Source of the DNA: Mycoavidus sp. B2-EB | GTDB taxonomy: Bacteria; Pseudomonadota; Gammaproteobacteria; Burkholderiales; Burkholderiaceae | DNA: 64,000 bases | Reading direction: 5' to 3' | Assembly: GCF_014218255.1 (NCBI RefSeq) | Contig: NZ_AP021872.1 | Coordinates: 1,798,001-1,862,000, forward strand | Shown: positions 1 to 64,000 of the stretch, piece by piece | Numbering within the stretch: position 1 is the stretch's first letter | How the letters are laid out: each line of letters opens with the position of its first letter | Translations under genes and position numbers: made by a program | The notes under the pieces: model-generated | Seen by the model: the letters and a program-made list of their open reading frames with translations, nothing else | Told to the model about the DNA's origin: nothing | Database searches by the model: none

Positions 1-1
1 A

Positions 2-598
2 AATAATTTACTTGAAATTTTTGAAGAGTTCGTGGGATTTTTGCCGAGAGACGAATCCCCTGATCTAATAAAAAATATAAATGGATTAATCGACGTACTA
101 GAAGATAAAGAACAGGATAAAATAATCGAGAAAATTAATAAATTAATCGGCATAAATTATCGACAGGCCTCTGGATTTCCTTCTGCCTTTGTATCAAACA
201 TATCGTCTGACGATATAGATTCAACTCCTGTCAATGATATACTCAATAAATTAGCAGATATACTCAACAAGAGAAATGGTAATGCAGAAATCGAGTCTCT
301 CAATACACTAATCGGTGCATTCAATAAGCAAATCGATGGCACAAAAATAAAAAATCTCAATCGTTTAACCGATATACTCCATGAAGAAATTGTTAATGAA
401 GAAATCAAAAATATCAATGATTTAATTGACTTGCTCAATGAGGAAAACAATGACGAAAGACTCAATAAATTAGTCAACGCATTTAATAAGAGAAACGATG
501 AAACAGAAAATAAAAATCTCCAGGCGCTAATCAGTATCATCAATGAGGAAACCGATGACACAGAAACCAAAAATCTCACGGTAAGTACTGAAACTTAA
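2..598 (+). CDS. Unrecognised helical-repeat protein, 5' end outside window
   Basis: The reading frame is open from base 2, so the gene very probably starts before the window; a GTG at 32 is the first start codon inside it. From about residue 87 (counted from that GTG) the protein is built of nearly exact 19-residue units of the pattern [IL]-x-N-[IL]-N-x-L-[IT]-x-[IL]-[LF]-[NH], with acidic and Asn-rich linkers. There are four full units and one of 16 residues. Looser copies occur at about residues 13-31 and 67-86. The composition is Asn/Asp/Glu/Leu-rich, with no signal peptide or membrane segment in the visible part. The DNA is strongly AT-rich. I do not recognise the family. Repeats of this kind usually form a helical solenoid or coiled coil, and a host-directed protein is one possibility, but nothing here proves it. 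Confidence 0.6.
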   Translation, partial: NNLLEIFEEFVGFLPRDESPDLIKNINGLIDVLEDKEQDKIIEKINKLIGINYRQASGFPSAFVSNISSDDIDSTPVNDILNKLADILNKRNGNAEIESLNTLIGAFNKQIDGTKIKNLNRLTDILHEEIVNEEIKNINDLIDLLNEENNDERLNKLVNAFNKRNDETENKNLQALISIINEETDDTETKNLTVSTET

Positions 599-741
599 GC
601 AAAAAGCGTTACGGCGGGGTGAAACGTGAAAGATACCAGAGAGATTAAATTTTGGTTTTGAGCGAGAATCGTTGAAAAGTTAACCACTCGACCACTCTTT
701 TCTCTACTAAGCGATATTGATGTGTTTCATCCGCTGCCACT

Positions 742-773
742 AGCAAGTTGGCGTATCACTGAGCCAACTTGCT
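742..773. other. Perfect 10-bp stem-loop downstream of the repeat gene
   Basis: AGCAAGTTGG (742-751) is followed by a 12-nt loop and its exact complement CCAACTTGCT (764-773). No run of T follows on either strand, so it is not a classical intrinsic terminator. It lies 145 bp past the stop of the repeat gene in otherwise featureless sequence. It may be an RNA 3'-end hairpin or the relic of a mobile-element end. Confidence 0.45.
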
Positions 774-1074
774 ATAGTAAAAGTCGTATGCGCGTAATCC
801 CCTTTCGTTCTGTCAACACCGTTCCGCTTTATTTTTAGTGTCTTTTTTTAGCTTCATCTGCATAAAAGATCGCGCTGGCAGCATAATTCGTCGGCTAAAC
901 TCTACTTTTAAGTCCCATTATAGAATGGGGGAATATCTCAAGCGACATTCTATAGCTGACGCAAGAAATATGGAGGGCTAGGGCCTTCGGAATTACGCCG
1001 CCTAAAGCAGAATAGTCTGCTCACTGTCGCTAGATAAGGTATGTCTACAGGATGTATTCTCAAAAAAGCATTAA

Positions 1075-1660
1075 GGCCTTCTTGCCCATAGATCGTAGGC
1101 TGAGGTATCGCACAGTGGTATGGAGCGCCAGTCAGCTTCAGGCCTGTGCGATGATAAAGATATCCAGCTCAGGCTAGAGATGCCGCATCTTTAATGATGC
1201 ATACAAAGATATGACCCTGTCGCGAATACATTACGGTTATCGACGCGTGTAGGTGCTACTACGACGTGAAGGCTGGAAGGACAACCACAAGCGAGTATAT
1301 CGCCTCTACCAGCAATAGGATTGTCATTAGACATATCGCCGAGGCAGAACAAAGCTGCGCGCTTGAGGCAGCAATGGGCCTATGAACAAGGTGGTCGAGC
1401 TAGATTTCTCTAGGCCAGGTAGGCCTACGGATAATGCCAAAGTAGAGTCGTTCAATGGTCGCTTCCGACAGGAATATCTGAACGTACATTGGTTCTTGTC
1501 TTTAGACAATGCAAAGGGCAAAATCGAGGCATGGCGGCAGTACTATAACGAAGATCGTCCCCACTCTGCACACGAATGGATGACACCTGCTGAGTTCGCC
1601 CGTCAATGCAGAATGAGCCCTCAACAGAGGACCTCTAGGAGCCGCATTTTTCTATTTTAG
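1075..1660 (+). pseudogene. IS3-family (IS407-like) transposase OrfB remnant with internal deletion
   Basis: Around 1215-1317 the translation gives the HTH_21 part of an IS3 OrfB (GYRRV, then an in-frame TAG, then VLLRREGW and KRVYRLYQQ). At about 1345-1376 the basic stretch NKAARLRQ follows directly. From 1382 to 1660 another frame gives the C-terminal end of the integrase core (LDFSRPGRPTDNAKVESFNG, EYLNVHWF, RPHSA, TPAEFARQC). The roughly 130 residues that normally carry the first two catalytic aspartates are missing between these parts, and at least one frameshift joins them. The catalytic Glu region is retained. The element is dead. No clear pair of terminal repeats was found, although the G-rich sequence near 1661-1685 could be an IS end. 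Confidence 0.8.
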
Positions 1661-1757
1661 GTGGCACTACTTTTGGGGGGAGGGCTACTCTTTACCGATT
1701 CTCTCTTATCCAAGCAGCGACGAACACCTTGATTAAATGCAAATGCTTTTTGCCATT

Positions 1758-3332
1758 CTATGCTGGGCAAATAGCTTTAGCCTTGCCTACCTTAGGGGCA
1801 TTGACATCGGATCGCGCATAAAACCACCCATTTTTTTCTGCTGTATCTGCTTCAAACCACTTCATTTTCTTTTGAATTTCTTGAGAAAACTCAATAGTTT
1901 CTGCAACTCTAAAAAGAACCTGAAGAGATGATTTTTCTTTTTCCGTTACTTGTTTTTTAGAACTAGCTATCTCAAAAACCAAGGCTTGCACAACTTTTTT
2001 TAAAGAAGTAACGAAATCTTCCAAATTTTTCTGGACTGTCTCCAATTTATTTTGCTTTTCTTGCGGCATTTCTAGCAATGCGGTCTGCCTCTGATTGCTT
2101 CTTTCAACTGATTTTAACGACTCTAGCGGCACTTCTAATGTTTGCTGTAATAAATTTTCAATAGCAAAAGTATTTTGAGCTTCTACTATCGATGACCGCA
2201 TAGCCAAGAAGTCTTTAGAAACTTTTTTTGTTAAATCATCTTTAGCCGCCTTCACCAATAAAGTAGTTGAACTATTCAATCTTGAACTAAAAATAAAATT
2301 AGAAATCATTAAAAATGCATTTAAATAACTCAAATTTGTATCAAGCCGTCTTTTTATGATTGGCAATAGTGAAGTTTTTTTACTGCCCACTTCTACTTTA
2401 TTATCGAAAGACGTAAACAAATTAGATGATTTTTTATAAATCTCCTTAGACTCAACCAAAGCATCTGCAAAAATAAGCATTTTTTCTATCGGCAAATCCT
2501 TAAGCTTACCTTCATTCGAACTTCGCGCCAATTCATTAAAAACAATTCGAAAAATCCCTATAAACTGATTTTCAGATAGCACACCTTTTATATATGCCTT
2601 AGTCACAGTTGTTAAAATATCTGATAAGCTTTCTATCGATAAATTCGATAGTCCATTTTTATGATTCCCTATCTCATTAAAAATAACAGAAAATGCTTTT
2701 CTGCAAGAATTTATGCTTTCTTCTGTTTGTTTAAATTCTCCTTGTGCGATAGAAAAAGGAAAAAGTTTGTTTGCATAATTTAGTAATAGCGTGATCTTCT
2801 TATTTGCCAATTTTGCTTGCGGCTCAATCAAAGCTAGCGACACAGATGATAAATTTTCTGGTGATAAATTCGAAAAATACATTTCCATTATTTTATGAAG
2901 AATAACAGAGTATGCTGCTTGATAAGCAGCTACACTTTCTTTTTCCAATCCAATGTTTTCTAACGAGTTAAAAAATAGGGTTATTTTATTTATATAACTT
3001 AAAAAATCCTTGATGTTTTTATTTGCAGAACTTTCATTTTCGAATTTTTTGTATATTAATTTTTCCGTAATTTTAATTAATGATTTCGAAAAAAATAGCC
3101 AATTTTCCAGTGATAAACTCAATAGCCCTTCTTTTCGCTCCATTATCTCGTCAACAGTATTAGTAAATATTTTTATAATATTTTCGGGATTCATTTCCAT
3201 ATCTGCACGGAGGGGAAGGTCCAGATAAGTCAACAATGTGTCGATTGAGAAAGCATTAAAACCTCTGCCAGTAGAAGATAACGTAATAGAGGTAATAGGA
3301 AATGGAACCATTAGGAAATCTCTTGATTGCAA
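1758..3332 (-). CDS. Unrecognised 524-residue protein with four internal helical modules
   Basis: A long AT-rich frame with no family I recognise. It contains four related modules at about residues 56-79, 141-163, 214-238 and 261-286. Each has the form [FY]-x-x-[IV]-x-x-[EK]-[IL] followed by a linker and a SLSLEN / NLSPEN / NLSIES / DLPIEK motif. The C-terminal third (about 390-490) is charged and predicted by eye to be coiled coil, ending in a Trp/Phe/Tyr-containing tail. There is no obvious signal peptide. The start is uncertain: the longest frame begins with TTG at 3332, an ATG lies at 3311 and another at residue 45, none with a convincing ribosome site. It sits between transposase debris and the duplicated tRNA-Lys block, which suggests accessory DNA. 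A secreted or host-interacting role is only inference. Confidence 0.6.
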   Translation of the reverse strand: MQSRDFLMVPFPITSITLSSTGRGFNAFSIDTLLTYLDLPLRADMEMNPENIIKIFTNTVDEIMERKEGLLSLSLENWLFFSKSLIKITEKLIYKKFENESSANKNIKDFLSYINKITLFFNSLENIGLEKESVAAYQAAYSVILHKIMEMYFSNLSPENLSSVSLALIEPQAKLANKKITLLLNYANKLFPFSIAQGEFKQTEESINSCRKAFSVIFNEIGNHKNGLSNLSIESLSDILTTVTKAYIKGVLSENQFIGIFRIVFNELARSSNEGKLKDLPIEKMLIFADALVESKEIYKKSSNLFTSFDNKVEVGSKKTSLLPIIKRRLDTNLSYLNAFLMISNFIFSSRLNSSTTLLVKAAKDDLTKKVSKDFLAMRSSIVEAQNTFAIENLLQQTLEVPLESLKSVERSNQRQTALLEMPQEKQNKLETVQKNLEDFVTSLKKVVQALVFEIASSKKQVTEKEKSSLQVLFRVAETIEFSQEIQKKMKWFEADTAEKNGWFYARSDVNAPKVGKAKAICPA

Positions 3333-3373
3333 TATGTAATTGCAATTATAACCTGGGCTCTGCTAGGCTTTTA

Positions 3374-3596
3374 CAATGGATAAATTTGAGCAGAGGATGA
3401 GGATTGCCGAGGCCAAGCTATTTTGCTGGCACAATTACACAAAGCCAAATCACCCGATACCCAGGAATTTGGCAAAGCCCTTATGGGCTATGGTGGGGCG
3501 TGAGCGGGCTCGAACGCTCGACCTACGGATTAAGAGTCCGCTGCTCTACCAACTGAGCTAACGCCCCAAGAGAAGGCGTATTATAGCAAGCTGATG
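3374..3596. repeat. Duplicated tRNA-Lys block (copy A; copy B at 10614-10830)
   Basis: This segment is a diverged direct copy of 10614-10830. It carries the last codons of a tyrosine integrase frame (ATGGATAAATTTG), a spacer, the tRNA-Lys and 29 bp upstream of the tRNA including its TATAAT box. Similarity stops sharply at 3596/10830. The integrase tail in this copy (3376-about 3411) has lost everything upstream, so copy A is a truncated secondary copy. Confidence 0.85.
3491..3567 (-). tRNA. tRNA-Lys(CTT), second copy with an extra base in the T-loop
   Basis: The cloverleaf has a GGGGCGT/ACGCCCC acceptor stem, the anticodon loop CTCTTAA and an encoded CCA end. The copy is 77 nt against 76 nt for the copy at 10726-10801. 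The only clear difference is one extra C (G on the plus strand), which makes an 8-nt T-loop or a slipped T-stem. T-loops are almost always 7 nt, so this copy may be processed poorly or be a pseudo-tRNA. Its -10 box (TATAAT, 3580-3585 on the complement) is kept, but the sequence further upstream differs from the other copy. Confidence 0.75.
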
Positions 3597-3828
3597 TCTG
3601 TAAATCGCACATGCGGCCTCATCCCGCTTGAGACGGGCATTTTTCAGGGTCAGGGCAGGATACTTGCCCAGCGTCAGCTTTCCATACCGGCCACTGAACC
3701 GGTAGCGATAACGCCACACAATGCCCCCGGTCGGGAATACCTCAACTATAAACCACGCTCATCGCTCACGGTGTAGGTCCTGTCCTTAGGCCTCAAGGCT
3801 TTTAGTGCAGTATATCGGTCAGCGGCAT
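3594..3828 (-). pseudogene. N-terminal remnant of a P4-type tyrosine integrase
   Basis: The start is ATG at 3826-3828 with a strong ribosome site (GGAGGGG) just before it. The translation reads MPLTD, then in a shifted frame ALKALRPKDRTYTVSDERG, then in a third frame EVFPTGGIVWRYRYRFSG, YGKLTLGKYPALTLKNA and LKRDEA. This is the typical N-terminal (DUF4102-like) domain of P4-family integrases. Two single-base frameshifts are present and the sequence stops at the edge of the duplicated tRNA-Lys block, so the core-binding and catalytic domains are gone. P4-type integrases usually insert islands into tRNA 3' ends, which matches its place beside a tRNA. Confidence 0.8.
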
Positions 3829-3839
3829 AGCCCCTCCAT

Positions 3840-3875
3840 ATGTCCAAGCAGTCATTTGGACACATACTTGGACAT
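3840..3875. promoter_or_regulatory. Inverted TGTCCAAG repeats upstream of the P4-type integrase start
   Basis: ATGTCCAAG (3840-3848) and CTTGGACAT (3867-3875) form an exact 9-bp inverted repeat. A third TTGGACA copy lies between them at 3856-3862. The repeats sit just upstream of the integrase ribosome site, where P4-type elements often carry arm-type integrase sites or an autoregulatory operator. The function is inferred from position only. Confidence 0.45.
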
Positions 3876-3988
3876 AAAAATCATCGGCTGCCTGTGTATC
3901 TACCCGGACATTATAAGAACAAAAAAGTCAGCATTCAATATGGATTAAAGGCATTTAAAGATTTCTCTGGACGTTAAAAAACCTTATA

Positions 3989-5380
3989 TCATTTTCCAAT
4001 ACAGAATCGGCTAAAAATCTCGCCCAATAGATCATCTGAAGTAAATTCACCCGTGATTTCATTGAGCCGGAGTTGCGCCAAACGCAGTTCTTCAGCAAAA
4101 AGGTCAAGCGCTTGTGCATGCTGCGCGGCCTGCTCTGCCGCATTCTGTAGGTGTTGAGCGGCCGCACGCAGCGCAATCAAATGGCGCTCACGTGCCGAAT
4201 AAATATTTTCAGTCCCAGCCTGCCAACCCGCAAGCTCAAGCAACTGTGCGCGCAAATGGTCAATCCCAACACCTGATTTTGCGGATAAGCGTACGACAAT
4301 AGCTTGAGCTTCCGCCGCTGCATCTGCACCAGCCGCCTCCGCAAGCAAATCGATTTTGTTATGAATTTGAAGTATTGGCACGCCCGCCGGCAAGCTCGCA
4401 ATAATTGCCTCATCCTCAGGTGTGAAACCTATGCGGGCATCTAGCAGATGCAACACAATATCCGCTTGCTTAATCGCCTGCCAAGTACGAGCAATGCCAA
4501 TCTGCTCGATCTCATCTTCTGTCTCGCGCAGACCTGCGGTATCAATAATATGCAGCGGGATCCCTTGAATCTGAATCGTCTGCGCAACTTTATCGCGCGT
4601 GGTGCCAGCAATCGGCGTCACAATCGCTAGCTCTGCGCCAGCCAGTGCATTCAATAATGAAGATTTACCAACATTAGGTTGGCCGACCAAGACGACTGAA
4701 AGTCCTTCGCGCAACAATGCACCTTGCCGCGCATCCGCTTGAATCTGGGTCAATGCATAGCGCAGTGCAGCCAATTTGCCATGGGCATCTGCCGCCTCCA
4801 GAAAATCAATTTCTTCTTCCGGAAAATCCAGCGTTGCTTCAACCAACATTCTCAGGCGAATTAAGTCATCCACCAGCCGCTGAATCGCACGTGAAAACAC
4901 CCCATCCAGCGAGCGCCCAGCGCAACGGGCAGCGGCCTCCGTACTCGCCTCAATCAAATCAGCCACCGCTTCGGCCTGCGCTAGATCAAGCTTATCATTC
5001 AGAAAAGCCCGGCGCGTAAATTCGCCAGGCTCAGCTAAACGCAAACGGGGCACCTCATGCACCGCCAGGCAACGTTGTAACAATAACTGCAAAACAACTG
5101 GCCCACCATGCCCTTGCAACTCAAGCACATGCTCACCAGTATAGGAATGCGGCGCAACAAAATACAGACCAATACCGCGGTCCAAAACCTCACCTTGGGC
5201 GCCCAGGAATGGCACATAAGTCGCATGACGCGGCGTAAGCTCCTGACCACAAACCGCTAACATCAACCGCGCCACTACCTCTGTACCCAATTTACCAAAC
5301 GATATACGTACGACGCCAATCCCACCCCGACCAGGAGCAGTAGCAATGGCAATAATTGGATCTTGATGAGTTGTAGACAT
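3989..5380 (-). CDS. mnmE: tRNA modification GTPase MnmE
   Basis: MnmE works with MnmG to place the carboxymethylaminomethyl group on the wobble uridine (U34) of certain tRNAs. The N-terminal domain has the family's [18 protein letters not shown] motif. The G domain is complete: [12 protein letters not shown] (P-loop), DTAGLRET (G3) and NKID (G4). The protein ends in FCIGK, whose Cys is the conserved C-terminal residue. I chose the ATG at 5380 (MSTTHQDPI), since the 11 residues of the longer frame from 5413 are not family-like. Usually mnmE sits near the replication origin with yidC and rnpA; here it lies beside integration debris, consistent with a local rearrangement. Confidence 0.95.
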
Positions 5381-5413
5381 GGCACAATAAAAAAGTAGGG
5401 CGCAATCATACAC

Positions 5414-5749
5414 CGACTAGAGTCGTCGCTGAATCTAGCTGATCTCCAATAGATTAACCCAAACCCTCGCGCTAAGCATACGACAGTCCATCTATCCTAC
5501 CTCAGCCCGAGCCAGCCACCGGTTAAAATCCTCTTTTATCGTCTGATCATTTTCAATAACTAATTGCTATATTTTAGCCAACAGAAAACATAGCACAATT
5601 GCTCTGAGTGACATAAGATGTTGAGGTTCCTTGGTATAGGGGCGCGGCATAGGCGACGCTAGGTAAGATCCAAATAACCATGGAAGATCGGAAGTTTATA
5701 AATTACTAAGGCATAAAACTTTGAGAAATTACGTAACAAGGATAAATGA
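5414..5749. other. Intergenic gap between mnmE and the HU gene
   Basis: About 330 bp without a supported gene. The only coding-like trace is a short minus-strand frame at 5492-5566 encoding a tail that ends FNRWLARAEVG, with no start codon of its own; it may be the end of a lost gene. The region presumably holds the promoters of mnmE and the HU gene, but no clear -35/-10 pair stands out. Confidence 0.4.
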
Positions 5750-6028
5750 ATGAATAAAATGGAGTTAGTTGAGGCTGTTGCAAAAGAGTGCGAATTGTCG
5801 AAAATGCAAGCAAAAGCAGCTCTGGAAAGTGTTCTTAGTCAAATAGCCAAGACTTTGAAAAAAGGGGAGTCCGTTCAGTTAGTAGGTTTTGGGACGTTTA
5901 AAGTGAACCAACGCTTAGCTCGCACGGGTCGTAACCCTCAGACTGGAAAAGAGATTCAGATTAAGACCAAGAAGGTCCCGGCGTTTTCAGCCGGTCAGGC
6001 GCTTAAAGAAAGCGTGGCAGGCAAATAA
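5750..6028 (+). CDS. HU-family DNA-binding protein
   Basis: A nucleoid protein of 92 residues, the usual HU length. It bends DNA as a dimer. Hallmarks are the N-terminal [10 protein letters not shown] helix, VGFGTF at about 46-51, the DNA-clamping arm with [12 protein letters not shown] and the closing [12 protein letters not shown]. The ATG lies behind AAGGATAA. The next gene follows after 12 bp, so the two are probably cotranscribed. Burkholderia genomes carry several HU paralogues, and this one is close to the HU-beta type. Confidence 0.93.
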
Positions 6029-6040
6029 GCGGAGGCCTCT

Positions 6041-6457
6041 ATGGATTACTCAATCGCAACGCTAAAACAACTGCTCATGGAGTCCGACAAGTTAGACAAG
6101 GTATGGGACTACTTTTTCGAGTTAATGGATAAAGGGCTTTTGTTAAAGAATAGCCATCCCATTTCAACCCCTACAAAAGACGATACGCTGAGAGGGGTGC
6201 TAGCGGCCATCCATAACAGCGCCAATTGGCAGCTAGGTCAAGAAATCACCGTCACCGGACTGGCGTTTTCTAAAACGCCCAGTGAGCATTTTTACCAGGG
6301 CACATGCGTTATTCAAAATACGCTTCCGCCTGCAGTCGTTTTTTATTTTTCTGATATTGAACTGGGAGCATTCGTCTATTCAAAGAATGGTCAGAATGAA
6401 ATGTTCCGTTTTTCGCTTACCCAGATCACAGATCCAAAAACGCTGACCAGGCATTAG
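6041..6457 (+). CDS. Hypothetical protein downstream of HU
   Basis: A 138-residue soluble protein with a good ribosome site (GCGGAGG) and only 12 bp from the HU stop, so probably in one operon. It has no signal peptide and no membrane segment. The N-terminal half is helical (LKQLLMESDKLDKVWDYFFELMDKG) and the C-terminal half looks like beta strands. I do not recognise a family. The coupling to HU could mean a nucleoid or regulatory role, but this is only context. Confidence 0.7.
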   Translation: MDYSIATLKQLLMESDKLDKVWDYFFELMDKGLLLKNSHPISTPTKDDTLRGVLAAIHNSANWQLGQEITVTGLAFSKTPSEHFYQGTCVIQNTLPPAVVFYFSDIELGAFVYSKNGQNEMFRFSLTQITDPKTLTRH

Positions 6458-6513
6458 TAGCACTTCTTTTTCTATCTTGCTTCACTAAGCATTGATTGAA
6501 GAAAAATGATAGC

Positions 6514-6544
6514 TCAAGCAATGGATGTCCTCATTCTTGCTTGA
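6514..6544. other. Perfect 8-bp stem-loop after the HU operon
   Basis: TCAAGCAA (6514-6521) and TTGCTTGA (6537-6544) can pair around a 15-nt loop, about 55 bp past the stop of the preceding gene. No T-run follows, so an intrinsic terminator is possible but not typical. Confidence 0.35.
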
Positions 6545-6624
6545 CCTTGTAGAGATTGAGCCGTATCTCGCGTTAGAATAAAAGAAATCTTATTTTTCTC
6601 TTATTTTCAGTAAAAATCCAGCGT

Positions 6625-7737
6625 ATGACTATGGCAAACAATTGGTCTCTTAACATAGCACCTGCTCAAAGCAACCTGGCCCTATCGAAAGAACAAAAGG
6701 CTTTCAATTCTCTGATCAGACAGATTGATAAGCGCCGCAATCGGCTTGGCGCTTGGGAAACTGCGACACTCGCGTTTCAACAACGGTACGTCAACGATCT
6801 CTTGCCTCTTGAACAGGCGTCGGGCGCTTTGCAAATCCAGATGGTACATTGCCTCGATCGGGCCTATGGCCGAAAGGAGCTAACCCAAACCGAGCGTCGC
6901 AAGACCGCTGCCGTAATCGTCGATTGGGCGCGTGATCTGATCGACGAAGAGGAGAGCTTGAAGACCATTTACAATAAATACAACCCGATCGACTACGATA
7001 GCGAAACGGCTAGCGAAGTTGACGATATGAAATCGGTGTTGGAGATGATACTCGGTGTCGATCTAGGCGACGATCTGGACATCAGCTCGCCGGAAGATTT
7101 ATTGCACCATGCTCAAGCACATATCGAGCAAAAACAAGTAAAAACGGAAGCTGAAACTACAGCGCGGGAAGCCCGTCGGACAGCAAGAAAAAAGTCGCCC
7201 AGACAACGTGCAGCAGAAGCTCGCGCACAAGAAGAACAGGCGCAGATCAGCCTTTCCATCCGTGAGGTCTATCGAAAATTAGCCAGTACTCTGCACCCCG
7301 ATCGAGAAGTTGATCCGCAAGAACGGGATCGGAAAACCAAACTGATGCAACGTGTCAATGCCGCTTATGCCAAGAACAACCTATTGCAGTTGTTAGAGCT
7401 GCAACTGGAACTGGAGCATATCGATCAACATTCGATCAATAGCATCAGCGAAAACCGGCTGAAACACTACAATAAAGTCTTGAAAGAGCAAGTTCTCGAA
7501 TTGGATCAAGAAATCCGGCATGTCGAAGCTACATTTCGGCACACTTACGGAATTGGGCCTTTCGAGGAGCTGTCCCCAGATAGCGTTTTAAAAGATCTCG
7601 CTATTGAAATCAAAAGTTTCCAGAAAAACATCCAAGCCCTTGAGCATGATCTTGTCGCATTCGAAAACATCAAAAATCTGAAGGGCTGGCTCAAAACCCT
7701 CAGGCTCGTGCCGGCTAGATCTGCGTCATTCGTATAG
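6625..7737 (+). CDS. J-domain (DnaJ-like) protein
   Basis: A 370-residue protein whose only recognisable domain is a J-domain-like segment at about residues 211-260. It has IREVYRKLASTLHPDRE, with the diagnostic HPD at 224-226, and then VNAAYAKNNLLQLLELQ. J-domains stimulate the ATPase of DnaK-type Hsp70 chaperones. The flanks are helical and charged, with a basic Arg/Ala stretch at about 180-200 and a likely coiled coil at about 270-350. It lacks the Gly/Phe region and zinc-finger domain of DnaJ, so it is a specialised co-chaperone. Similar stand-alone J proteins occur in other Burkholderiaceae. The start could also be the ATG two codons further in. Confidence 0.8.
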   Translation: MTMANNWSLNIAPAQSNLALSKEQKAFNSLIRQIDKRRNRLGAWETATLAFQQRYVNDLLPLEQASGALQIQMVHCLDRAYGRKELTQTERRKTAAVIVDWARDLIDEEESLKTIYNKYNPIDYDSETASEVDDMKSVLEMILGVDLGDDLDISSPEDLLHHAQAHIEQKQVKTEAETTAREARRTARKKSPRQRAAEARAQEEQAQISLSIREVYRKLASTLHPDREVDPQERDRKTKLMQRVNAAYAKNNLLQLLELQLELEHIDQHSINSISENRLKHYNKVLKEQVLELDQEIRHVEATFRHTYGIGPFEELSPDSVLKDLAIEIKSFQKNIQALEHDLVAFENIKNLKGWLKTLRLVPARSASFV

Positions 7738-7894
7738 CAAGATAAAATTTTTATAATGCCCCCAATTTAAACCAATCCCCCAGCTCATGCTGATGAAACA
7801 TGGAAACATGTTTTGAACGTTTACTTCCGGCTCTTCATGCTTTTTTTATCCCGATCTGGCTGGAAAAATTGAAATTACTGCATCTTATGGCATA

Positions 7895-7937
7895 TGGTGG
7901 GGCGTGAGCGGCTCGAACGCTCGGCCTACGGATTAAG
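7895..7937 (-). repeat. 43-bp 3' fragment of tRNA-Lys, likely attachment-site copy
   Basis: This stretch matches the 3' half of the tRNA-Lys at 10726-10801, from the anticodon loop (CTTAATC) to the encoded CCA, with one difference. It stops abruptly at the anticodon. Integrases that use tRNA genes leave just such a 3' duplicate at the far end of an inserted island. Together with the full gene at 10726 it brackets about 2.8 kb holding the frameshifted small gene, the DUF1016 gene and the integrase remnant. Similarity also reaches a few bases beyond the CCA (CTTATGG). Confidence 0.8.
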
Positions 7938-8048
7938 TAGTAATCAGGATATCTGTTCTGGATCATGCTCAAATCTTCTAAAAACGCCTGTTTATAAAGG
8001 GTTTAGCTAAATATCGCACTATCTACTATTTTATGTAATTCTTCATTT

Positions 8049-8089
8049 TTGTGTAATTTTCTATGCGCGATTACACAGAAATTACACAA
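8049..8089. promoter_or_regulatory. TTACAC/GTGTAA repeat cluster near the attachment site
   Basis: GTGTAA at 8051-8056 and TTACAC at 8071-8076 and 8082-8087 are short repeats. The outer pair extends to an exact 11-bp inverted repeat. It lies about 110 bp inside the tRNA fragment that marks the island end. Arm-type integrase or excisionase sites would be expected here; the role is inferred. Confidence 0.4.
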
Positions 8090-8376
8090 ACTTTTTAGTT
8101 GGCCCTGAATAAACCGTTTTGCGTATTATTTGATCTGAGAACTTACTCCAGTAGCAGATACAAGCCGAAATAACGCGATCAAAATAAAGAGCCTACAGCC
8201 CCGCTCATGATACTCGCACAAGATATTCTGATTAGACTTGTGCCGATGCAGGGGGCCGAAGGCGCTCGTGGCTCAAAGGTGAATCCAAATCACGTCCCTA
8301 AACCGGAGATACTACATGCTACAGTCCCGGGCAATTTATTTGCTTATAACGGCAATATATTTATTTAACTTAGTTC

Positions 8377-8394
8377 AATACTAGCGATAGTATT
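8377..8394. promoter_or_regulatory. Palindrome AATACTA-GCGA-TAGTATT, possible operator
   Basis: An exact 7-bp palindrome with a 4-bp centre, about 90 bp upstream of the small gene at 8485. Size and symmetry suit a helix-turn-helix repressor of phage type, but no such repressor gene is seen nearby. Confidence 0.35.
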
Positions 8395-8452
8395 TATTCG
8401 GCGCATATACAGGTGCGATCAGGTTTGACAGCTTGGAAAACGGAAGGCGGAC

Positions 8453-8471
8453 AGCCGCCATGCGGCTTTTT
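8453..8471 (+). terminator. Terminator-like hairpin in the leader of the small gene at 8485
   Basis: AGCCGC-CAT-GCGGCT is followed by TTTT (8467-8470), and the ribosome site AGGAGA starts within a few bases of it. A TTGACA lies at 8425-8430. The hairpin would end or attenuate transcription just before the gene. Confidence 0.45.
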
Positions 8472-8484
8472 AGGAGATTGAATC

Positions 8485-8857
8485 ATGGCCTCTACCTGCT
8501 TCTGCTTATTCTGAGCATACCGTTTTTGTTCCCCACCCTCTTGAGTTTGAGCGAGATACTTTCTGTTCTCGCACTCGTACTGCCATGCAACGTGCCGAAC
8601 TCAATACAATTTCTATTCTTAATAGTTTAGAACAGGCAATCAAGCTAGTCTCTGGCTTAGGCACACTCTGTAAGCTGGCGCGTAACAATTTGGAGTTGAT
8701 GAATATGCCAAACGAGAATCCAGCGCTTGCGCCGAGAACAATGGAAAGCTTATTCGATCTGGCGGAAGTCAGTTCCGCGCTATTTATCACTGAGGTGGAA
8801 ACCCTGGCCGCTCAATTAGAAGAATGGGCAACGGATGAAATAGGAAGGGGTGAATAA
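8485..8857 (+). pseudogene. Small island gene, frameshifted just after its start
   Basis: The ATG at 8485 has an excellent ribosome site (AGGAGA, 8 bp before it) but its frame stops at 8512. The +1 frame is open from just before this point and runs through LPASAYSEHTVFVPHPLEFERDTF into the clear coding stretch from 8585 to 8857 (LNSLEQAIKLVSGLG, LCKLARNNLE, a helical C-terminus). Removing one C near 8489 would join the strong start to the whole frame. The present product could start only at the internal ATG 8585 (90 residues), without a good ribosome site. I do not recognise the family with confidence; it resembles small hypothetical proteins of Burkholderia/Ralstonia mobile DNA. Confidence 0.65.
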
Positions 8858-8886
8858 GCGGGCCACTGGTATAGTATGTGTTAAAG

Positions 8887-8920
8887 CCGCAGAATATATC
8901 GTGTGCTCCATATTCTGCGG
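8887..8920. terminator. Strong 11-bp stem-loop after the small gene
   Basis: CCGCAGAATAT (8887-8897) and ATATTCTGCGG (8910-8920) pair exactly around a 12-nt loop, 30 bp after the stop at 8857. Only TT follows on the plus strand, while AAAG on the other side gives CTTTAA on the minus strand. It may work as a terminator in one or both directions. Confidence 0.5.
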
Positions 8921-9099
8921 TTCCAGTTTACAGCCCTATTTAAGGCGATGTTTTGCGTGTCCTTATGTTACACAAATCGTCAATCGACGTGAGATTTACC
9001 GATAAGCGGCCCGGGGCCAGTTTGATAGCGATTGGGTTACATATCTCATTAATCGCAGAAAGAAATTTGTTCTATTAATTTAGAAATTTTGAATCGTAT

Positions 9100-10188
9100 A
9101 TGCAAGATAAGAAATTAACTTCTAATGAAATTAGTTTAATGCCTTTGGTTATTGAGCAACTTTACAAGCAAGCCGAAAGTTACATCGATAGCGCTCGCCA
9201 AACTGTTTATCGTGTTATCGATAAACAAATGGTCAGTGCTTACTGGTGTATTGGTCGTGATATAGTGCAAGCAGAGCAAAAAGGGCATACACGGGCAGAA
9301 TATGGGAGCAATTTATTGCCCGCACTTTCAGAGAGGCTTACAAAGAAATATGGTCGCGGATTCGGTATTTCTACTTTACGAGATATCCGCCAATTCTACT
9401 TGATTTATTCTGATCACATGCCAATTCACCACGCAGTGCGTGGTGAATCAGAAAAGCAATTGAATGCTAGGCTAGGGTGGATCCATTACCGTGCGTTGAT
9501 GAGATTGGATCGACCTGAAGCACGGCAGTTCTATGAAATTGAAGCCGAAAGAAATCATTGGTCGGGTCGAGAACTTGAAAGGCAGATTGCGAGCTTATTG
9601 TTTGATCGGCTAGCTAGAAGCAAAGATAGAGATGGCATAATGAGGCTAGCCTGTAAAGGTCAGGAAATTACTAAACCAGAGGATACTATTAAAGAACCCA
9701 TGGTTCTTGAATTTCTCAATCTACCAGAATCACATCGATTAGTTGAATCAGAACTCGAAGAAGCTTTAATAAATAATCTACAGCATTTTTTATTAGAGTT
9801 GGGTAAAGGCTTTGCATTTGTGGCAAGGCAAAAGCGGCTTTCCTTAGATGGCGATCATTTTTATGCAGATCTTGTCTTCTATCATGTCATTTTAAAATGT
9901 TACGTCATTATTGATCTTAAGATTAGAAAACTATCACATGCTGATTTAGGCCAGATGCTGTTATATGTTAATTATTTTGACCGGGAAATTATTGCAAAAG
10001 ACGATAACCCGACGATCGGTCTGATACTCTGTACTGATAAAAGTGACGCAATGGTTCAATATACGCTTGGTGATAAGACTAAGCAAGTTTTTGCCAGTAA
10101 ATACCAATTTCATTTGCCAACGGAAGAAGAGCTAGAAGCAGAGCTCAGACGAGAAATAAAAGAGATAAAGCAAAAATTAGACGGGTAG
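9100..10188 (+). CDS. DUF1016 (YhcG-like) PD-(D/E)XK nuclease-domain protein
   Basis: At 362 residues it has the usual length of the family. The N-terminal DUF1016 domain (about 15-150) shows the typical SARQTVYRVIDKQMVSAYW, IGRDIV and YGSNLLPALSERL motifs. The C-terminal domain has FADL-type YADLVFYH, VIIDLKI and LGQMLLYVNYFD, so the D...D-x-K nuclease core is kept. YhcG-type proteins are presumed nucleases, often found in mobile islands and near restriction systems; the exact target is unknown. It is intact, while the genes on both sides are broken. The start ATG at 9100 lacks a strong ribosome site. It lies between the tRNA-Lys 3' fragment and the tRNA-Lys gene, so it belongs to the integrated segment. 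Confidence 0.9.
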   Translation: MQDKKLTSNEISLMPLVIEQLYKQAESYIDSARQTVYRVIDKQMVSAYWCIGRDIVQAEQKGHTRAEYGSNLLPALSERLTKKYGRGFGISTLRDIRQFYLIYSDHMPIHHAVRGESEKQLNARLGWIHYRALMRLDRPEARQFYEIEAERNHWSGRELERQIASLLFDRLARSKDRDGIMRLACKGQEITKPEDTIKEPMVLEFLNLPESHRLVESELEEALINNLQHFLLELGKGFAFVARQKRLSLDGDHFYADLVFYHVILKCYVIIDLKIRKLSHADLGQMLLYVNYFDREIIAKDDNPTIGLILCTDKSDAMVQYTLGDKTKQVFASKYQFHLPTEEELEAELRREIKEIKQKLDG

Positions 10189-10270
10189 CGATTGTTCAAA
10201 AACCCTGGGATCACAAAAGGAATGTCATCTGTTTTAGTCATTACCTAATCTGATATTTCAATTATATTCC

Positions 10271-10738
10271 AGGCCACTGAGCAAAAAAACAGTCACCGCA
10301 CCTCTTCCAAAATTTCCTGTTGTTGACGTAGCAGACTATGTAGCGGCGCTACAGCCTGGTACGCTCGGGCTATTTCCATCACCCGCCGCAAAGTCGGGTC
10401 ACACCGTTGATATTCGCAAGCCTTTTATTAAAGCCGTCCTCGCTGCCGGACTTGACCCTAGGAGCGTGGTACGTCATACCTTGCGCCATACCGCCATCAC
10501 ACACCTTGTTCAGGCAGGTATCGATTTGCCTACTGTTAAACGGATCAGTGGGCATAAAACACTAGCAATGGTTGAACGCTATTCGCACCAGAACGGACAA
10601 CACATTCAGGCGGCAATGGATAAATTTGGGCAGAGGATGAGAATCATCCTAGCTATTTTGCTGGCACGATTACACAAAGCACAATCAACCTATGCCAAGA
10701 AATTTGGTAAAACCCTTATAGAATCTGGTGGGGCGTGA
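10271..10738 (+). pseudogene. C-terminal remnant of a phage-type tyrosine integrase
   Basis: The frame has no start before 10466 and no N-terminal or arm-binding part. It keeps the catalytic end: HTLRHTAITHLVQAGID (the H-x-L-R motif), GHKTLAMVERYSHQ (GHK and the tyrosine nucleophile) and the helix up to MDKFGQRM. This C-terminus differs from the P4 type, so it comes from another integrase than the N-terminal fragment at 3594-3828. The frame then runs on meaninglessly into the tRNA-Lys. Its position directly at the tRNA 3' end, on the opposite strand, is typical for an island integrase. Confidence 0.85.
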
Positions 10739-10801
10739 GCGGCTCGAACGCTCGACCTACGGATTAAGAGTCCGCTGCTCTACCAACTGAGCTAACGCCC
10801 C
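10726..10801 (-). tRNA. tRNA-Lys(CTT)
   Basis: A canonical 76-nt cloverleaf: acceptor GGGGCGT/ACGCCCC, anticodon loop with CTT, T-arm GAGCG-TTCGAGC-CGCTC with a 7-nt loop, and encoded CCA. A TATAAT box lies at 10814-10819 on the complement. This is the likely functional copy and the probable integration site of the neighbouring island. Confidence 0.95.
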
Positions 10802-10851
10802 AAGAGAAAGCGTATTATAGCAAGCTGATGACATTCAAAAACGTATTTCCT

Positions 10852-11337
10852 ATGCTGACTCATTTTGAACAAAAAATCGTAACTCGCGAACAGCTCGCAG
10901 CAAAACGCCCAACCCTTTCAGCACCCGTTGTTTTTACCAACGGAGTGTTCGATATTTTGCACCGTGGCCATGTCAGTTATCTAGCTCAAGCGCGCACATT
11001 GGGCGCATGTTTAATCGTTGGCGTGAATAGCGATGCGTCGGTACGTTTACTGGGCAAAGGCAAGGATCGCCCAATTAATCATGAAGCAGATCGCATGGCC
11101 CTTATCGCCGCACTTGCATGTGTAGATTGGGTGGTGTGCTTTGAAGAATTCACCCCAATCACATTGATTGATGCGTTGCGGCCCGATATACTCGTTAAAG
11201 GCGGTGATTATGATATGGAAACATTGCCAGAAGCCAAGCTGGTAAGGGGTTGGGGCGGACAAGCACTGGCGATTCCATTTGAGCATCAGCGCTCAACGTC
11301 TGCCTTATTGCGTAAAGCACGCACCTTTTCAGGCTAA
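10852..11337 (+). CDS. hldC: D-glycero-beta-D-manno-heptose 1-phosphate adenylyltransferase (RfaE2/HldC type)
   Basis: A cytidylyltransferase-like enzyme that makes ADP-heptose for the LPS inner core. It shows VFTNGVFDILHRGHVSYL, with the HxGH nucleotide-binding motif, then KGGDYD and the STSALLRK end. It is a separate domain, not fused to the kinase as in E. coli HldE, which is usual in Burkholderia. The start may be ATG 10852 (MLTHFEQK), which fits the family length, or ATG 10828, which would overlap the promoter of the divergent tRNA-Lys. Neither has a strong ribosome site. Confidence 0.92.
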   Translation: MLTHFEQKIVTREQLAAKRPTLSAPVVFTNGVFDILHRGHVSYLAQARTLGACLIVGVNSDASVRLLGKGKDRPINHEADRMALIAALACVDWVVCFEEFTPITLIDALRPDILVKGGDYDMETLPEAKLVRGWGGQALAIPFEHQRSTSALLRKARTFSG

Positions 11338-11353
11338 GTGAGGCGATTTCCCC

Positions 11354-12436
11354 TTACTTCTCTCTTGCTTTCATTTGGCCGTTAAGATCCCGTATCTTTT
11401 GCCTCAGCCTATTCTCAAGTGCCCTGATTTGCAGGCTTCGACTGCTAGATCGACCTGATCTAGGCGCGTCCAGTTTTTGTGTGGTTAGAAAGAGCATTTT
11501 TTTCGCAACGTATTTTGAGGCAGCCAGTCTTTCCTCTTCTATAATTTCTTTTAATTTTTGCTCTTTCTTCTTTAATAATTCATTTGCAAGCATCGCTTTT
11601 GCATCAAACTCAGCTTTTTCTTCTTGACTTAAAGAAGCCACTTCAGCGGAAGGCATCCATGAAATTCGAGCCTCAACGCCATGTGTTGAGAACTCGCCTA
11701 CGGCTTCCCTTTTTTCTGGTAACGCCTCAAATTCGCGCGCAAGCCTCAAAATCTCTAGAGAATCTCTATTCTCCGAGTCTAAACTGAATGTATGGATATA
11801 TTCCTCAACTTCCTGAGTTAAATCTTCTGCTAAATTTTTGAAGGCTTGCTGATACTTCGCGTTGACACCCTCTTGCGTTGTCTGGACCGGCCAATGTGCA
11901 TTTTGTCCGTCATAGTCTTTGCTATTCGTGCCATTTAAAAAATTGAACTGATGAGTCAAAAGTTTATCCAATGCTTGTAGCGCAAAGTTCATTTTTGTCT
12001 CTAGCTTTTGTTCTTCTACTTGGGTTGCAGGAAAAAATTTCCGATGAGGATTAATCCATTCAAATTGGACCCCACTCTCTAATGAACCGTCTGCTACCAA
12101 GACATGCTTTGGAGATGGCGCGGCTTGCAAAAACCCTAAAGCCCTAAAAAGATCACTATTATTGAATTTTTCACTAATTTTTATGGTTTCTTTGTCGGAT
12201 TTTTTCTTTAAAAAACCCTTCTTAGGTGTGATTTTATTAGGGGTGTGCCGAAGATTAGAATTAATCAAGGTTTTCTCTTTCAACAACCCTAAAACCTCAT
12301 TAAGCGAACCTTTTAATGGTTTATTTCTTTCGCTTAAATGGGGCGTTCCCCGGCTCGAAGCATTGGAATTTAAAGTGGCTTGATGACTTAAATCTTGCTT
12401 TGTCTTAGAGGTGAAACCCAAAAGCCTTTTAAACAC
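11354..12436 (-). CDS. Unrecognised 360-residue protein, charged and partly disordered
   Basis: The start is GTG at 12436 with a good ribosome site (AGAGGTG). The first 45 residues are Ser/Thr/Asn/Lys-rich and look disordered. The middle (about 95-250) contains FRALGFLQAAPSP, FEWINPHRKFFP and several amphipathic helices. The last 100 residues form a highly charged coiled coil (LANELLKKKEQKLKEIIEEERLA) and end in a basic tail. There is no signal peptide and no membrane segment. It lies between hldC and coaX, which are otherwise part of a conserved neighbourhood with birA. The polar disordered N-terminus would suit a secreted effector, but I have no homology evidence for that. Confidence 0.7.
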   Translation of the reverse strand: MFKRLLGFTSKTKQDLSHQATLNSNASSRGTPHLSERNKPLKGSLNEVLGLLKEKTLINSNLRHTPNKITPKKGFLKKKSDKETIKISEKFNNSDLFRALGFLQAAPSPKHVLVADGSLESGVQFEWINPHRKFFPATQVEEQKLETKMNFALQALDKLLTHQFNFLNGTNSKDYDGQNAHWPVQTTQEGVNAKYQQAFKNLAEDLTQEVEEYIHTFSLDSENRDSLEILRLAREFEALPEKREAVGEFSTHGVEARISWMPSAEVASLSQEEKAEFDAKAMLANELLKKKEQKLKEIIEEERLAASKYVAKKMLFLTTQKLDAPRSGRSSSRSLQIRALENRLRQKIRDLNGQMKAREK

Positions 12437-12601
12437 GATGTGGCACCTCTTGCATGATTGCCCCGCATCAACTTTCTAAGCTTTACAGTCATTCAGCGCC
12501 GATTCTTTATAGCGCTTACGGCATAACTTTATAGTTTGATACTAGGGCAATAATGAGGCGTAAACCATCCTAAAACTTAGGCCATACGAATTTAACGATC
12601 A

Positions 12602-13420
12602 TTAAACGCACATTTGCTCTCGTGCAATTAATGCAAGCCCCGTAAGTACTAAGTGCTCATGATATGAGTAATCAATGGCCAATAAGCGTGCCACGCTATG
12701 CGCTGCCCCCCCACTTAATACGCATCGCACCGGAGCGCCTATGCGCGTGGATAAATCGCGCCAAGCACGCTCAATTAAGCTCGCTTGAGCAAGTAAACAA
12801 CCCTCATGCAACGCCGTCTGCGTATCGGTTGCAAATAAGGCTCCAACTTGCTCGCCATTCTGCTGTGACTCGCACTCTCTCGTCATTTGTTCAGCCGTCG
12901 GCAGCAACGCGGTATGCTGCCCCAATGCGTGCATCATCATGGTTCCGCCAGGCGCGATCAAACCACCCGCAAAATTGCCGTCGGCATAAAGTGCTTCCAG
13001 TGTAGTGGCAGTGCCCAAAGTAGCAATTAATAGATGTTCTGCTGGATACGTTGCGCGCGCGCCAATCAGACCTGCCCAACGGTCACTGCCGAGTTGCCGG
13101 TAATCCCGATAACCATTGCGCACCCCACACTGATAAGGCTGCGCGTTTATCGTATGACGCGGTGCATCTGGCCAGCGGGTGCTGGTTAAAGTTTCAAGCC
13201 GTCGCGCCGTACGTTCTCCCGCCACATTGGCAATCCAAACGCTACCTGGCGCTGGCAACATCGACCAATCCGGCTCTGGCAATGAAAGTAAAGCGCCGCG
13301 TTCGTGTGCAAAAGCGCCGGAGGCAAAACGCACACCACCTGCGTCGGCCAACGCCCATTTAATGCGGCTATTACCCGCATCGATTAAAAGAAAAGGAGCT
13401 GCTGATGAAACAGAAAACAT
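12602..13420 (-). CDS. coaX: Type III pantothenate kinase CoaX
   Basis: The first enzyme of coenzyme A synthesis, phosphorylating pantothenate. The N-terminal phosphate-binding motif is [15 protein letters not shown]. Later motifs are the RWAG segment at about 116-119 ([10 protein letters not shown]), [17 protein letters not shown] and VLSGGAA, all of the ASKHA fold. The length of 272 residues is close to the family's. It follows birA by 56 bp on the same strand, the usual Burkholderia order, and both are probably one transcript. Confidence 0.95.
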
Positions 13421-13476
13421 TATGAATTTATTGAAAAAAGCCTGTTTATAGGCAAAGTAAGTAAAAACCGGCGATA

Positions 13477-14328
13477 TTACAGAATATGCGCTCGCAAAGA
13501 AACATCGCCGCTGGCAAGGGTTTGCATGCCGTTGCCCGTATCAATCAACAATCGACCATATGCGTCAACGCCCATTGCAATACCCCTTAGAATTTCACGA
13601 TTACCCTCTAATACAAATACTTTTTTGCCCGCATAAGCATGGCTGTCATTCCATGCTGGCAAAAAAGGCGCTAAGCCATGCTCACTGAAACGCTCGAGCA
13701 TGGCAGCCAGGGCATTCAGCAGATGCGCCAGCACATTGGTCATCGCAACCTGCGGCAATACGCGTGCTAAAACCGCAGGTGGATTAGCCTGCGCACTCAA
13801 CTGGGCTGCTAACGCCGCCTCACCATCAAGATTGAGCCCAATCCCGATCACTGCCATACTTGAAGTATGACTGCTGCGCGCAATTTCAATCAAAATACCC
13901 GCTAATTTTGCGCCATCCAGCAAAATATCATTCGGCCATTTCAACGCCAGACGATGCATGTCCGTGGGCATCAGAGCGTGTAATCCAGCCATCACTGCGG
14001 TACTTACGGCAAGGCTAAGTCCGGCCAGCTCAGCCGGTGGCCGAAGTATTTCACAAGCAAACGAAAAAAGTAACGCATTGCCAGGCGAGGCAACCCATGG
14101 CCGCCCATGTCGCCCGCGCCCAGCTGTTTGTCGATACGCAGCGCGCACGATGGGCAATCTAGGCTGACTCACAGTCTTTAGACGAGCGATTAAATCCGCA
14201 TTCGTCGAACCCGTTTCGTCAACCACCTCAATCGTCAATTTTTGTAAAGAGGACGATAAAAGCATACGAAGCTGCTCACGATCAATGCGCCGCATGTTAG
14301 ATAATACGGAAGTTAAAGAAGAAACCAT
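13477..14328 (-). CDS. birA: Biotin--[acetyl-CoA-carboxylase] ligase BirA
   Basis: Activates biotin to biotinyl-AMP and transfers it to the biotin carboxyl carrier protein. The catalytic domain has STNADLI, the GRGRHGRPW biotinyl-AMP loop and [19 protein letters not shown], with a small C-terminal SH3-like domain ([14 protein letters not shown]). At 283 residues it has no N-terminal winged-helix repressor domain like that of E. coli BirA, so it is probably an enzyme only. The start could be ATG 14328 or the ATG 11 codons later. It is divergent from dppB. Confidence 0.95.
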
Positions 14329-14412
14329 AGTGAGCGTATTTTAGCTGACCGCACACCATGCTAGGTTGGTCTGCCGTACAATCACTGAAGTCATCAGTTA
14401 TAAAATAACGCT

Positions 14413-15423
14413 ATGTTGCGATCTATTCTCCACCGTCTTGGTATGTTCGTGCCGACTTTTATCGGCATTACGGTACTTACCTTTACGCTCATTCATGTGA
14501 TTCCCGGCGACCCCATCGAAATCATGATGGGCGATCGCGGCATTACGCCAGAAGCTCATGCTGAAGCGATGCACCACCTCGGACTGGATTTGCCATTACC
14601 GGTGCAATATCTGCGTTATTTATCAAAGGTTCTGCACGGTGATCTCGGTATTTCACTCGCCACTCATACCAGCGTTATGGATGAATTCTTAGCCCGCTTT
14701 CCGGCAACGCTTGAGCTCTCATTGGGAGCGCTTTGTTTCGCCCTCCTGATTGGTTTGCCGGCGGGTATTTTGGCAGCGCTTAAGCCCGGCTCGCTGCTTG
14801 ATCGCGCAATGATGAGCATCGCGCTAGCAGGCTATTCAATGCCGATCTTTTGGTGGGGATTAATCCTCATTATGTTTTTTTCCGTACAGCTTGGTTGGGT
14901 GCCTGTATCAGGGCACTTGGCAATTCAATATGATATCCCCTCGGTTACCGGTTTTACGCTGATTGATACCTGGCTTTCTGACCAAGAAGGCGCTTTTCGT
15001 TCTGCCCTACATCATTTAATTTTGCCATCCATTGTATTAGGTACCATTCCGCTAGCGGTGATTGCGCGTATGACCCGCTCCTCCATGCTCGAAGTTTTGC
15101 GTGAGAACTATATTCGCACTGCGCGCGCCAAAGGGCTCTCGCCAAGCCGCGTGATCATCGTCCATGCGCTACGCAATGCATTAATTCCGGTGGTAACCGT
15201 GATTGGCTTGCAAGTTGGCTCACTGCTTTCAGGCGCAGTACTCACCGAGACGATTTTCTCTTGGCCCGGGGTCGGCAAATGGCTGATTGATGCCATCAAC
15301 CGGCGCGATTATCCGATTGTGCAAAGTGGCATTTTAGTGCTGGCTACACTCGTTATCATCGTTAATTTGCTGGTCGATGTGTTATACGGCGTGCTTAACC
15401 CGCGTATTCGCCATTCGAGGTAG
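14413..15423 (+). CDS. dppB: Dipeptide/oligopeptide ABC transporter permease (DppB type)
   Basis: An inner-membrane permease of 336 residues with about six hydrophobic spans. The N-terminal motif LIHVIPGDPIEIMMG and the EAA loop ENYIRTARAKGLSPSRVIIVHALRNALIP are typical of the DppB/OppB family. It is the first gene of a tight operon; the next gene starts 2 bp after its stop. No peptide-binding protein gene precedes it, although dppA usually would. The substrate (dipeptides or similar) is inferred from family. Confidence 0.92.
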   Translation: MLRSILHRLGMFVPTFIGITVLTFTLIHVIPGDPIEIMMGDRGITPEAHAEAMHHLGLDLPLPVQYLRYLSKVLHGDLGISLATHTSVMDEFLARFPATLELSLGALCFALLIGLPAGILAALKPGSLLDRAMMSIALAGYSMPIFWWGLILIMFFSVQLGWVPVSGHLAIQYDIPSVTGFTLIDTWLSDQEGAFRSALHHLILPSIVLGTIPLAVIARMTRSSMLEVLRENYIRTARAKGLSPSRVIIVHALRNALIPVVTVIGLQVGSLLSGAVLTETIFSWPGVGKWLIDAINRRDYPIVQSGILVLATLVIIVNLLVDVLYGVLNPRIRHSR

Positions 15424-15425
15424 CA

Positions 15426-16295
15426 ATGAACGAATCCAACTTAAGAGAATTTTGGGCGCATTTCCGCACCCATCGGGGAGCAGTCTTAGCAGGCGCGCTA
15501 CTTATCGCACTTATGCTTACTGCAATCTTCGCACCTGTACTCGCGCCGTATGATCCGATTGAGCAATATCGAGATGCGATTCGCGTCCCCCCTGCTTGGC
15601 AAGAAAATGGTTCTTGGCGCTTTATATTGGGCACAGATCAAGCCGGGCGCGACATTCTTTCTCGGTTAATATATGGGGCGCGCTTATCATTTTGGATCGG
15701 CAGCATTTCAGTCTTACTCGCGCTTTCGCTAGGGACCGTGCTTGGCTTATGCGCTGCATTTTTTCAGCGCTGGCTGGATGCGCCTATCATGCGTCTGATT
15801 GATGTGCTGCTGGCATTACCTGCGCTTTTATTGGCCGTTGCAGTAGTCGCGATACTCGGCCCAGGACTCACCAATACAATGTATGCCATCGCAATTGTCA
15901 CTCTGCCCGGTTATGTGCGGCTCACTCGCGCTTCGGCACTGGCTGAGTTAAGCAAAGAATATGTGGTTGCGTCCCGCGTAGCAGGGGCAAGCACTTTTCG
16001 GCTGATGTTTTCGCAAGTATTGCCAAATTGCGCAGCCCCGTTAATCGTGCAAGCAACCCTTGGCTTTTCAACCGCGCTGCTGGATGCCGCAGCGCTAGGT
16101 TTTCTCGGGATTGGCGTACAGCCTCCGCTGGCTGAGTGGGGTTCAATGCTGGCTTCCGCGCGCGATTATATGAATAGCGCCTGGTGGATGGTGACCATGC
16201 CCGGGGTTGCTATTCTGGTCACCGTACTTTCCATTAACTTGCTTGGCGATGGGTTGCGCGATGCCCTTGACCCCAAATTAAAGCAAATTTATTAA
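15426..16295 (+). CDS. dppC: Dipeptide/oligopeptide ABC transporter permease (DppC type)
   Basis: The second membrane subunit (289 residues). It shows the family's N-terminal region (APYDPIEQY), LGTDQAGRDILSRLIYGARLS, the EAA loop SKEYVVASRVAGASTFRLMFSQVLPN and GIGVQPPLAEWG near the end. It pairs with the DppB-type subunit just upstream, and the ATPase gene starts 4 bp downstream. Confidence 0.92.
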   Translation: MNESNLREFWAHFRTHRGAVLAGALLIALMLTAIFAPVLAPYDPIEQYRDAIRVPPAWQENGSWRFILGTDQAGRDILSRLIYGARLSFWIGSISVLLALSLGTVLGLCAAFFQRWLDAPIMRLIDVLLALPALLLAVAVVAILGPGLTNTMYAIAIVTLPGYVRLTRASALAELSKEYVVASRVAGASTFRLMFSQVLPNCAAPLIVQATLGFSTALLDAAALGFLGIGVQPPLAEWGSMLASARDYMNSAWWMVTMPGVAILVTVLSINLLGDGLRDALDPKLKQIY

Positions 16296-16299
16296 CTAG

Positions 16300-17298
16300 A
16301 TGAAACCAAACCTTTTAACTATCCGCCAGCTTTCGATCAGTTTTGGTGGACCGCCAGTCGTGGAGCGCATCGATTTCGACATTGCACCTGGCGAGGTCGT
16401 AGGGATTGTCGGTGAATCAGGGTGTGGCAAAAGCATTACCATGCTGGCTTTAATGGGACTCATTGATGCACCGGGTCAAGTACGCGCCGACAAGATCCAG
16501 TTCAATGGGCAAGATTTGCTCAATGCATCGCCTCGGGCCCGGCGAAAAATTATCGGCAAAGATATTTCAATGGTGTTTCAAGACCCTTTGGCAAGCCTTA
16601 ATCCAAGCTACACCGTAGGCGCACAGATCAAAGAAGTACTGCATCAACATGAAGACTTACGTGGCGCGGCGCTCCATGCGCGTACGCTAGAGTTACTTGA
16701 TCAAGTTGGGATTTCAGATGCCAAAAATCGCATCAACTCTTTCCCACACCAACTCTCGGGCGGGATGAATCAGCGCGTAATGATTGCTATGGCGATTGCC
16801 TGCAATCCCAAATTGCTGATTGCCGATGAACCAACCACTGCGCTTGATGTCACCATTCAAGCCCAGATTATGCAATTGCTGGTTGATTTACAAAAAGAAC
16901 GTTGTATGGCGCTCGTATTAATTTCGCATGATCTTGCCGTAGTCTCGCAAGTTGCGCGACGAGTCGCGGTCATGTATGCGGGCGAGATTGTTGAAACAAA
17001 TGACGTGCCCAAAATTTTTGAGCAACCGCATCACCCCTATACAGAAGCATTACTGACGGCAATTCCCGAGCATAACCGCGGAGCCAAGCGCCTCGTAGCG
17101 CTGTCAGGCGTGGTACCTGGGCATCAGGACCGTCCGCCAGGCTGCCTATTTGCGCCGCGGTGTAAATATAGAATTGACGCTTGTGAACAAGCGCGGCCGC
17201 CATTGACACCTCTTGAAGGAGGCGCGGTACGCTGCATTAAACCGCTTAATTTGCAATCAGCCGCTCATACACCTGCCGCCTCTTACTTTACATCATGA
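16300..17298 (+). CDS. dppD: Peptide ABC transporter ATPase (DppD type)
   Basis: An ATP-binding subunit with Walker [10 protein letters not shown]-loop [12 protein letters not shown], signature LSGGMNQR, Walker [13 protein letters not shown] and an H-loop (ISHDLAVV). The C-terminal oligopeptide-type extension has [10 protein letters not shown] and a second Cys cluster (the place of a proposed iron-sulfur or structural site in DppD proteins). Its stop overlaps the next start (ATGA). Confidence 0.94.
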
Positions 17299-18272
17299 AT
17301 GCCCCTGACACCGTGCTTGTCGCGGAAGGTTTAACTAAACATTATTCGGTGCGCCAAGGATTCCTTGGGCACAGCTTAGTGAGCGCATTGAATCAAGTGT
17401 CATTTTCTCTCGCGCGCGGCAAAACGCTTGCCGTAGTTGGGGAATCAGGCTGTGGCAAATCAACGCTTGCACGCCAAATTACGATGGTTGAAGAGCCTAC
17501 TTCAGGCACACTTTTGATCAATGGTCATAACGCTGCTACCGCTAACCGCGCTACCCGTGCAATGCTACGCCGCTGCGTACAAATGGTTTTCCAGCATCCA
17601 TTTGCGTCGCTTAACCCAAGAAAAACCGTTTACGCTACTTTAGCCGAACCCCTCATTATTAATACGGATTTCGATCAGGCCACCCGCTTGGCGCGCATCG
17701 AGGAAATGATCGCTACGGTTGGCTTACGGCCTGAGCATATGAGGCGTTACCCACATATGTTTTCTGGCGGCCAGCAACAACGCATTGCGATTGCTCGGGC
17801 GATGATTCTTGAGCCGCAAATTGTAGTGGCCGATGAGCCCGTCTCTGCGCTTGATGTGTCTATTCAAGCGCAAATCCTCAATCTTTTCATGGATTTACAG
17901 GATCGTTTCGGTATTAGCTATGTATTTATCTCGCATGATCTATCTGTAGTCGAACATATCGCGCATGACGTGATGGTCATGTATCTTGGGGGGATTGTTG
18001 AATTTGGCGACAAAAATACGCTTTTTGCCCGCGCCCGTCATCCCTATACGCGCGCCCTTATGTCCGCTACCCCAGCAATCCGCTCTTCTGAAAGACGCAT
18101 TCAAATTCACCTTGAAGGAGAGCTTCCGTCCCCGCTGAATCCTCCGGCCGGCTGCACGTTTCACCAGCGTTGCCCTTATGCGATTGAGCGTTGTCGGCAT
18201 GAAGTGCCCGTCTTACGCGAGGTGGATCATCGGCAGGTTGCTTGTCATCGGGCCGATGAGCTAGAGATTTAA
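17295..18272 (+). CDS. dppF: Peptide ABC transporter ATPase (DppF type)
   Basis: The second ATPase of the importer. It shows Walker [10 protein letters not shown]-loop [12 protein letters not shown], signature FSGGQQQR, Walker [13 protein letters not shown] and [10 protein letters not shown]. The C-terminal family extension is [14 protein letters not shown]. It starts inside the dppD stop, so translation is coupled. It ends 20 bp from the convergent binding-protein gene on the other strand. Confidence 0.94.
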
Positions 18273-18291
18273 TGGATTAAGCGCTAAACAT

Positions 18292-19431
18292 TCAAGCGCC
18301 TGCTTGGCCTAGCCTCCATTCGTTAAACCGTTCGATAATCGAGCTATGCTTATCCATCCAATACAAACCATCATTAAACAGGCCTTTTTTTAAATTGTCT
18401 GGGTACGTTGCGAGTAACGTTAGATACTTGGGATTAATATCGTTTTTTTTCAAAATACTGGGTTCCAACGCGGCCGGTTGAGTGGGTGCAATCCCATAGG
18501 GTATAAGGCGCGCTTGCCTCTCAGGATCCGTCGCAAACCGGATAAATTCTCGGCAAGCGTCAGCGTTAGGTGCTCCCCTTAAAATAGTCCAACTGTCATA
18601 TGCGTAAATGTGTTGATCCCAGGAGAATGTAACGGGTGCCCCCGCCTCCATGGCAGATATGACAGAAGTGGAAAAAGCCGGAATCAGATGCACTTCCCCG
18701 GCTTTTAATAGATGCTCAGCTTGCGGGTTATTCTGCCACCAGATAGAGATATGCGACTTAATTTTATCTAAGCTGCGAAATGCACGGTTAACTCCATCCG
18801 CACAAGAATACACTTCGCTAGGAGCCACGCCATCAGCCATCAGCGCTTCTTCAAGCGTATCGAACGGGATTTGACGTAGGCCGCGCAGGCCAGGAAATTT
18901 TTCCACGTTCCAAAAATCTCCCCACGTTCTCGGTATAGAACGGCCTTTAAAAATATCTGTCCGATAGGCCAATACTGTAGTGTAAACATTCTTCCCAACG
19001 CTATAGTTTGATAAAGCCTGCGGAATCATGTTTTTGACGACATTATCATTCATTAGCCCATGCGGTTCTAAATAGCCTAACTGACTAAGAATGGGGATTG
19101 CTCTGCTGCCTAAACACGCCATACTCCAGTGATACGTTTGCGTATTAACCATCGTTTTAATTTCTGCGATAGGCTCCACATTGGATGGAATGCCAGTTAC
19201 TTTAATACCTGTTTCTTCGGTAAAAGGTTCAAAAAGTATCTTGGTATAAGCGAGGTGGCTTTTCCCGCCCGAAGTGCGAATGACAATGTCTTGATCTTTA
19301 TGAGGAAGGCGTTTCTGAGCCGTTTTTCGAGAAGTCATAATGAACGGAATAGAAACTGCTGTTATCCCTACCGCCGCGACTGCCTTCATCAGGTTACGGC
19401 GGTTATTGTTAGGCTTATTTTGATCTTCCAT
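18292..19431 (-). CDS. ABC-type solute-binding protein, PotD-like, Tat signal (paralogue 1)
   Basis: A periplasmic binding protein of 379 residues. The N-terminus has a twin-Arg signal (NNRRNLMK followed by a hydrophobic stretch), suggesting Tat export. The mature part resembles the spermidine/putrescine-type family: TWGDFWNVEKFPGLRGLR, ALMADGV, HISIWWQNNPQAEHLL, GAPVTFSWDQ, PNADACREFI. It is the last member of a tandem array with the genes at 19564 and 22055. No permease of the matching type lies nearby. The ligand is unknown; polyamines are possible but unproven. It has no LysR gene of its own directly upstream. Confidence 0.88.
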   Translation of the reverse strand: MEDQNKPNNNRRNLMKAVAAVGITAVSIPFIMTSRKTAQKRLPHKDQDIVIRTSGGKSHLAYTKILFEPFTEETGIKVTGIPSNVEPIAEIKTMVNTQTYHWSMACLGSRAIPILSQLGYLEPHGLMNDNVVKNMIPQALSNYSVGKNVYTTVLAYRTDIFKGRSIPRTWGDFWNVEKFPGLRGLRQIPFDTLEEALMADGVAPSEVYSCADGVNRAFRSLDKIKSHISIWWQNNPQAEHLLKAGEVHLIPAFSTSVISAMEAGAPVTFSWDQHIYAYDSWTILRGAPNADACREFIRFATDPERQARLIPYGIAPTQPAALEPSILKKNDINPKYLTLLATYPDNLKKGLFNDGLYWMDKHSSIIERFNEWRLGQAGA

Positions 19432-19563
19432 TTACGTTCCTAATGTTGATGGAACAGGGTAAATTCCCACTTTATGCCTATTGGCTAGCGGATGATTTTT
19501 ACTTCACTAACTTACGTAAAGGTAAAGACAGCGGAAGTCAGCTCGAATCGGTTAAACGTTTAG

Positions 19564-20655
19564 CTAACTTAGCATCCACCGACTATAGCGCTCAATCACC
19601 GAGCTTTGATGGTTCATCCAGTATAAAGCGTTGCTAGGGAGACCTTTTTTGAGGTTGTCTGGATAAGTCGCAAGCAGCTTGGCATGCTTTAGATCAATAT
19701 AGCCTGGCTTTAAAACCTCCGGTTGGGTGGGCCCTATCCCGTACGGTGCAAGCAGTGCCTGCTGCCGTGGATGTGAGGCAAATTTGATGAATTCACGGCA
19801 AGCATCAACGTTAGGTGCGCCTTTTAGAATGGTCCAATTATCGTATCCATAGATATGCTGATCCCACGAAAATGTAACGGGTGCGCCAGCCTTAATCGCA
19901 GCTAGCACGCGGTCCGTAAAAGCCGGGATTAAATCGACTTCGCCAGATTTAAGAAGTTGTTCAGTTTCCGGGGCATTTTGGTACCAGACGGAGATATGAG
20001 ATTTAATTCTGTCCAGACTGCGAAAGGCACGATCGAGTTCACATGGGTAAACTTGACTCGGAGGAACGCCATCTGCCATAAGCGCTTGTTCGATGGTATC
20101 GAAGGGGCTTCTGCGCAGCCCGCGGCGGCCAGGAAAGTTATTGGTATCCCAAAAATCCTGCCATGTTCTTGGCGCTTGGCGCGCTTTAAAAGCATCCGTG
20201 CGATACGCAAGCACGATCGTAAATACGTTCGTCCCTACGCTGTAAGGTGACATGAATTGCGGCATAATGGTTGAGACCACGGGATCATGTTCAAGTCCAT
20301 GTGGCTCTAGATAAGCTGGACCCAAAAACTGGATCGCCCGATGGCTAAGACTTGCCATATTCCATGTGTAAGCTTTGGTTTCGACCATTGCCTTAACTTC
20401 TGCGGTGGGCTCGGCGTTGGATGGAATGCCGATCACTTCAATCCCAAATTTTTGCTTAAAAGGTTTGAATAGGATTTCTGTGTATGCCTGCTGAAGATAG
20501 CCGCCCGAAGTACGGATGACTATTTTTTGCTTAACACTTTCTTTACCCGCTCCCCTAGCAGAGGTAATGACAAAAGGCGAAGCTACCACTGCTGCGCTTA
20601 AAGCAACCATTTTTCTAACCGCTGCTCTACGTTTTTCGTTAGGTGGATGATTCAT
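19564..20655 (-). CDS. ABC-type solute-binding protein, PotD-like, Tat signal (paralogue 2)
   Basis: A 363-residue paralogue of the previous gene, with the same core motifs (TWQDFWDTNNFPGRRGLR, GVPPSQVYPCELDRAF, GAPVTFSWDQHIYGYDNWTILKG). The signal is KRRAAVRKMVALSAAVVA. It begins 9 bp after the stop of the LysR gene at 20665, so the regulator and binding protein are one operon. The two proteins differ mostly in the N-terminus and in the residues between the conserved motifs, which may change the ligand. Confidence 0.88.
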   Translation of the reverse strand: MNHPPNEKRRAAVRKMVALSAAVVASPFVITSARGAGKESVKQKIVIRTSGGYLQQAYTEILFKPFKQKFGIEVIGIPSNAEPTAEVKAMVETKAYTWNMASLSHRAIQFLGPAYLEPHGLEHDPVVSTIMPQFMSPYSVGTNVFTIVLAYRTDAFKARQAPRTWQDFWDTNNFPGRRGLRRSPFDTIEQALMADGVPPSQVYPCELDRAFRSLDRIKSHISVWYQNAPETEQLLKSGEVDLIPAFTDRVLAAIKAGAPVTFSWDQHIYGYDNWTILKGAPNVDACREFIKFASHPRQQALLAPYGIGPTQPEVLKPGYIDLKHAKLLATYPDNLKKGLPSNALYWMNHQSSVIERYSRWMLS

Positions 20656-20664
20656 CTGGAGTCC

Positions 20665-21600
20665 TCAATGTATTAGGCTATCACTAGCCTCTGGCTTAAG
20701 CTGTCTGAACATAGGTAATCTTGAAGAAAGCAATCTAAGCAATTGATTCGCTGCTGACGAAAGTGATTTGCCTCGTCTAACAATGAGGCTCAGCTCGGCT
20801 GAATTAAAAACTGGATGTTCGACTTCCAGCGCCACCAGCTTACCCGTTTTAATTTCCTCATACGCTGAAAATTCCGACATAAATATTCCACCCGAGCCCG
20901 TGCAAGCAAAGATTTTCCGGGCTACGGTTGAATTACTAACGAATACTGGAAGAGGCAGCTCAATTTTCTCGGAAAGAGCGGCTTTCTTTATTGAGGATGA
21001 AACAATATCTGTGGCAGCAGCTAATGAAAATGGATAGCTTATCGCTTCTGAAAAAGTGACCTTGCGCCGATCAGAGAGCGGATGAGTTTTATTGACCAAT
21101 AGCCTTAAAGGTAAAGGCTCGCTTGCGTAGCAACGAATATCCGGAAAATTAGAGCAACAATGAATTACGCCTATATGCACAATATCTTCAGCAACTAAGC
21201 TGACAATTTTATTAGACTCAAAAATTTCTTCGATATGAAGATGCACATTAGGGTATTGAAGGCGGAAATCATCAAATATGCTCATTAATGGAATCACAAA
21301 GGCAGTAGGCATAGCAAGATGAATATTGCCCCGTTGCTCCAGCTCTTGTAAGCGAACCATTAGAGTCTCTTCTAATTTATATTGGCCCCGATAGTATTCC
21401 ATTAATAATTCACCCGCCTCAGTCGGCGCCATCCCTCTAGGACGCCTCTCAAACAGTTTAGCGCCCAACTCCTGTTCTAATAGCTGAATCTGGCGGGTAA
21501 TGACAGAACAGTCCGTATTTAAATGATCTGCTGCTTTGCGGATTTTTCCTTGGGCATAAACCGCATGGAAATAAAGCAGTCGCTTCTGATTGATGACCAT
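20665..21600 (-). CDS. LysR-type transcriptional regulator (copy 1)
   Basis: A 311-residue LysR protein. The N-terminal winged helix-turn-helix has RLLYFHAVYAQGKIRKAADHLNTDCSVITRQIQLLEQELGAKLFERRPRGM, followed by a substrate-binding domain. It starts at ATG 21600 (MVINQKRL), matching its paralogue at 23139. The binding-protein gene follows 9 bp downstream on the same strand, unlike most LysR regulators, which are divergent from their target. It probably controls this array in response to a small molecule. Confidence 0.93.
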   Translation of the reverse strand: MVINQKRLLYFHAVYAQGKIRKAADHLNTDCSVITRQIQLLEQELGAKLFERRPRGMAPTEAGELLMEYYRGQYKLEETLMVRLQELEQRGNIHLAMPTAFVIPLMSIFDDFRLQYPNVHLHIEEIFESNKIVSLVAEDIVHIGVIHCCSNFPDIRCYASEPLPLRLLVNKTHPLSDRRKVTFSEAISYPFSLAAATDIVSSSIKKAALSEKIELPLPVFVSNSTVARKIFACTGSGGIFMSEFSAYEEIKTGKLVALEVEHPVFNSAELSLIVRRGKSLSSAANQLLRLLSSRLPMFRQLKPEASDSLIH

Positions 21601-21801
21601 CGTCCCCGTTCCTAAACTATTCCCGCTGCAGAAAATTATAGAGTAACCTCATACCGGCTAAGATTCGCTTTTTCTGCTTTGATGTTGTTAAATAAGTAGT
21701 AAATAATCTACCTTAAAAAAGAAAAAAGTAGTAGCTGATTAAATATACAGTGAGCAAAAGGTAACACTTCGATGGTACGCCTGTTGCTGGAAAAAACAGC
21801 G

Positions 21802-21909
21802 TTAAAGCTTGTCCGACCTATTCGATGAATATTTTTTCTTGGCCACACTAACTCGCATCAGAATCAGCTGATTGAAGAGCGAGCGCACCTTTGATACAGA
21901 ATGAGTCAT
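21802..21909 (-). CDS. Short ORF upstream of LysR copy 1, related to the one at 24317
   Basis: A 35-codon frame with a good ribosome site (AGAGAGGA) 6 bp before the ATG. Its leader, start region and 3' end align with the short ORF at 24317-24406, including GTATC, CTCG and the end AAAAAATATTC. One indel shifts the frame after codon 3. In the frame of the other copy it would have a stop in the middle, so this copy looks decayed. It lies about 200 bp upstream of the LysR gene. Function unknown. Confidence 0.4.
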   Translation of the reverse strand: MTHSVSKVRSLFNQLILMRVSVAKKKYSSNRSDKL

Positions 21910-21960
21910 GGCTAATCCTCTCTTAAGCAGCGGCATGTGCAAATACCGTTGCTTCTTTTA
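21865..21960 (-). promoter_or_regulatory. Conserved stem-loop leader of the short ORF (copy A)
   Basis: On the minus strand AAGCAACGG and CCGCTGCTT (about 21926-21955) form a near-perfect 9-bp stem just before the ribosome site. The same leader, also starting AAGCAACGG, precedes the short ORF at 24406. Conservation of leader plus start in both cassettes suggests regulation, for example binding of the LysR protein or an RNA switch; this is inference. Confidence 0.35.
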
Positions 21961-22054
21961 TGTACCCTAAACGCTAACGCTTAAAGGCTATGCTTGATGG
22001 GGAGGTTAAATGAATACTCAGATCTAGGAGATAAGAATGTACTAGTTACGGGTA

Positions 22055-23110
22055 TCAAACCAATAGCCAGTGGTTAAATCGTTGGATGATGTCATCTTGT
22101 TTAAGCCAATACGAAGCATCAATAAATAAACCTTTTTTAAGGTTATCTGGATGAGTTGGAAGACGCCTAACATATTTCGAATGAATATAATTTGACTTAA
22201 ACGCATCAGGGTGAGTAGGTCCAATTCCGTATGGCGCGAGTAGCGCTTGCCGCTTTGGGTGACAGGCAAACCGAATAAATTTTCGGCAGGCATCGGCATT
22301 AGGGCTTCCTTTCAAAATTGCCCAATTGTGACATCCGTAAAGGTGCTGTTCCCATGAAATTGCAACCGGCGCACCAGCATCTATGGCAGCCTGCGCCCAA
22401 ATACTAAAAACCGGAATTAAATCAACTTCACGGGTTTTCAGCAAATGTTCGGTCTGTGGTCCGCTCCCTCCCCACCAGACTGAGACATGGGGTTTAATCG
22501 TATCAAGGCTACTAAGCGCTCTATCAAGATTACACGGATAAATTTTCTCTAGCGGAACACCATCCGCCATTAATGCAATTTCAATCGTGTCATAAGGAAG
22601 CTTACGTAGACTGCGACGGCCAGGGAATCTTTCTACATCCCAAAAATCTTTCCATGATTGAGGTGCTTGATGCCTTTTAAAAGCATCTGTCCTATAGGCA
22701 AGTACAGTCGCATATGCATTCGTGCCCACTCCGTATGCGGATCTAAAATGAGGTGGAATCGATGAAACAATAGGATCATCTTCAAGCTCGTGCTTTTCCA
22801 GATAAACCTTGTCTGTTGTCATAAATAGAACCGCCCGATGACTGATCGCCACCATATCCCATAGATAACACTTACTCTCAACCATCGTCCGAATCTGCGC
22901 AGTCGGTTCTGCATCAGACTGGATGCTGATCACTCCAATACCCGTCTCTTGCGTAAAAGGCTTGTATAAAATGTCTTGGTATATTTTTGCATAAATTCCA
23001 CCAGGATCACGTATGATGATCTGTCGCGAAGCCGCCCGGGAAGGCGTCCAGACAAAAGGGGCGGTTGCAGCAACGGCTAGTGCCTTAATGGTTGTGCGGC
23101 GAGTAATCAA
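22055..23110 (-). CDS. ABC-type solute-binding protein, PotD-like (paralogue 3)
   Basis: A 351-residue paralogue of the genes at 18292 and 19564. The signal starts MITRRTTIKALAVAATAPF. The core is SWKDFWDVERFPGRRSLRK, YDTIEIALMADGV, HVSVWWGGSG, GAPVAISWEQHLYG and PNADACRKFIRFACHPKRQALLAPYGIGP. It lies 28 bp after the LysR gene at 23139 on the same strand. Differences around WWGGSGPQ and the shorter N-terminus suggest that the copies have diverged in ligand or partner. Confidence 0.88.
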   Translation of the reverse strand: MITRRTTIKALAVAATAPFVWTPSRAASRQIIIRDPGGIYAKIYQDILYKPFTQETGIGVISIQSDAEPTAQIRTMVESKCYLWDMVAISHRAVLFMTTDKVYLEKHELEDDPIVSSIPPHFRSAYGVGTNAYATVLAYRTDAFKRHQAPQSWKDFWDVERFPGRRSLRKLPYDTIEIALMADGVPLEKIYPCNLDRALSSLDTIKPHVSVWWGGSGPQTEHLLKTREVDLIPVFSIWAQAAIDAGAPVAISWEQHLYGCHNWAILKGSPNADACRKFIRFACHPKRQALLAPYGIGPTHPDAFKSNYIHSKYVRRLPTHPDNLKKGLFIDASYWLKQDDIIQRFNHWLLV

Positions 23111-23138
23111 AAAGGGGCTCCACAGTTATTAAGTCTCA

Positions 23139-24074
23139 TTAATGAGCGCTCAGGCCCTTAGCCGTCTGCGCGCAAACCCGTAGTTTTGCTTCGAGCGTTC
23201 TAAGTAGTTGATTCATTGCCGGAAGAAATGGCTTATTCCTTTTGACAACCAAACAGAGTTGGAACGCTTGAAAACATTGGTGATCTATTTCAAGTGCCAC
23301 CAGCTGACCGGTTTTAATTTCTTGGGCCGCAGCAAGTGCTGACATCAACGTTCCGCCGTTATCAATACTAGAAAATTTTTTCCGAGCAGAGATAGAGTCA
23401 CTGATAAATGCCGGAGTGAGTTGGATGTTCTCCAAGCGTTCGGCTTCCCGAATCATATGCCACAAATTAGATGTAGGGGACGGCAACGCCAGCGGGTAAC
23501 GTGCTGCATCCGAGAAAGTAACCTTTTTCTGGACCGCCAGCGGGTGCTTATGACTTACCACTAAACACATAGGAAGCGACGCACAAACACTGTATTTAAT
23601 ATTTTGGTTATTTAGAGAATAATGGCTCATAATTCCTATATGTGCCTCATCCGCGATGACCTCAGCCACTGCTTGATCGGCTGTACTGGTTTCTGTAATC
23701 GAAATATTTAAACCAGAATGCTCTTTACAGAAATCACTGAGCACACTCTCTACTAGAAGCTCACCATACGCTTTGAGCACAACAATACGAATTGCTCCTC
23801 GCTTCATTCCGCGCAATTCCTGTAAACCTGTCTCAAAAGCTTGCTGGGCATTCTGAGTATAGCGGTAGTAATCAAGCAATAATGCCCCCACCTCCGTTAA
23901 TGTCATACCTCGAGAATGCCGCTCGAATAACTTTTCACCTATCTCTTCTTCTAATAGCGCAATCTGGCGAGTGATGACAGAACAATCAATATCTAAATAA
24001 TCTGCGGCTTTGCGGATTTTTCCATTGGTGTGCACCGCATAGAAATAGCGCAGTCTTTTTTGATTAATGATCAT
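23139..24074 (-). CDS. LysR-type transcriptional regulator (copy 2)
   Basis: A 311-residue paralogue of the LysR protein at 20665. I chose ATG 24074 (MIINQKRLRYFYAVHTNG), which matches the other copy, over the longer TTG start at 24089. The helix-turn-helix contains KIRKAADYLDIDCSVITRQIALLEEEIGEKLFERHSRGM. It is followed by the binding-protein gene after 28 bp. The pair repeats the layout of the 19564/20665 pair, so the cassette was duplicated. Confidence 0.93.
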   Translation of the reverse strand: MIINQKRLRYFYAVHTNGKIRKAADYLDIDCSVITRQIALLEEEIGEKLFERHSRGMTLTEVGALLLDYYRYTQNAQQAFETGLQELRGMKRGAIRIVVLKAYGELLVESVLSDFCKEHSGLNISITETSTADQAVAEVIADEAHIGIMSHYSLNNQNIKYSVCASLPMCLVVSHKHPLAVQKKVTFSDAARYPLALPSPTSNLWHMIREAERLENIQLTPAFISDSISARKKFSSIDNGGTLMSALAAAQEIKTGQLVALEIDHQCFQAFQLCLVVKRNKPFLPAMNQLLRTLEAKLRVCAQTAKGLSAH

Positions 24075-24316
24075 CTTCTTTGCCCCCAAAGCACCCTTAT
24101 TTAGTTTAAAAAATTATAGAGTGAAACCAAAAAAACCAGGATTGCTTATTTATTTCTTAACATTGCCAAATGAGCAACAAACAATCTACTCTAAGCAGCG
24201 GAAACCTACAACCCGTTTTAATGATAGAGTGGTTCACAAACCACACTTTAAGAGTTTACTCACCGAATATAGCCGCCGCCCTTCTATTGAAAAAACAACG
24301 ATAAAACTAGGTGTTC

Positions 24317-24406
24317 CTATTTGACGAATATCTTTTTCCGACCATACTGCGGCGCTGGAGTCATTTTATTGGAGACGAGTACATCTTCGATACAGCATAA
24401 CTCCAT
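24317..24406 (-). CDS. Short ORF (29 codons) upstream of LysR copy 2
   Basis: A frame from ATG 24406 encoding MELCCIEDVL and ending GRKKIFVK, preceded by a strong ribosome site (AGGGAGGG). The frame can be extended to 24511 but the shared leader and ribosome site point to 24406. The same leader and related 3' end recur at 21802-21909. Two adjacent Cys and a basic end make a small signalling or modified peptide conceivable, but no modification enzyme is nearby. It could also be a regulatory upstream ORF. Confidence 0.45.
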   Translation of the reverse strand: MELCCIEDVLVSNKMTPAPQYGRKKIFVK

Positions 24407-24574
24407 GACAATCCCTCCCTTTAAGCAATCGTATTTTTCATGCCGTTGCTTTTTTAGAAGTGCCCTCTCGATAGAATTCTGAAAACACTTAGGGGGTGCT
24501 TTGAATAGCAAGGGTCAAATAAATTTTAGGTTCGTGAGATCTGCAAATAGATGCAACCACTGCTGAGAACAGTA

Positions 24575-24817
24575 TTATGCCCTCGCTTGACCTAGCATCC
24601 ATTCATTAAAACGTAGGATCATGCTATTTTGATTTTTAAGCCAATAAGTAGCATCAACGTGCCGCCCTTTTTCAAGATTCGTGGGATAGCTTGTAAGATG
24701 CATAGCCTGCTTAGGTTTAATATAATTGAAGGCGTCTCGCTGTATTGGGCCAATCGCGTATTCTGCAAGCAATGCCTGTCGCTTTGGGTCTGAAGCAAAT
24801 TTGATAAATTCACGGAA
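24575..24817 (-). pseudogene. C-terminal fragment of a fourth PotD-like binding protein
   Basis: About 80 residues equivalent to the last quarter of the three neighbouring paralogues (REFIKFASDPKRQALLAEYAIGPIQRD, then YPTNLEKG, ATYWL, RFNEWMLGQARA). The homology ends abruptly at about 24817, where the unrelated transporter frame starts on the other strand. The gene therefore lost its first three quarters by deletion or rearrangement. Confidence 0.88.
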
Positions 24818-25324
24818 ATGGGGAGACTCAGACTTTTATTCAGGTGCGCTCACTGGCAAAGGCTAATTAATAAGAGAGTTGGCATTATCCCGTTGCCGGC
24901 ATATTTCCTTATCCTTGCTTGCCTAGGAATTCTGCTAGCCCTAAAAGAAATCTCTGGCGATATTTCAATCATGATCGCGCTGCTTGCCGCATGCGGCTTT
25001 ACCTGTGCCGCAATAGGTGAGCGCATTCCGGTTCTACGACAAATAGGCGGGCCGGTTATCGTAAGCATCCTCCTTCCAGCCTGTCTGGCCCATTACAAAA
25101 TCTTACCTAGTGAATTAATTACGGTAATCAGCGACTTTTGGCACTCGACTAAATTTGTCTATTTATTTAGTGCTTGTGTCATCGTTGGCAGCATCCTTAG
25201 CATGAATCGCCAGGCGCTTATCACTGGCATCGTCAAGATTTTTATTCCCCTTGCCGCAGGCTCTGTCCTAGAAAAATCCCGATTTTGCATAGCGAATCCC
25301 TCCTTCCGAAAATTTTTTATATAA
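24818..25324 (+). pseudogene. Truncated 2-hydroxycarboxylate transporter (CitS/MaeN family)
   Basis: The frame encodes the N-terminal third of a 2HCT-family carrier: RVGIIPLPAYFLIL, EISGDISIMIALLAACGFTCAAIGERIPVLRQIGGPVI, VGSILSMNRQALITGIVKIFIPLAAGSV, with several membrane spans. Family members have about 430-450 residues and use sodium or protons to take up citrate or malate. Homology stops at about 25265 and is replaced by a short unrelated tail. The upstream edge touches the binding-protein fragment. The product cannot be a working carrier. Confidence 0.82.
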
Positions 25325-25454
25325 GATTCTTCCGAAAGCGTATCGAAAATCTATCCAGGAACAAAAAATGCTGCGCTGAACGCGAATGGCATAAACATCG
25401 CAAGCGGCAAATCTATACACACGCAAGAGTTCTTTGCTATACTCTCGGCTTTGT

Positions 25455-25530
<76 letters not shown>

Positions 25531-25596
25531 GTACTTCAGGACTTGGGTGTTAGCAAGTCTTTCTTTTGTCCATAGGTTCCATGACAGGAGACTAAA

Positions 25597-26322
25597 GTGG
25601 CGGCGCAAACAAACCCTCATAGCCGTGCACTCGTACTATTCTCCGGCGGCCAAGATTCGGCGACCTGCCTTGCCTGGGCGCTGCAGCGGTTTCATCATGT
25701 TGAAACCATCGGCTTTGATTACGGCCAACGCCATCGGGTTGAACTTGAATGCCGCAACCTTTTTCGAACGCGTCTCATAGAAACTGAAGCATTCGCGCCT
25801 TGGCGTACCCGCTTACATGGTGATCATCTGGTCGATTTGTCTGTATTTGGGGCTATCAGCGATACGGCCATGACGCGCGATATTCAGATTGAGACACTTG
25901 CTAACGGGTTACCCAATACCTTTGTGCCAGGCCGTAATTTACTGTTCTTGACGGTCGCTGCCGCATTCGCGTATCGACGGAATTTACAGGTACTCGTAGC
26001 AGGAATGTGCGAAACTGATTTTTCCGGTTATCCAGATTGCCGTGACGATACCGTCAAAGCACTGCAAGTCGCCCTCAATCTGGGGATGGATCGCCGTTTT
26101 GTGATCGAAACTCCGTTGATGTGGCTTGATAAAGCGCAAACCTGGCAGCTTGCCTATACGCTTGGCGGCGAGTTATTGGTTGACTTAGTTCGACTTGAAA
26201 CACACACCTGCTATCTGGGCAAGCGTAATACACTACATGACTGGGGCTATGGTTGCGGCGAATGTCCATCTTGCATGTTGCGTAAACAAGGGTATACCGC
26301 CTTCGTAGCGGGCCTAAATTAA
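25597..26322 (+). CDS. queC: 7-cyano-7-deazaguanine synthase QueC
   Basis: Makes preQ0 from 7-carboxy-7-deazaguanine with ATP and ammonia on the way to queuosine. The ATP pyrophosphatase motif is [16 protein letters not shown]; the zinc site is C-xxxxxxxC-G-E-C-P-S-C near the C-terminus (YGCGECPSC). The start is GTG 25597 behind ACAGGAG; the nearby ATG is out of frame and stops at once. It heads the queC-queE-queD set. Confidence 0.95.
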
Positions 26323-26357
26323 AAACAGGGTAGCCTTAAGCCGGTAAACTCTTGGTT

Positions 26358-26993
26358 ATGGCTTCTTATTCGATTAAAGAAATTTTTTATACATTGCAAG
26401 GCGAAGGCATTAATGCCGGTCGTCCTGCTGTATTTTGCCGCTTTGCGGGTTGTAATTTATGGTCTGGCCGCGAGCAAAATCGCGCCCAAGCGGTTTGCCG
26501 CTTTTGTGATACGGATTTTGTTGGGACAGATGGCGAAAAGGGTGGGAAATATAAAAATGCCGCGTCATTAGTCGCTCAAATTTCTGCTCTCTGGCCATCA
26601 GATGCAAGGCATCGCTTGGTTGTCTGTACTGGCGGGGAACCCTTACTCCAGCTTGATGATGATTTAATCCAAGCGCTGCATGCCGCACACTTTGAAATTG
26701 CGCTTGAAACCAATGGCACGCTACCGATACCCGCCGGCATTGATTGGATTTGCGTTAGCCCCAAAGCAGACGCACCATTAGTCGTGACGCAGGGCCATGA
26801 GCTAAAAGTTGTGGTGCCGCAGGCTAATCAGCAACTTTTAGCTTATGAGTCACTCGATTTCGAGCATTTTTTGGTGCAACCTATGGATAATGCTGCGCGC
26901 GCATTGAATACGCAATTTGCGATCGATTGGTGTAAACAGCATCCGCGCTGGCGCTTATCGATACAAACCCACAAATATTTAAACATCCCTTAA
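26358..26993 (+). CDS. queE: 7-carboxy-7-deazaguanine synthase QueE (radical SAM)
   Basis: Converts 6-carboxytetrahydropterin to 7-carboxy-7-deazaguanine. The iron-sulfur motif is not the usual CX3CX2C but CX14CX2C (GCNLW...AVCRFCDTDF), the arrangement known from Burkholderia multivorans QueE. Substrate-binding LQGEGINAGRPAVFCRFAGC and the SAM-site TGGEPLLQ are present. Start is ATG 26358 (MASYSIKEIF). It lies 35 bp after queC. Confidence 0.95.
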   Translation: MASYSIKEIFYTLQGEGINAGRPAVFCRFAGCNLWSGREQNRAQAVCRFCDTDFVGTDGEKGGKYKNAASLVAQISALWPSDARHRLVVCTGGEPLLQLDDDLIQALHAAHFEIALETNGTLPIPAGIDWICVSPKADAPLVVTQGHELKVVVPQANQQLLAYESLDFEHFLVQPMDNAARALNTQFAIDWCKQHPRWRLSIQTHKYLNIP

Positions 26994-27005
26994 ATTAGTA
27001 CTTCT

Positions 27006-27476
27006 GTGTTAACAATCACTCGCAAACTTGAATTTGATGCTGGCCACCGGATCCCAGACCACCGTAGCTTATGCTGTAATTTACATGGGCATCGTTATGT
27101 ACTTGAAATTACGCTAGAGGGCGAGCCCATTCTTACTGAAGGTGCGCCCGACCGCGGTATGGTGATGGATTTTGCACAGGTGAAAGCGCTCGCTCTTGCG
27201 CACTTGGTTGAGCACTGGGATCATGCTTTTTTAGTGTACGCTGGCGATACGCCAGTACGGGATTTTCTGGCAACGCTGCCCAACCACAAAACCGTTGTCC
27301 TTGAGCATATCCCAACCGTCGAAAATCTTGCGCGGATTGCTTTTGATCGGCTTACTGCCGCATATAACCATCACTATGGCGCAGAATTACAACTTAAACG
27401 GGTGCGTTTATATGAAACGCCAAATTGTTGGGCAGAGGTTGAGCGCTCAGTTCATTCAAGCGCTACCTCAATTTAA
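27006..27476 (+). CDS. queD: 6-carboxy-5,6,7,8-tetrahydropterin synthase QueD
   Basis: Forms 6-carboxytetrahydropterin from dihydroneopterin triphosphate. The start is GTG 27006. Zinc ligands are FDAGHRI and NLHGHRY, with a catalytic Cys in CCNLHGH. The C-terminal ENLARIAFDRL and VRLYETPNCWAEV fit the family. The stop codon TAA overlaps the stop of the convergent rodA gene by four bases. Confidence 0.94.
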   Translation: MLTITRKLEFDAGHRIPDHRSLCCNLHGHRYVLEITLEGEPILTEGAPDRGMVMDFAQVKALALAHLVEHWDHAFLVYAGDTPVRDFLATLPNHKTVVLEHIPTVENLARIAFDRLTAAYNHHYGAELQLKRVRLYETPNCWAEVERSVHSSATSI

Positions 27477-28615
27477 CTCTGGATTAGACGTTTTTGCCGC
27501 CCCATACTCAGGACTAAACCCACCGCAATACCCAGCGTAACCAAGGCAGTTCCACCGTAGCTCATGAATGGCAGCGGCACGCCAACTACGGGTAATAAAC
27601 CAATCACCATGCCAATGTTAACAAACGCATAGGTGAAAAAGCTTAACGTAAGCGAGCCTGCCAATAAACGAGCAAAAAGCGTCGCGCCATTCGCGGCAAC
27701 ATATAATCCGCGCACAATCAGGCATAAATACAATAAGAGCAGCGCAATACTGCCAACCAGGCCAAATTCTTCTGCATACACGGCAAAAATAAAATCTGTA
27801 TGCCGCTCAGGAATAAATTCGAGATGGGCTTGAGTCCCTTTTAGCCAGCCCTTGCCAAAGATGCCCCCTGAGCCAATCGCAATGACGGCTTGAATCGTAT
27901 GAAAACCTTTGCCAAGCGGATCTGTGGTTGGATCAAGCAATGTGCAAATACGATGCTTTTGGTAGTCATGCAATAGGGGCCATTGTGTTTGCGGCTGGCA
28001 GATTTTATGCTCAAATGCAATCAACGAACCCGCCGCAATCGTCACCGCCAGCAAGATCGGCAAAATTAATTTAAAGCTCAGACCGGCCAAATAAATCACA
28101 AAAAATCCGGCGGCAAAAACCAGCACGGCTGTACCCAAGTCCGGTTGCTTAGCGATCAAACCGACGGGGATGGCAAGCAGTGCCAATGCTGCAATATGAT
28201 CGTACCAACGCAGCGCACTCTCACGCCGTTGGTAATACCACGCCAACATCAATGGCATGGCGATTTTCATGATTTCGGAGGGCTGAACCACAATCCCAAT
28301 ATTAATCCAGCGCTGTGCGCCTTTGCGCACCAAACCGAATAGCGCGACAGCAATCAGTAAACTAATGCCCACCGTGTACAAGGGAACCGCCAAACGCATT
28401 AATATTTGTGGCGATAAATTGGCAATTCCCCACATTAGAACAAAGGTTAATAAGACATTACGCAGTTGGTCTTGTACGCGTCCCGGCATATTAAAACTTG
28501 CGCTATATAAAGTCAGTATGCCAACTGCAATTAACAGCACAACAAAAAGGACAAAAGTCCGATCAAAACCGGTGAAAAACGGTTTAATGCGTTTTGAGTA
28601 AGTTTCAATCAACAT
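27473..28615 (-). CDS. rodA: Rod-shape peptidoglycan polymerase RodA
   Basis: A SEDS-family lipid II glycosyltransferase of 380 residues with about ten membrane spans that acts with PBP2 in side-wall growth. Motifs are RKGAQRWINIG, QPSEIMKIAMP, KQPDLGTAVL, the loop IGSGGIFGKGWLKGTQ, IPERHTDFIFAVYAEE and the end PLPFMSYGGTALV. It would normally start within a few bases of the mrdA stop, but here a 0.5-kb insertion separates them. Confidence 0.95.
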   Translation of the reverse strand: MLIETYSKRIKPFFTGFDRTFVLFVVLLIAVGILTLYSASFNMPGRVQDQLRNVLLTFVLMWGIANLSPQILMRLAVPLYTVGISLLIAVALFGLVRKGAQRWINIGIVVQPSEIMKIAMPLMLAWYYQRRESALRWYDHIAALALLAIPVGLIAKQPDLGTAVLVFAAGFFVIYLAGLSFKLILPILLAVTIAAGSLIAFEHKICQPQTQWPLLHDYQKHRICTLLDPTTDPLGKGFHTIQAVIAIGSGGIFGKGWLKGTQAHLEFIPERHTDFIFAVYAEEFGLVGSIALLLLYLCLIVRGLYVAANGATLFARLLAGSLTLSFFTYAFVNIGMVIGLLPVVGVPLPFMSYGGTALVTLGIAVGLVLSMGRQKRLIQS

Positions 28616-28707
28616 TCTAGGACGCGTTGAAGTTTGTAGTTCATTGTTTAAGAAATAGGAGCAAACTCGTATTGTTGACGTTCCACACTAAGACACATCC
28701 GTTTGCA

Positions 28708-28870
28708 ATGCCCCAATTACTTCTTACAGATGAATTTTGGTCGAGGCTGGAAAAGATTCTGCTTGATGAGCAGATTTATCGCAAGCAGAATGTGCATTTT
28801 TTAATGGTCGAAGGTATGCTGTATCGTTTGCATGTTGGATGCCCACGGCATGACTGGCCTTGCCTAAATT
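28708..28870 (+). pseudogene. IS5-family transposase N-terminal stub
   Basis: The frame reads LLLTDEFWSRLEKILLDEQIYRKQN, then VEGMLYRLHVGCPRHDWP, the start of IS5-family transposases. The catalytic DDE domain is absent and the sequence then becomes unrelated. No terminal inverted repeats were found. Confidence 0.75.
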
Positions 28871-28905
28871 ACTTAAACCCCTCAAAAACCGTCAGAACCG
28901 AACTT

Positions 28906-28935
28906 GTCCCAATACGTCCCAATATGTCCCAGTGC
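28906..28935. repeat. Three 10-bp tandem units GTCCCAATA(C/T)
   Basis: GTCCCAATAC, GTCCCAATAT and a partial GTCCCAGTGC lie head to tail at 28906, 28916 and 28926. Ten-base spacing puts all copies on one DNA face, as expected for a protein-binding array such as integrase arm sites. It resembles the TGTCCA repeats at 3840-3875 in general layout. The role is inferred. Confidence 0.4.
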
Positions 28936-29149
28936 ACCCACTCATAAGGCATCTTTATCCCAATCCTGCAATACCCACGCTGCCCCCCTATGCTTACCCT
29001 TTAATATAAACAGATTGTAAATATTGCAAATCTCTCAAGATAGTTTTGCTTGAAGCAGAGAGTGTTTGCTACTTGGTAGTAGCGATTTGCAACGCCAGAT
29101 ATTTCAAGATTTCCTGGTTTGACGAATCTGGCACAACGAACCTTACGGA

Positions 29150-31111
29150 TTATTGGATGACCGGTTTTTCAGACACAGCACCTGGCAGAGCCGGCATTGC
29201 AGCGGCGTTGGCCTTTGGTTTGAAACGCTCTACCAAATAATAATCAAGCACCTTACGGGCAATAGGTGCGGCAGCCTGCGCCCCCCAGCCGCCATTTTCA
29301 ACGACTACCGCAAGCGCAATGGTTGGCTTGTCAGCAGGAGCGTAAGCCACAAATAAGGCATGATCGCGCCGATGCTCGGCTAACGTATGCGCACGATATT
29401 TTGCACCTTGCAATGAAAAGACTTGTGCAGTACCCGTCTTGCCAGCCGCTTGGTAGCTTGCTCCTCTAAAAGCATTTGCCGCGGTTCCTTGCGTCATCAC
29501 GCCAACCATAGCGCGCTTAATAAAATCAATATCTTTCTGATTCACATTGATTTGGTAGCTCGCACTTGGCACTGTCAGACGGGTTTCATGAGTCCGCGGA
29601 TGTTCGATGGTTTTTACCAAATGGGGCTTCATCACCACGCCATCATTGGCTAGAGTCGCAGTTGCATGAGCCAGTTGCAACGTAGTAAATGAGTTATACC
29701 CTTGCCCAATTCCTAAGCTGATTGTGTCACCGTCGTACCATCGTTGTAGGTCAGGGCGTCGGTGGTACGCTTTCTTTTTCCAGTGGGTCGAAGGCAAGAC
29801 ACCTCTCATCTCACCTTCAATATCAATCCCGGTTAACTGCCCAAAACCCCATGGCGCCATAAAGTCGGCCATTGCATTCACGCCCAGATCACGCGCCAAC
29901 ATATAGTAATAAGTGTCGCATGATTGCACAATCGAGCGATACATATCCACCCAGCCATGGCCACCTGGCACATCATCGCGGAAGGTATGGCCCGCCAGAG
30001 TATAAAAACCAGGATCCTGAAAACCCCACTGCGGAGTGCGTTTGCCCAAAGCTAACCCAGCGAGGGCAACAAATGGCTTATAGGTTGAACCCGGCGGATA
30101 AGCCCCCTGCAATGGGCGATTTAACAGTGGACGATCGGTTGAGGTATTTAATTCATCCCACGTTTGCTGATCTATCCCATCAACAAACGCATTTGGATCG
30201 AAGCTAGGAGCGGAAACAAAAGCCAATACATCGCCCGTAGCTGGCTCAATCGCCACGAGCGCCCCGCGCCGGCCGGCAAAAGCTTGCTCTGCAATTTGCT
30301 GCAAACTAATATCTAACGAGAGCATCAGGTTATTGCCAGCGATGGATTGGCTGCGCGACAAAGTCCGCACCGGGCGTCCGCCCGCGGTCACTTCGACCTC
30401 TTCAAAACCCGTCTGGCCGTGTAACTCAGTCTCATAACTCTGTTCAACACCAATTTTGCCGATATGGTCGGTGCCTTTATAATTGTCCATATCAAGCCGC
30501 GGGTCATAAGCTCTAACCCCGCTATCATTCAGGTCGCTCGCGTTTCGAATGCGCTCCTGGTCACGCTGCGAGAGCCGACCAATATAACCAATTACATGCG
30601 CTGCAGTGGCGCCAAGCGGGTATTGGCGTAACCAGCGAATACGCACCTCAACGCCTGGAAACCGAAAGCGTTGTGCTGTGAAACGCGCAACTTCCGTATC
30701 CGAAAGGCGGATACGCAGAGGCAGACTTTCAAAGTTTTTTGAATCTTCTAACAGCTTTTTAAAGCGGCGTCGGTCGCGCGCGTCAACCACCACAATTTGC
30801 GATAGGCTATTTATCACCTCATCTAGCGTACCATTAATTTTTGCCGGGGTAATTTCGAGCGTATAAGCAGAATAATTTTGGGCTAATACAATACCATTGC
30901 GGTCAGCAATAACCCCTCGCCTTGGCACCATAGGCGCGACCGAGATGCGGTTTTCATCTGCCTGTAGCGAATATTGTCCGTAGCGCCAAATCTGCAAATA
31001 TAGAAAACGCGCCGCCAACAGGGCAAAACACAGAAATACAAACAGCGCCGCCGCCGCCACACGCAGGCGAAAGTGCTGCAACTGCTGTTCAGTATCTTTA
31101 AAGTCAGGCAT
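29150..31111 (-). CDS. mrdA: Penicillin-binding protein 2 (elongasome transpeptidase)
   Basis: A class B PBP of 653 residues anchored by an N-terminal span (AAALFVFLCFALLAARFLYLQI). It crosslinks side-wall peptidoglycan with RodA and MreC. The pedestal has RRGVIADRNGIVLAQN; catalytic motifs are STYK (PPGSTYKPF), S-C-D (VQSCDTYYY) and KTGTAQ. The pedestal and transpeptidase look complete and the length is normal. It belongs to the mreBCD-mrdA-rodA cluster, about 100 bp after mreD. Confidence 0.95.
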   Translation of the reverse strand: MPDFKDTEQQLQHFRLRVAAAALFVFLCFALLAARFLYLQIWRYGQYSLQADENRISVAPMVPRRGVIADRNGIVLAQNYSAYTLEITPAKINGTLDEVINSLSQIVVVDARDRRRFKKLLEDSKNFESLPLRIRLSDTEVARFTAQRFRFPGVEVRIRWLRQYPLGATAAHVIGYIGRLSQRDQERIRNASDLNDSGVRAYDPRLDMDNYKGTDHIGKIGVEQSYETELHGQTGFEEVEVTAGGRPVRTLSRSQSIAGNNLMLSLDISLQQIAEQAFAGRRGALVAIEPATGDVLAFVSAPSFDPNAFVDGIDQQTWDELNTSTDRPLLNRPLQGAYPPGSTYKPFVALAGLALGKRTPQWGFQDPGFYTLAGHTFRDDVPGGHGWVDMYRSIVQSCDTYYYMLARDLGVNAMADFMAPWGFGQLTGIDIEGEMRGVLPSTHWKKKAYHRRPDLQRWYDGDTISLGIGQGYNSFTTLQLAHATATLANDGVVMKPHLVKTIEHPRTHETRLTVPSASYQINVNQKDIDFIKRAMVGVMTQGTAANAFRGASYQAAGKTGTAQVFSLQGAKYRAHTLAEHRRDHALFVAYAPADKPTIALAVVVENGGWGAQAAAPIARKVLDYYLVERFKPKANAAAMPALPGAVSEKPVIQ

Positions 31112-31210
31112 AAATTTAGGCTCAGGCGGCCAATAAGCCCGAGCTAAAGGCTTGTAGAAACGCTAACCAGCGACCAGATAGGCGTTTTACGCTAAAACTA
31201 GCCAGCTGCA

Positions 31211-31723
31211 TCATATTGGACGCGTATCATCGTTGTGAGCGGAACGTTTTTGCGGGGCGAGCAGCAGCAAGCTTGCGACTGGCCAAAGCGCGGCTTCAAC
31301 TAAACCATCTATCAAATATCCCCATCCCGGAAAAGCGGCGCCGGTCATTAAACGAATCGTAAATGGCACAATTTGCGCTAGCAGGAGCAAGGGCAATACA
31401 TGCAGCGCCTGGCCCAGCAGAGAAAACCACAATACTCGACGATGGATCATAATCGCGCCATATGAAAGTAGCGTATAGGCTAGCGCATGCTCTCCAAACA
31501 AGCTGGCGTCGTGTACATCCATTAATAAGCCCAATGCAAAGGAAATCCCCATACCCACTTTACGCGGCTGATGGATATTCCAAAACAGGACGACCAAAGC
31601 AACAAAATCGGGCATGCCTATCAACCGCCCCCAAGGCAGCAGATTTAAAACAAAAGCCGCCGCCAGGCTCAATGCAATAAATACCGGACTCACTGGCAAC
31701 AAAATGTGATGCAAACGATTCAT
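31211..31723 (-). CDS. mreD: Rod shape-determining protein MreD
   Basis: A small inner-membrane protein (170 residues, about five spans) that links MreC to the elongation complex. The start of the protein (MNRLHHILLPVSPVFIALSLA) and the MPDFVALVVLFW and GLLMDVHDASLFGEHAL segments match the family. It starts within the mreC stop (4-bp overlap), so translation is coupled. Confidence 0.92.
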   Translation of the reverse strand: MNRLHHILLPVSPVFIALSLAAAFVLNLLPWGRLIGMPDFVALVVLFWNIHQPRKVGMGISFALGLLMDVHDASLFGEHALAYTLLSYGAIMIHRRVLWFSLLGQALHVLPLLLLAQIVPFTIRLMTGAAFPGWGYLIDGLVEAALWPVASLLLLAPQKRSAHNDDTRPI

Positions 31724-32778
31724 TGCGAATCCTTGCTTGTTGTATCTGGCGCAGAAGAATTTTGCTGCGGGCTTTTAGCGTTTATGGACGATTTTGTATT
31801 TTTGCGCGGCTTAATCGGTTCCGTTGGGACCGTATTACGGGTTGCTTTAGCTTTAACCTGCGAGTTGTCGCCGGTTGCTTTTGCAGTATTTTTGAATCCA
31901 TTATGCGCCGCGTCATTTAATTCCAGCGGGGGCGGGTCCTCATAATGCAGTACGAGTAACTGGCGCGCACCACGGACTGGAGTATACGGTACGCAGATGA
32001 CACGCGCGAATTCAGCCCCGTCTTGACGATCAACTTGCAAGACTCTCGCCACTGGCAAGCCCGGCGGGAAAACTCCGTCCAGACCGCTTGTCACTAATTG
32101 ATCATCCACTTGAATATCCGTGCTGACCGGAATATAGCGCAATTCAAGCAAATCGCCACGCGGCGTCCCATAAATAATGCTTCTTACCCCAGTACGCACC
32201 AATTGCACTGGCACCGCTTGGTCTTTGTCAGTCAATAAGGTAACCTCAGCTTGCAGCGGGTAGACACGCGTTACTTGACCAATCACACCTTCTTCATTAA
32301 CCACTGGCGCACCCGCTTGTATCCCCTGCCGCAAACCACGGTCAATCACCACTTTTTGCGTAAAAGGATCGTGCGCATCATATTGAATCTCAGCTAACAC
32401 CACGCCCATGGTTTCGCGTTGTTCAAATTGCAGCAAAGCACGTAGATGGGCATTCTCAGAGCCGAGTTGAACGGCTTGCAGTGCTTGTAGCGCGAGTTTT
32501 AGGTTGCGCGTTTTGAGTTCCTGATTTTCAGCCTGCAACGTCGTACGCATGACGAAGAAGCCCGAGATGCCGCGCACCAAATCACGCGGCGCAAGCGCTA
32601 CGCGTTGCAATGGATAAAGACCAATCCCAATCATTTGACGTAGCGCCTCAAGCGTACGATAGCGGGCATCGCAAATCAACAGCCCGAGTGCTAACGTAAC
32701 GAAAATGATAAGCCGCGCAAATGCCGACGGCCCCTGCTTGAAAAGTGGCGGCGGACTATATTCCATGGTCAGCGCCAA
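31720..32778 (-). CDS. mreC: Rod shape-determining protein MreC
   Basis: A periplasmic scaffold with one N-terminal membrane anchor (LIIFVTLALGLLICD), a coiled coil (about 75-115) and a beta-barrel domain containing VVIDRGLRQGIQAGAPVVNEEGVIGQV and TDKDQAVPVQL. The C-terminal tail (about 295-352) is Lys/Ala/Ser-rich and looks disordered, a common feature in Burkholderia MreC. The start could also be the internal ATG at codon 5. Confidence 0.94.
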   Translation of the reverse strand: MALTMEYSPPPLFKQGPSAFARLIIFVTLALGLLICDARYRTLEALRQMIGIGLYPLQRVALAPRDLVRGISGFFVMRTTLQAENQELKTRNLKLALQALQAVQLGSENAHLRALLQFEQRETMGVVLAEIQYDAHDPFTQKVVIDRGLRQGIQAGAPVVNEEGVIGQVTRVYPLQAEVTLLTDKDQAVPVQLVRTGVRSIIYGTPRGDLLELRYIPVSTDIQVDDQLVTSGLDGVFPPGLPVARVLQVDRQDGAEFARVICVPYTPVRGARQLLVLHYEDPPPLELNDAAHNGFKNTAKATGDNSQVKAKATRNTVPTEPIKPRKNTKSSINAKSPQQNSSAPDTTSKDSQ

Positions 32779-32828
32779 TCATTAATTATTTGGACTGCGC
32801 CGGCGCAGCGCCCATACACTCAGGTTGA

Positions 32829-33881
<1,053 letters not shown>

Positions 33882-34026
33882 CTAACTGACTCAATAAAAT
33901 AGCTAATCATACCTTATAATTTGCTCTCCCTTGCAGGAAAACTATTTTTGTGCTGCAAATGATTTTCTATAAAACTTCGCTTTTTAGTCAAGTTTTTCTG
34001 ACCGATAGACTTTTTGAGTTATTTCT

Positions 34027-34326
34027 ATGGCTTTGACCTTAATAGATGTTAAAAAAATCGCTCAGCTCGCGCGCCTGGAGCTCGCTGCCGGCGAAGATGA
34101 GCGTACGCTGATAGAGCTTAATGATTTTTTTGATTTGGTGGCCCAAATGCAATTGGTTAATACAGATGGGATTGAACCGCTGGCTCATCCAATCGAGCAA
34201 ATTCAAGATGCTCACTTGCGTTTGCGTGCCGATACAGTAACCGAAATCCCAGCGCGCGATGAATATCAGCGTAACGCACCAGCCATACAAGATGGCCTTT
34301 ATCTAGTCCCTAAAGTAATCGAATAA
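34027..34326 (+). CDS. gatC: Aspartyl/glutamyl-tRNA amidotransferase subunit C
   Basis: A small belt subunit (99 residues) that holds GatA and GatB together. Family motifs are [12 protein letters not shown], the [22 protein letters not shown] segment and the LR-D-V-tail. It is followed by gatA after 74 bp; the three genes form the usual gatCAB operon, which makes Asn-tRNA or Gln-tRNA indirectly. Confidence 0.93.
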
Positions 34327-34400
34327 ATGCGAGCCAGCTCAATCCGCTCACATTATTTTGTTTTTACCTACTGCGTTCGCTTTTCCCGGAAAACTGCACG

Positions 34401-35924
34401 ATGCATCAAAAGAATTTAGCTGAACTGCGCTTGGCGCTCGATACCAAAGCCGTGTCGGCGGTCGAACTCGCGCAGCATTTTTTAGCGCGCATTGAGGCCG
34501 CCAATGCACTTAACGCCTTGCTTGAGGTTAACCCAGAAGCTACGCTTGCCGCCGCAACCCAAGCCGATGTATCCATCGCGCACGGACACGCGGGACCCCT
34601 AACCGGCATCCCCATTGCACACAAAGATGTCTTTGTAACCCGTGACTGGAAATCCACCGCTGGCTCAAACATGCTCGCGCACTATGTCAGCCCATTCGAT
34701 GCCACCGTGGTTGAACGGCTCGCTAAGGCTGGCATGGTTTGTGTTGGCAAAACCAACATGGATGAATTCGGCATGGGTTCCTCCACAGAAAACTCCTTTT
34801 TTGGTTTGACTCAAAACCCATGGGATCTTGCGGCTGTGCCAGGCGGTTCATCCGGCGGCTCTGCCGCTGCAGTCGCAGCGCGGTTAGTGAGTGCCGCCAC
34901 CGGCAGCGATACCGGCGGCTCGATTCGCCAACCTGCCGCATTCACTGGCGTCACTGGCATTAAACCAACCTATGGCCGGATTTCACGATACGGCATGATC
35001 GCCTTTGCTTCCTCATTAGATCAAGCAGGCCCAATCGCTGTCAGTGCAGCAGACTGCGCGCTTCTCCTAAATGCGCTAGCGGGCTTTGATCCACGTGACT
35101 CAACCAGCCTAGCGCATGAGACCGAAGACTTTAACCGCTATCTTGGACACGCCTGGAACCCTCAAGCTCATCCGAGTCAATCCGCCACAACTGGGCAAAC
35201 GCAAGAGCCACCCAACTTGAAAGGGTTACGTATCGGTCTACCCAAAGAATATTTTAGTGCGGGGTTAGCCGCGGAGGTACGCTCTGCGCTTGAGACTGCG
35301 CTCAAGGTATATGAATCATTAGGGGCCACTCTGGTTGAGATTTCGTTGCCCAAAACCGAGCTTTCGATTCCGGTGTATTACGTGCTGGCTTCGGCGGAAG
35401 CTTCTTCTAATTTTTCACGCTTTGATGGCGTACGCTACGGCCATCGCGCGGCCCACTACCGCGACCTCACCGATTTATATCAAAAAACGCGAACAGAAGG
35501 ATTCGGCGCTGAGGTTAAACGACGTATTCTAGTTGGCACCTATGTGTTATCGCATGGTTATTACGATGCGTATTATGTCCAGGCGCAGAAAATCCGTCGT
35601 CTTATCGCTCAAGATTTTCAACAAGGCTTTGCTCAATGCGACGTTATGATGGGCCCGGTCTCACCTACCGTCGCCTGGAATCTGGGCGAAAAAACCGATG
35701 ATCCGCTGCACATGTATCTGGCTGATATTTACACCTTATCAATCAGTTTAGCGGGCTTGCCGGGCATGAGCATCCCCTGCGGTTTTGGGCAGAACACTCA
35801 TAGCTCAAGGCCGGTTGGTCTACAAATTATTGGCAACTATTTTAGCGAAGCGCGCATGTTACAAATTGCGCACGCCTTTCAGCAAGTGACAGACTGGCAC
35901 ACCCGTATGCCAGAGGGAGTTTAA
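34401..35924 (+). CDS. gatA: Aspartyl/glutamyl-tRNA amidotransferase subunit A
   Basis: An amidase that releases ammonia from glutamine for GatB. The amidase signature is complete: catalytic Lys in [20 protein letters not shown] and the cis-Ser/Ser pair in [15 protein letters not shown]. The 507-residue length is slightly above the usual, because of an Ala/Gln/Thr-containing insert near residues 250-270. The stop codon shares one base with the gatB start. Confidence 0.95.
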
Positions 35925-37423
35925 TGATGCAATGGGAAGCCACGATTGGCCTTGAAACACATGCGCAACTAGCCTGCGCGTCAAAGATTTTTTCTGGTGC
36001 TGCAACGCAATTTGGGATGCCCCCCAATACGCAGGCTAGCGTTATAGATCTAGCCTTACCTGGTGTTTTGCCAGTCATGAACCGAGCGGCAGCTGAGCTC
36101 GCGATTCGCTTTGGCCTGGCAATCGAGGGCGCGATTACGCCTCGGAGTATTTTTGAGCGCAAGCATTACTTTTATCCGGACCTGCCCAAAGGCTATCAAA
36201 TTAGCCAGTGCAAACTTCCTGTCGTACAGGGCGGCACACTGACCTTCCACGTTCCCGCACAAGAAAAAACCAAGCAAGCCGCCTATCAGAAAACCATTCA
36301 CTTGACCCGCGCGCATCTTGAAGAAGATGCAGGAAAATCATTACACGAAGATTTTTCTGAGATGACCGGCATTGATTTAAATCGCGCTGGCACACCCTTA
36401 CTCGAAATTGTGACTGAACCTGAATTACATAGTGCAGCCGAAGCGCTTGCCTATGCTAAAACCTTACACGCACTAGTGGTATGGCTTGGCGTGTGCGACG
36501 GCAACATGCAGGAAGGATCATTCCGTTGCGACGCTAATGTATCGGTGCGCCCAGTCAACCAACCAGAACTCGGCACGCGCACGGAAATCAAAAATCTAAA
36601 CTCTTTCCGCTTTTTGGAAGAAGCCATTAATTACGAAATCAGACGCCAAATCGAGTTAATCGAAGATGGGGGCACCGTTAAACAGGAAACCCGTTTATAC
36701 GATCCAGAGCGGCGTGAGACACGTCCGATGCGCAGCAAAGAAGATGCACATGATTATCGCTATTTTCCTGACCCAGATTTAATGCCACTGGTGATCGATA
36801 CCGCGTGGATCGAACAGGTGCGCAGCACATTACCGGAATTGCCGGCCGCAATGCAAAAACGCCTGATTGAACAATATGGGCTGACCTGCTATGACGCCGA
36901 TGTGCTGACTTCGTCAAACGCGCTGGCCGCCTATTACGAAGCCGTTGTTGCACAAATTTGCGTATTACAGAAACAAGCCGTGATTGAGCCGAATTTAGCC
37001 AAAGCGGCGGCCCATTGGGCGATGGGCGAACTCAGCTCACAGCTTAAGCGTGACAACATTGAAATCTGTGCTTGCCCAGTCTCGGCCATGCAACTCGCGC
37101 GGCTACTTGTGCGCATTGCCGACGGGACGATTTCCAATAAACTTGCGAAAGAGGTATTCCAGACCATTTGGGATGAAAAACCTAACGATGAACAAGCGGC
37201 AGACCGCATCATTGAAGCCAAAGGGCTCAAGCAAATCTCTGATACCAGCGAGCTCGATGCAATCATAGATGCAGTACTGGTAGCCCATGCAAAGTCAGTT
37301 GAGGAATTTCGCGCGGGCAAAGAAAAAGCGTTCAATGCATTAGTCGGGCAAGCGATGAAAGCCACCCGCGGTAAGGCTAATCCACAACAGGTCAATGAGA
37401 TTTTAAAACGAAAATTGGTCTGA
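35924..37423 (+). CDS. gatB: Aspartyl/glutamyl-tRNA amidotransferase subunit B
   Basis: Phosphorylates the mischarged tRNA and transfers ammonia. It shows [51 protein letters not shown], the zinc-region pattern [16 protein letters not shown] and a C-terminal YqeY-like tail ([24 protein letters not shown]). Start could be the first or second Met. Translation is coupled to gatA. Confidence 0.95.
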
Positions 37424-37489
37424 TCCACTTCCGAGAGGAAAAGTGAGTCAGTTTTCGACCCCCTAAAACAAAATTCTAATTTAACTCAA

Positions 37490-38266
37490 ATGCTAAGAAT
37501 TATTAGCGCCAACCTGAATGGTATTCGTTCAGCGGCCAAAAAAGGCTTTTTTGATTGGTTCGGCAAACAGCAAGCCGATATTGTTTGCGTACAAGAATTG
37601 AAAGCGCAGCAAGGCGATATGACGCCTGATTTTTTAGCCCCGCATGGTTATTTCAGTTGCTTTCAACATGCGCTTAAAAAAGGCTATAGCGGAGTGGGAC
37701 TCTATATGCGACATGAACCCGATGACTGCATTATCGGCTTTGGCAACCCTGAGTTCGATGCTGAAGGACGCTATGTCGAAATTCGCTACGGCAAGCTGTC
37801 AGTCATCTCTGTTTATGCGCCTTCCGGCTCCAGTTCAAATGAACGGCAGCAGGCAAAATATCGTTTTATGGAAGCCTTTATGCCGCATTTAATTGAATTA
37901 AAACAGCAACGCGAAGTCATTCTATGCGGCGATATTAATATCGCACATAAAGAAATTGATATTAAGAACTGGAAAGGTAATCTAAAAAACTCGGGTTTTC
38001 TACCTGAAGAGCGCGCCTGGTTGACTCAGCTTTTTGATGAAATCGATTATGTAGATGTTTTTCGCCAGCTTGATCCACGTGCAGATCAATATACTTGGTG
38101 GAGTAACCGCGGACAAGCTTATGCAAAAAATGTCGGGTGGCGCATTGATTATCAGATCGCCACTCCAGCCATTGCTGCACAGGCGCTCAGCACTTCAATT
38201 TTTAAAGAAATCAAATTCAGCGATCATGCCCCGCTGACAATCGATTATGCTCACTCGCTAAAGTAG
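37490..38266 (+). CDS. xthA: Exodeoxyribonuclease III (AP endonuclease)
   Basis: A 258-residue Mg-dependent DNA-repair nuclease. Motifs are ISANLNGIRSA, CVQELKAQ, GYSGVGLYMR, LCGDINIAHKEIDIKN, WWSNRGQAYAKNVGWRIDYQIA and FSDHAPLTIDY. Metal ligands (N, E, D, N, D, H) are in place. It follows gatB by about 65 bp; the order gatCAB then exonuclease III is common in Burkholderia. Confidence 0.95.
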   Translation: MLRIISANLNGIRSAAKKGFFDWFGKQQADIVCVQELKAQQGDMTPDFLAPHGYFSCFQHALKKGYSGVGLYMRHEPDDCIIGFGNPEFDAEGRYVEIRYGKLSVISVYAPSGSSSNERQQAKYRFMEAFMPHLIELKQQREVILCGDINIAHKEIDIKNWKGNLKNSGFLPEERAWLTQLFDEIDYVDVFRQLDPRADQYTWWSNRGQAYAKNVGWRIDYQIATPAIAAQALSTSIFKEIKFSDHAPLTIDYAHSLK

Positions 38267-38318
38267 TCCAAACTTAGGATAAGGAAAGGCTAAACGGAGA
38301 GAACGAAAATTTAGGAAA

Positions 38319-38340
38319 ACGAGTCAGCTCGTCTTCTTTC
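38319..38340 (+). terminator. Possible terminator after xthA
   Basis: ACGAG-TCAG-CTCGT (38319-38332) is followed by the pyrimidine-rich CTTCTTTC. The stem is short, so the call is weak. Confidence 0.35.
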
Positions 38341-38418
38341 CCCAGGGCGATCGCGCTATAAAAAACCTTGCAAATAATTAGCCCCCGAAAAGCCTATAAA
38401 GACCAACCTTATTAAAGT

Positions 38419-38444
38419 AATAACTGAATATTCACTCAGTTATT
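38419..38444. terminator. Stem-loop between convergent xthA and the GDPD-like gene
   Basis: AATAACTGA and TCAGTTATT pair exactly (9 bp) around an 8-nt loop. It lies about 30 bp past the end of the minus-strand gene and 150 bp past xthA, so it could stop transcripts from either side; the minus-strand side is followed by ACTTT. Confidence 0.5.
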
Positions 38445-38476
38445 CTGAGAGAAAAATATTGGAATTTCGCCCGTGG

Positions 38477-39472
38477 TTAGTGCATAACAGTTGCTTTCTT
38501 TGCAGTTGCATCGCACTGTAATGGCTTATAGCTTAACTCAGCTTTGATCGCCATCATCTTCCGCGGCGAATCCGATAATACGGCATCCAAGCCGAGACAC
38601 GCTGCAGTTCGGTAGTCGAGCGCATTATTTACCGAAAATGCGAGGATCTTCACTGATGTATTCTGATGACGGAAGCAGGTGACTGTCGCAGGTGTCCACA
38701 TAGTCGCATTAACTTGCGAGATACCTTCGCCAAGGGTGAAATTTTCCGTCACTGCTAGCTTCCGGTGCAATTCGAAACCCGTCCATACAGACGTAAACGG
38801 TACGCTTTTACAGTCTTCATTGAGTAAAATCTTTATTAGCCGGCTGCGCGTCGCATCGCGCGATTCGAATAACTGGGCTTGTGGATAGCTGCTGAAAACC
38901 TGTTGATACGCGGCCTCGGTTGAATAAATTAATACATGTGGCCATGCGTTCTCGTCGCTCAGCACCTGCGCCACCGCACGTGCCTGTGGCTCAGCGGGTA
39001 GGGCCTTCATATCAAGCACTACTGGCATACCAACTGGTAACGTGCGCAAAGCATCGCGTAGTGTTGGGATGCCAATCGGACGGTCACAATATGGATAGTG
39101 TCCATTCTCGTCCTTGAAATTCCATCCGACATTCATCCGTGCCAATTCGGCCGCTGTGTAATGTGCGACTGGGCCAGACGCATTTGTCAATGAAGCGAGG
39201 TCAGCAGGGCGATATAGTATCGGCACACCATCTTTGCTCAACTGCACAGTGAGCCACATCCCATCTGCACCGTGCGCAACCGCGAGCCTAATCGCTTCAA
39301 GCGTATTCTCTGGCGCGTCGCCAGCGCCGCCGCGATGCGCAACAACCTGCGGTAACGCAATAGCGTTCGCGCTCGGTGTAACCAGTTCGCTCGAGCAGGC
39401 CGCTAGCAAACAGAAGATCGTCAACGCAAATACAAAACAAACATGACATTTTCTCAAAAATCTAAGGTGCAT
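38477..39472 (-). CDS. GDPD-like lipoprotein with altered active site
   Basis: A TIM-barrel protein of the glycerophosphodiester phosphodiesterase superfamily. A lipoprotein signal (hydrophobic stretch then LLAACS) places it in the envelope. The N-terminal catalytic motif is kept (VVAHRGGAGDAPENTLEA). The next metal/catalytic motif, normally E-x-D...H-D, reads MWLTVQLSKDGVPILYRPAD, so the Glu, Asp and His are replaced by Trp, Thr and Arg. The enzyme may be inactive or act on something else; similar proteins may form a subfamily in Burkholderia. I chose ATG 39472, which gives a normal signal; ATG 39502 is also possible. Confidence 0.78.
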   Translation of the reverse strand: MHLRFLRKCHVCFVFALTIFCLLAACSSELVTPSANAIALPQVVAHRGGAGDAPENTLEAIRLAVAHGADGMWLTVQLSKDGVPILYRPADLASLTNASGPVAHYTAAELARMNVGWNFKDENGHYPYCDRPIGIPTLRDALRTLPVGMPVVLDMKALPAEPQARAVAQVLSDENAWPHVLIYSTEAAYQQVFSSYPQAQLFESRDATRSRLIKILLNEDCKSVPFTSVWTGFELHRKLAVTENFTLGEGISQVNATMWTPATVTCFRHQNTSVKILAFSVNNALDYRTAACLGLDAVLSDSPRKMMAIKAELSYKPLQCDATAKKATVMH

Positions 39473-39708
39473 TTTGTTTTTCCAGTCAAGTAATCTTTTC
39501 ATAATTTCAAGGAGTTCATAATGACTGAACCCAGAGCGCTGTAGAATGCGCGACTTATTATGTGTTTTGCGACCAGAGATCGGCCAACATCGCAAAACAT
39601 TCTACGCTCTCTAAAAATCCCACTCCTTACTTTTTTTGGACATAAATGCAGCGCTTTTATAGCGTAATCGCAGTGCTTCTTCCCCCCTTACGCATTAAGT
39701 CGGCGGGG

Positions 39709-40548
39709 TCAGGGGCGAGACTTAACTTTACCCGCGGCTTTATAGGGCGCCAGCGTCTCAACTGTTTTGCCAAGCGCTTTTGCGTAAAGTGGCAATAAAT
39801 CAGAGATACGCATGCTGAGTTCCTCTACGCGCCGCCCAATGAACGGATGTATTTTGGCGTATTCCAGGGGCTTAGCCCGATCGATGACGGCGACCCGATC
39901 CCAGAGTGAGATAGCCGCACGTGGATCATACCCGGCGCGAGCAGCAATATCGTTACCAATCACATCTGCTTCAGCCTCATCCTCTCGCGTATAAGGAATA
40001 GCCGGTCGCAGATTAGCCAGATCGCTGGCATGTCCGCGTAGCGCGTGAGCAATTTCGTGAGCAAGCAACACGGCCATTTCATGGTCATTAAGCTGCAGCT
40101 GATTAAATATTCCGCTATCAATCAAGATTTTACCGCCCGGCAAGCAATAAGCATCGGCACGCGCGCGGCGAATGACTTGCACTTCCCATTGCCAATTTCG
40201 TACTCGTTCATTCCATCTAAAAGTGTATGGGATCAGTTTATCTAAAATCGCCTGCACACGCTGCACGCGCCCATCGGTTGGCGCCAGCAAGCGTTTCTGA
40301 CGCTGAGCCTTAGCGATAAATTGTTTGTATGCCTCCTGCGCTTGCAGCTCTAACGTATCGACTGGAGCCGTATCAAGCGCGGCTATCGCATTATTTTGTT
40401 GAGAGGGCGAAGACACCGTGGGGCTTTCTTTATTTTCATCTGCATATGCAGAGCGTAAAGTAGCCCCCACTACGCCCATGCCAATACAAATAGAAATACC
40501 GAAAGAAAAAACTTGCTGTAGCATCGCGCACCCACTCCCGTTTGACAT
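39709..40548 (-). CDS. M48-family periplasmic metalloprotease
   Basis: A zinc peptidase with the HEIAH motif (VLLAHEIAHALRGHASD) and the third ligand in the EDEAEADVIG segment. The N-terminus is a signal peptide (FSFGISICIGMGVVGATL, then AYADE). It resembles YggG/LoiP-type proteins involved in envelope protein quality control. The frame can be read back to 40644 inside ampG, but the start is ATG 40548 or, with a GGGAG ribosome site, ATG 40524. It directly follows ampG. Confidence 0.87.
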   Translation of the reverse strand: MSNGSGCAMLQQVFSFGISICIGMGVVGATLRSAYADENKESPTVSSPSQQNNAIAALDTAPVDTLELQAQEAYKQFIAKAQRQKRLLAPTDGRVQRVQAILDKLIPYTFRWNERVRNWQWEVQVIRRARADAYCLPGGKILIDSGIFNQLQLNDHEMAVLLAHEIAHALRGHASDLANLRPAIPYTREDEAEADVIGNDIAARAGYDPRAAISLWDRVAVIDRAKPLEYAKIHPFIGRRVEELSMRISDLLPLYAKALGKTVETLAPYKAAGKVKSRP

Positions 40549-40556
40549 CCTGTAAC

Positions 40557-41822
40557 TCAGCTCATTTTGGTTGGCTCTTGCCGCGCCTTCCACGGCGCAA
40601 TCCAGGGTAACAATAACATGCCAGGCAAAGCCAGCGCCATGCATACAAAAAAGAACTCAAACCAGCCCACCTGTTCAACAATATAACCCGCGCCCGCATT
40701 AGCAAAAGTGCGAGGTACGGCGGATAAGCTGGTGAACAAAGCAAATTGGGTCGCCGTATAACGTGGATTCGTAGTCTGCGCGATATACGCAATAAACGCG
40801 GCAGTACCAAGCCCCGTCGCAAACATTTCACCACCAATTACAAGCGCCAGCCAAAGCTCCACTGGCCCTATATACGCAAGCCAAGCAAAGCCTAAGATAG
40901 CCACCATTTGAGCCACGCCAAAAAGCCATAAGCCACGCGCAATGCCAAGCTGCATAAGGAGCACGCCACCTACGACGCCTCCCCCAATACTGGCCCAGAG
41001 CCCAACCGTCTTAGCAATCACCCCGATTTCGGTTCTAGTAAACCCCAAATCAAGATAAAAAGCCGTCGCTAGCGAAGTTGCCATACTATCGCCGAGCTTA
41101 TATAAAAATATAAAAGCTAAAACCAACAAAGCATGCCGCCAACCATTACGCTTCATAAACTCTTGGAAAGGCAACACAACCGCATCTCGCAAGGTTTTAG
41201 GTGGCGCCACGTGCACCGTAGGTTCACGCACCACTAACGCCAAAATGATGCCAGGCAACATAAAGGCCGCCGTGATTAGAAACACGGTTGACCATTGAAT
41301 ATGATCTGACAAAATCAGCGCTAGCGCACCTGGCACTAGACTTGAGATTTTATACGCATTGACATGAATCGCAGTCCCTAGTCCCTGTTCATGATCATTT
41401 AATAACTCGCGCCGATAAGCATCTAGGACAATATCCAAACTCGCGCTAAAAAAAGCCAGCGCGGCGGCCAGTACAGCCACGACCCATAAGGTATCGCGTG
41501 GTGAAATAAAGCCGAGTGCAGCAATCAGGCCTGCCACCCCTAATTGGGTGCAGAGCATCCAGGCCCGCCGCCGCCCTAATCGCACCCCTAGCAACTGAGG
41601 GCTAAAGCGGTCCATGATAGGCGCCCAGATAAACTTCCACGTGTATGGAAATTGAATCAGAGCAAACAGCCCAATCGACTCCAAATCTACTTTTTCAGAA
41701 CGTAGCCAGGCTTGCACCAGGTTGAGCAAAACGAAAAGCGGCAGACCCGAGGTAAAGCCTAAGAAAAAGCAAATCAACATGCGCATGTTGAAATAGGCAT
41801 GCCAGCCGTGTTTAAGCCTCAT
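40557..41822 (-). CDS. ampG: Muropeptide permease AmpG
   Basis: A major-facilitator protein of 421 residues with about twelve spans that imports GlcNAc-anhydroMurNAc peptides for wall recycling. Family motifs are FTSGLPLFVLLNLVQAWLRSE, GLFALIQFPYTWKFIWAPIMDRF, GRRRAWM and the later segments LALVIGGEMFATGLGTAAFIAYIAQTTN and YTATQFALFTSLSAVPRTF. It ends 9 bp before the protease gene. Confidence 0.93.
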   Translation of the reverse strand: MRLKHGWHAYFNMRMLICFFLGFTSGLPLFVLLNLVQAWLRSEKVDLESIGLFALIQFPYTWKFIWAPIMDRFSPQLLGVRLGRRRAWMLCTQLGVAGLIAALGFISPRDTLWVVAVLAAALAFFSASLDIVLDAYRRELLNDHEQGLGTAIHVNAYKISSLVPGALALILSDHIQWSTVFLITAAFMLPGIILALVVREPTVHVAPPKTLRDAVVLPFQEFMKRNGWRHALLVLAFIFLYKLGDSMATSLATAFYLDLGFTRTEIGVIAKTVGLWASIGGGVVGGVLLMQLGIARGLWLFGVAQMVAILGFAWLAYIGPVELWLALVIGGEMFATGLGTAAFIAYIAQTTNPRYTATQFALFTSLSAVPRTFANAGAGYIVEQVGWFEFFFVCMALALPGMLLLPWIAPWKARQEPTKMS

Positions 41823-41881
41823 ATAAGAACCTATATTTCAGTTTGTGACGGCGATTCCTAGCCTACTAGACAAACCGCTAT

Positions 41882-42520
41882 TTATCTATAGCGCTTAACA
41901 CGATAAACCGCAAGGCTACCACGCCAATTTTGGCCCCAATCTATAACCCGCCCTTGATGCAGGACCACACGGTCAATAATTTGAATGCCCGCAGCATGCG
42001 CGTGAGCATCAAAATCATGGATCGTTAATACTCGAACATTAGGCGTATTGTGCCATTGATAGGGTAGCGACTCTGACACCGGCATATATCCCCTCATAAC
42101 CGCCAAGCGATGCTGCCAATAACCAAAATTAGGGAATGAAATAATACATTCGCGCGCAACCCGCACAGTCTCCGATAGAATTTCAGCGGTGCGATGAATA
42201 GTCTGTAAGGTTTGTGACAAAATTGCGTAATCAAAACTTTGATCTTCAAATAAACGCAACCCTCTCTCAAGGTCTTGCTGAATCACATTGACGCCCTTTT
42301 GCACGCAAGCCACCACGCCTTTCTCATCAATTTCAATGCCAAAACCACGCACTTCTAGTTCGCTGCTTAATAAAGCGAGCAATGAACCATCTCCACAGCC
42401 CAAATCAAGTACGCTTGAACGCGGCTCCACCCAGCGCGCAATCGCGCGGAAGTCATCTCGCGGTGTCAACGCGCTAAAAATCTGCGGATCAATCTGTGGT
42501 TTCAAAAGTGTCATGCGCAC
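41882..42520 (-). CDS. metW: Methionine biosynthesis protein MetW
   Basis: A methyltransferase-fold protein of 212 residues with [16 protein letters not shown] and [23 protein letters not shown]. MetW is found coupled to MetX in proteobacteria and is needed with it for acylation of homoserine. Its start overlaps the end of metX by 10 bp. Follows the order metX-metW-ampG. Confidence 0.93.
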
Positions 42521-43650
42521 TCCTGAACGATGCGCGTATAGTACGCCCGTACTAAATTATGATACCGCTCATCGGCCAGCAAAAATGCATCGTGTCCATG
42601 CGGTGCATTAATTTCTGCATAAGTCACCGCACGTTTATGCTCAAGTAATGCTTTGACTAATTCTTGGGAACGGGCCGGTGGAAAACGCCAATCTGTGGTA
42701 AACGATACCACCAGATAGTTTGCGCGAGTGTTCGCCAATGCAGCAGATAGGTCACCGGCATACGCCTGGGCCGGATCAAAATAATCCAGCGCGCGGGTTG
42801 CTAAGAGATAAGTATTCGCGTCAAAATATTCAGCGAATTTAGCGCCTTGATAGCGTAGGTAGGATTCAACCTCAAACTCAATATCGAAATTAAAATTGTA
42901 TGTATTTTTCCCCTGGCTAAAGCGCGCCCGCCCGAATTTAGCCGCCATATCTTCATCAGATAAATACGTAATATGACCGATCATCCGGGCCAAACGCAAT
43001 CCTATACGGGGCTTTACACCATGGGTGTAATAATCCCCACCATGAAAGTCTGGATCAGACAAAATGGCAGAACGAGCAACTTCATTAAAAGCGATATTTT
43101 GCGCAGATAATTTGGGGGTAGAGGCAATCGCCAGGCAATGCGCAACGCGCTCCGGATACATAATACTCCAAGCTAAAGCCTGCATCCCACCAAGGCTGCC
43201 GCCCATGACCGCGGCAAAACGCTCAATGCCCAGCGCATCAGCCACGCGCGCTTGAGCATTCACCCAATCCTCAACCGTCACAACGGGAAAACGTGCGCCA
43301 TATGGGCGGCCCGTTGCCGGATCTAAGCTCATCGGTCCAGTTGAACCAAAACACGAGCCAAGATTATTAATGCCAATAATGAAAAAATGCCGCGTATCCA
43401 GCGGCTTGCCGGGCCCAACCATATTGTCCCACCAGCCCTGGCTCTGCGGCTCATGCAAATAGTGCCCGGCAACATGATGGGAAGCGTTCAATGCATGACA
43501 AATCAGGACCGCATTTGAACCTTGCGCATTCAATACCCCGTAAGTTTCAACCATCAAGTCATAATCAACTAGCGACTGCCCGCTTTGCAGCAAGAGCGGC
43601 GCAGAAAAATGCATTTTTTTCGCTGTGACAATACCAATCGATGATTCCAT
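42511..43650 (-). CDS. metX: Homoserine O-acyltransferase MetX
   Basis: An alpha/beta hydrolase of 379 residues that activates homoserine in methionine synthesis. The nucleophile motif is [12 protein letters not shown]; Asp and His lie in FTTDWRFPP and [16 protein letters not shown] and [11 protein letters not shown] also fit. Family work suggests that many Burkholderia enzymes use succinyl-CoA rather than acetyl-CoA, so the acyl donor is left open. Confidence 0.94.
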
Positions 43651-43730
43651 ACTGGGCGAGATAGGCCACCTAATGTAAAAGAGGATTAGAAAAATTCACA
43701 GCACTTAGGCTGCTGATTGCTTTAAGCAAT

Positions 43731-44630
43731 TTAATGCGAACGAATTACCGTGCCAAGCGATTGCTCAGTCAAGATCTCGAGCAGTAATGAATGCTCGATG
43801 CGACCATCCATAATGTGCACCGCAGGTATACCACTTTTAGCGGCCTCAAGCGCAGCTCTGATTTTGGGCAACATGCCGCCGGAAATCGCACCATCAGCAA
43901 AGAGCGCATCGATTTGGCTCGCGCTTAAATCCGCCAACAACTCACCGTGTTTATCCATCACGCCAGCAATGTTTGTCATGATCAATAATTTTTCAGCGTT
44001 CAGAATCGTAGCAAGCTTGCTGGCAACCCAATCTGCATTTAAATTATAAGAGGCACCCTCATCATCAAAGCCAATCGGTGAGATCACTGGAATAAAGGCG
44101 CCGCTTTGTAAAGCCTTAACCACGGCAGGATTAATTACTTCGATCTCACCGACTTGGCCCACATCTAAGAATTTGCCCGCGCGCTCCTGATCTGGCGTTA
44201 ACATCCGGCGCGCTCGAATGAGCCCTCCGTCTTTGCCAGTCAAGCCAACTGCTTGGCCGCCATAATGGTTAATTAATGAGACGATTTCTTGCTGAATCTC
44301 ACCCGCCAATACCCATTCGACGACACTCATTGTCTCCGCATCAGTCACCCGAATACCTTGCACAAAAATTCTTTGTTTGCCAACTCTTTGCAAAGCTCGA
44401 TCGATTTGCGGCCCGCCACCGTGAACTAAGACTAAATTAATGCCTAACAGTTTGAGCAATACAGCATCACGTGCAAAACCTTGTTTTAGCTGTTGTTCAG
44501 TCATTGCGTTACCGCCATATTTAACCACCACGGTTTTACCGTGATAGCGCTGAATATGGGGCAACGCCTCTGCAAGAATATGGGTCTTTAATTCATTCGA
44601 GATTAAGGATAGGTCCAATTTTGGGGACAT
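43731..44630 (-). CDS. argB: Acetylglutamate kinase ArgB
   Basis: The second step of arginine synthesis. Motifs are [11 protein letters not shown] (N-terminal ATP site), [10 protein letters not shown] (substrate loop), [10 protein letters not shown] and [11 protein letters not shown] chose ATG 44630 ([15 protein letters not shown]); the longer frame to 44681 has a non-family N-terminus. It lies 56 bp after hslU, as in other Burkholderiaceae. Confidence 0.95.
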
Positions 44631-44686
44631 AGCGGTAGTCACTGAGCAGTAGGTGTTGTAATACGCACAAGTTTCAAGCAATGCGC

Positions 44687-46069
44687 TTACAGAATATAGC
44701 GGGACAAATCTTCATTTTTAGCGACATCATTTAGCGCCGCGTCCACATAAGCCGCATCAATTTTAACTTGCTGCGGGCCTTGACTGCCAGCGACAAACGC
44801 GACTTCCTCGAGTAATTTTTCAATTACCGTATAAAGGCGGCGCGCACCAATATTCTCCGTTTTTTCATTCACTGAGAAAGCAATTTCCGCCAAGCGACGA
44901 ATTCCATCTTTAACAAAATTCAGTTTGACTCCATCCGTCTCTAAAAGCGCTTGATATTGCTTTACTAGACTTGCATCAGTGCCATTCAAGATGGCTTCGA
45001 AGTCTTCAACGGACAGCGAATCAAGCTCAACTCGGATTGGAAAACGCCCCTGTAACTCAGGGATTAAATCGCTGGGTTTAGACAAATGAAAAGCCCCACA
45101 TGCGATAAACAAAATATGGTCGGTTTTAACCATCCCATATTTGGTGCTAACCGTCGTGCCTTCAACCAATGGCAATAAATCACGCTGTACGCCTTGGCGC
45201 GACACTTCAGCCCCACTCGCCTCGCTACGTGAGGCAATTTTGTCAATTTCATCCAGAAAGATGATGCCGTTTTGTTCAACACTTTGCACAGCTTGGGATT
45301 TAATGTCATCGTCATTCAGCATTTTTGCCGCTTCTTCATCGGTCAAAAGCTTCATGGCTTCTTTAATGCTGACTTTGCGCCGCGTCTTACGCCCACTTCC
45401 CATACTTGAGAGCATACTGCGGATTTGCTCAGTCATCTCTTCCATCCCAGCCGGGCCCATAATATCCATCGTGGCGGCTGACGACTCTAAATCTAGATCG
45501 ATTTCTTTATCATTGAGTTTGCCCTCACGCAAACGCTTACGAAAGGTTTGGCGCGTTGCATTTTCTTCCTTATCGTGACTAACTTTGCTATCCGTTGCTT
45601 GATTTTCTGACTCTGCCGCGGCTTCATGCGATACGTTTACGGACGGCGTACGAGGAGTCGGCAATAAAATGTCAAGGATTCGCTCCTCAGCAAAATCTTC
45701 TGCTTTGGTACGCACCTTATGCATTTCAGATTCACGCGTTTGCTTAACCGCAATTTCGATTAAATCACGCACAATACTATCTACATCGCGGCCGACATAA
45801 CCCACTTCGGTAAATTTAGTCACCTCGACTTTGATAAAAGGCGCCTCGGCTAACTTTGCTAGACGCCGAGCAATTTCTGTCTTGCCCACGCCAGTTGGGC
45901 CAATCATCAAAATATTTTTGGGGGTAATTTCTTGGCGCAATGGCTCAGCCACCTGCCGCCTACGCCAGCGGTTGCGTAGCGCAACCGCTACAGCGCGCTT
46001 AGCTTTTTCCTGGCCAATAATATGTTTCTTCAGTTCCGAGACAATTTCGGCGGGGGTCATATTGCTCAT
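44687..46069 (-). CDS. hslU: HslU, ATPase subunit of the HslVU protease
   Basis: A AAA+ unfoldase of 460 residues that feeds proteins to HslV. Walker A is [14 protein letters not shown], Walker B is [11 protein letters not shown], sensor motif GRFPIRVEL, and the C-terminal EDLSRYIL docks into HslV. The GYVGRD pore loop is present. Start ATG 46069 ([10 protein letters not shown]), 10 bp after hslV; the longer frame to 46249 overlaps hslV and is not real. Confidence 0.96.
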
Positions 46070-46079
46070 ATCAAAATGC

Positions 46080-46616
46080 TCAATCGAGGGTCTCGATAAT
46101 AAGATTGTGGTTAGTATAAATACATAGATCGCCGGCAATGCCGAGCGATTTTTCAACGATGTCGCGTGGCGCAAGCTCCGTATTTTGCGCCAGCGCGCGC
46201 GCCGCTGCCTGCGCATAGGTTCCACCCGAACCAATTGCGCAAATACCATTTTCAGGGTCTAGCACGTCGCCATTGCCCGTTAGGATAAGCGTCGTTTCAG
46301 TATCAGCTGCGATCATCATTGCCTCCAAGCGGCGCAACATACGATCGGTACGCCAATCTTTAGCAAGTTCAACGGCAGCGCGCATTAAATGGCCCTGGTA
46401 TTTTTCGAGCTTCCCCTCAAAACGATCCAGCAACGAAAATGCGTCAGCTGTACCACCGGCAAAACCAACCAATACTTTATTGTTATAAATGCGCCGGATT
46501 TTTCTGGCACTGCCTTTCATAACCACATTGCCCAAAGTGACTTGCCCATCTCCACCGACAGCCACTTGCTTGCCGCGCCGCACCGAAACGATTGTGGTGC
46601 CATGATATTGTTCCAT
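46080..46616 (-). CDS. hslV: HslV, peptidase subunit of the HslVU protease
   Basis: A proteasome-like peptidase of 178 residues. The catalytic Thr follows the short propeptide MEQYHG (TTIVSVRRG). Further motifs are [18 protein letters not shown] and GICAIGSGG. The start is ATG 46616, with AAGGA six bases upstream; the longer frame to 46682 lacks family similarity. It forms an operon with hslU. Confidence 0.95.
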
Positions 46617-46828
46617 ATACATTCCTTCTGAAAACGCTACACCTCCAGCCGCCTGTAGCTCATAGCTAAACGATGGAACCAAGCGAGCTTATCTTAAGCG
46701 CGAATGCTTACTATATTTAAGGCATCATGCCAATTATCAAGAGCAACACAAAACACTTTTTGATACGCTATTTGTATGTTACTCGACGATTGGACGTAAA
46801 GGCGAGATGCGGCGTGCGCTAAATCTAA

Positions 46829-47248
46829 TTAATCACCAAAGAGTTTTTGACGCAGTTCGCGGCGCTCTTGCGCTTCAAGCGACAAGGTGGCGGTAGGTCG
46901 AGCCAGTAAACGCGCAAGGCCGATAGGTTCGCCCGTTTCTTCACACCAACCATATTCACCTGCCTCAATGCGCTTCAGCGATTGCTGAATTTTTTTGAGT
47001 AATTTCCTTTCTCGATCTCGAGTGCGCAACTCTAGCGCATGCTCCTCTTCGATAGTGGCGCGATCAGCCGGATCAGGCACAACCACTGTCTCACGCAAAT
47101 GCTCCGTAGTTTGTCCAGCGTTATGCAAAAGCTCCTCTTGCAATTGCTCGAGTCGACGTTTAAAAAACTCGAGCTGCGCTTCATTCATGTAATCCTTCTC
47201 GCCCATCTTCAGGATTTCAGCTTCTGTCAAAGATTTTTTTGTGCTCAT
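46829..47248 (-). CDS. dksA: RNA-polymerase-binding regulator DksA
   Basis: A 139-residue coiled-coil protein that binds the RNA polymerase secondary channel and acts with ppGpp. The coiled-coil tip carries the usual acidic pair (VPDPADRATIEEE), and the C-terminal globule has WCEETGEPIGLARLLARPTATLSLEAQERRELR. Only one of the four zinc-ligand cysteines of E. coli DksA is present, which is the usual form in many alpha- and beta-proteobacteria. It is on the same strand as hslV. Confidence 0.94.
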   Translation of the reverse strand: MSTKKSLTEAEILKMGEKDYMNEAQLEFFKRRLEQLQEELLHNAGQTTEHLRETVVVPDPADRATIEEEHALELRTRDRERKLLKKIQQSLKRIEAGEYGWCEETGEPIGLARLLARPTATLSLEAQERRELRQKLFGD

Positions 47249-47417
47249 TTAGCGGGTGCTTTCGATAGTAATACGATGTAAATCATGGCCCACCTGCCCG
47301 GCGCCATGCACAAAAACGAGTAGACTGCGGCAGTTTTTCGGCAGAGTGTCGCATATTGCACAGCGCACATCGCGACAAGGCGCTTGCCATTCTACCTCAA
47401 CTTTTACTCTCGTTTGT

Positions 47418-47792
47418 TCATTTTGGCGGCGCTCCCGCTAATACCCAAGCAACGATCGTTTGCGCATCTGTTTCGCTCAAACGCGGATGGGATGGCATGG
47501 GAACCGCGCCCCATGCCCCCGCGCCACCTTTTTTAATTTTTTCAACTAATTGCGCTAATGCCTCAGGTTTATCCTTGTATTTAGCCGCTACCGCTAAATA
47601 AGAAGGCCCAATTCTTTTTTGGTCGGTCGTATGACAACTCATGCATGCATTACGCCGAATTAATAATTGCGCCTGCGCTGCATCGGTTGCATATACTGCG
47701 TGACTACTCACCGCACAGGTGGCGACGCTCAACCAAAGTGCCACTGTGCGTATGACCTGACGCAGAATTTTATTTAATTTACCAACCCGCAT
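47418..47792 (-). CDS. Small class I cytochrome c
   Basis: A 124-residue periplasmic protein with a signal peptide (TVALWLSVATCAVSSHA). One heme-binding motif CMSCH is at about 54-58, with IGPSYLAVAAKYK and the axial Met in AVPMPSH. It resembles cytochrome c551/c552 electron carriers of beta-proteobacteria. It follows the BON-domain gene on the same strand, 21 bp apart. Confidence 0.92.
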   Translation of the reverse strand: MRVGKLNKILRQVIRTVALWLSVATCAVSSHAVYATDAAQAQLLIRRNACMSCHTTDQKRIGPSYLAVAAKYKDKPEALAQLVEKIKKGGAGAWGAVPMPSHPRLSETDAQTIVAWVLAGAPPK

Positions 47793-47813
47793 TTCGTTCT
47801 AAATAAGCCTTGG

Positions 47814-48503
47814 CTACTTTTGATCCGAAGACGTAGGCAAGGTTTTATTCACCCCACTGGCAGGCGCACGACCGGGCTGCGGTGGCGTGCCCAACGATAG
47901 TTTCTTAGCTTCCGTTTCAGAAATATATTGGAACACTTTCACGACTTGCAGCACACCCGGCACACGGCCCGCCAGCTCAGCCGCGCGGTTACCCTCGCTG
48001 CCGGTCACTAAGCCCATCAAATATACGATCCCGCGCTCCGTCACCACTTTAATAAAAGTAGCGGAAATATCCGACGCATTCACATGCGACGCTTTGACTT
48101 TGGCCGTCAGATACGAATCACTTGAGCGCGAGGTAAAGGAACTTGCGCCTTGAACCGTGAGCTCATTGACAACGTCTTGTATATTGCCGATCGCGCGCAC
48201 GATCGTTTCAGCTTTTAATTTGGCGCTTGCATTTGGCACTTCACCCGTCAACAATACACGCCGGTTAAATGCAGTAACGCTAACATGGGCCTCATTGGAT
48301 AGCTCGCGCTTAAGCTGCGCTACGGCTTTAACTTGAATCTCGCGATCTTCTGTCTGCGCACCTAAGGTACGGCGGTCTGAGGCAACCAACGCGCCACCAC
48401 CGGCAGCGCCCACCACTAATAGCGGGCACCCCTGTAATGAAGAAAGCAAACTCAAAGCCAGTATGGCTCGGCCAACGGTTCTGCCAATCTGCGTTGCAAT
48501 CAT
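47814..48503 (-). CDS. dolP: BON-domain outer-membrane lipoprotein (DolP/YraP type)
   Basis: A 229-residue lipoprotein: signal with lipobox LQGC, then two BON domains (about 55-115 and 130-195, with the patterns VTAFNRRVLLTGEVPN and TERGIVYLMGLVTGSE). DolP-type proteins support the outer-membrane barrier. The start is ATG 48503 with ribosome site AAAGGAG; the frame to 48539 is longer only by chance. The order rsmI, yraN, diaA, dolP is the E. coli yraL-yraP cluster without lpoA. Confidence 0.88.
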   Translation of the reverse strand: MIATQIGRTVGRAILALSLLSSLQGCPLLVVGAAGGGALVASDRRTLGAQTEDREIQVKAVAQLKRELSNEAHVSVTAFNRRVLLTGEVPNASAKLKAETIVRAIGNIQDVVNELTVQGASSFTSRSSDSYLTAKVKASHVNASDISATFIKVVTERGIVYLMGLVTGSEGNRAAELAGRVPGVLQVVKVFQYISETEAKKLSLGTPPQPGRAPASGVNKTLPTSSDQK

Positions 48504-48539
48504 GTCAAGCTCCTTTTGATTAACATCATAAAAATGCAA

Positions 48540-49127
48540 TTATTCATCGCCCAGTAACATTGCATCAATGCCATCGCATAAGCAATGCACCGTTAACGAA
48601 TGAATTTCCTGGATTCGCGCAGTACGTTCACTTGGGGCGCAGAGGTGTAAATCGGTATCAAGCAAAACTTCTTTTATGCGGCCACCGCCTTTACCCGTTA
48701 ACGCGATCACTAGCATTTCTTGTTCATGTGCGCTTTCAATCGCAGCCAATACATTTTCTGAATTACCAGAAGTAGAGATCGCAATCAAGATATCGCCAGG
48801 CCGCCCCAACCCAGATACCTGCCTGGCGAAGATTTTCGCAAAACTATAATCGTTGCCAATCGCCGTTAAAATAGATGAATCCGTGGTTAAGGCAATTGCC
48901 GGCAAAGCGGGCCGCTCTTGTTCAAAACGACCGACTAACTCAGCCGCAAAATGCTGCGCATCTGCAGCCGAACCGCCATTCCCACAAATCAGTACTTTAC
49001 CGCCATTCGCCAGCGCCACAAAGATTGCGTCAACAGCAGCAGCAATTGGAGTGGCAAGCTCTTCAAGAGCCGTAAGCTTAGTTGACGCGCTATCTCGAAA
49101 GTGCTGCTTAATTCTTTCAATCAACAT
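48540..49127 (-). CDS. diaA: SIS-domain protein DiaA/GmhA family
   Basis: A phosphosugar-binding (SIS) protein of about 195 residues with CGNGGSAADAQHFAAELVGRF and AISTSGNSENVLAAI. It is similar both to DiaA, which binds DnaA and times replication initiation, and to GmhA, the heptose-phosphate isomerase. The yraN-dolP context favours DiaA. The start is ATG 49127 (MLIERIKQHF); the frame begins with a TTG at 49145. Confidence 0.85.
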   Translation of the reverse strand: MLIERIKQHFRDSASTKLTALEELATPIAAAVDAIFVALANGGKVLICGNGGSAADAQHFAAELVGRFEQERPALPAIALTTDSSILTAIGNDYSFAKIFARQVSGLGRPGDILIAISTSGNSENVLAAIESAHEQEMLVIALTGKGGGRIKEVLLDTDLHLCAPSERTARIQEIHSLTVHCLCDGIDAMLLGDE

Positions 49128-49261
49128 TGAATTTTCCGTTTGCAATCAGCCATAGTTAAAACATTACGGCCGATTCTATCGTATTTACTTATAACCTTGG
49201 CGCGCGATCTTTTATCATTTTTATTTCCCCATGGAATAAACCCACGCCCAAGACCCTAACT

Positions 49262-49648
49262 CTAAGCGCCCTCAGCGCCAAATATATTCGTCAGCCAGCT
49301 TATATGCTCGCCATCGAATATTACCGCATCAAAACGACATACCGGCAATTCCCCACGCCAGGCGGCAAGATAACAGCGCGCAGCTAAGATTAAACGCGCC
49401 TGTTTGGTTTTGCCAATACTCGCCCCAGCACCGCCAAACCGCATGCTGACGCGCGCCCGCACCTCAACGAATATTAGGACATTCTTTGTGTCGCGCATAA
49501 TCAGATCTATTTCACCTCTCTGAAAAGTCACATTGCGCGCGACCAGCGCCATGCCACGCTGCTGCAAATATTCTAATGCGCGCGTTTCAAACTCCGCACC
49601 AAGCTTTTTTGCACCTTGCAACCTAGGTGGTTCAGCGTTTTTATTCAT
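49262..49648 (-). CDS. yraN: YraN-family (UPF0102) nuclease-like protein
   Basis: A small protein of 128 residues with a PD-(D/E)XK-like core: GAEFETRALEYLQQRG, NVTFQRGEIDLIMRD and LIFVEVRARVS. It is widespread and of unclear role; family members are often found beside rsmI and diaA, as here. The start is ATG 49648. Divergent from rsmI. Confidence 0.88.
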   Translation of the reverse strand: MNKNAEPPRLQGAKKLGAEFETRALEYLQQRGMALVARNVTFQRGEIDLIMRDTKNVLIFVEVRARVSMRFGGAGASIGKTKQARLILAARCYLAAWRGELPVCRFDAVIFDGEHISWLTNIFGAEGA

Positions 49649-49716
49649 GATCAATCGATAGTTGCGTGGCACAATGGATCTTGCCCCAAGATTTCAATAA
49701 ATACTGAGGACATGAA

Positions 49717-50631
49717 TTGGTTGATTTACTCTCACTCGCTCAGCATCAGACTTATCCAGCTTCAGCGTTATATGTTGTTGCCACCCCGATCGGCAACGCC
49801 GCTGACATCACATTACGCGCGCTACATGTGCTCACACAGGTCGATCGAGTGGCCGCTGAAGATACCCGGAACAGCGCGCAATTGCTGGCCCGCTACGGCA
49901 TCACCAAACCTTTGCTGGCCGCACATCAGCATAATGAGCACGAAGCCGCTGCGCGCATTGTGACGCATCTGCAGGCCGGCGAACGAATTGCTTACATATC
50001 AGATGCAGGCACCCCTGGCATCAGCGACCCAGGCGCAAAAATTGTCGAGGCAGTGCGTACCGCCGGCTTCGCCACGATACCTATTCCTGGCTGCAATGCC
50101 CTCGCAGCAGCGCTTAGTGTAACGGGCGCAGGCTTCAGCCACGATGTTGCCGTACAAGGGGGATTTACCTTCATAGGTTTTCTTCCAGCTAAATCCAAAC
50201 AACGCGCAGCACAACTCCAGGCACTCGCTCATCATCCTCACGCCATGGTATTTTACGAGGCACCGCATCGAGTACTGGAAACAGTCCGTGCGCTATCGAC
50301 TATCTTTGGCAGCCAACGACGGTTACTCATCGCGCGCGAATTAACAAAGTTACACGAAAATTTGCACTGCGCCACCCTGGCCGAAGGGTTAATCTGGCTC
50401 CAGGAAGATCCCAACCGGCAGCGGGGAGAATTTGTATTCGTCGTGGAAGGAGCACCCCCTGTTCAGCAAAATAGTGCGAGCCAACATGATGAGCTATTGC
50501 AACTGCTGTTGACCCATATGCCCGTGAGCACCGCAGCACGGCTTGCCGCCACGCTTACGCATACTTCACGCGCGGCGCTTTATACACGCGCACTGGATTT
50601 ACAGGCGGAAAATCTAAATAAAAACGGCTAG
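49717..50631 (+). CDS. rsmI: 16S rRNA 2'-O-methyltransferase RsmI
   Basis: Methylates the ribose of C1402 in 16S rRNA. Motifs are ALYVVATPIGNAADITLRAL, VAAEDTR, ISDAGTPGISDPGA, VAQGGFTFIGFLPAK and VFYEAPHRV. The likely start is TTG 49717 with GAGGA upstream; the overlapping ATG at 49712 is in another frame. The C-terminus ends 30 bp before the convergent small lipoprotein gene. Confidence 0.93.
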   Translation: MVDLLSLAQHQTYPASALYVVATPIGNAADITLRALHVLTQVDRVAAEDTRNSAQLLARYGITKPLLAAHQHNEHEAAARIVTHLQAGERIAYISDAGTPGISDPGAKIVEAVRTAGFATIPIPGCNALAAALSVTGAGFSHDVAVQGGFTFIGFLPAKSKQRAAQLQALAHHPHAMVFYEAPHRVLETVRALSTIFGSQRRLLIARELTKLHENLHCATLAEGLIWLQEDPNRQRGEFVFVVEGAPPVQQNSASQHDELLQLLLTHMPVSTAARLAATLTHTSRAALYTRALDLQAENLNKNG

Positions 50632-50660
50632 TGCAACGAAACACATGAGCGGCTCAATTT

Positions 50661-50813
50661 TTATAGTTGGGCTGGGCTATATTTGAGACTAGCCAGAGTG
50701 GGGCTCACATATTCACCTGGGTTGTAGGTTGTCGCGCAACTCGCCAGCAAGAAGGCGATCAAAAGCGCTTGGCAATATCGTGTCAATCGAAGTTTCTTTA
50801 CATCTGCACACAT
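50661..50813 (-). CDS. 50-residue lipoprotein, unrecognised
   Basis: A complete small gene with ribosome site AGGA 7 bp before ATG 50813. The N-terminus is basic (VKKLRLTRY), then a hydrophobic span and lipobox LLASC (Cys at about 26). The mature part is only 25 residues, ATTYNPGEYVSPTL... with Tyr and Pro. It is too short for usual gene finding. It is convergent with rsmI. A small outer-membrane anchor or assembly factor is possible, but I do not recognise a family. Confidence 0.6.
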   Translation of the reverse strand: MCADVKKLRLTRYCQALLIAFLLASCATTYNPGEYVSPTLASLKYSPAQL

Positions 50814-51085
50814 TGTTTGTCCTGCTTTAATAGCTGCGTATCATGGATTGTAGCGAATTTCTGGATTTTCGGGCAGCATCGAACCCGTCTATGTATCAAT
50901 CGCAACGAAGAATAGCTATTGGGCCGATACGGGCAGTAGACATCAAAGGTTGCGCGCAATGGAGCATCGCCAGGAATCCCAGGCCGCCCCCAAGAACAAG
51001 CGTAATCGAGTTACCCATGCCGACCTGATGTACAGCCGCAACAGCTTGTGGACTTAGGTGAGGTAGTATCGATTTGGTGGACGCC
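50814..51085. other. Gap with a weak hydrophobic frame
   Basis: About 270 bp. A minus-strand frame (50896-51087, 63 codons) has a Gly-rich hydrophobic segment (GNSITLVLGGGLGFLAML), perhaps the relic of a membrane protein. There is no clear ribosome site and no family match, so I do not call it a gene. Confidence 0.35.
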
Positions 51086-51202
51086 ATGAATGAAGAAGAA
51101 AAGCGTCAAAGGACCAAAATGGAAAGATTACCAAAGCAGCAATTTACACAAGAATTTAGATATCAAGCAGTCAAGCCCATTGTAGAGAGGCAACTCCCAT
51201 AA
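51086..51202 (+). pseudogene. IS3-family transposase OrfA stub
   Basis: A 38-codon frame with the N-terminus of an IS3-type OrfA: RLPKQQFTQEFRYQAVKPIVERQLP, cut by a TAA where the helix-turn-helix would continue. Nothing of the remaining orfA or orfB is seen before lipA. A decayed insertion between rsmI and the lip operon. Confidence 0.72.
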
Positions 51203-51263
51203 GCGCTAACCTGTATTAGTTCAGATCTGATCGGACAAATCCGCGATTTGAAAGGCACAGCCA

Positions 51264-52277
51264 TCAACCCACCACCCCAGCACTATGCGCCTGCTCATCC
51301 GCATGGTAACTCGAACGCACCATCGCCCCCACTGCCGCATGAGTGAACCCCATTTTGTAGGCTTCTTCCTCATACATTTTGAAGGTATCCGGATGAATAT
51401 AATCGCGCACCGGCAAATGATGCTCTGAAGGTTGTAAATATTGGCCAAGCGTGAGCATATCTACATTATGCGCACGCAAATCCCGCATCACCTGCAAGAT
51501 TTCTTCTTCACGCTCGCCTAGCCCAACCATCAGCCCAGATTTAGTCGGGGTATTGGGATGCACGGCTTTGAATTCTTTTAGCAAATTCAATGAATGTTGA
51601 TAATCCGAGCCAGGCCGCGCTTCTTTATATAAACGCGGTACCGTTTCAAGGTTGTGATTCATCACATCGGGCGGCGCTGCATTTAAGATGGAAAGCGCGC
51701 GGTCAAGCCGGCCACGGAAATCCGGCGTAAGAATTTCGATCCGCGTTTGCGGAGAAAGCGCCCGTACCCGTTCAATACAAGCCACAAAATGGGCCGCGCC
51801 CCCATCGCGCAAATCGTCACGATCAACGCTTGTAATGACCACGTATTTAAGTTTTAAAGCTGCAATCGTTTTGGCCAGATTTTCTGGCTCGTGCGGATCA
51901 AGCGGATCCGGACGGCCGTGACCCACGTCACAAAATGGGCAACGCCGCGTGCATTTATCGCCCATAATCATAAAGGTCGCCGTGCCTTTGCCAAAGCATT
52001 CGCCGATATTGGGGCAGCTTGCCTCTTCGCAGACGGTGTGCAACTTGTGCTCGCGCAAAATTTGCTTAATTTCGTAGAAACGCGAGTTTGAGCTGCCAGT
52101 GGCTGCTTTGACACGAATCCAATCGGGTTTTTTTAACTTTTCGGCGGGTACGATTTTAATTGGAATGCGCGCTGTCTTAGCTTGAGATTTTTGCTTAGCC
52201 GTAGGGTCATAGAGAGGTTGCGCACGTTCTATCGTGGACGAAGCGGCGTATTGGCTTACCGGTGTTTCTGCGGTCAT
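51264..52277 (-). CDS. lipA: Lipoyl synthase LipA
   Basis: A radical-SAM enzyme of 337 residues that inserts two sulfurs into octanoylated proteins. The auxiliary cluster motif is [12 protein letters not shown], the radical-SAM motif CTRRCPFC, and the C-terminal RSSYHAD supplies the Ser ligand. The N-terminal 55 residues are a variable extension seen in Burkholderia. It starts 9 bp after the lipB stop. Confidence 0.96.
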
Positions 52278-52286
52278 ACAACTATC

Positions 52287-53003
52287 CTATTCAGCGACAC
52301 CAGCGGCAGGTTCAGTTTTTGCCAGGCCGATAGTGTGCATAGTAATCCGTTTAATTAATTGGGTAGCAAGCGTCTGAGCAACTTCGCGCCAGTCGGTGAC
52401 AACACCCAACGTAGCCATGTCGACAATTCTTAAACCTGCGTAGCCGCAAGGGTTAATGTCATGAAATGGCTGTAAATCCATCTTTACGTTTAAACTCACG
52501 CCATGGTAGCTACAGCCGCGGCGGATTTTGAGTCCCAGCGCGGCAATTTTTGCGCCACGCAATACATCAGCCGTCTCTTGCTCTGCGGATCCTGCGTAGT
52601 AAATCCCTGGCGCCCCAGATTTACGCTCACCGACGATATTATACGCTGCCAGCGTATCAATCGCCGCCTGCTCAATATCGTTAACGAGTTCGCGCACCAT
52701 TAACTGACGGCGGCGCAAATCGCATAACAGATAAGCCACTACTTGACCCGGGCCATGATAAGTAATTTGCCCACCGCGATCAACCTGCACCAGCTCAATA
52801 CCGGTATTAGGCGTCAATAGATGGCTAGGTTTGCCGGCTTGTCCTAACGTATAAACGGGCGGGTGCTCGACCAGCCAAAGCTCATCCGGCGTATCGATCG
52901 TACGCGCATCCGTAAAGGCGCGCATGGCAGCAAAGCTGGCCTGGTATGGTTCAATACCGCGCCATTGCACATGCATCTTTAAAGCATCGATATTTGTCAA
53001 CAT
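52287..53003 (-). CDS. lipB: Octanoyltransferase LipB
   Basis: Moves octanoate from acyl-carrier protein to lipoyl domains. Motifs are [57 protein letters not shown] (catalytic Lys) and NPCGYAGL (catalytic Cys). The start is ATG 53003 ([10 protein letters not shown]); the longer frame to 53033 overlaps the ybeD-like gene region without reason. Confidence 0.94.
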
Positions 53004-53034
53004 TGATTCGGCCCCGCATCTGGCTCTGCTCAAA

Positions 53035-53304
53035 CTAGAGCACCACCGATACCATCGGATGTGAACTTAATGCACGATAGATCTGATCCAGATGCATACG
53101 ATCACGCGCATAGACCGTACACGTTAGACCAATATAATTGCGGTTATGCGAAGGGCGCATTTCAATCGATGCACCATCAAAATTAGCATCAAACTCTTGG
53201 AGCAATCGCTGTATTTCTTCAGCAAAACCAGGCTGGGTTTTGCCTAATACTTTAATTGGGAAATTGCACGGAAAATCGATCAATGATTCGTTCGCCGAGT
53301 CCAT
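53035..53304 (-). CDS. ybeD: YbeD/DUF493 small protein
   Basis: An 89-residue ACT-like protein with [34 protein letters not shown] and [14 protein letters not shown]. The family is found upstream of lipB in many proteobacteria and may be regulatory. Start ATG 53304 has the ribosome site GAGGG; the frame can be extended to 53352. Probably in one operon with lipB and lipA. Confidence 0.88.
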
Positions 53305-53382
53305 GCATACGCCCTCTGATTCAGGTGAAAGAGTCATGACTGTGCCACTCAATATTTGCTATCAAACTTGTTAGCGCTTTTC

Positions 53383-54294
53383 CTATGCAGCAAGCGACCT
53401 CTCTTTCGCGCGCTGATAACCTGCATAAAGCGCCGCAAAAACAGGTCCAGGCCGGCCCGCGCCAACCGCACAATTATCCAGCCGAGTAATCGGCAAAATT
53501 TCTTTGCTAGCCGAGCTCATTAAAATCTCATCCGCTGCACGCAACTCAGCCTCAGGAATGGGACGCGCTTCAAACGTAATACCGGCTTCTGCTGCCAGTT
53601 CCTCGATCAATCGATAACGAATGCCTTCTAAAATCAGGTGATTAGTCGGCGGAGCATAAAGTCGGCCAGCTTTTACGACCCAAATATTAGATGAGGAACC
53701 TTCCGTCAACTCTCCATTACGTAACTGGATGGTCTCGAGTGCATCGCGTTCAGCCGCATATTGCGCCATCAACACATTGCCGAGTAATGAGATAGATTTA
53801 ATATCACAATGCAGCCAGCGCTCATCCAACGCTGTAACGGCGGCCACCCCTTGTTCACGCTTAAGCGCACTAGGTGGGGTAAACGAATTAGCCATCACCA
53901 GTACGGTTGGCGTAGTGTGCGCCGGAAACACCTGCGCTCGGGCAGCAACGCCACGGGTTACTTGAATATAAATCAGGCAACTTGCATCATCCGCGTGCTG
54001 TTGAGCATGAAGGATAATGGCTTTTTCGATAAGCGCACGCCAGCCAGTCTCATTAAATGGGTCATGAATGCGCGCTTTCGCGAGACTGCGGACAAATCGC
54101 GCTAAATGATGTTCGATCCGAAACGGCCGCCAGCTATTTTTCCCTTGATCAGAGACGCGATAAACTGGAATAACTTCATAGACCCCATCGCCAAAGATAA
54201 AACCCCGATCTAAGACGGAAATACGTGCCTCAGATAGAGGCAACCACTCACCATTTAGATAGACTGTTGAATCTTTCATAGAGCTCAATGTCAT
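53383..54294 (-). CDS. D-amino-acid/branched-chain aminotransferase (class IV)
   Basis: A PLP enzyme of 303 residues with VYLNGEWLPLSEARISVLDRGFIFGDGVYEV, the PLP-binding Lys in CDIKSISLLGNVLMAQYA, and LTEGSSSNIWVV. It resembles D-alanine aminotransferase (Dat), which would supply D-amino acids for peptidoglycan, in keeping with the adjacent carboxypeptidase. The start ATG 54294 overlaps the dacA-like stop (ATGA). Branched-chain use cannot be excluded. Confidence 0.88.
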   Translation of the reverse strand: MTLSSMKDSTVYLNGEWLPLSEARISVLDRGFIFGDGVYEVIPVYRVSDQGKNSWRPFRIEHHLARFVRSLAKARIHDPFNETGWRALIEKAIILHAQQHADDASCLIYIQVTRGVAARAQVFPAHTTPTVLVMANSFTPPSALKREQGVAAVTALDERWLHCDIKSISLLGNVLMAQYAAERDALETIQLRNGELTEGSSSNIWVVKAGRLYAPPTNHLILEGIRYRLIEELAAEAGITFEARPIPEAELRAADEILMSSASKEILPITRLDNCAVGAGRPGPVFAALYAGYQRAKERSLAA

Positions 54295-55496
54295 ACCCAC
54301 TTCCGCCACATTTTTGACAACCAGAGTAAAGCCGTATCCCACAGTCGGCCAATCAAACCCGCTTCTTTGATCTCTTCAAGGGCGACCAATGGAAAGGCCG
54401 CGATTTCTTTGTCATCCGCCATAACCTTCACCACGCCAACGGTTTGCCCGTCTTTAATTGGAGCCAGCAAAGGCGCATCTAAGTGCACCATAGGCTTAAT
54501 CTTATCTCCGACACCACGCGGTACAGTGATGAATTTATCTGACTTTACGCCAACTTTAAGCGTATTAGATATACCCTTAAAAAGCCGCGGCGTGTCAACC
54601 GGCTGCGCCCCAGGATAAAGCCGGACCATATCATAAGCCTGATAACCGTAATTGAGCATCTTCAGGCTGTCTTGCACGCGGTCATGCTCTTTGCGCTCCC
54701 CCATCACCACGGTTACTAAGCGCCGGCTCACATCTGACGCTTGCGGCAATGGGCGTTTCGCCGATGCCACTAAACAAAAACCAGCCGCTGTAGTGTGCCC
54801 TGTTTTTAAGCCATCGACCGTGGAATCAAGCCATAACAATCGATTCCGGTTAAACTGCCGAATCTTATTATAGGTATATTCTTTCAGCGCAAAAAGCGAA
54901 TAATACTCTGGAAAATCTTGTATCAAACGCGCCGATAGCAGGGCAACATCACTAGCTGAAGTATAGTGTTGCGGGTCAGGTAGACCATTCACATCAGCAT
55001 AATGCGTGTGTTTCATCCCTAGACGCTGGGCCGCCTGGTTCATCAGGTCCACAAAATTAGCTTCATTGCCACCAATTAATTCAGCCAACGCAATAGCTGC
55101 ATCATTTCCTGATTGCACCACCATCCCATGCAACAAATCCGAAACCGTAACCGGTTTATGCGCTTGAATAAACATGCGCGACTCATCTGGCTTAACGCGC
55201 CGCACTGCCTCACTAGGGATGATCGTTTGCGCCAGATCAATCTTTTTAGCTTTAAGCGCATCAAACACCAGGTAAGCCGTCATCAATTTGGTTAACGAAG
55301 CGGGCTCAACACGCTCATCCGCCTTGCTCGCTGCAAGCACCTGATTACTCGTTACATCCATTAATACCCATGAACGCGCTAACAGCGTAGGCGGCGGCAC
55401 TTGCGCCTGCGCCAAAGCAGCCGTTAAGGCCAAACAAGCGCCTAATAAGGATGAAACGAAGTATGAGGATAAAATCGGAAAGCGCATAGTTTGCAT
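54291..55496 (-). CDS. D-alanyl-D-alanine carboxypeptidase (PBP5/6 type)
   Basis: A periplasmic low-molecular-weight PBP of about 400 residues with a signal peptide (GACLALTAALAQAQ). Motifs are SLTK, SGND and KTGHT, followed by the C-terminal beta domain and an amphipathic anchor (WDTALLWLSKMWRKWV). It trims pentapeptides in the wall. The start is ATG 55496 (MQTMRFPIL) or the Met three codons later. Homologues are named dacA or dacC. Confidence 0.94.
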   Translation of the reverse strand: MQTMRFPILSSYFVSSLLGACLALTAALAQAQVPPPTLLARSWVLMDVTSNQVLAASKADERVEPASLTKLMTAYLVFDALKAKKIDLAQTIIPSEAVRRVKPDESRMFIQAHKPVTVSDLLHGMVVQSGNDAAIALAELIGGNEANFVDLMNQAAQRLGMKHTHYADVNGLPDPQHYTSASDVALLSARLIQDFPEYYSLFALKEYTYNKIRQFNRNRLLWLDSTVDGLKTGHTTAAGFCLVASAKRPLPQASDVSRRLVTVVMGERKEHDRVQDSLKMLNYGYQAYDMVRLYPGAQPVDTPRLFKGISNTLKVGVKSDKFITVPRGVGDKIKPMVHLDAPLLAPIKDGQTVGVVKVMADDKEIAAFPLVALEEIKEAGLIGRLWDTALLWLSKMWRKWV

Positions 55497-55555
55497 AAAA
55501 TAAGACCGAGAAAAGCGACGGGGAATGGGCACTGACGGCTAGCTATCGCACTTTA

Positions 55556-56200
55556 CTATACGCGCCAGCTCTCTACAATAATTCGTTTAAGTAGATGAAG
55601 TTTGCGATGAAAGAAATGGTCAGCGCCTGGAATAATCGTGACCGGCAATTCCTGCGGGCGCGCCCAATCGAAAACCGCGGTTAGCGGAATCGTATCATCT
55701 TGCTCCCCATGAATGACAATCGTATCCTCTGGCACAGGGGCCACGGCCCAACGACCAGCAGCAGTGCCAACAAAAACCAGCCGCTGCACCTGGGTATTCG
55801 TTTGCGCCAAGCGTTGCGCAAGATGCGACAGCACAAAAGTGCCAAACGAAAACCCCGCTAATACAAGTGGACCATCGGCACAAAGTGGCTGGGTGCGAAT
55901 ATGCTCGAGCACCGCCAACAAATCGTCTTGCTCACCCAGGCCATGATCATGCTCGCCTTCGGTGCGACCCACTCCGCGAAAATTTGAACGAACCGCAACG
56001 TAACCCAGTTGCATGAGAGTGCGCGCTAAGGTATGAGCCACCTTATTATCCATCGTTCCCCCGAGTAATGGGTGCGGATGTGCAATCAACGCTATACCAC
56101 GAGCAGGAACATTCTGCGCCTCGCTCTCCGGCGGCCAATCGATCGCTATTTCGATTTTACCAATTGGCCCATCAATTAAATATTTTTTCGGGTCTGCCAT
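55556..56200 (-). CDS. Small alpha/beta hydrolase (COG2945 type)
   Basis: A cytoplasmic serine hydrolase of 214 residues. It has the family's IALIAHPHPLLGGTMDNKVAHTLAR, YVAVRSNFRGVGRTEGEHDHG, nucleophile motif GFSFG, catalytic Asp in IHGEQDDTIPL and His in PGADHFF. It lies 53 bp after the ferredoxin gene on the same strand. The substrate is unknown. Confidence 0.9.
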   Translation of the reverse strand: MADPKKYLIDGPIGKIEIAIDWPPESEAQNVPARGIALIAHPHPLLGGTMDNKVAHTLARTLMQLGYVAVRSNFRGVGRTEGEHDHGLGEQDDLLAVLEHIRTQPLCADGPLVLAGFSFGTFVLSHLAQRLAQTNTQVQRLVFVGTAAGRWAVAPVPEDTIVIHGEQDDTIPLTAVFDWARPQELPVTIIPGADHFFHRKLHLLKRIIVESWRV

Positions 56201-56253
56201 TTTTTAGTTTAAACACCTCAACCAATTACCGCTCAAGATAATCCCCGTTCTTT

Positions 56254-56592
56254 TTAAGGAGCCAGAGAATCTCCTTGCGGAATCAATAAACGCTCAACAA
56301 TCTTGCCGCCAACCAGGTGCGAATCAATAATTTCATCAATATCAGCCTCATCGATATAGGTGTACCAAACGCCTTGCGGATATACCACTACGACCGGACC
56401 TTGCTCACAACGATCCAAACAGCCCGCCTTGTTAATGCGAATGTGTGCCGGCCCACTCAAGCCCAGTTCGCGCACTCTTTTTTTTGCATGCTCTTGCATT
56501 TTTTGTGCATTGCAATTCGCGCAACTAGGGCGCGTATCATTCGCGCGTTGATTGGTGCAGAAAAAAACATGATGTCGATAAAAAAGAGTCAT
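56254..56592 (-). CDS. Thioredoxin-like [2Fe-2S] ferredoxin
   Basis: A 112-residue protein with the ligand pattern of thioredoxin-fold ferredoxins: HVFFCTNQR, SCANCNA and KAGCLDRCEQGPVVVVYP. The start overlaps the ntrX stop (ATGA), so it is translationally coupled. The partner enzyme is unknown. Confidence 0.9.
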   Translation of the reverse strand: MTLFYRHHVFFCTNQRANDTRPSCANCNAQKMQEHAKKRVRELGLSGPAHIRINKAGCLDRCEQGPVVVVYPQGVWYTYIDEADIDEIIDSHLVGGKIVERLLIPQGDSLAP

Positions 56593-57302
56593 GAGTCAGC
56601 CCGATTTCTGCACAATTCTATGCCCAGTTGTTTTAATTTGCGGTAAAGATGCGTGCGCTCAAGGCCGGCCCGTTCAGCAATACGTGTCATGCTACCGTTT
56701 GCTTGTTTCAGATGGTATTCAAAATAGGCACGCTCAAAAGCATCGCGTGCATCACGCAGTGGCAATTTTAGAGAAATCGTAACGCACTCGCTCGGTGACG
56801 CTATGGCGGTTTCTGCTACGCTATGACTCACCATTGACAAAGCCACAGCCCCGAGTGACGGCATGGCGGCTAACTCTGACTCGGGCTGGGCCGTTGGCCG
56901 CTGCATGAATTGAGTATTCGTGCGCGCATTCATTTCCGCTCCTCGCACCAGTCCCTGCTTAACCGCCTGTAATAATTTTTGCAGCGCAATCGGTTTTTCA
57001 AGAAAATCAAATGCTCCAATCCGAGTTGCCTCAACCGCTGTATCAATTGTTGCATGTCCAGACATCATGATCACCGGCATCGTTAAACAACCCCGCGCAG
57101 CCCACTCTTTGAGTAACGTAATGCCATCCGTATCCGGCATCCAAATATCGAGCAAAATTAGGTCAGGCGCTTGACGCATACAGTACGCGCGAGCTTCTTG
57201 CGCATTCTCAGCGACATCTACCAGATGACCTTCATCGTTCAGAATTTCCGAGAGAAGCTCTCGGATACCCATTTCATCATCTACTACTAAAATGGTTGCC
57301 AT
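56589..57302 (-). CDS. ntrX: Response regulator, NtrX-like, without AAA+ domain
   Basis: A receiver domain (ILVVDDE, phospho-Asp in LILLDIWMPDTDG, Lys in FLEKPI) is joined by a linker of about 60 residues to a Fis-type helix-turn-helix (AYFEYHLKQANGSMTRIAERAGLERTHLYRKLKQLGI). The sigma-54 AAA+ domain of alphaproteobacterial NtrX is missing, as usual in Burkholderia. At 237 residues it may act as a simple DNA-binding regulator. It is adjacent to its kinase. Confidence 0.9.
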   Translation of the reverse strand: MATILVVDDEMGIRELLSEILNDEGHLVDVAENAQEARAYCMRQAPDLILLDIWMPDTDGITLLKEWAARGCLTMPVIMMSGHATIDTAVEATRIGAFDFLEKPIALQKLLQAVKQGLVRGAEMNARTNTQFMQRPTAQPESELAAMPSLGAVALSMVSHSVAETAIASPSECVTISLKLPLRDARDAFERAYFEYHLKQANGSMTRIAERAGLERTHLYRKLKQLGIELCRNRADS

Positions 57303-59705
57303 TTAAACTACCTTTGTCTGCTGTCTCGCCATCTGCTCGATTTTGCTTGAGATTAACTTTCCTGTGTACGGCTCTAACTCACCATCCGCCAATTGAAGGA
57401 AAAGAATCGAAATTTGCGCGCCGCTCGTCCCTATACTTGCTCCATCCGCCGGTGGGCGGTTGCGAATACTAATACTAGCAGCATGCTCATCAATAATTTT
57501 CTTAACCGTGGCAAGTCCCAAGCCTGTACCTTTGGCCTTGCTCGTCACATAAGGTTCAAAAGCACGCGTAAGAATTCGTGCTGGAAAGCCAGAACCGTTA
57601 TCCATTACACTGAGCCTCACCGCTAAACAGTTCTTACTGGGTATGTCTGGGTGCTCATATTCTACTGCTTTTGTCTCAATCAGCACATGCGGCGCAAAGA
57701 CCTCTGCCACAGCGTCTTGTGCATTTTGCAGCAGATTGTGAATCACCTGGCGCAATTGCGTTGGATCACCCCGTATCATCGGCAATGGAGCTAAATCAGC
57801 TTGGATAAAGCTTTTCTCTTCGCCAACACCATAAAGCGCCAGCACCTCTGTGATTAAATCATTTAATTGCAAATCATGCAGCACTGTCGGCGGCATCCGC
57901 GCATATTCTCGAAAATCGTCAACCATCTGCTTCATCGCCGCCACCTGGTTAATAATCGTAGTTGCTCCTCGTCGCAAAACCTCCGCATCCGCAGGAGCAA
58001 GCTTTTCGGCTAACTTCATCTGCAGCCGCTCGGCCGAGAGTTGGATCGGCGTGAGCGGGTTTTTGATTTCATGCGCCAACCGACGCGCAACCTCACCCCA
58101 AGCGACCGAGCGTTGTGCCGAGATAATATCTGAAATATCATCAAACACAACCACATAACCTGCAATCACAGCGCCTTTCTCCGACACCACTTCACCGCTC
58201 GCTTCAATGGCTGGCAATAGTAAACGCGTCCCTCGCACGAGCAAGGTAAGCGGATCTACTTCTCCTTGGATCTGGATTTCAAATTGCTGCTGCCAGTGCC
58301 CCAGATCCCCCTCGATTGTCGCCAGTTCAGCATCTCGCACAGCAAAAGCCTTGCGTACCATTGAAGCAAAACCTGCCAAGGCAGTAATTTCTTCAAGCAA
58401 ATAATTCAAGTGCCCTTGCAACGGTTGGCGGAAGATTCGCTCAGCCCCGACGTTAGCAATCGTGAGGCGGAATTTCCGATCAAACACAAATACGCCCGCG
58501 GTTAAGTTCGCCAATACACTTTCAAGATAAGCTTTTGAATTCTCTAAGGCAACCCGATTACGTTCAACGGCTGCGTGCGCTTCCGATAACTGCCGAGTCA
58601 TTGCATTAAACGACTGCATCAAAAAACCAAGCTCATCGTTAGTGTTGATTTCATATTTTTGCCGATAATCGCCGCGCGCCACTTCTAGCGTACCTTGCGC
58701 CAGTAAAAAGAGGGGCCGAGCAAGCTGGTTGCCCAACCCAAACGCCAACATCATTGCAATAAAAGTTGCCAAAAAGAGGGCCAGCGTCAACGTGCCAATA
58801 TACATTTTACGCAATCCAGTGCGGCCCAATGCCTTTTCTTGGTAGTCACGCCAAGCACGTTGCATCTCCGCTGCGTTACGCGCCAATTGGGGCTGCACGG
58901 AGCGTGTTAACTGCAAAAAACGCTCATCTTGACGCCCTAAATTTTGATAATCAGCGGGGATCCGCACCACTACACGCAAACGGAGAGCGCCTTTGGCACT
59001 CTCCATGAGTTGGCCCGTAGATTCAGCGTCGAGTTCGCCTTCAAGTCCGGCATAACCGGCTGTCCGAGCTTGACGCAACATCATAGGAGTCGGTAAATCA
59101 TTTGGCACAAGGGCCGTAAAATTAGGAGAGGCTTGCGCCAACACCCGGCCTGTCGAAGATACGATAATGGCTTCTTGCACCCCAAATTGCTCGCGTAAGC
59201 GCAATAAAGTCAGCGTCAAATTGGTTTCATCTGCGGCCGCGAGCTGACTTGCTATCAAACGGCCATTATTATGCAGATCAGCTAATGAGTTATCGAGCAA
59301 GCCACGGCCAAGATCAAGCCCAGAGGCCAATGCCTTTTCAACATTTAAATCAAACCACGATTCAATACTGCGCGAAACAAATTGCAGCGAGACCAAATAG
59401 AGGATGCCACCTGGCAGCACCCCAACCAGAGCAAAAAATATGGCGAGTTTCGCGAGCAGCCGAGCACCAAATTTGCCTTGACGTAACCGAGTGACGATAA
59501 TCCATATCAGACCACCGACGATTAACATGAAAATCAGTGCAATCGCAATGTTGGCTGAATATAACCATGAATAATAGCGATCGAAAAACTCCGTATTGGC
59601 GCTACTCGCTAACGCCAACAGTACTAGCAACAATAACGCTACGATCGCTATTGTTGTGAGTAGCGATCGGACCACATAACGTGTGAAGGAAGCGTTACTT
59701 GGCAT
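57303..59705 (-). CDS. ntrY: Sensor histidine kinase NtrY-like
   Basis: An 800-residue membrane kinase. Three N-terminal spans (about 10-35, 48-70, 85-107) and one at about 310-335 surround a periplasmic domain. It has a HAMP segment (about 335-385), a PAS domain (ESVLANLTAGVFVFDRKFRLTIANVGAERIF), H-box RLAHEIKNPLTPIQLSAERL, N-box NLLQNAQDAV and G-boxes DNGSGFPARIL and KGTGLGLATVKKII. It ends one base before the regulator gene begins. Confidence 0.95.
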   Translation of the reverse strand: MPSNASFTRYVVRSLLTTIAIVALLLLVLLALASSANTEFFDRYYSWLYSANIAIALIFMLIVGGLIWIIVTRLRQGKFGARLLAKLAIFFALVGVLPGGILYLVSLQFVSRSIESWFDLNVEKALASGLDLGRGLLDNSLADLHNNGRLIASQLAAADETNLTLTLLRLREQFGVQEAIIVSSTGRVLAQASPNFTALVPNDLPTPMMLRQARTAGYAGLEGELDAESTGQLMESAKGALRLRVVVRIPADYQNLGRQDERFLQLTRSVQPQLARNAAEMQRAWRDYQEKALGRTGLRKMYIGTLTLALFLATFIAMMLAFGLGNQLARPLFLLAQGTLEVARGDYRQKYEINTNDELGFLMQSFNAMTRQLSEAHAAVERNRVALENSKAYLESVLANLTAGVFVFDRKFRLTIANVGAERIFRQPLQGHLNYLLEEITALAGFASMVRKAFAVRDAELATIEGDLGHWQQQFEIQIQGEVDPLTLLVRGTRLLLPAIEASGEVVSEKGAVIAGYVVVFDDISDIISAQRSVAWGEVARRLAHEIKNPLTPIQLSAERLQMKLAEKLAPADAEVLRRGATTIINQVAAMKQMVDDFREYARMPPTVLHDLQLNDLITEVLALYGVGEEKSFIQADLAPLPMIRGDPTQLRQVIHNLLQNAQDAVAEVFAPHVLIETKAVEYEHPDIPSKNCLAVRLSVMDNGSGFPARILTRAFEPYVTSKAKGTGLGLATVKKIIDEHAASISIRNRPPADGASIGTSGAQISILFLQLADGELEPYTGKLISSKIEQMARQQTKVV

Positions 59706-60273
59706 GTTGATTCACCACAAACTCGAATCGCTTCCAATCGGAAGCAAGCCTCCAATCACGGTTATTCACAGCATCAATTTGAAAGGGTTTAGGCATCAGT
59801 GCGGTATCCAACTGCATCCGCACGGACGCCGTGTAGACATTCCCCGGCACCACTACCGCGCGGTCGATGGTATGCCATACATTGACATGTTTAATGACCT
59901 TAAGAGCATCTACAAGGGTTGGGAAACCCAATTGCAAACCACCGCTTGAGAGTCGATACTGGCGTGTCAGCGGCTGATATGACAACCGTATGCTTTGCGC
60001 CACGCGCACGGTTTCCTCATCAAACCAATACCAGCGGGAGCGCGTCAATTCAAAATTAGTGGTGAAATAAAGTGGTATGCCCCGATTGATCGCATCTTCC
60101 AGGCTCTCGTTTAAAACAAACTCAAAACGAGCATCAAGCGCCCAGCCCAGATGATCGGCTTCAAGCGAGGCGCGCTGCACATAAATCGTATTCGCTTGCG
60201 CTGAAGCGAGTTCAGGCCAGATAAGCCCGGCAGCCACGATCCATTTGAGTAGAAAAAGACGCAAATCAGTCAC
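59695..60273 (-). CDS. DUF4390 protein
   Basis: A 192-residue protein with a signal peptide (WIVAAGLIWPELASA). Family motifs include ADHLGWALDARFEFVLNESLEDAINRGIPLYF and RSRWYWFDE, LSYQPLTRQYRLS. It lies between rsmB and ntrY with overlaps on both sides (4 and 11 bp), as in other Burkholderia. The function is unknown; a link to the envelope signal sensed by NtrY is possible. Confidence 0.9.
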   Translation of the reverse strand: MTDLRLFLLKWIVAAGLIWPELASAQANTIYVQRASLEADHLGWALDARFEFVLNESLEDAINRGIPLYFTTNFELTRSRWYWFDEETVRVAQSIRLSYQPLTRQYRLSSGGLQLGFPTLVDALKVIKHVNVWHTIDRAVVVPGNVYTASVRMQLDTALMPKPFQIDAVNNRDWRLASDWKRFEFVVNQHAK

Positions 60274-61613
60274 TGTTTACGAAAACGAGCATAAAAAAAT
60301 CCATCCCGATCCTCTATATTTGAGCCAGCGTCTGGTAGCGCAGTAGAGGGCAAAATTTGGCCCGGAGCACTCAATCGTACAGCATCTTGTTGTTTTCCTT
60401 CAAACCATTGCGCTTGGCCTTCACCTTCTATCGGGAAAATCGAGCAAGTAGCATAAACTAATTCACCACCTGGTTTTAACAATGGCCAAAGAGCCGCCAA
60501 CATACGCTGTTGTTCGCGCGCCAGCGCAGTCAAGTCAGTGGAGCGTCTGAGCCAGCGAATATCTGGGTGACGACGCACAATACCTGAACCAGAACACGGC
60601 GCATCAATCAGCACCCGATCAAATAGCTGCCCATCCCACCATTGCTCAGGAGAACTCGCACTCCCAATGCAGACCGTCGCGACTAACTGCAAACGATCTA
60701 GATTTTGCTTGATCCGCATGGCACGCGCCTGATCCACCTCAAGGGCGACTAAATCGATCTCCGCTAATTCAAGCAAATGTCCCGTCTTACCACCAGGCGC
60801 GGCGCACGCATCCAGCACCCGCATCCCGGGGCGAACCTCAAGTAATGGAGCGGCCCTCTGCGCACTCGCATCTTGCACCGAAACCACACCTTGCATAAAG
60901 CCGGGCACACGCTCCACGGGTAATGCACGCAATAACCGTACCGCACTTGGGCCTGCTGCTACGGCAGGAATCTGCGCAGTATGTAAGACATCAAGATATT
61001 CAGCAACGGTCGAACGGCGTTGATTAACGCGTAAAGTCAGCGGCGCATGCGTATTGCCGGCTGACAAGATCCCTTCCCACGCAGTAGGCCACGCAGCTCG
61101 TACCTCATCAATCCACCAGCGTGGATGATTCCAGCGTGCGACCGGGTTACGCATAATTTGCGCCAATAACGTAGCGCGCGAGCGCAAAAAATTACGCAAT
61201 ACGGCATTCACGAACCCTTTCATCGGATGGGTTTCAGGTTGTACGCTAGCCGCGCAAACGGCCTGGTCAACTACGGTGAAAGGTGCATAAATAGCCGCAT
61301 CAGGCTCATCGCTTAACAAAGCCAAAGCACAGGTCAACAGGTTTGCAACCGGTGCCGTAGGAGGTTTACGCACCAGCGCAGCAAGTAGTGCATCTGCCCG
61401 ACCTAATGCACGTAAGGTTCGGTAAGCAATGTCTTGAATTGCTCCACGTGCGGCGGGAACCTCAATTTCCGCAAATAATGCGGTCAGCGCAGCAGGCAAT
61501 GCCGTCCCAGCGCGAACTACAGCAAGCGCACGCGCTGCGTTATTAAGAGCAAAAGCAAGCGAATCTGGAGCCGGCTGCATAGCAAAATGAGAGGTCGTCT
61601 GGGTTACGGGCAT
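60270..61613 (-). CDS. rsmB: 16S rRNA (cytosine-5)-methyltransferase RsmB
   Basis: Methylates C967 of 16S rRNA. The N-terminal NusB-like domain (about 15-150) and the SAM domain with VLDACAAPGGKTGHLLE, LIDAPCSGSGIVRRHPDIRWLRR and the catalytic Cys in YATCSIFPIEGEGQ are all present. The length of 447 residues is normal. Confidence 0.95.
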   Translation of the reverse strand: MPVTQTTSHFAMQPAPDSLAFALNNAARALAVVRAGTALPAALTALFAEIEVPAARGAIQDIAYRTLRALGRADALLAALVRKPPTAPVANLLTCALALLSDEPDAAIYAPFTVVDQAVCAASVQPETHPMKGFVNAVLRNFLRSRATLLAQIMRNPVARWNHPRWWIDEVRAAWPTAWEGILSAGNTHAPLTLRVNQRRSTVAEYLDVLHTAQIPAVAAGPSAVRLLRALPVERVPGFMQGVVSVQDASAQRAAPLLEVRPGMRVLDACAAPGGKTGHLLELAEIDLVALEVDQARAMRIKQNLDRLQLVATVCIGSASSPEQWWDGQLFDRVLIDAPCSGSGIVRRHPDIRWLRRSTDLTALAREQQRMLAALWPLLKPGGELVYATCSIFPIEGEGQAQWFEGKQQDAVRLSAPGQILPSTALPDAGSNIEDRDGFFYARFRKQ

Positions 61614-61666
61614 TAAATAGAGGTGAATGTGTATAAATGGGTGTAAATGGGCGTATTATTGGTTGC

Positions 61667-61780
61667 ATGATCCTGTGCGATTTTAACGTTGATCGCCAAG
61701 ATCATTTTCGCGCTCTCGTCGAACAGAAATTTTTGAATCAACAGGGTAGTGGCCGCGGCGTTTGGTATGCAATTCGTTAA
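61667..61780 (+). pseudogene. C-terminal stub of a putative AlbA_2/RecG-like regulator
   Basis: A 37-codon frame ([31 protein letters not shown]) resembles the winged-helix end of AlbA_2-domain ATP-binding proteins. It overlaps the fmt stop by four bases on the opposite strand. The rest of such a gene is absent, so it is a leftover. The family call is tentative. Confidence 0.45.
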
Positions 61781-62748
61781 ACCGCAAAACACTGCCCTTC
61801 TCGCAACGCAAAACCTTTTAGAAACTCACTCACTGCAAGCCTTTTGCCGCCGGCTTTTTGCCATTGCGTAACCGTTAGCGCAGCCGCGCCACATGCAATG
61901 GTTACCGCATCGGGAGTGATTTGAATGATTTCTCCTGGCCTAGCCGTTTTGTGCGCGGCAACCGGCGTTGCTGCCCAGATTTTAAGAGGCTCTCCATCCA
62001 GCACCACTAGCGCGCCAGGGAACGGATCAAAAGCCCGCACTTGACGCGCAAGCACCTCAGCGGGCAATTGCCAATTAAGCCGCGCTTCCTGCTTGCTGAT
62101 TTTTTCTGCATAAGTCACACCTTCAGCAGGCTGTGGCGTTGTCTGCAGTTCACCTCGCTCGGCCAACATGTGAAGTTCTTCAACCAGCAGTTGTGCGCCT
62201 AAAGATGCCAACTTATCATGCAGCAATGCTGCCGTATCTGAAGTTAAGATGGGTATGGAGGCGCGCTTGAGCATGGGGCCCGTATCCAGCCCTGCATCCA
62301 TTTGCATTAAGGTGACGCCCGTTTGCTCGTCTCCTGCGGCAAGCGCGCGCTGGATTGGCGCCGCCCCACGCCAGCGCGGCAGCAAGGAAGCATGAACATT
62401 GATACAACCGTGCGGCGCAATCTCAAGCACGGCTTGCGGCAGCAACAAACCATATGCAACCACCACCATAACATCGTGCGGAGTTAAACGCAGTTGCTCA
62501 AGCGCAGCCATTGCTTGCGCCGGAAAGCGGCCATCCGCGCGTAGCGACGGAGGTTGGATAACCAGTAAGCCTTGTTTAAGAGCGAACTGCTTCACTGGAC
62601 TTGCCGCTAGCTTCATACCGCGGCCAGCCGGCCGGTCCGGTTGCGTCAGCACCAGCGGGACTACGAAGCCTGCTGCCTGAATCGCGGCGAGAGTGGTCGC
62701 AGCAAATGCTGGGGTACCCGCAAAAATAATCCTTAAATTACGCGACAT
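61777..62748 (-). CDS. fmt: Methionyl-tRNA formyltransferase
   Basis: Formylates initiator Met-tRNA. The N-terminal domain has [26 protein letters not shown], the catalytic [20 protein letters not shown] and DTGPML. The C-terminal domain recognises the tRNA ([21 protein letters not shown]). Usual length. It is upstream of rsmB in the same orientation, and normally lies next to def, which is not in this window. Confidence 0.95.
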
Positions 62749-62806
62749 GAAAACAGCGCCTTGAGATATTCATTCTATGATGAGCGCTAGTGGCTACACA
62801 TCTAAT

Positions 62807-63667
62807 TCAAATTGGATACTGTCCGGTGCGCGTCATTTCCATCAAACGCGCCACCCTCTCCTCAACCTCGGGATGAGTTGAGAAAAGACGAGCAAGCGAG
62901 CCGCCTAAGAGAGGATTCATAATCATCATCTGGGCTGTCGCTGGATGAGACTCAGCCGCGGCAAAAGGAATTCCCTTTGCATAGCGATGAATTTTTTCAA
63001 GTGCTAAAGCCAGCGCTTGCGGCTCGCCAGAAATGAGAGCACCACCTCGGTCTGCTTCGAATTCACGCGCGCGAGAAATCGCCATTTGAATAAGCGCTGC
63101 GGCTAAGGGTGCAAAAATCGCCACGGCAAGACTCGCTAATGGATTAGTCGGACGACCATTTTCATCGCGCCCACCAAAGAACATGGCGAAGTTAGCCAAC
63201 GCTGAAATTGCTCCCGCCATCGTGGCGGAAATCGTTGAAAGTAAAATATCTCGATGCTTCACATGCGCTAGCTCATGCGCCATTACGCCTCGAATTTCGC
63301 GCTCGGATAAAATCCGCAAAAGCCCAGTGGTTGCAGCTACCGCAGCATGCTGCGGGTTACGCCCAGTAGCAAAAGCGTTTGGCGCCGCTTCATTAATTAG
63401 ATAGACACGTGGCATTGGCAATTCAGCGCGGATGGCTAATTCACGCACCATGCGATAAAACTGGGGCGCGCTCGTTTCATCAACTTCTTGCGCGTTATAC
63501 ATGCGCAACACCATTCGGTCGGAAAACCAATAGGAAAAAAAGTTCATGGCCAACGCAAATAACAAAGCGATCAACATTCCCCGCTGCCCGCCAATCATAG
63601 CGCCAATGGCAATAAATAGGCCGGTAATAGCGGCCATCAAAACAGTTGTTTTAAGCCAATTAAACAT
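62807..63667 (-). CDS. htpX: Membrane zinc protease HtpX
   Basis: An M48 inner-membrane protease of 286 residues for quality control of membrane proteins. There are two N-terminal spans, HELAH at 131-135, the third zinc ligand in REFEADRGG, and two further spans around 145-190. [14 protein letters not shown] is conserved. It may be heat-shock controlled, but no promoter is evident. Confidence 0.94.
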
Positions 63668-63793
63668 AGCTATATCCTACTCCTCGTACATCTTAATGCA
63701 CTCGTTTTACAGAGTACTTATCTCATCATTCTTCTTGGAAGAGATGGGGACGTATGCGCGCTTTGCAAGAACATCGCAAATTTTCACTTTATT

Positions 63794-64000
63794 CTATTGA
63801 TTCTGATTCAGGCTGAATTCTCGCCGCACATATGCGCGAAAGCGCTCATTTTCATCGCCCATTCTGCCGCCGCGCCAAATTTCCCGCCACGCATCCGGTG
63901 GCAAAGCCGAAAAACGATGGTCGGCTTTATCTAAAACCAAAGCAACCTGGCAGGTCATTGCATTTAAAGATGCGCTTTGCACGGGCTTAACGCCGATAAA
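63794..64000 (-). CDS. C-terminal part of a gene continuing beyond the window
   Basis: The frame is open to the window edge, so its start lies outside. The visible 68 residues include ALVLDKADHRFSALPPDAWREIWRGGRMGDENERFRAYVRREF and look soluble. I do not recognise a family. It precedes htpX on the same strand by about 130 bp. Confidence 0.6.
   Translation of the reverse strand, partial: FIGVKPVQSASLNAMTCQVALVLDKADHRFSALPPDAWREIWRGGRMGDENERFRAYVRREFSLNQNQ

What the first reader, a model, noticed from the sequence alone, without database searches (positions are those of the whole stretch)
21802..24440. Pair of short ORFs with a conserved stem-loop leader
Upstream of each LysR gene lies a short ORF with strong ribosome site and a leader beginning AAGCAACGG that can form a stem. 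The two copies align through leader, start and 3' end (GRKKIFVK in the intact copy), so they are part of the duplicated cassette. The copy at 24317 is open; the one at 21802 has an indel. A peptide with two adjacent Cys or a regulatory leader ORF are both possible. This is the best candidate in the window for something undescribed.
Basis: partly seen in the sequence, partly recalled or inferred. Interest (0 to 1): 0.65.

Follow-up and report, generated by a model that had tools for sequence, protein, structure and literature searches.

The report
Leftover RNA switch of citrate transporter
What looked like two tiny genes with a stem-loop is, read on the other strand, a folded RNA with a stop signal at the front of a citrate/malate-type transporter gene; here that transporter has decayed or gone, while working-looking copies survive elsewhere in the same bacterial genus.

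Summary
The repeated leader and short ORF exist, but the ORF is not the functional feature. It is the antisense of a conserved RNA on the + strand. In related loci this RNA lies just upstream of a 2HCT (PF03390, CitS/MleP-type) transporter gene, divergent from LysR-SBP. It has a stem-in-stem (P1/P2), a linker and an intrinsic-terminator hairpin with a T-run (P3), 95-102 nt before the ATG in 4 of 7 LysR-linked intact 2HCT genes. Ten copies were found, all in the window's genus (3 genomes); the other 58 genomes gave one chance-like hit. On 9 aligned copies, 89.7% of cells stay paired; a tree-aware null gives 78.1% (0 of 1000 as high). RNAalifold: -17.9 kcal/mol on the 2HCT strand, -4.2 on the LysR strand. 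The ORF shows no codon-level signal (6 of 9 copies testable). No Rfam match. In the window both copies are relics: copy a's 2HCT is truncated (24800-25270) and split by an SBP fragment; copy b's is gone. A congener keeps the intact gene at the same tRNA-Phe site. Most likely an attenuator-like leader; no self-contained antiterminator was found, so a trans factor or a free small RNA remains open.

The parts
24326..24458 (+). Copy a of the structured RNA leader (model R2 match): P1 24357-24361/24400-24404, P2 24368-24375/24384-24391, linker, P3 hairpin 24423-24451
   Evidence: R2 126.1 bits, E 3.6e-23 (the copy is in the model); consensus structure and covariation; window coordinates of the helices read from the sequence
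24450..24455 (+). T-run after P3: intrinsic-terminator tail on the + strand
   Evidence: sequence; hairpin fold -8.1 kcal/mol on the + strand
24343..24348 (+). Candidate -10 hexamer CATACT (CAYACT in 10 of 10 copies), with TTGACG 16 nt upstream in this copy
   Evidence: promoter role is inference
21827..21961 (+). Copy b of the structured RNA leader: P2 21871-21878/21888-21895, P3 21925-21954, T-rich tail 21953-21959
   Evidence: R2 97.3 bits, E 3e-17 (the copy is in the model); fold -13.3 kcal/mol
24317..24406 (-).
21802..21909 (-).
24547..24549 (+). Remnant of the 2HCT start codon (reads ATA), followed by about 9 alignable codons
   Evidence: alignment with G002c and G000c
24575..24814 (-). 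Inserted 3' fragment of an SBP gene (residues 276-350 match at 24593-24814, 57% identity to the window's SBP) that separates the leader from the 2HCT remnant
   Evidence: tblastn; end from the ORF
24800..25270 (+). Truncated 2HCT transporter remnant (residues 19-175, 74.5% identical to the intact G002c protein; ORF 24818-25324)
   Evidence: tblastn, PF03390 113.6 bits, 65% to the G001 protein at the syntenic site
23139..24077 (-). LysR-family regulator a, divergent from the leader
   Evidence: PF00126 and PF03466
20665..21600 (-). LysR-family regulator b
   Evidence: PF00126 and PF03466
22055..23110 (-). Solute-binding protein (SBP_bac_8, distantly PotD-like) downstream of LysR a; its 3' end abuts the leader of copy b where the 2HCT gene would begin
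25455..25530 (+). tRNA-Phe (GAA), synteny marker: 2HCT - tRNA-Phe - queC-like gene also in G001 (L048 3499-4878, 4984-5059, 5129 on)
   Evidence: the name queC is recalled from the protein sequence, not from a call

Best explanation
The feature is a conserved, structured 5' leader RNA, about 95-100 nt from a candidate start at P1 to a terminator, on the + strand. It belongs to a 2HCT citrate/malate-type transporter gene divergent from a LysR-SBP pair. Proposed working: RNA polymerase starts behind a CAYACT -10 box (inferred), makes the P1/P2 stem with its conserved internal loop, and tends to stop at the P3 hairpin plus T-run. Only read-through transcripts reach the transporter RBS about 100 nt further on. 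What tips the balance (a trans-acting protein, RNA or metabolite binding P1/P2, or an organic acid signal through LysR at the promoter) is unknown. In this window both copies are relics: copy a's transporter is truncated and interrupted, copy b's is lost. The 'short ORF' is simply the complementary strand.
For: Shown: model R2 (built from 9 copies) finds 10 copies in 61 genomes, all in the window's genus and all beside these LysR genes; the tenth, G001f, was not in the model (E 0.0025, 0.00037). Of 20 near-intact 2HCT genes of the genus examined, 7 are divergent from such a LysR; 6 of the 7 have an R2 match, and 4 of 7 have a hairpin of -8.8 to -17.8 kcal/mol plus T-run 95-102 nt before the ATG. 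In the -130 to -70 zone of the 13 others, 3 have only weak hairpins (-2.5 to -5.4) and 10 none. RNAalifold on its own predicts P1+P2+P3 on the 2HCT strand: -17.9 kcal/mol, z -16.6 against 300 column shuffles; LysR strand -4.2, z -2.1; P1/P2 alone -7.2 against 0.0. 89.7% of 214 cells paired, 6 of 24 pairs changed on both sides, slid controls 34-54% paired. Tree-aware null: paired 0.897 vs 0.781, covariation 0.315 vs 0.156, each 0 of 1000 as high; P2 0 of 400. Intact 2HCT at the same tRNA-Phe site in G001. Start-codon region and shared 5'UTR kept in both window copies.
Against: No part of the leader pairs with the 5' arm of P3 better than shuffled leader does (216-494 of 500 shuffles at least as good, 9 of 9 copies), so it is not a self-contained riboswitch-type attenuator. 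Two intact LysR-linked 2HCT genes with an R2 match lack the terminator (G001g, G001f) and a third (G001c) has no R2 match at all. Copy G002a keeps P1/P2 with no 2HCT gene next to it. The excess of G-U over A-C cells, which would fix the strand, is not significant under the tree null (29 vs 12; 241 of 1000 as large), and the count of further pair types is at the shuffled mean (20 vs 20.0); the strand rests on the T-run, gene orientation and folding energies. In 2 of 9 copies (G001g, G002a) the hairpin folds better on the LysR strand. -35 boxes are weak and the consensus scan found no + strand promoter in the two intact loci scanned. The loose 400-nt scan also gave hairpins of -7 to -16 kcal/mol elsewhere upstream of some other 2HCT genes. 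Linker-RBS pairing is at chance level (5 of 5 copies tested). No expression data.
Confidence: 0.62

Rival explanations
1. The P1-P2-linker-P3 unit is a free-standing trans-acting small RNA of about 100 nt, made from its own promoter between LysR and 2HCT; the transporter has another promoter or is reached only by leakage.
For: Compact terminated unit, C/U-rich linker before the terminator in most copies, no antiterminator pairing, P1/P2 kept in a copy without a 2HCT gene, Hfq encoded in the genome (104 bits).
Against: The linker is no more complementary to the cis 2HCT RBS than shuffled linkers (5 of 5 copies tested); no trans target was sought genome-wide; the 95-102 nt spacing to the 2HCT ATG fits a leader; the consensus scan found no + strand promoter between terminator and ATG in the two loci scanned, though it found none upstream of P1 either.
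Confidence: 0.22
2. The dyads P1/P2 are DNA operator sites for the LysR protein, and only P3 is an RNA feature (a terminator).
For: The element travels with LysR genes; the G-U versus A-C asymmetry is not significant under the tree null.
Against: P2 lies downstream of the candidate -10 and includes G-U states (UG 5 of 9 and GU 5 of 9 at two pairs); a separate dyad nearer the LysR promoter (ACTG-N10-CAGT, seen in G000c and G000i; likeness to a LysR box is recalled) is a better operator candidate.
Confidence: 0.1
3. The - strand ORF is a translated peptide (ME.CCI[KE]G...) such as a leader peptide or modified peptide.
For: Five of 9 copies have an in-frame ATG after a purine-rich stretch; the Cys-Cys codons vary only at synonymous positions in the copies that keep both; the ORF stays open in copy a.
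Against: pN/pS no lower than in other frames and third positions not more variable (6 of 9 copies); in-frame start lost in 3 of 9 and TTG in 1; lengths 20-76 aa; the roughly 240 nt between ORF and LysR contain a conserved TATAAT-like box near LysR, so the ORF is probably outside the LysR mRNA.
Confidence: 0.04
4. A decaying duplication with no current function anywhere; apparent structure is inherited by descent.
For: All copies are paralogues or orthologues within one genus; several are next to broken or missing 2HCT genes.
Against: The tree-aware null is exceeded for pairing and covariation, and 4 intact transporter genes keep the terminator. For the two window copies alone this reading is plausible.
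Confidence: 0.1

Closest known systems
Transcription attenuators / premature-terminator leaders (surveyed in PMC2965389; I saw the start of its abstract in a listing and two passages)
   Same: Structured 5' leader followed by an intrinsic terminator upstream of a metabolic or transport gene; fast-evolving, lineage-specific sensing part.
   Different: No mutually exclusive antiterminator helix found; a leader peptide on the + strand was not tested systematically; sensing partner unknown.
Riboswitches and other Rfam cis-regulatory RNAs
   Same: Stem with conserved internal-loop nucleotides ahead of a terminator.
   Different: No Rfam match but tRNAs in the window at gathering scores and none over the leaders of 4 loci at E up to 5; found in one genus only.
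2HCT transporter genes (CitS, MleP, CitP) with a regulator nearby
   Same: A 2HCT gene beside a regulator gene; mleR, a LysR-type regulator next to mleP, is recalled, not tested.
   Different: Here LysR is divergent and usually paired with an orphan solute-binding protein, and the module is multiplied; two intact proteins score below NCBI's curated cut-offs for ccs and CitS.
Cysteine-rich attenuation leader peptides (recalled: poly-Cys uORFs of actinobacteria)
   Same: Adjacent Cys codons in a short ORF upstream of a gene.
   Different: No frame conservation; the Cys codons are antisense to an RNA internal loop.

Membership tests
Intrinsic (Rho-independent) terminator | Stable hairpin followed directly by a U-run on the transcribed strand | tested here: met
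   2HCT-strand folds -17.8, -9.7, -16.8, -14.0, -8.8, -8.1, -13.3 kcal/mol for 7 of 9 copies, with T-rich tails; weak (-1.2, -2.9) in G001g and G002a; the tenth copy, G001f, has none in the -130 to -70 zone
Transcription attenuator | Terminator inside the 5' leader of the regulated gene, same strand | tested here: met
   95-102 nt before the 2HCT ATG in 4 of 7 LysR-linked intact genes; that the region is transcribed is not shown
Transcription attenuator | Alternative antiterminator pairing with the terminator arm | tested here: not met
   216-494 of 500 shuffled leaders pair at least as well, 9 of 9 copies
Transcription attenuator | Conditional read-through | not testable with these tools
   needs expression data
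Known riboswitch or RNA family | Match to an Rfam covariance model | tested here: not met
   only tRNAs in the window; no match over the leaders of L077, L078, L089, L093
2HCT transporter (neighbour gene) | PF03390 above the gathering score | tested here: met
   453.6 and 457.1 bits for two intact relatives, 113.6 for the window remnant; cut-off 26.2
CitS / ccs equivalog | NCBIfam curated cut-off | tested here: not met
   428-431 of 549 bits for ccs, 227-235 of 600 for CitS in the two intact proteins scanned
Protein-coding short ORF | Codon-level purifying selection | tested here: not met
   pN/pS 0.51, other frames 0.51-0.69; shuffles 309 of 1000 (6 of 9 copies)
Structured RNA | Covariation beyond phylogeny | tested here: met
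   0 of 1000 tree-aware simulations reach the observed pairing or covariation score; 18 of 1000 reach the number of pairs changed on both sides
Trans-acting sRNA | Independent transcript acting on targets | not testable with these tools
   RBS complementarity tested only in cis and not above chance in 5 of 5 copies tested

The most novel reading that the evidence does not exclude
A new, genus-restricted RNA sensor (P1/P2 with conserved internal loop) that reads a metabolite or a factor tied to the fungal host's organic acids and gates part of an expanded set of 2HCT transporters, multiplied together with its LysR-SBP module and also persisting as a free small RNA after the transporter is lost.
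Probability: 0.15. Interest if true: 0.65.

Novelty: new member of a known kind. Interest (0 to 1): 0.4.

Why it matters
It turns a 'mystery peptide' into a testable regulatory RNA. It also points to organic-acid uptake as a regulated, duplicated trait in this lineage: near-full-length 2HCT genes number 7, 9 and 15 (one of the 15 with an internal stop) in the three genomes of the genus, against at most 2 matches in any of the other 58 genomes searched. [quoted passage not shown] if the window's genus is Mycoavidus (recalled, not shown by any search), this expansion bears directly on what the symbiont takes from its fungal host.

Tried and rejected
Short ORF as peptide: codon test negative. Hairpin as part of the LysR mRNA: its fold is stronger on the other strand in 7 of 9 copies and the T-run is there, and the LysR promoter-like box lies downstream of the ORF. 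Self-contained antiterminator: none. Linker as anti-Shine-Dalgarno for the 2HCT RBS: duplexes no better than shuffled (5 copies tested). A second conserved hairpin between P3 and the ATG: weak (alifold -3.0). Element elsewhere: R1 in 21 genomes and R2 in 61 genomes gave no convincing match outside the genus (best outsider R1 E 0.11, R2 E 0.15; the R2 search used stricter filters). G-U/A-C strand asymmetry: suggestive by raw count (26 vs 12; 29 vs 12 with the longer P3) but not significant under the tree null. Scan of genome contigs with LysR found no relative; with 2HCT it found 7 loci in other genera, none with an R2 match. The consensus terminator scan of the two window regions did not list the hairpins, probably because of its loop and stem rules. 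The first terminator scan reported only the best hit per gene, so I repeated it for the -130 to -70 zone. A blastn comparison printed nothing (probably unsupported gap costs) and was redone with MAFFT. Eleven of the 31 near-full-length 2HCT genes were not scanned for terminators; the whole-genome R2 search covers them. Papers searched (capped listings, titles and starts of abstracts); nothing listed described a leader RNA for 2HCT genes or an RNA element in Mycoavidus, which is no proof of absence. I opened only PMC5877345 and PMC2965389, as passages.
Full report
What was claimed and what is there. Both are present at the stated places on the - strand. The window lies at G000:C1:1798001-1862000 of a 1.877-Mb single-contig genome; two other genomes searched share its genus, G001 and G002. 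From memory this looks like Mycoavidus, an endosymbiont of Mortierella-type fungi, but no call names it.

Family of copies. LysR paralogues were found in all three genomes of the genus. I took 28 upstream regions and compared them. A covariance model (R1) built from seven leader+ORF blocks found nine convincing copies in the genus, every one upstream of such a LysR gene (a partial one in G000i). The other hits were three partial, self-complementary hits on the opposite strand of known copies and three weak hits (E 0.11-0.62) in two other genera. A later model (R2, from nine copies) found the same nine and a tenth, G001f, at E 0.0025 or 0.00037.

The turn. The aligned copies are also conserved beyond the leader, and on the opposite strand this conserved stretch contains an RBS and a start codon. 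The gene is a 459-aa 2HCT-family transporter, PF03390 at 453.6 bits. The arrangement in intact loci is: SBP and LysR on one strand, then the intergenic region, then 2HCT on the other strand. The leader is therefore in the 5' region of the 2HCT gene. Read on that strand the hairpin is followed by a run of T, and its fold is more stable than on the LysR strand in 7 of 9 copies.

Structure. On the 2HCT strand the nine-copy alignment A4 folds, without being told, into a 5-bp P1 enclosing an 8-bp P2, plus the terminator stem P3. Consensus energy is -17.9 kcal/mol (z -16.6 against 300 column shuffles) against -4.2 (z -2.1) on the LysR strand. With the structure fixed, 89.7% of 214 cells pair, 6 of 24 pairs change on both sides, and partner slides of 1-3 columns drop pairing to 34-54%; the number of further pair types is no higher than in shuffles (20 vs 20.0). 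Because the copies are related, I also simulated columns along the inferred tree with the same number of changes per column: none of 1000 simulations reached the observed pairing (0.897; null 0.781) or covariation (0.315; null 0.156); the number of pairs changed on both sides was reached by 18 of 1000. P2 is the strongest helix (0 of 400); P1 and P3 were reached in 11 and 4 of 400 for pairing and 7 and 10 of 400 for covariation. The excess of G-U over A-C cells, which would fix the strand independently, was reached by 241 of 1000 simulations, so the strand assignment depends on the T-run, gene orientation and energies.

The short ORF. In six of nine copies (G000b, G001d and G001g left out because of indels) the ORF frame has pN/pS 0.51; the other five frames give 0.51-0.69. 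Variable columns by codon position are 12, 10 and 12 of 17, and 309 of 1000 column shuffles give an equal or lower ratio. The in-frame start is lost in three copies and TTG in one. The Cys-Cys codons correspond to the unpaired RCARCA segment between P2 and P1, kept in 8 of 9 copies. In favour of a peptide, the two Cys codons vary only at synonymous positions where both are kept, but two codons are not a test.

Distance and specificity. Of the 31 near-full-length 2HCT genes of the genus listed, I examined 20; 7 of these are divergent from this LysR family. Four of the seven have a hairpin (-8.8 to -17.8 kcal/mol) plus T-run 95-102 nt before the ATG. Among the 13 others, the -130 to -70 zone holds a weak hairpin in 3 (-2.5 to -5.4) and none in 10; further upstream the loose scan does find hairpins of -7 to -16 in several of them. 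Of the three exceptions among the seven, G001g has a decayed hairpin, G001f keeps the CATACT box and only a weak R2 match, and G001c has no R2 match. The eleven genes not scanned are covered by the whole-genome R2 search, which found nothing near them. CAYACT is found just upstream of P1 in 10 of 10 copies and 5 of its 6 columns are invariant in the nine-copy alignment; I read it as the -10 box, which would put the RNA's 5' end at P1. This is inference: the -35 matches are weak, and the consensus scan called no + strand promoter in the two intact loci scanned.

What happened in the window. Copy a keeps the leader and the 5' region up to a start codon now reading ATA (24547-24549), then an SBP 3' fragment on the other strand (24575-24814), then a 2HCT remnant covering residues 19-175 (24800-25270). 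Downstream are tRNA-Phe and a queC-like gene. In G001 the same order, with an intact 2HCT gene, is found at L048, and the remnant is 65% identical to that protein. Copy b keeps the leader and an ATG with a stop as third codon, and then the adjacent SBP gene; its 2HCT gene is gone. Both window copies are thus relics. In the same genome, G000c (L041/L078) has leader, LysR and an intact 2HCT gene; G000i (L045) has leader, a partial LysR match and a broken 2HCT gene.

Mechanism. I favour an attenuator-like leader: a terminator in the 5' leader of a transporter gene preceded by a conserved structured domain. Shown: position, structure, terminator anatomy, restriction to the genus within the genomes searched. 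Inferred: promoter, transcription of the strand, conditional read-through, sensing by P1/P2. Against a classical switch: no part of the leader pairs with the terminator arm better than shuffled sequence in 9 of 9 copies. This leaves a trans-acting factor, or a free small RNA, as open readings; Hfq is encoded in the genome, but linker complementarity to the transporter RBS is at chance level in the 5 copies tested.

Known or new. No Rfam family matches. The literature searches (capped listings) showed no such leader. It is a new member of a known kind: a lineage-specific structured leader with an intrinsic terminator. Its transporter context, a multiplied 2HCT family, is the more interesting biological lead.

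Noticed in passing
G000, G001, G002: 2HCT (citrate/malate-type) transporter genes are strongly multiplied in this genus: 13, 10 and 22 tblastn matches (7, 9 and 15 near full length, one of the 15 with an internal stop) against at most 2 in any of the other 58 genomes searched.
   Followed up: partly
window 18292-24077: LysR-SBP pairs are repeated; orphan solute-binding proteins (SBP_bac_8, distantly PotD-like) sit beside LysR and a 2HCT secondary transporter, an unusual partnership.
   Followed up: partly
window 24575-24814: SBP 3' fragment inserted inside the decayed 2HCT gene, pointing to recombination between neighbouring cassettes.
   Followed up: yes
L089 3036-3112 and 3679-3827 (-): Group II intron RNA matches (RF00029, RF02012) downstream of the 2HCT gene in G002.
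   Followed up: no
[quoted passage not shown]
   Followed up: partly
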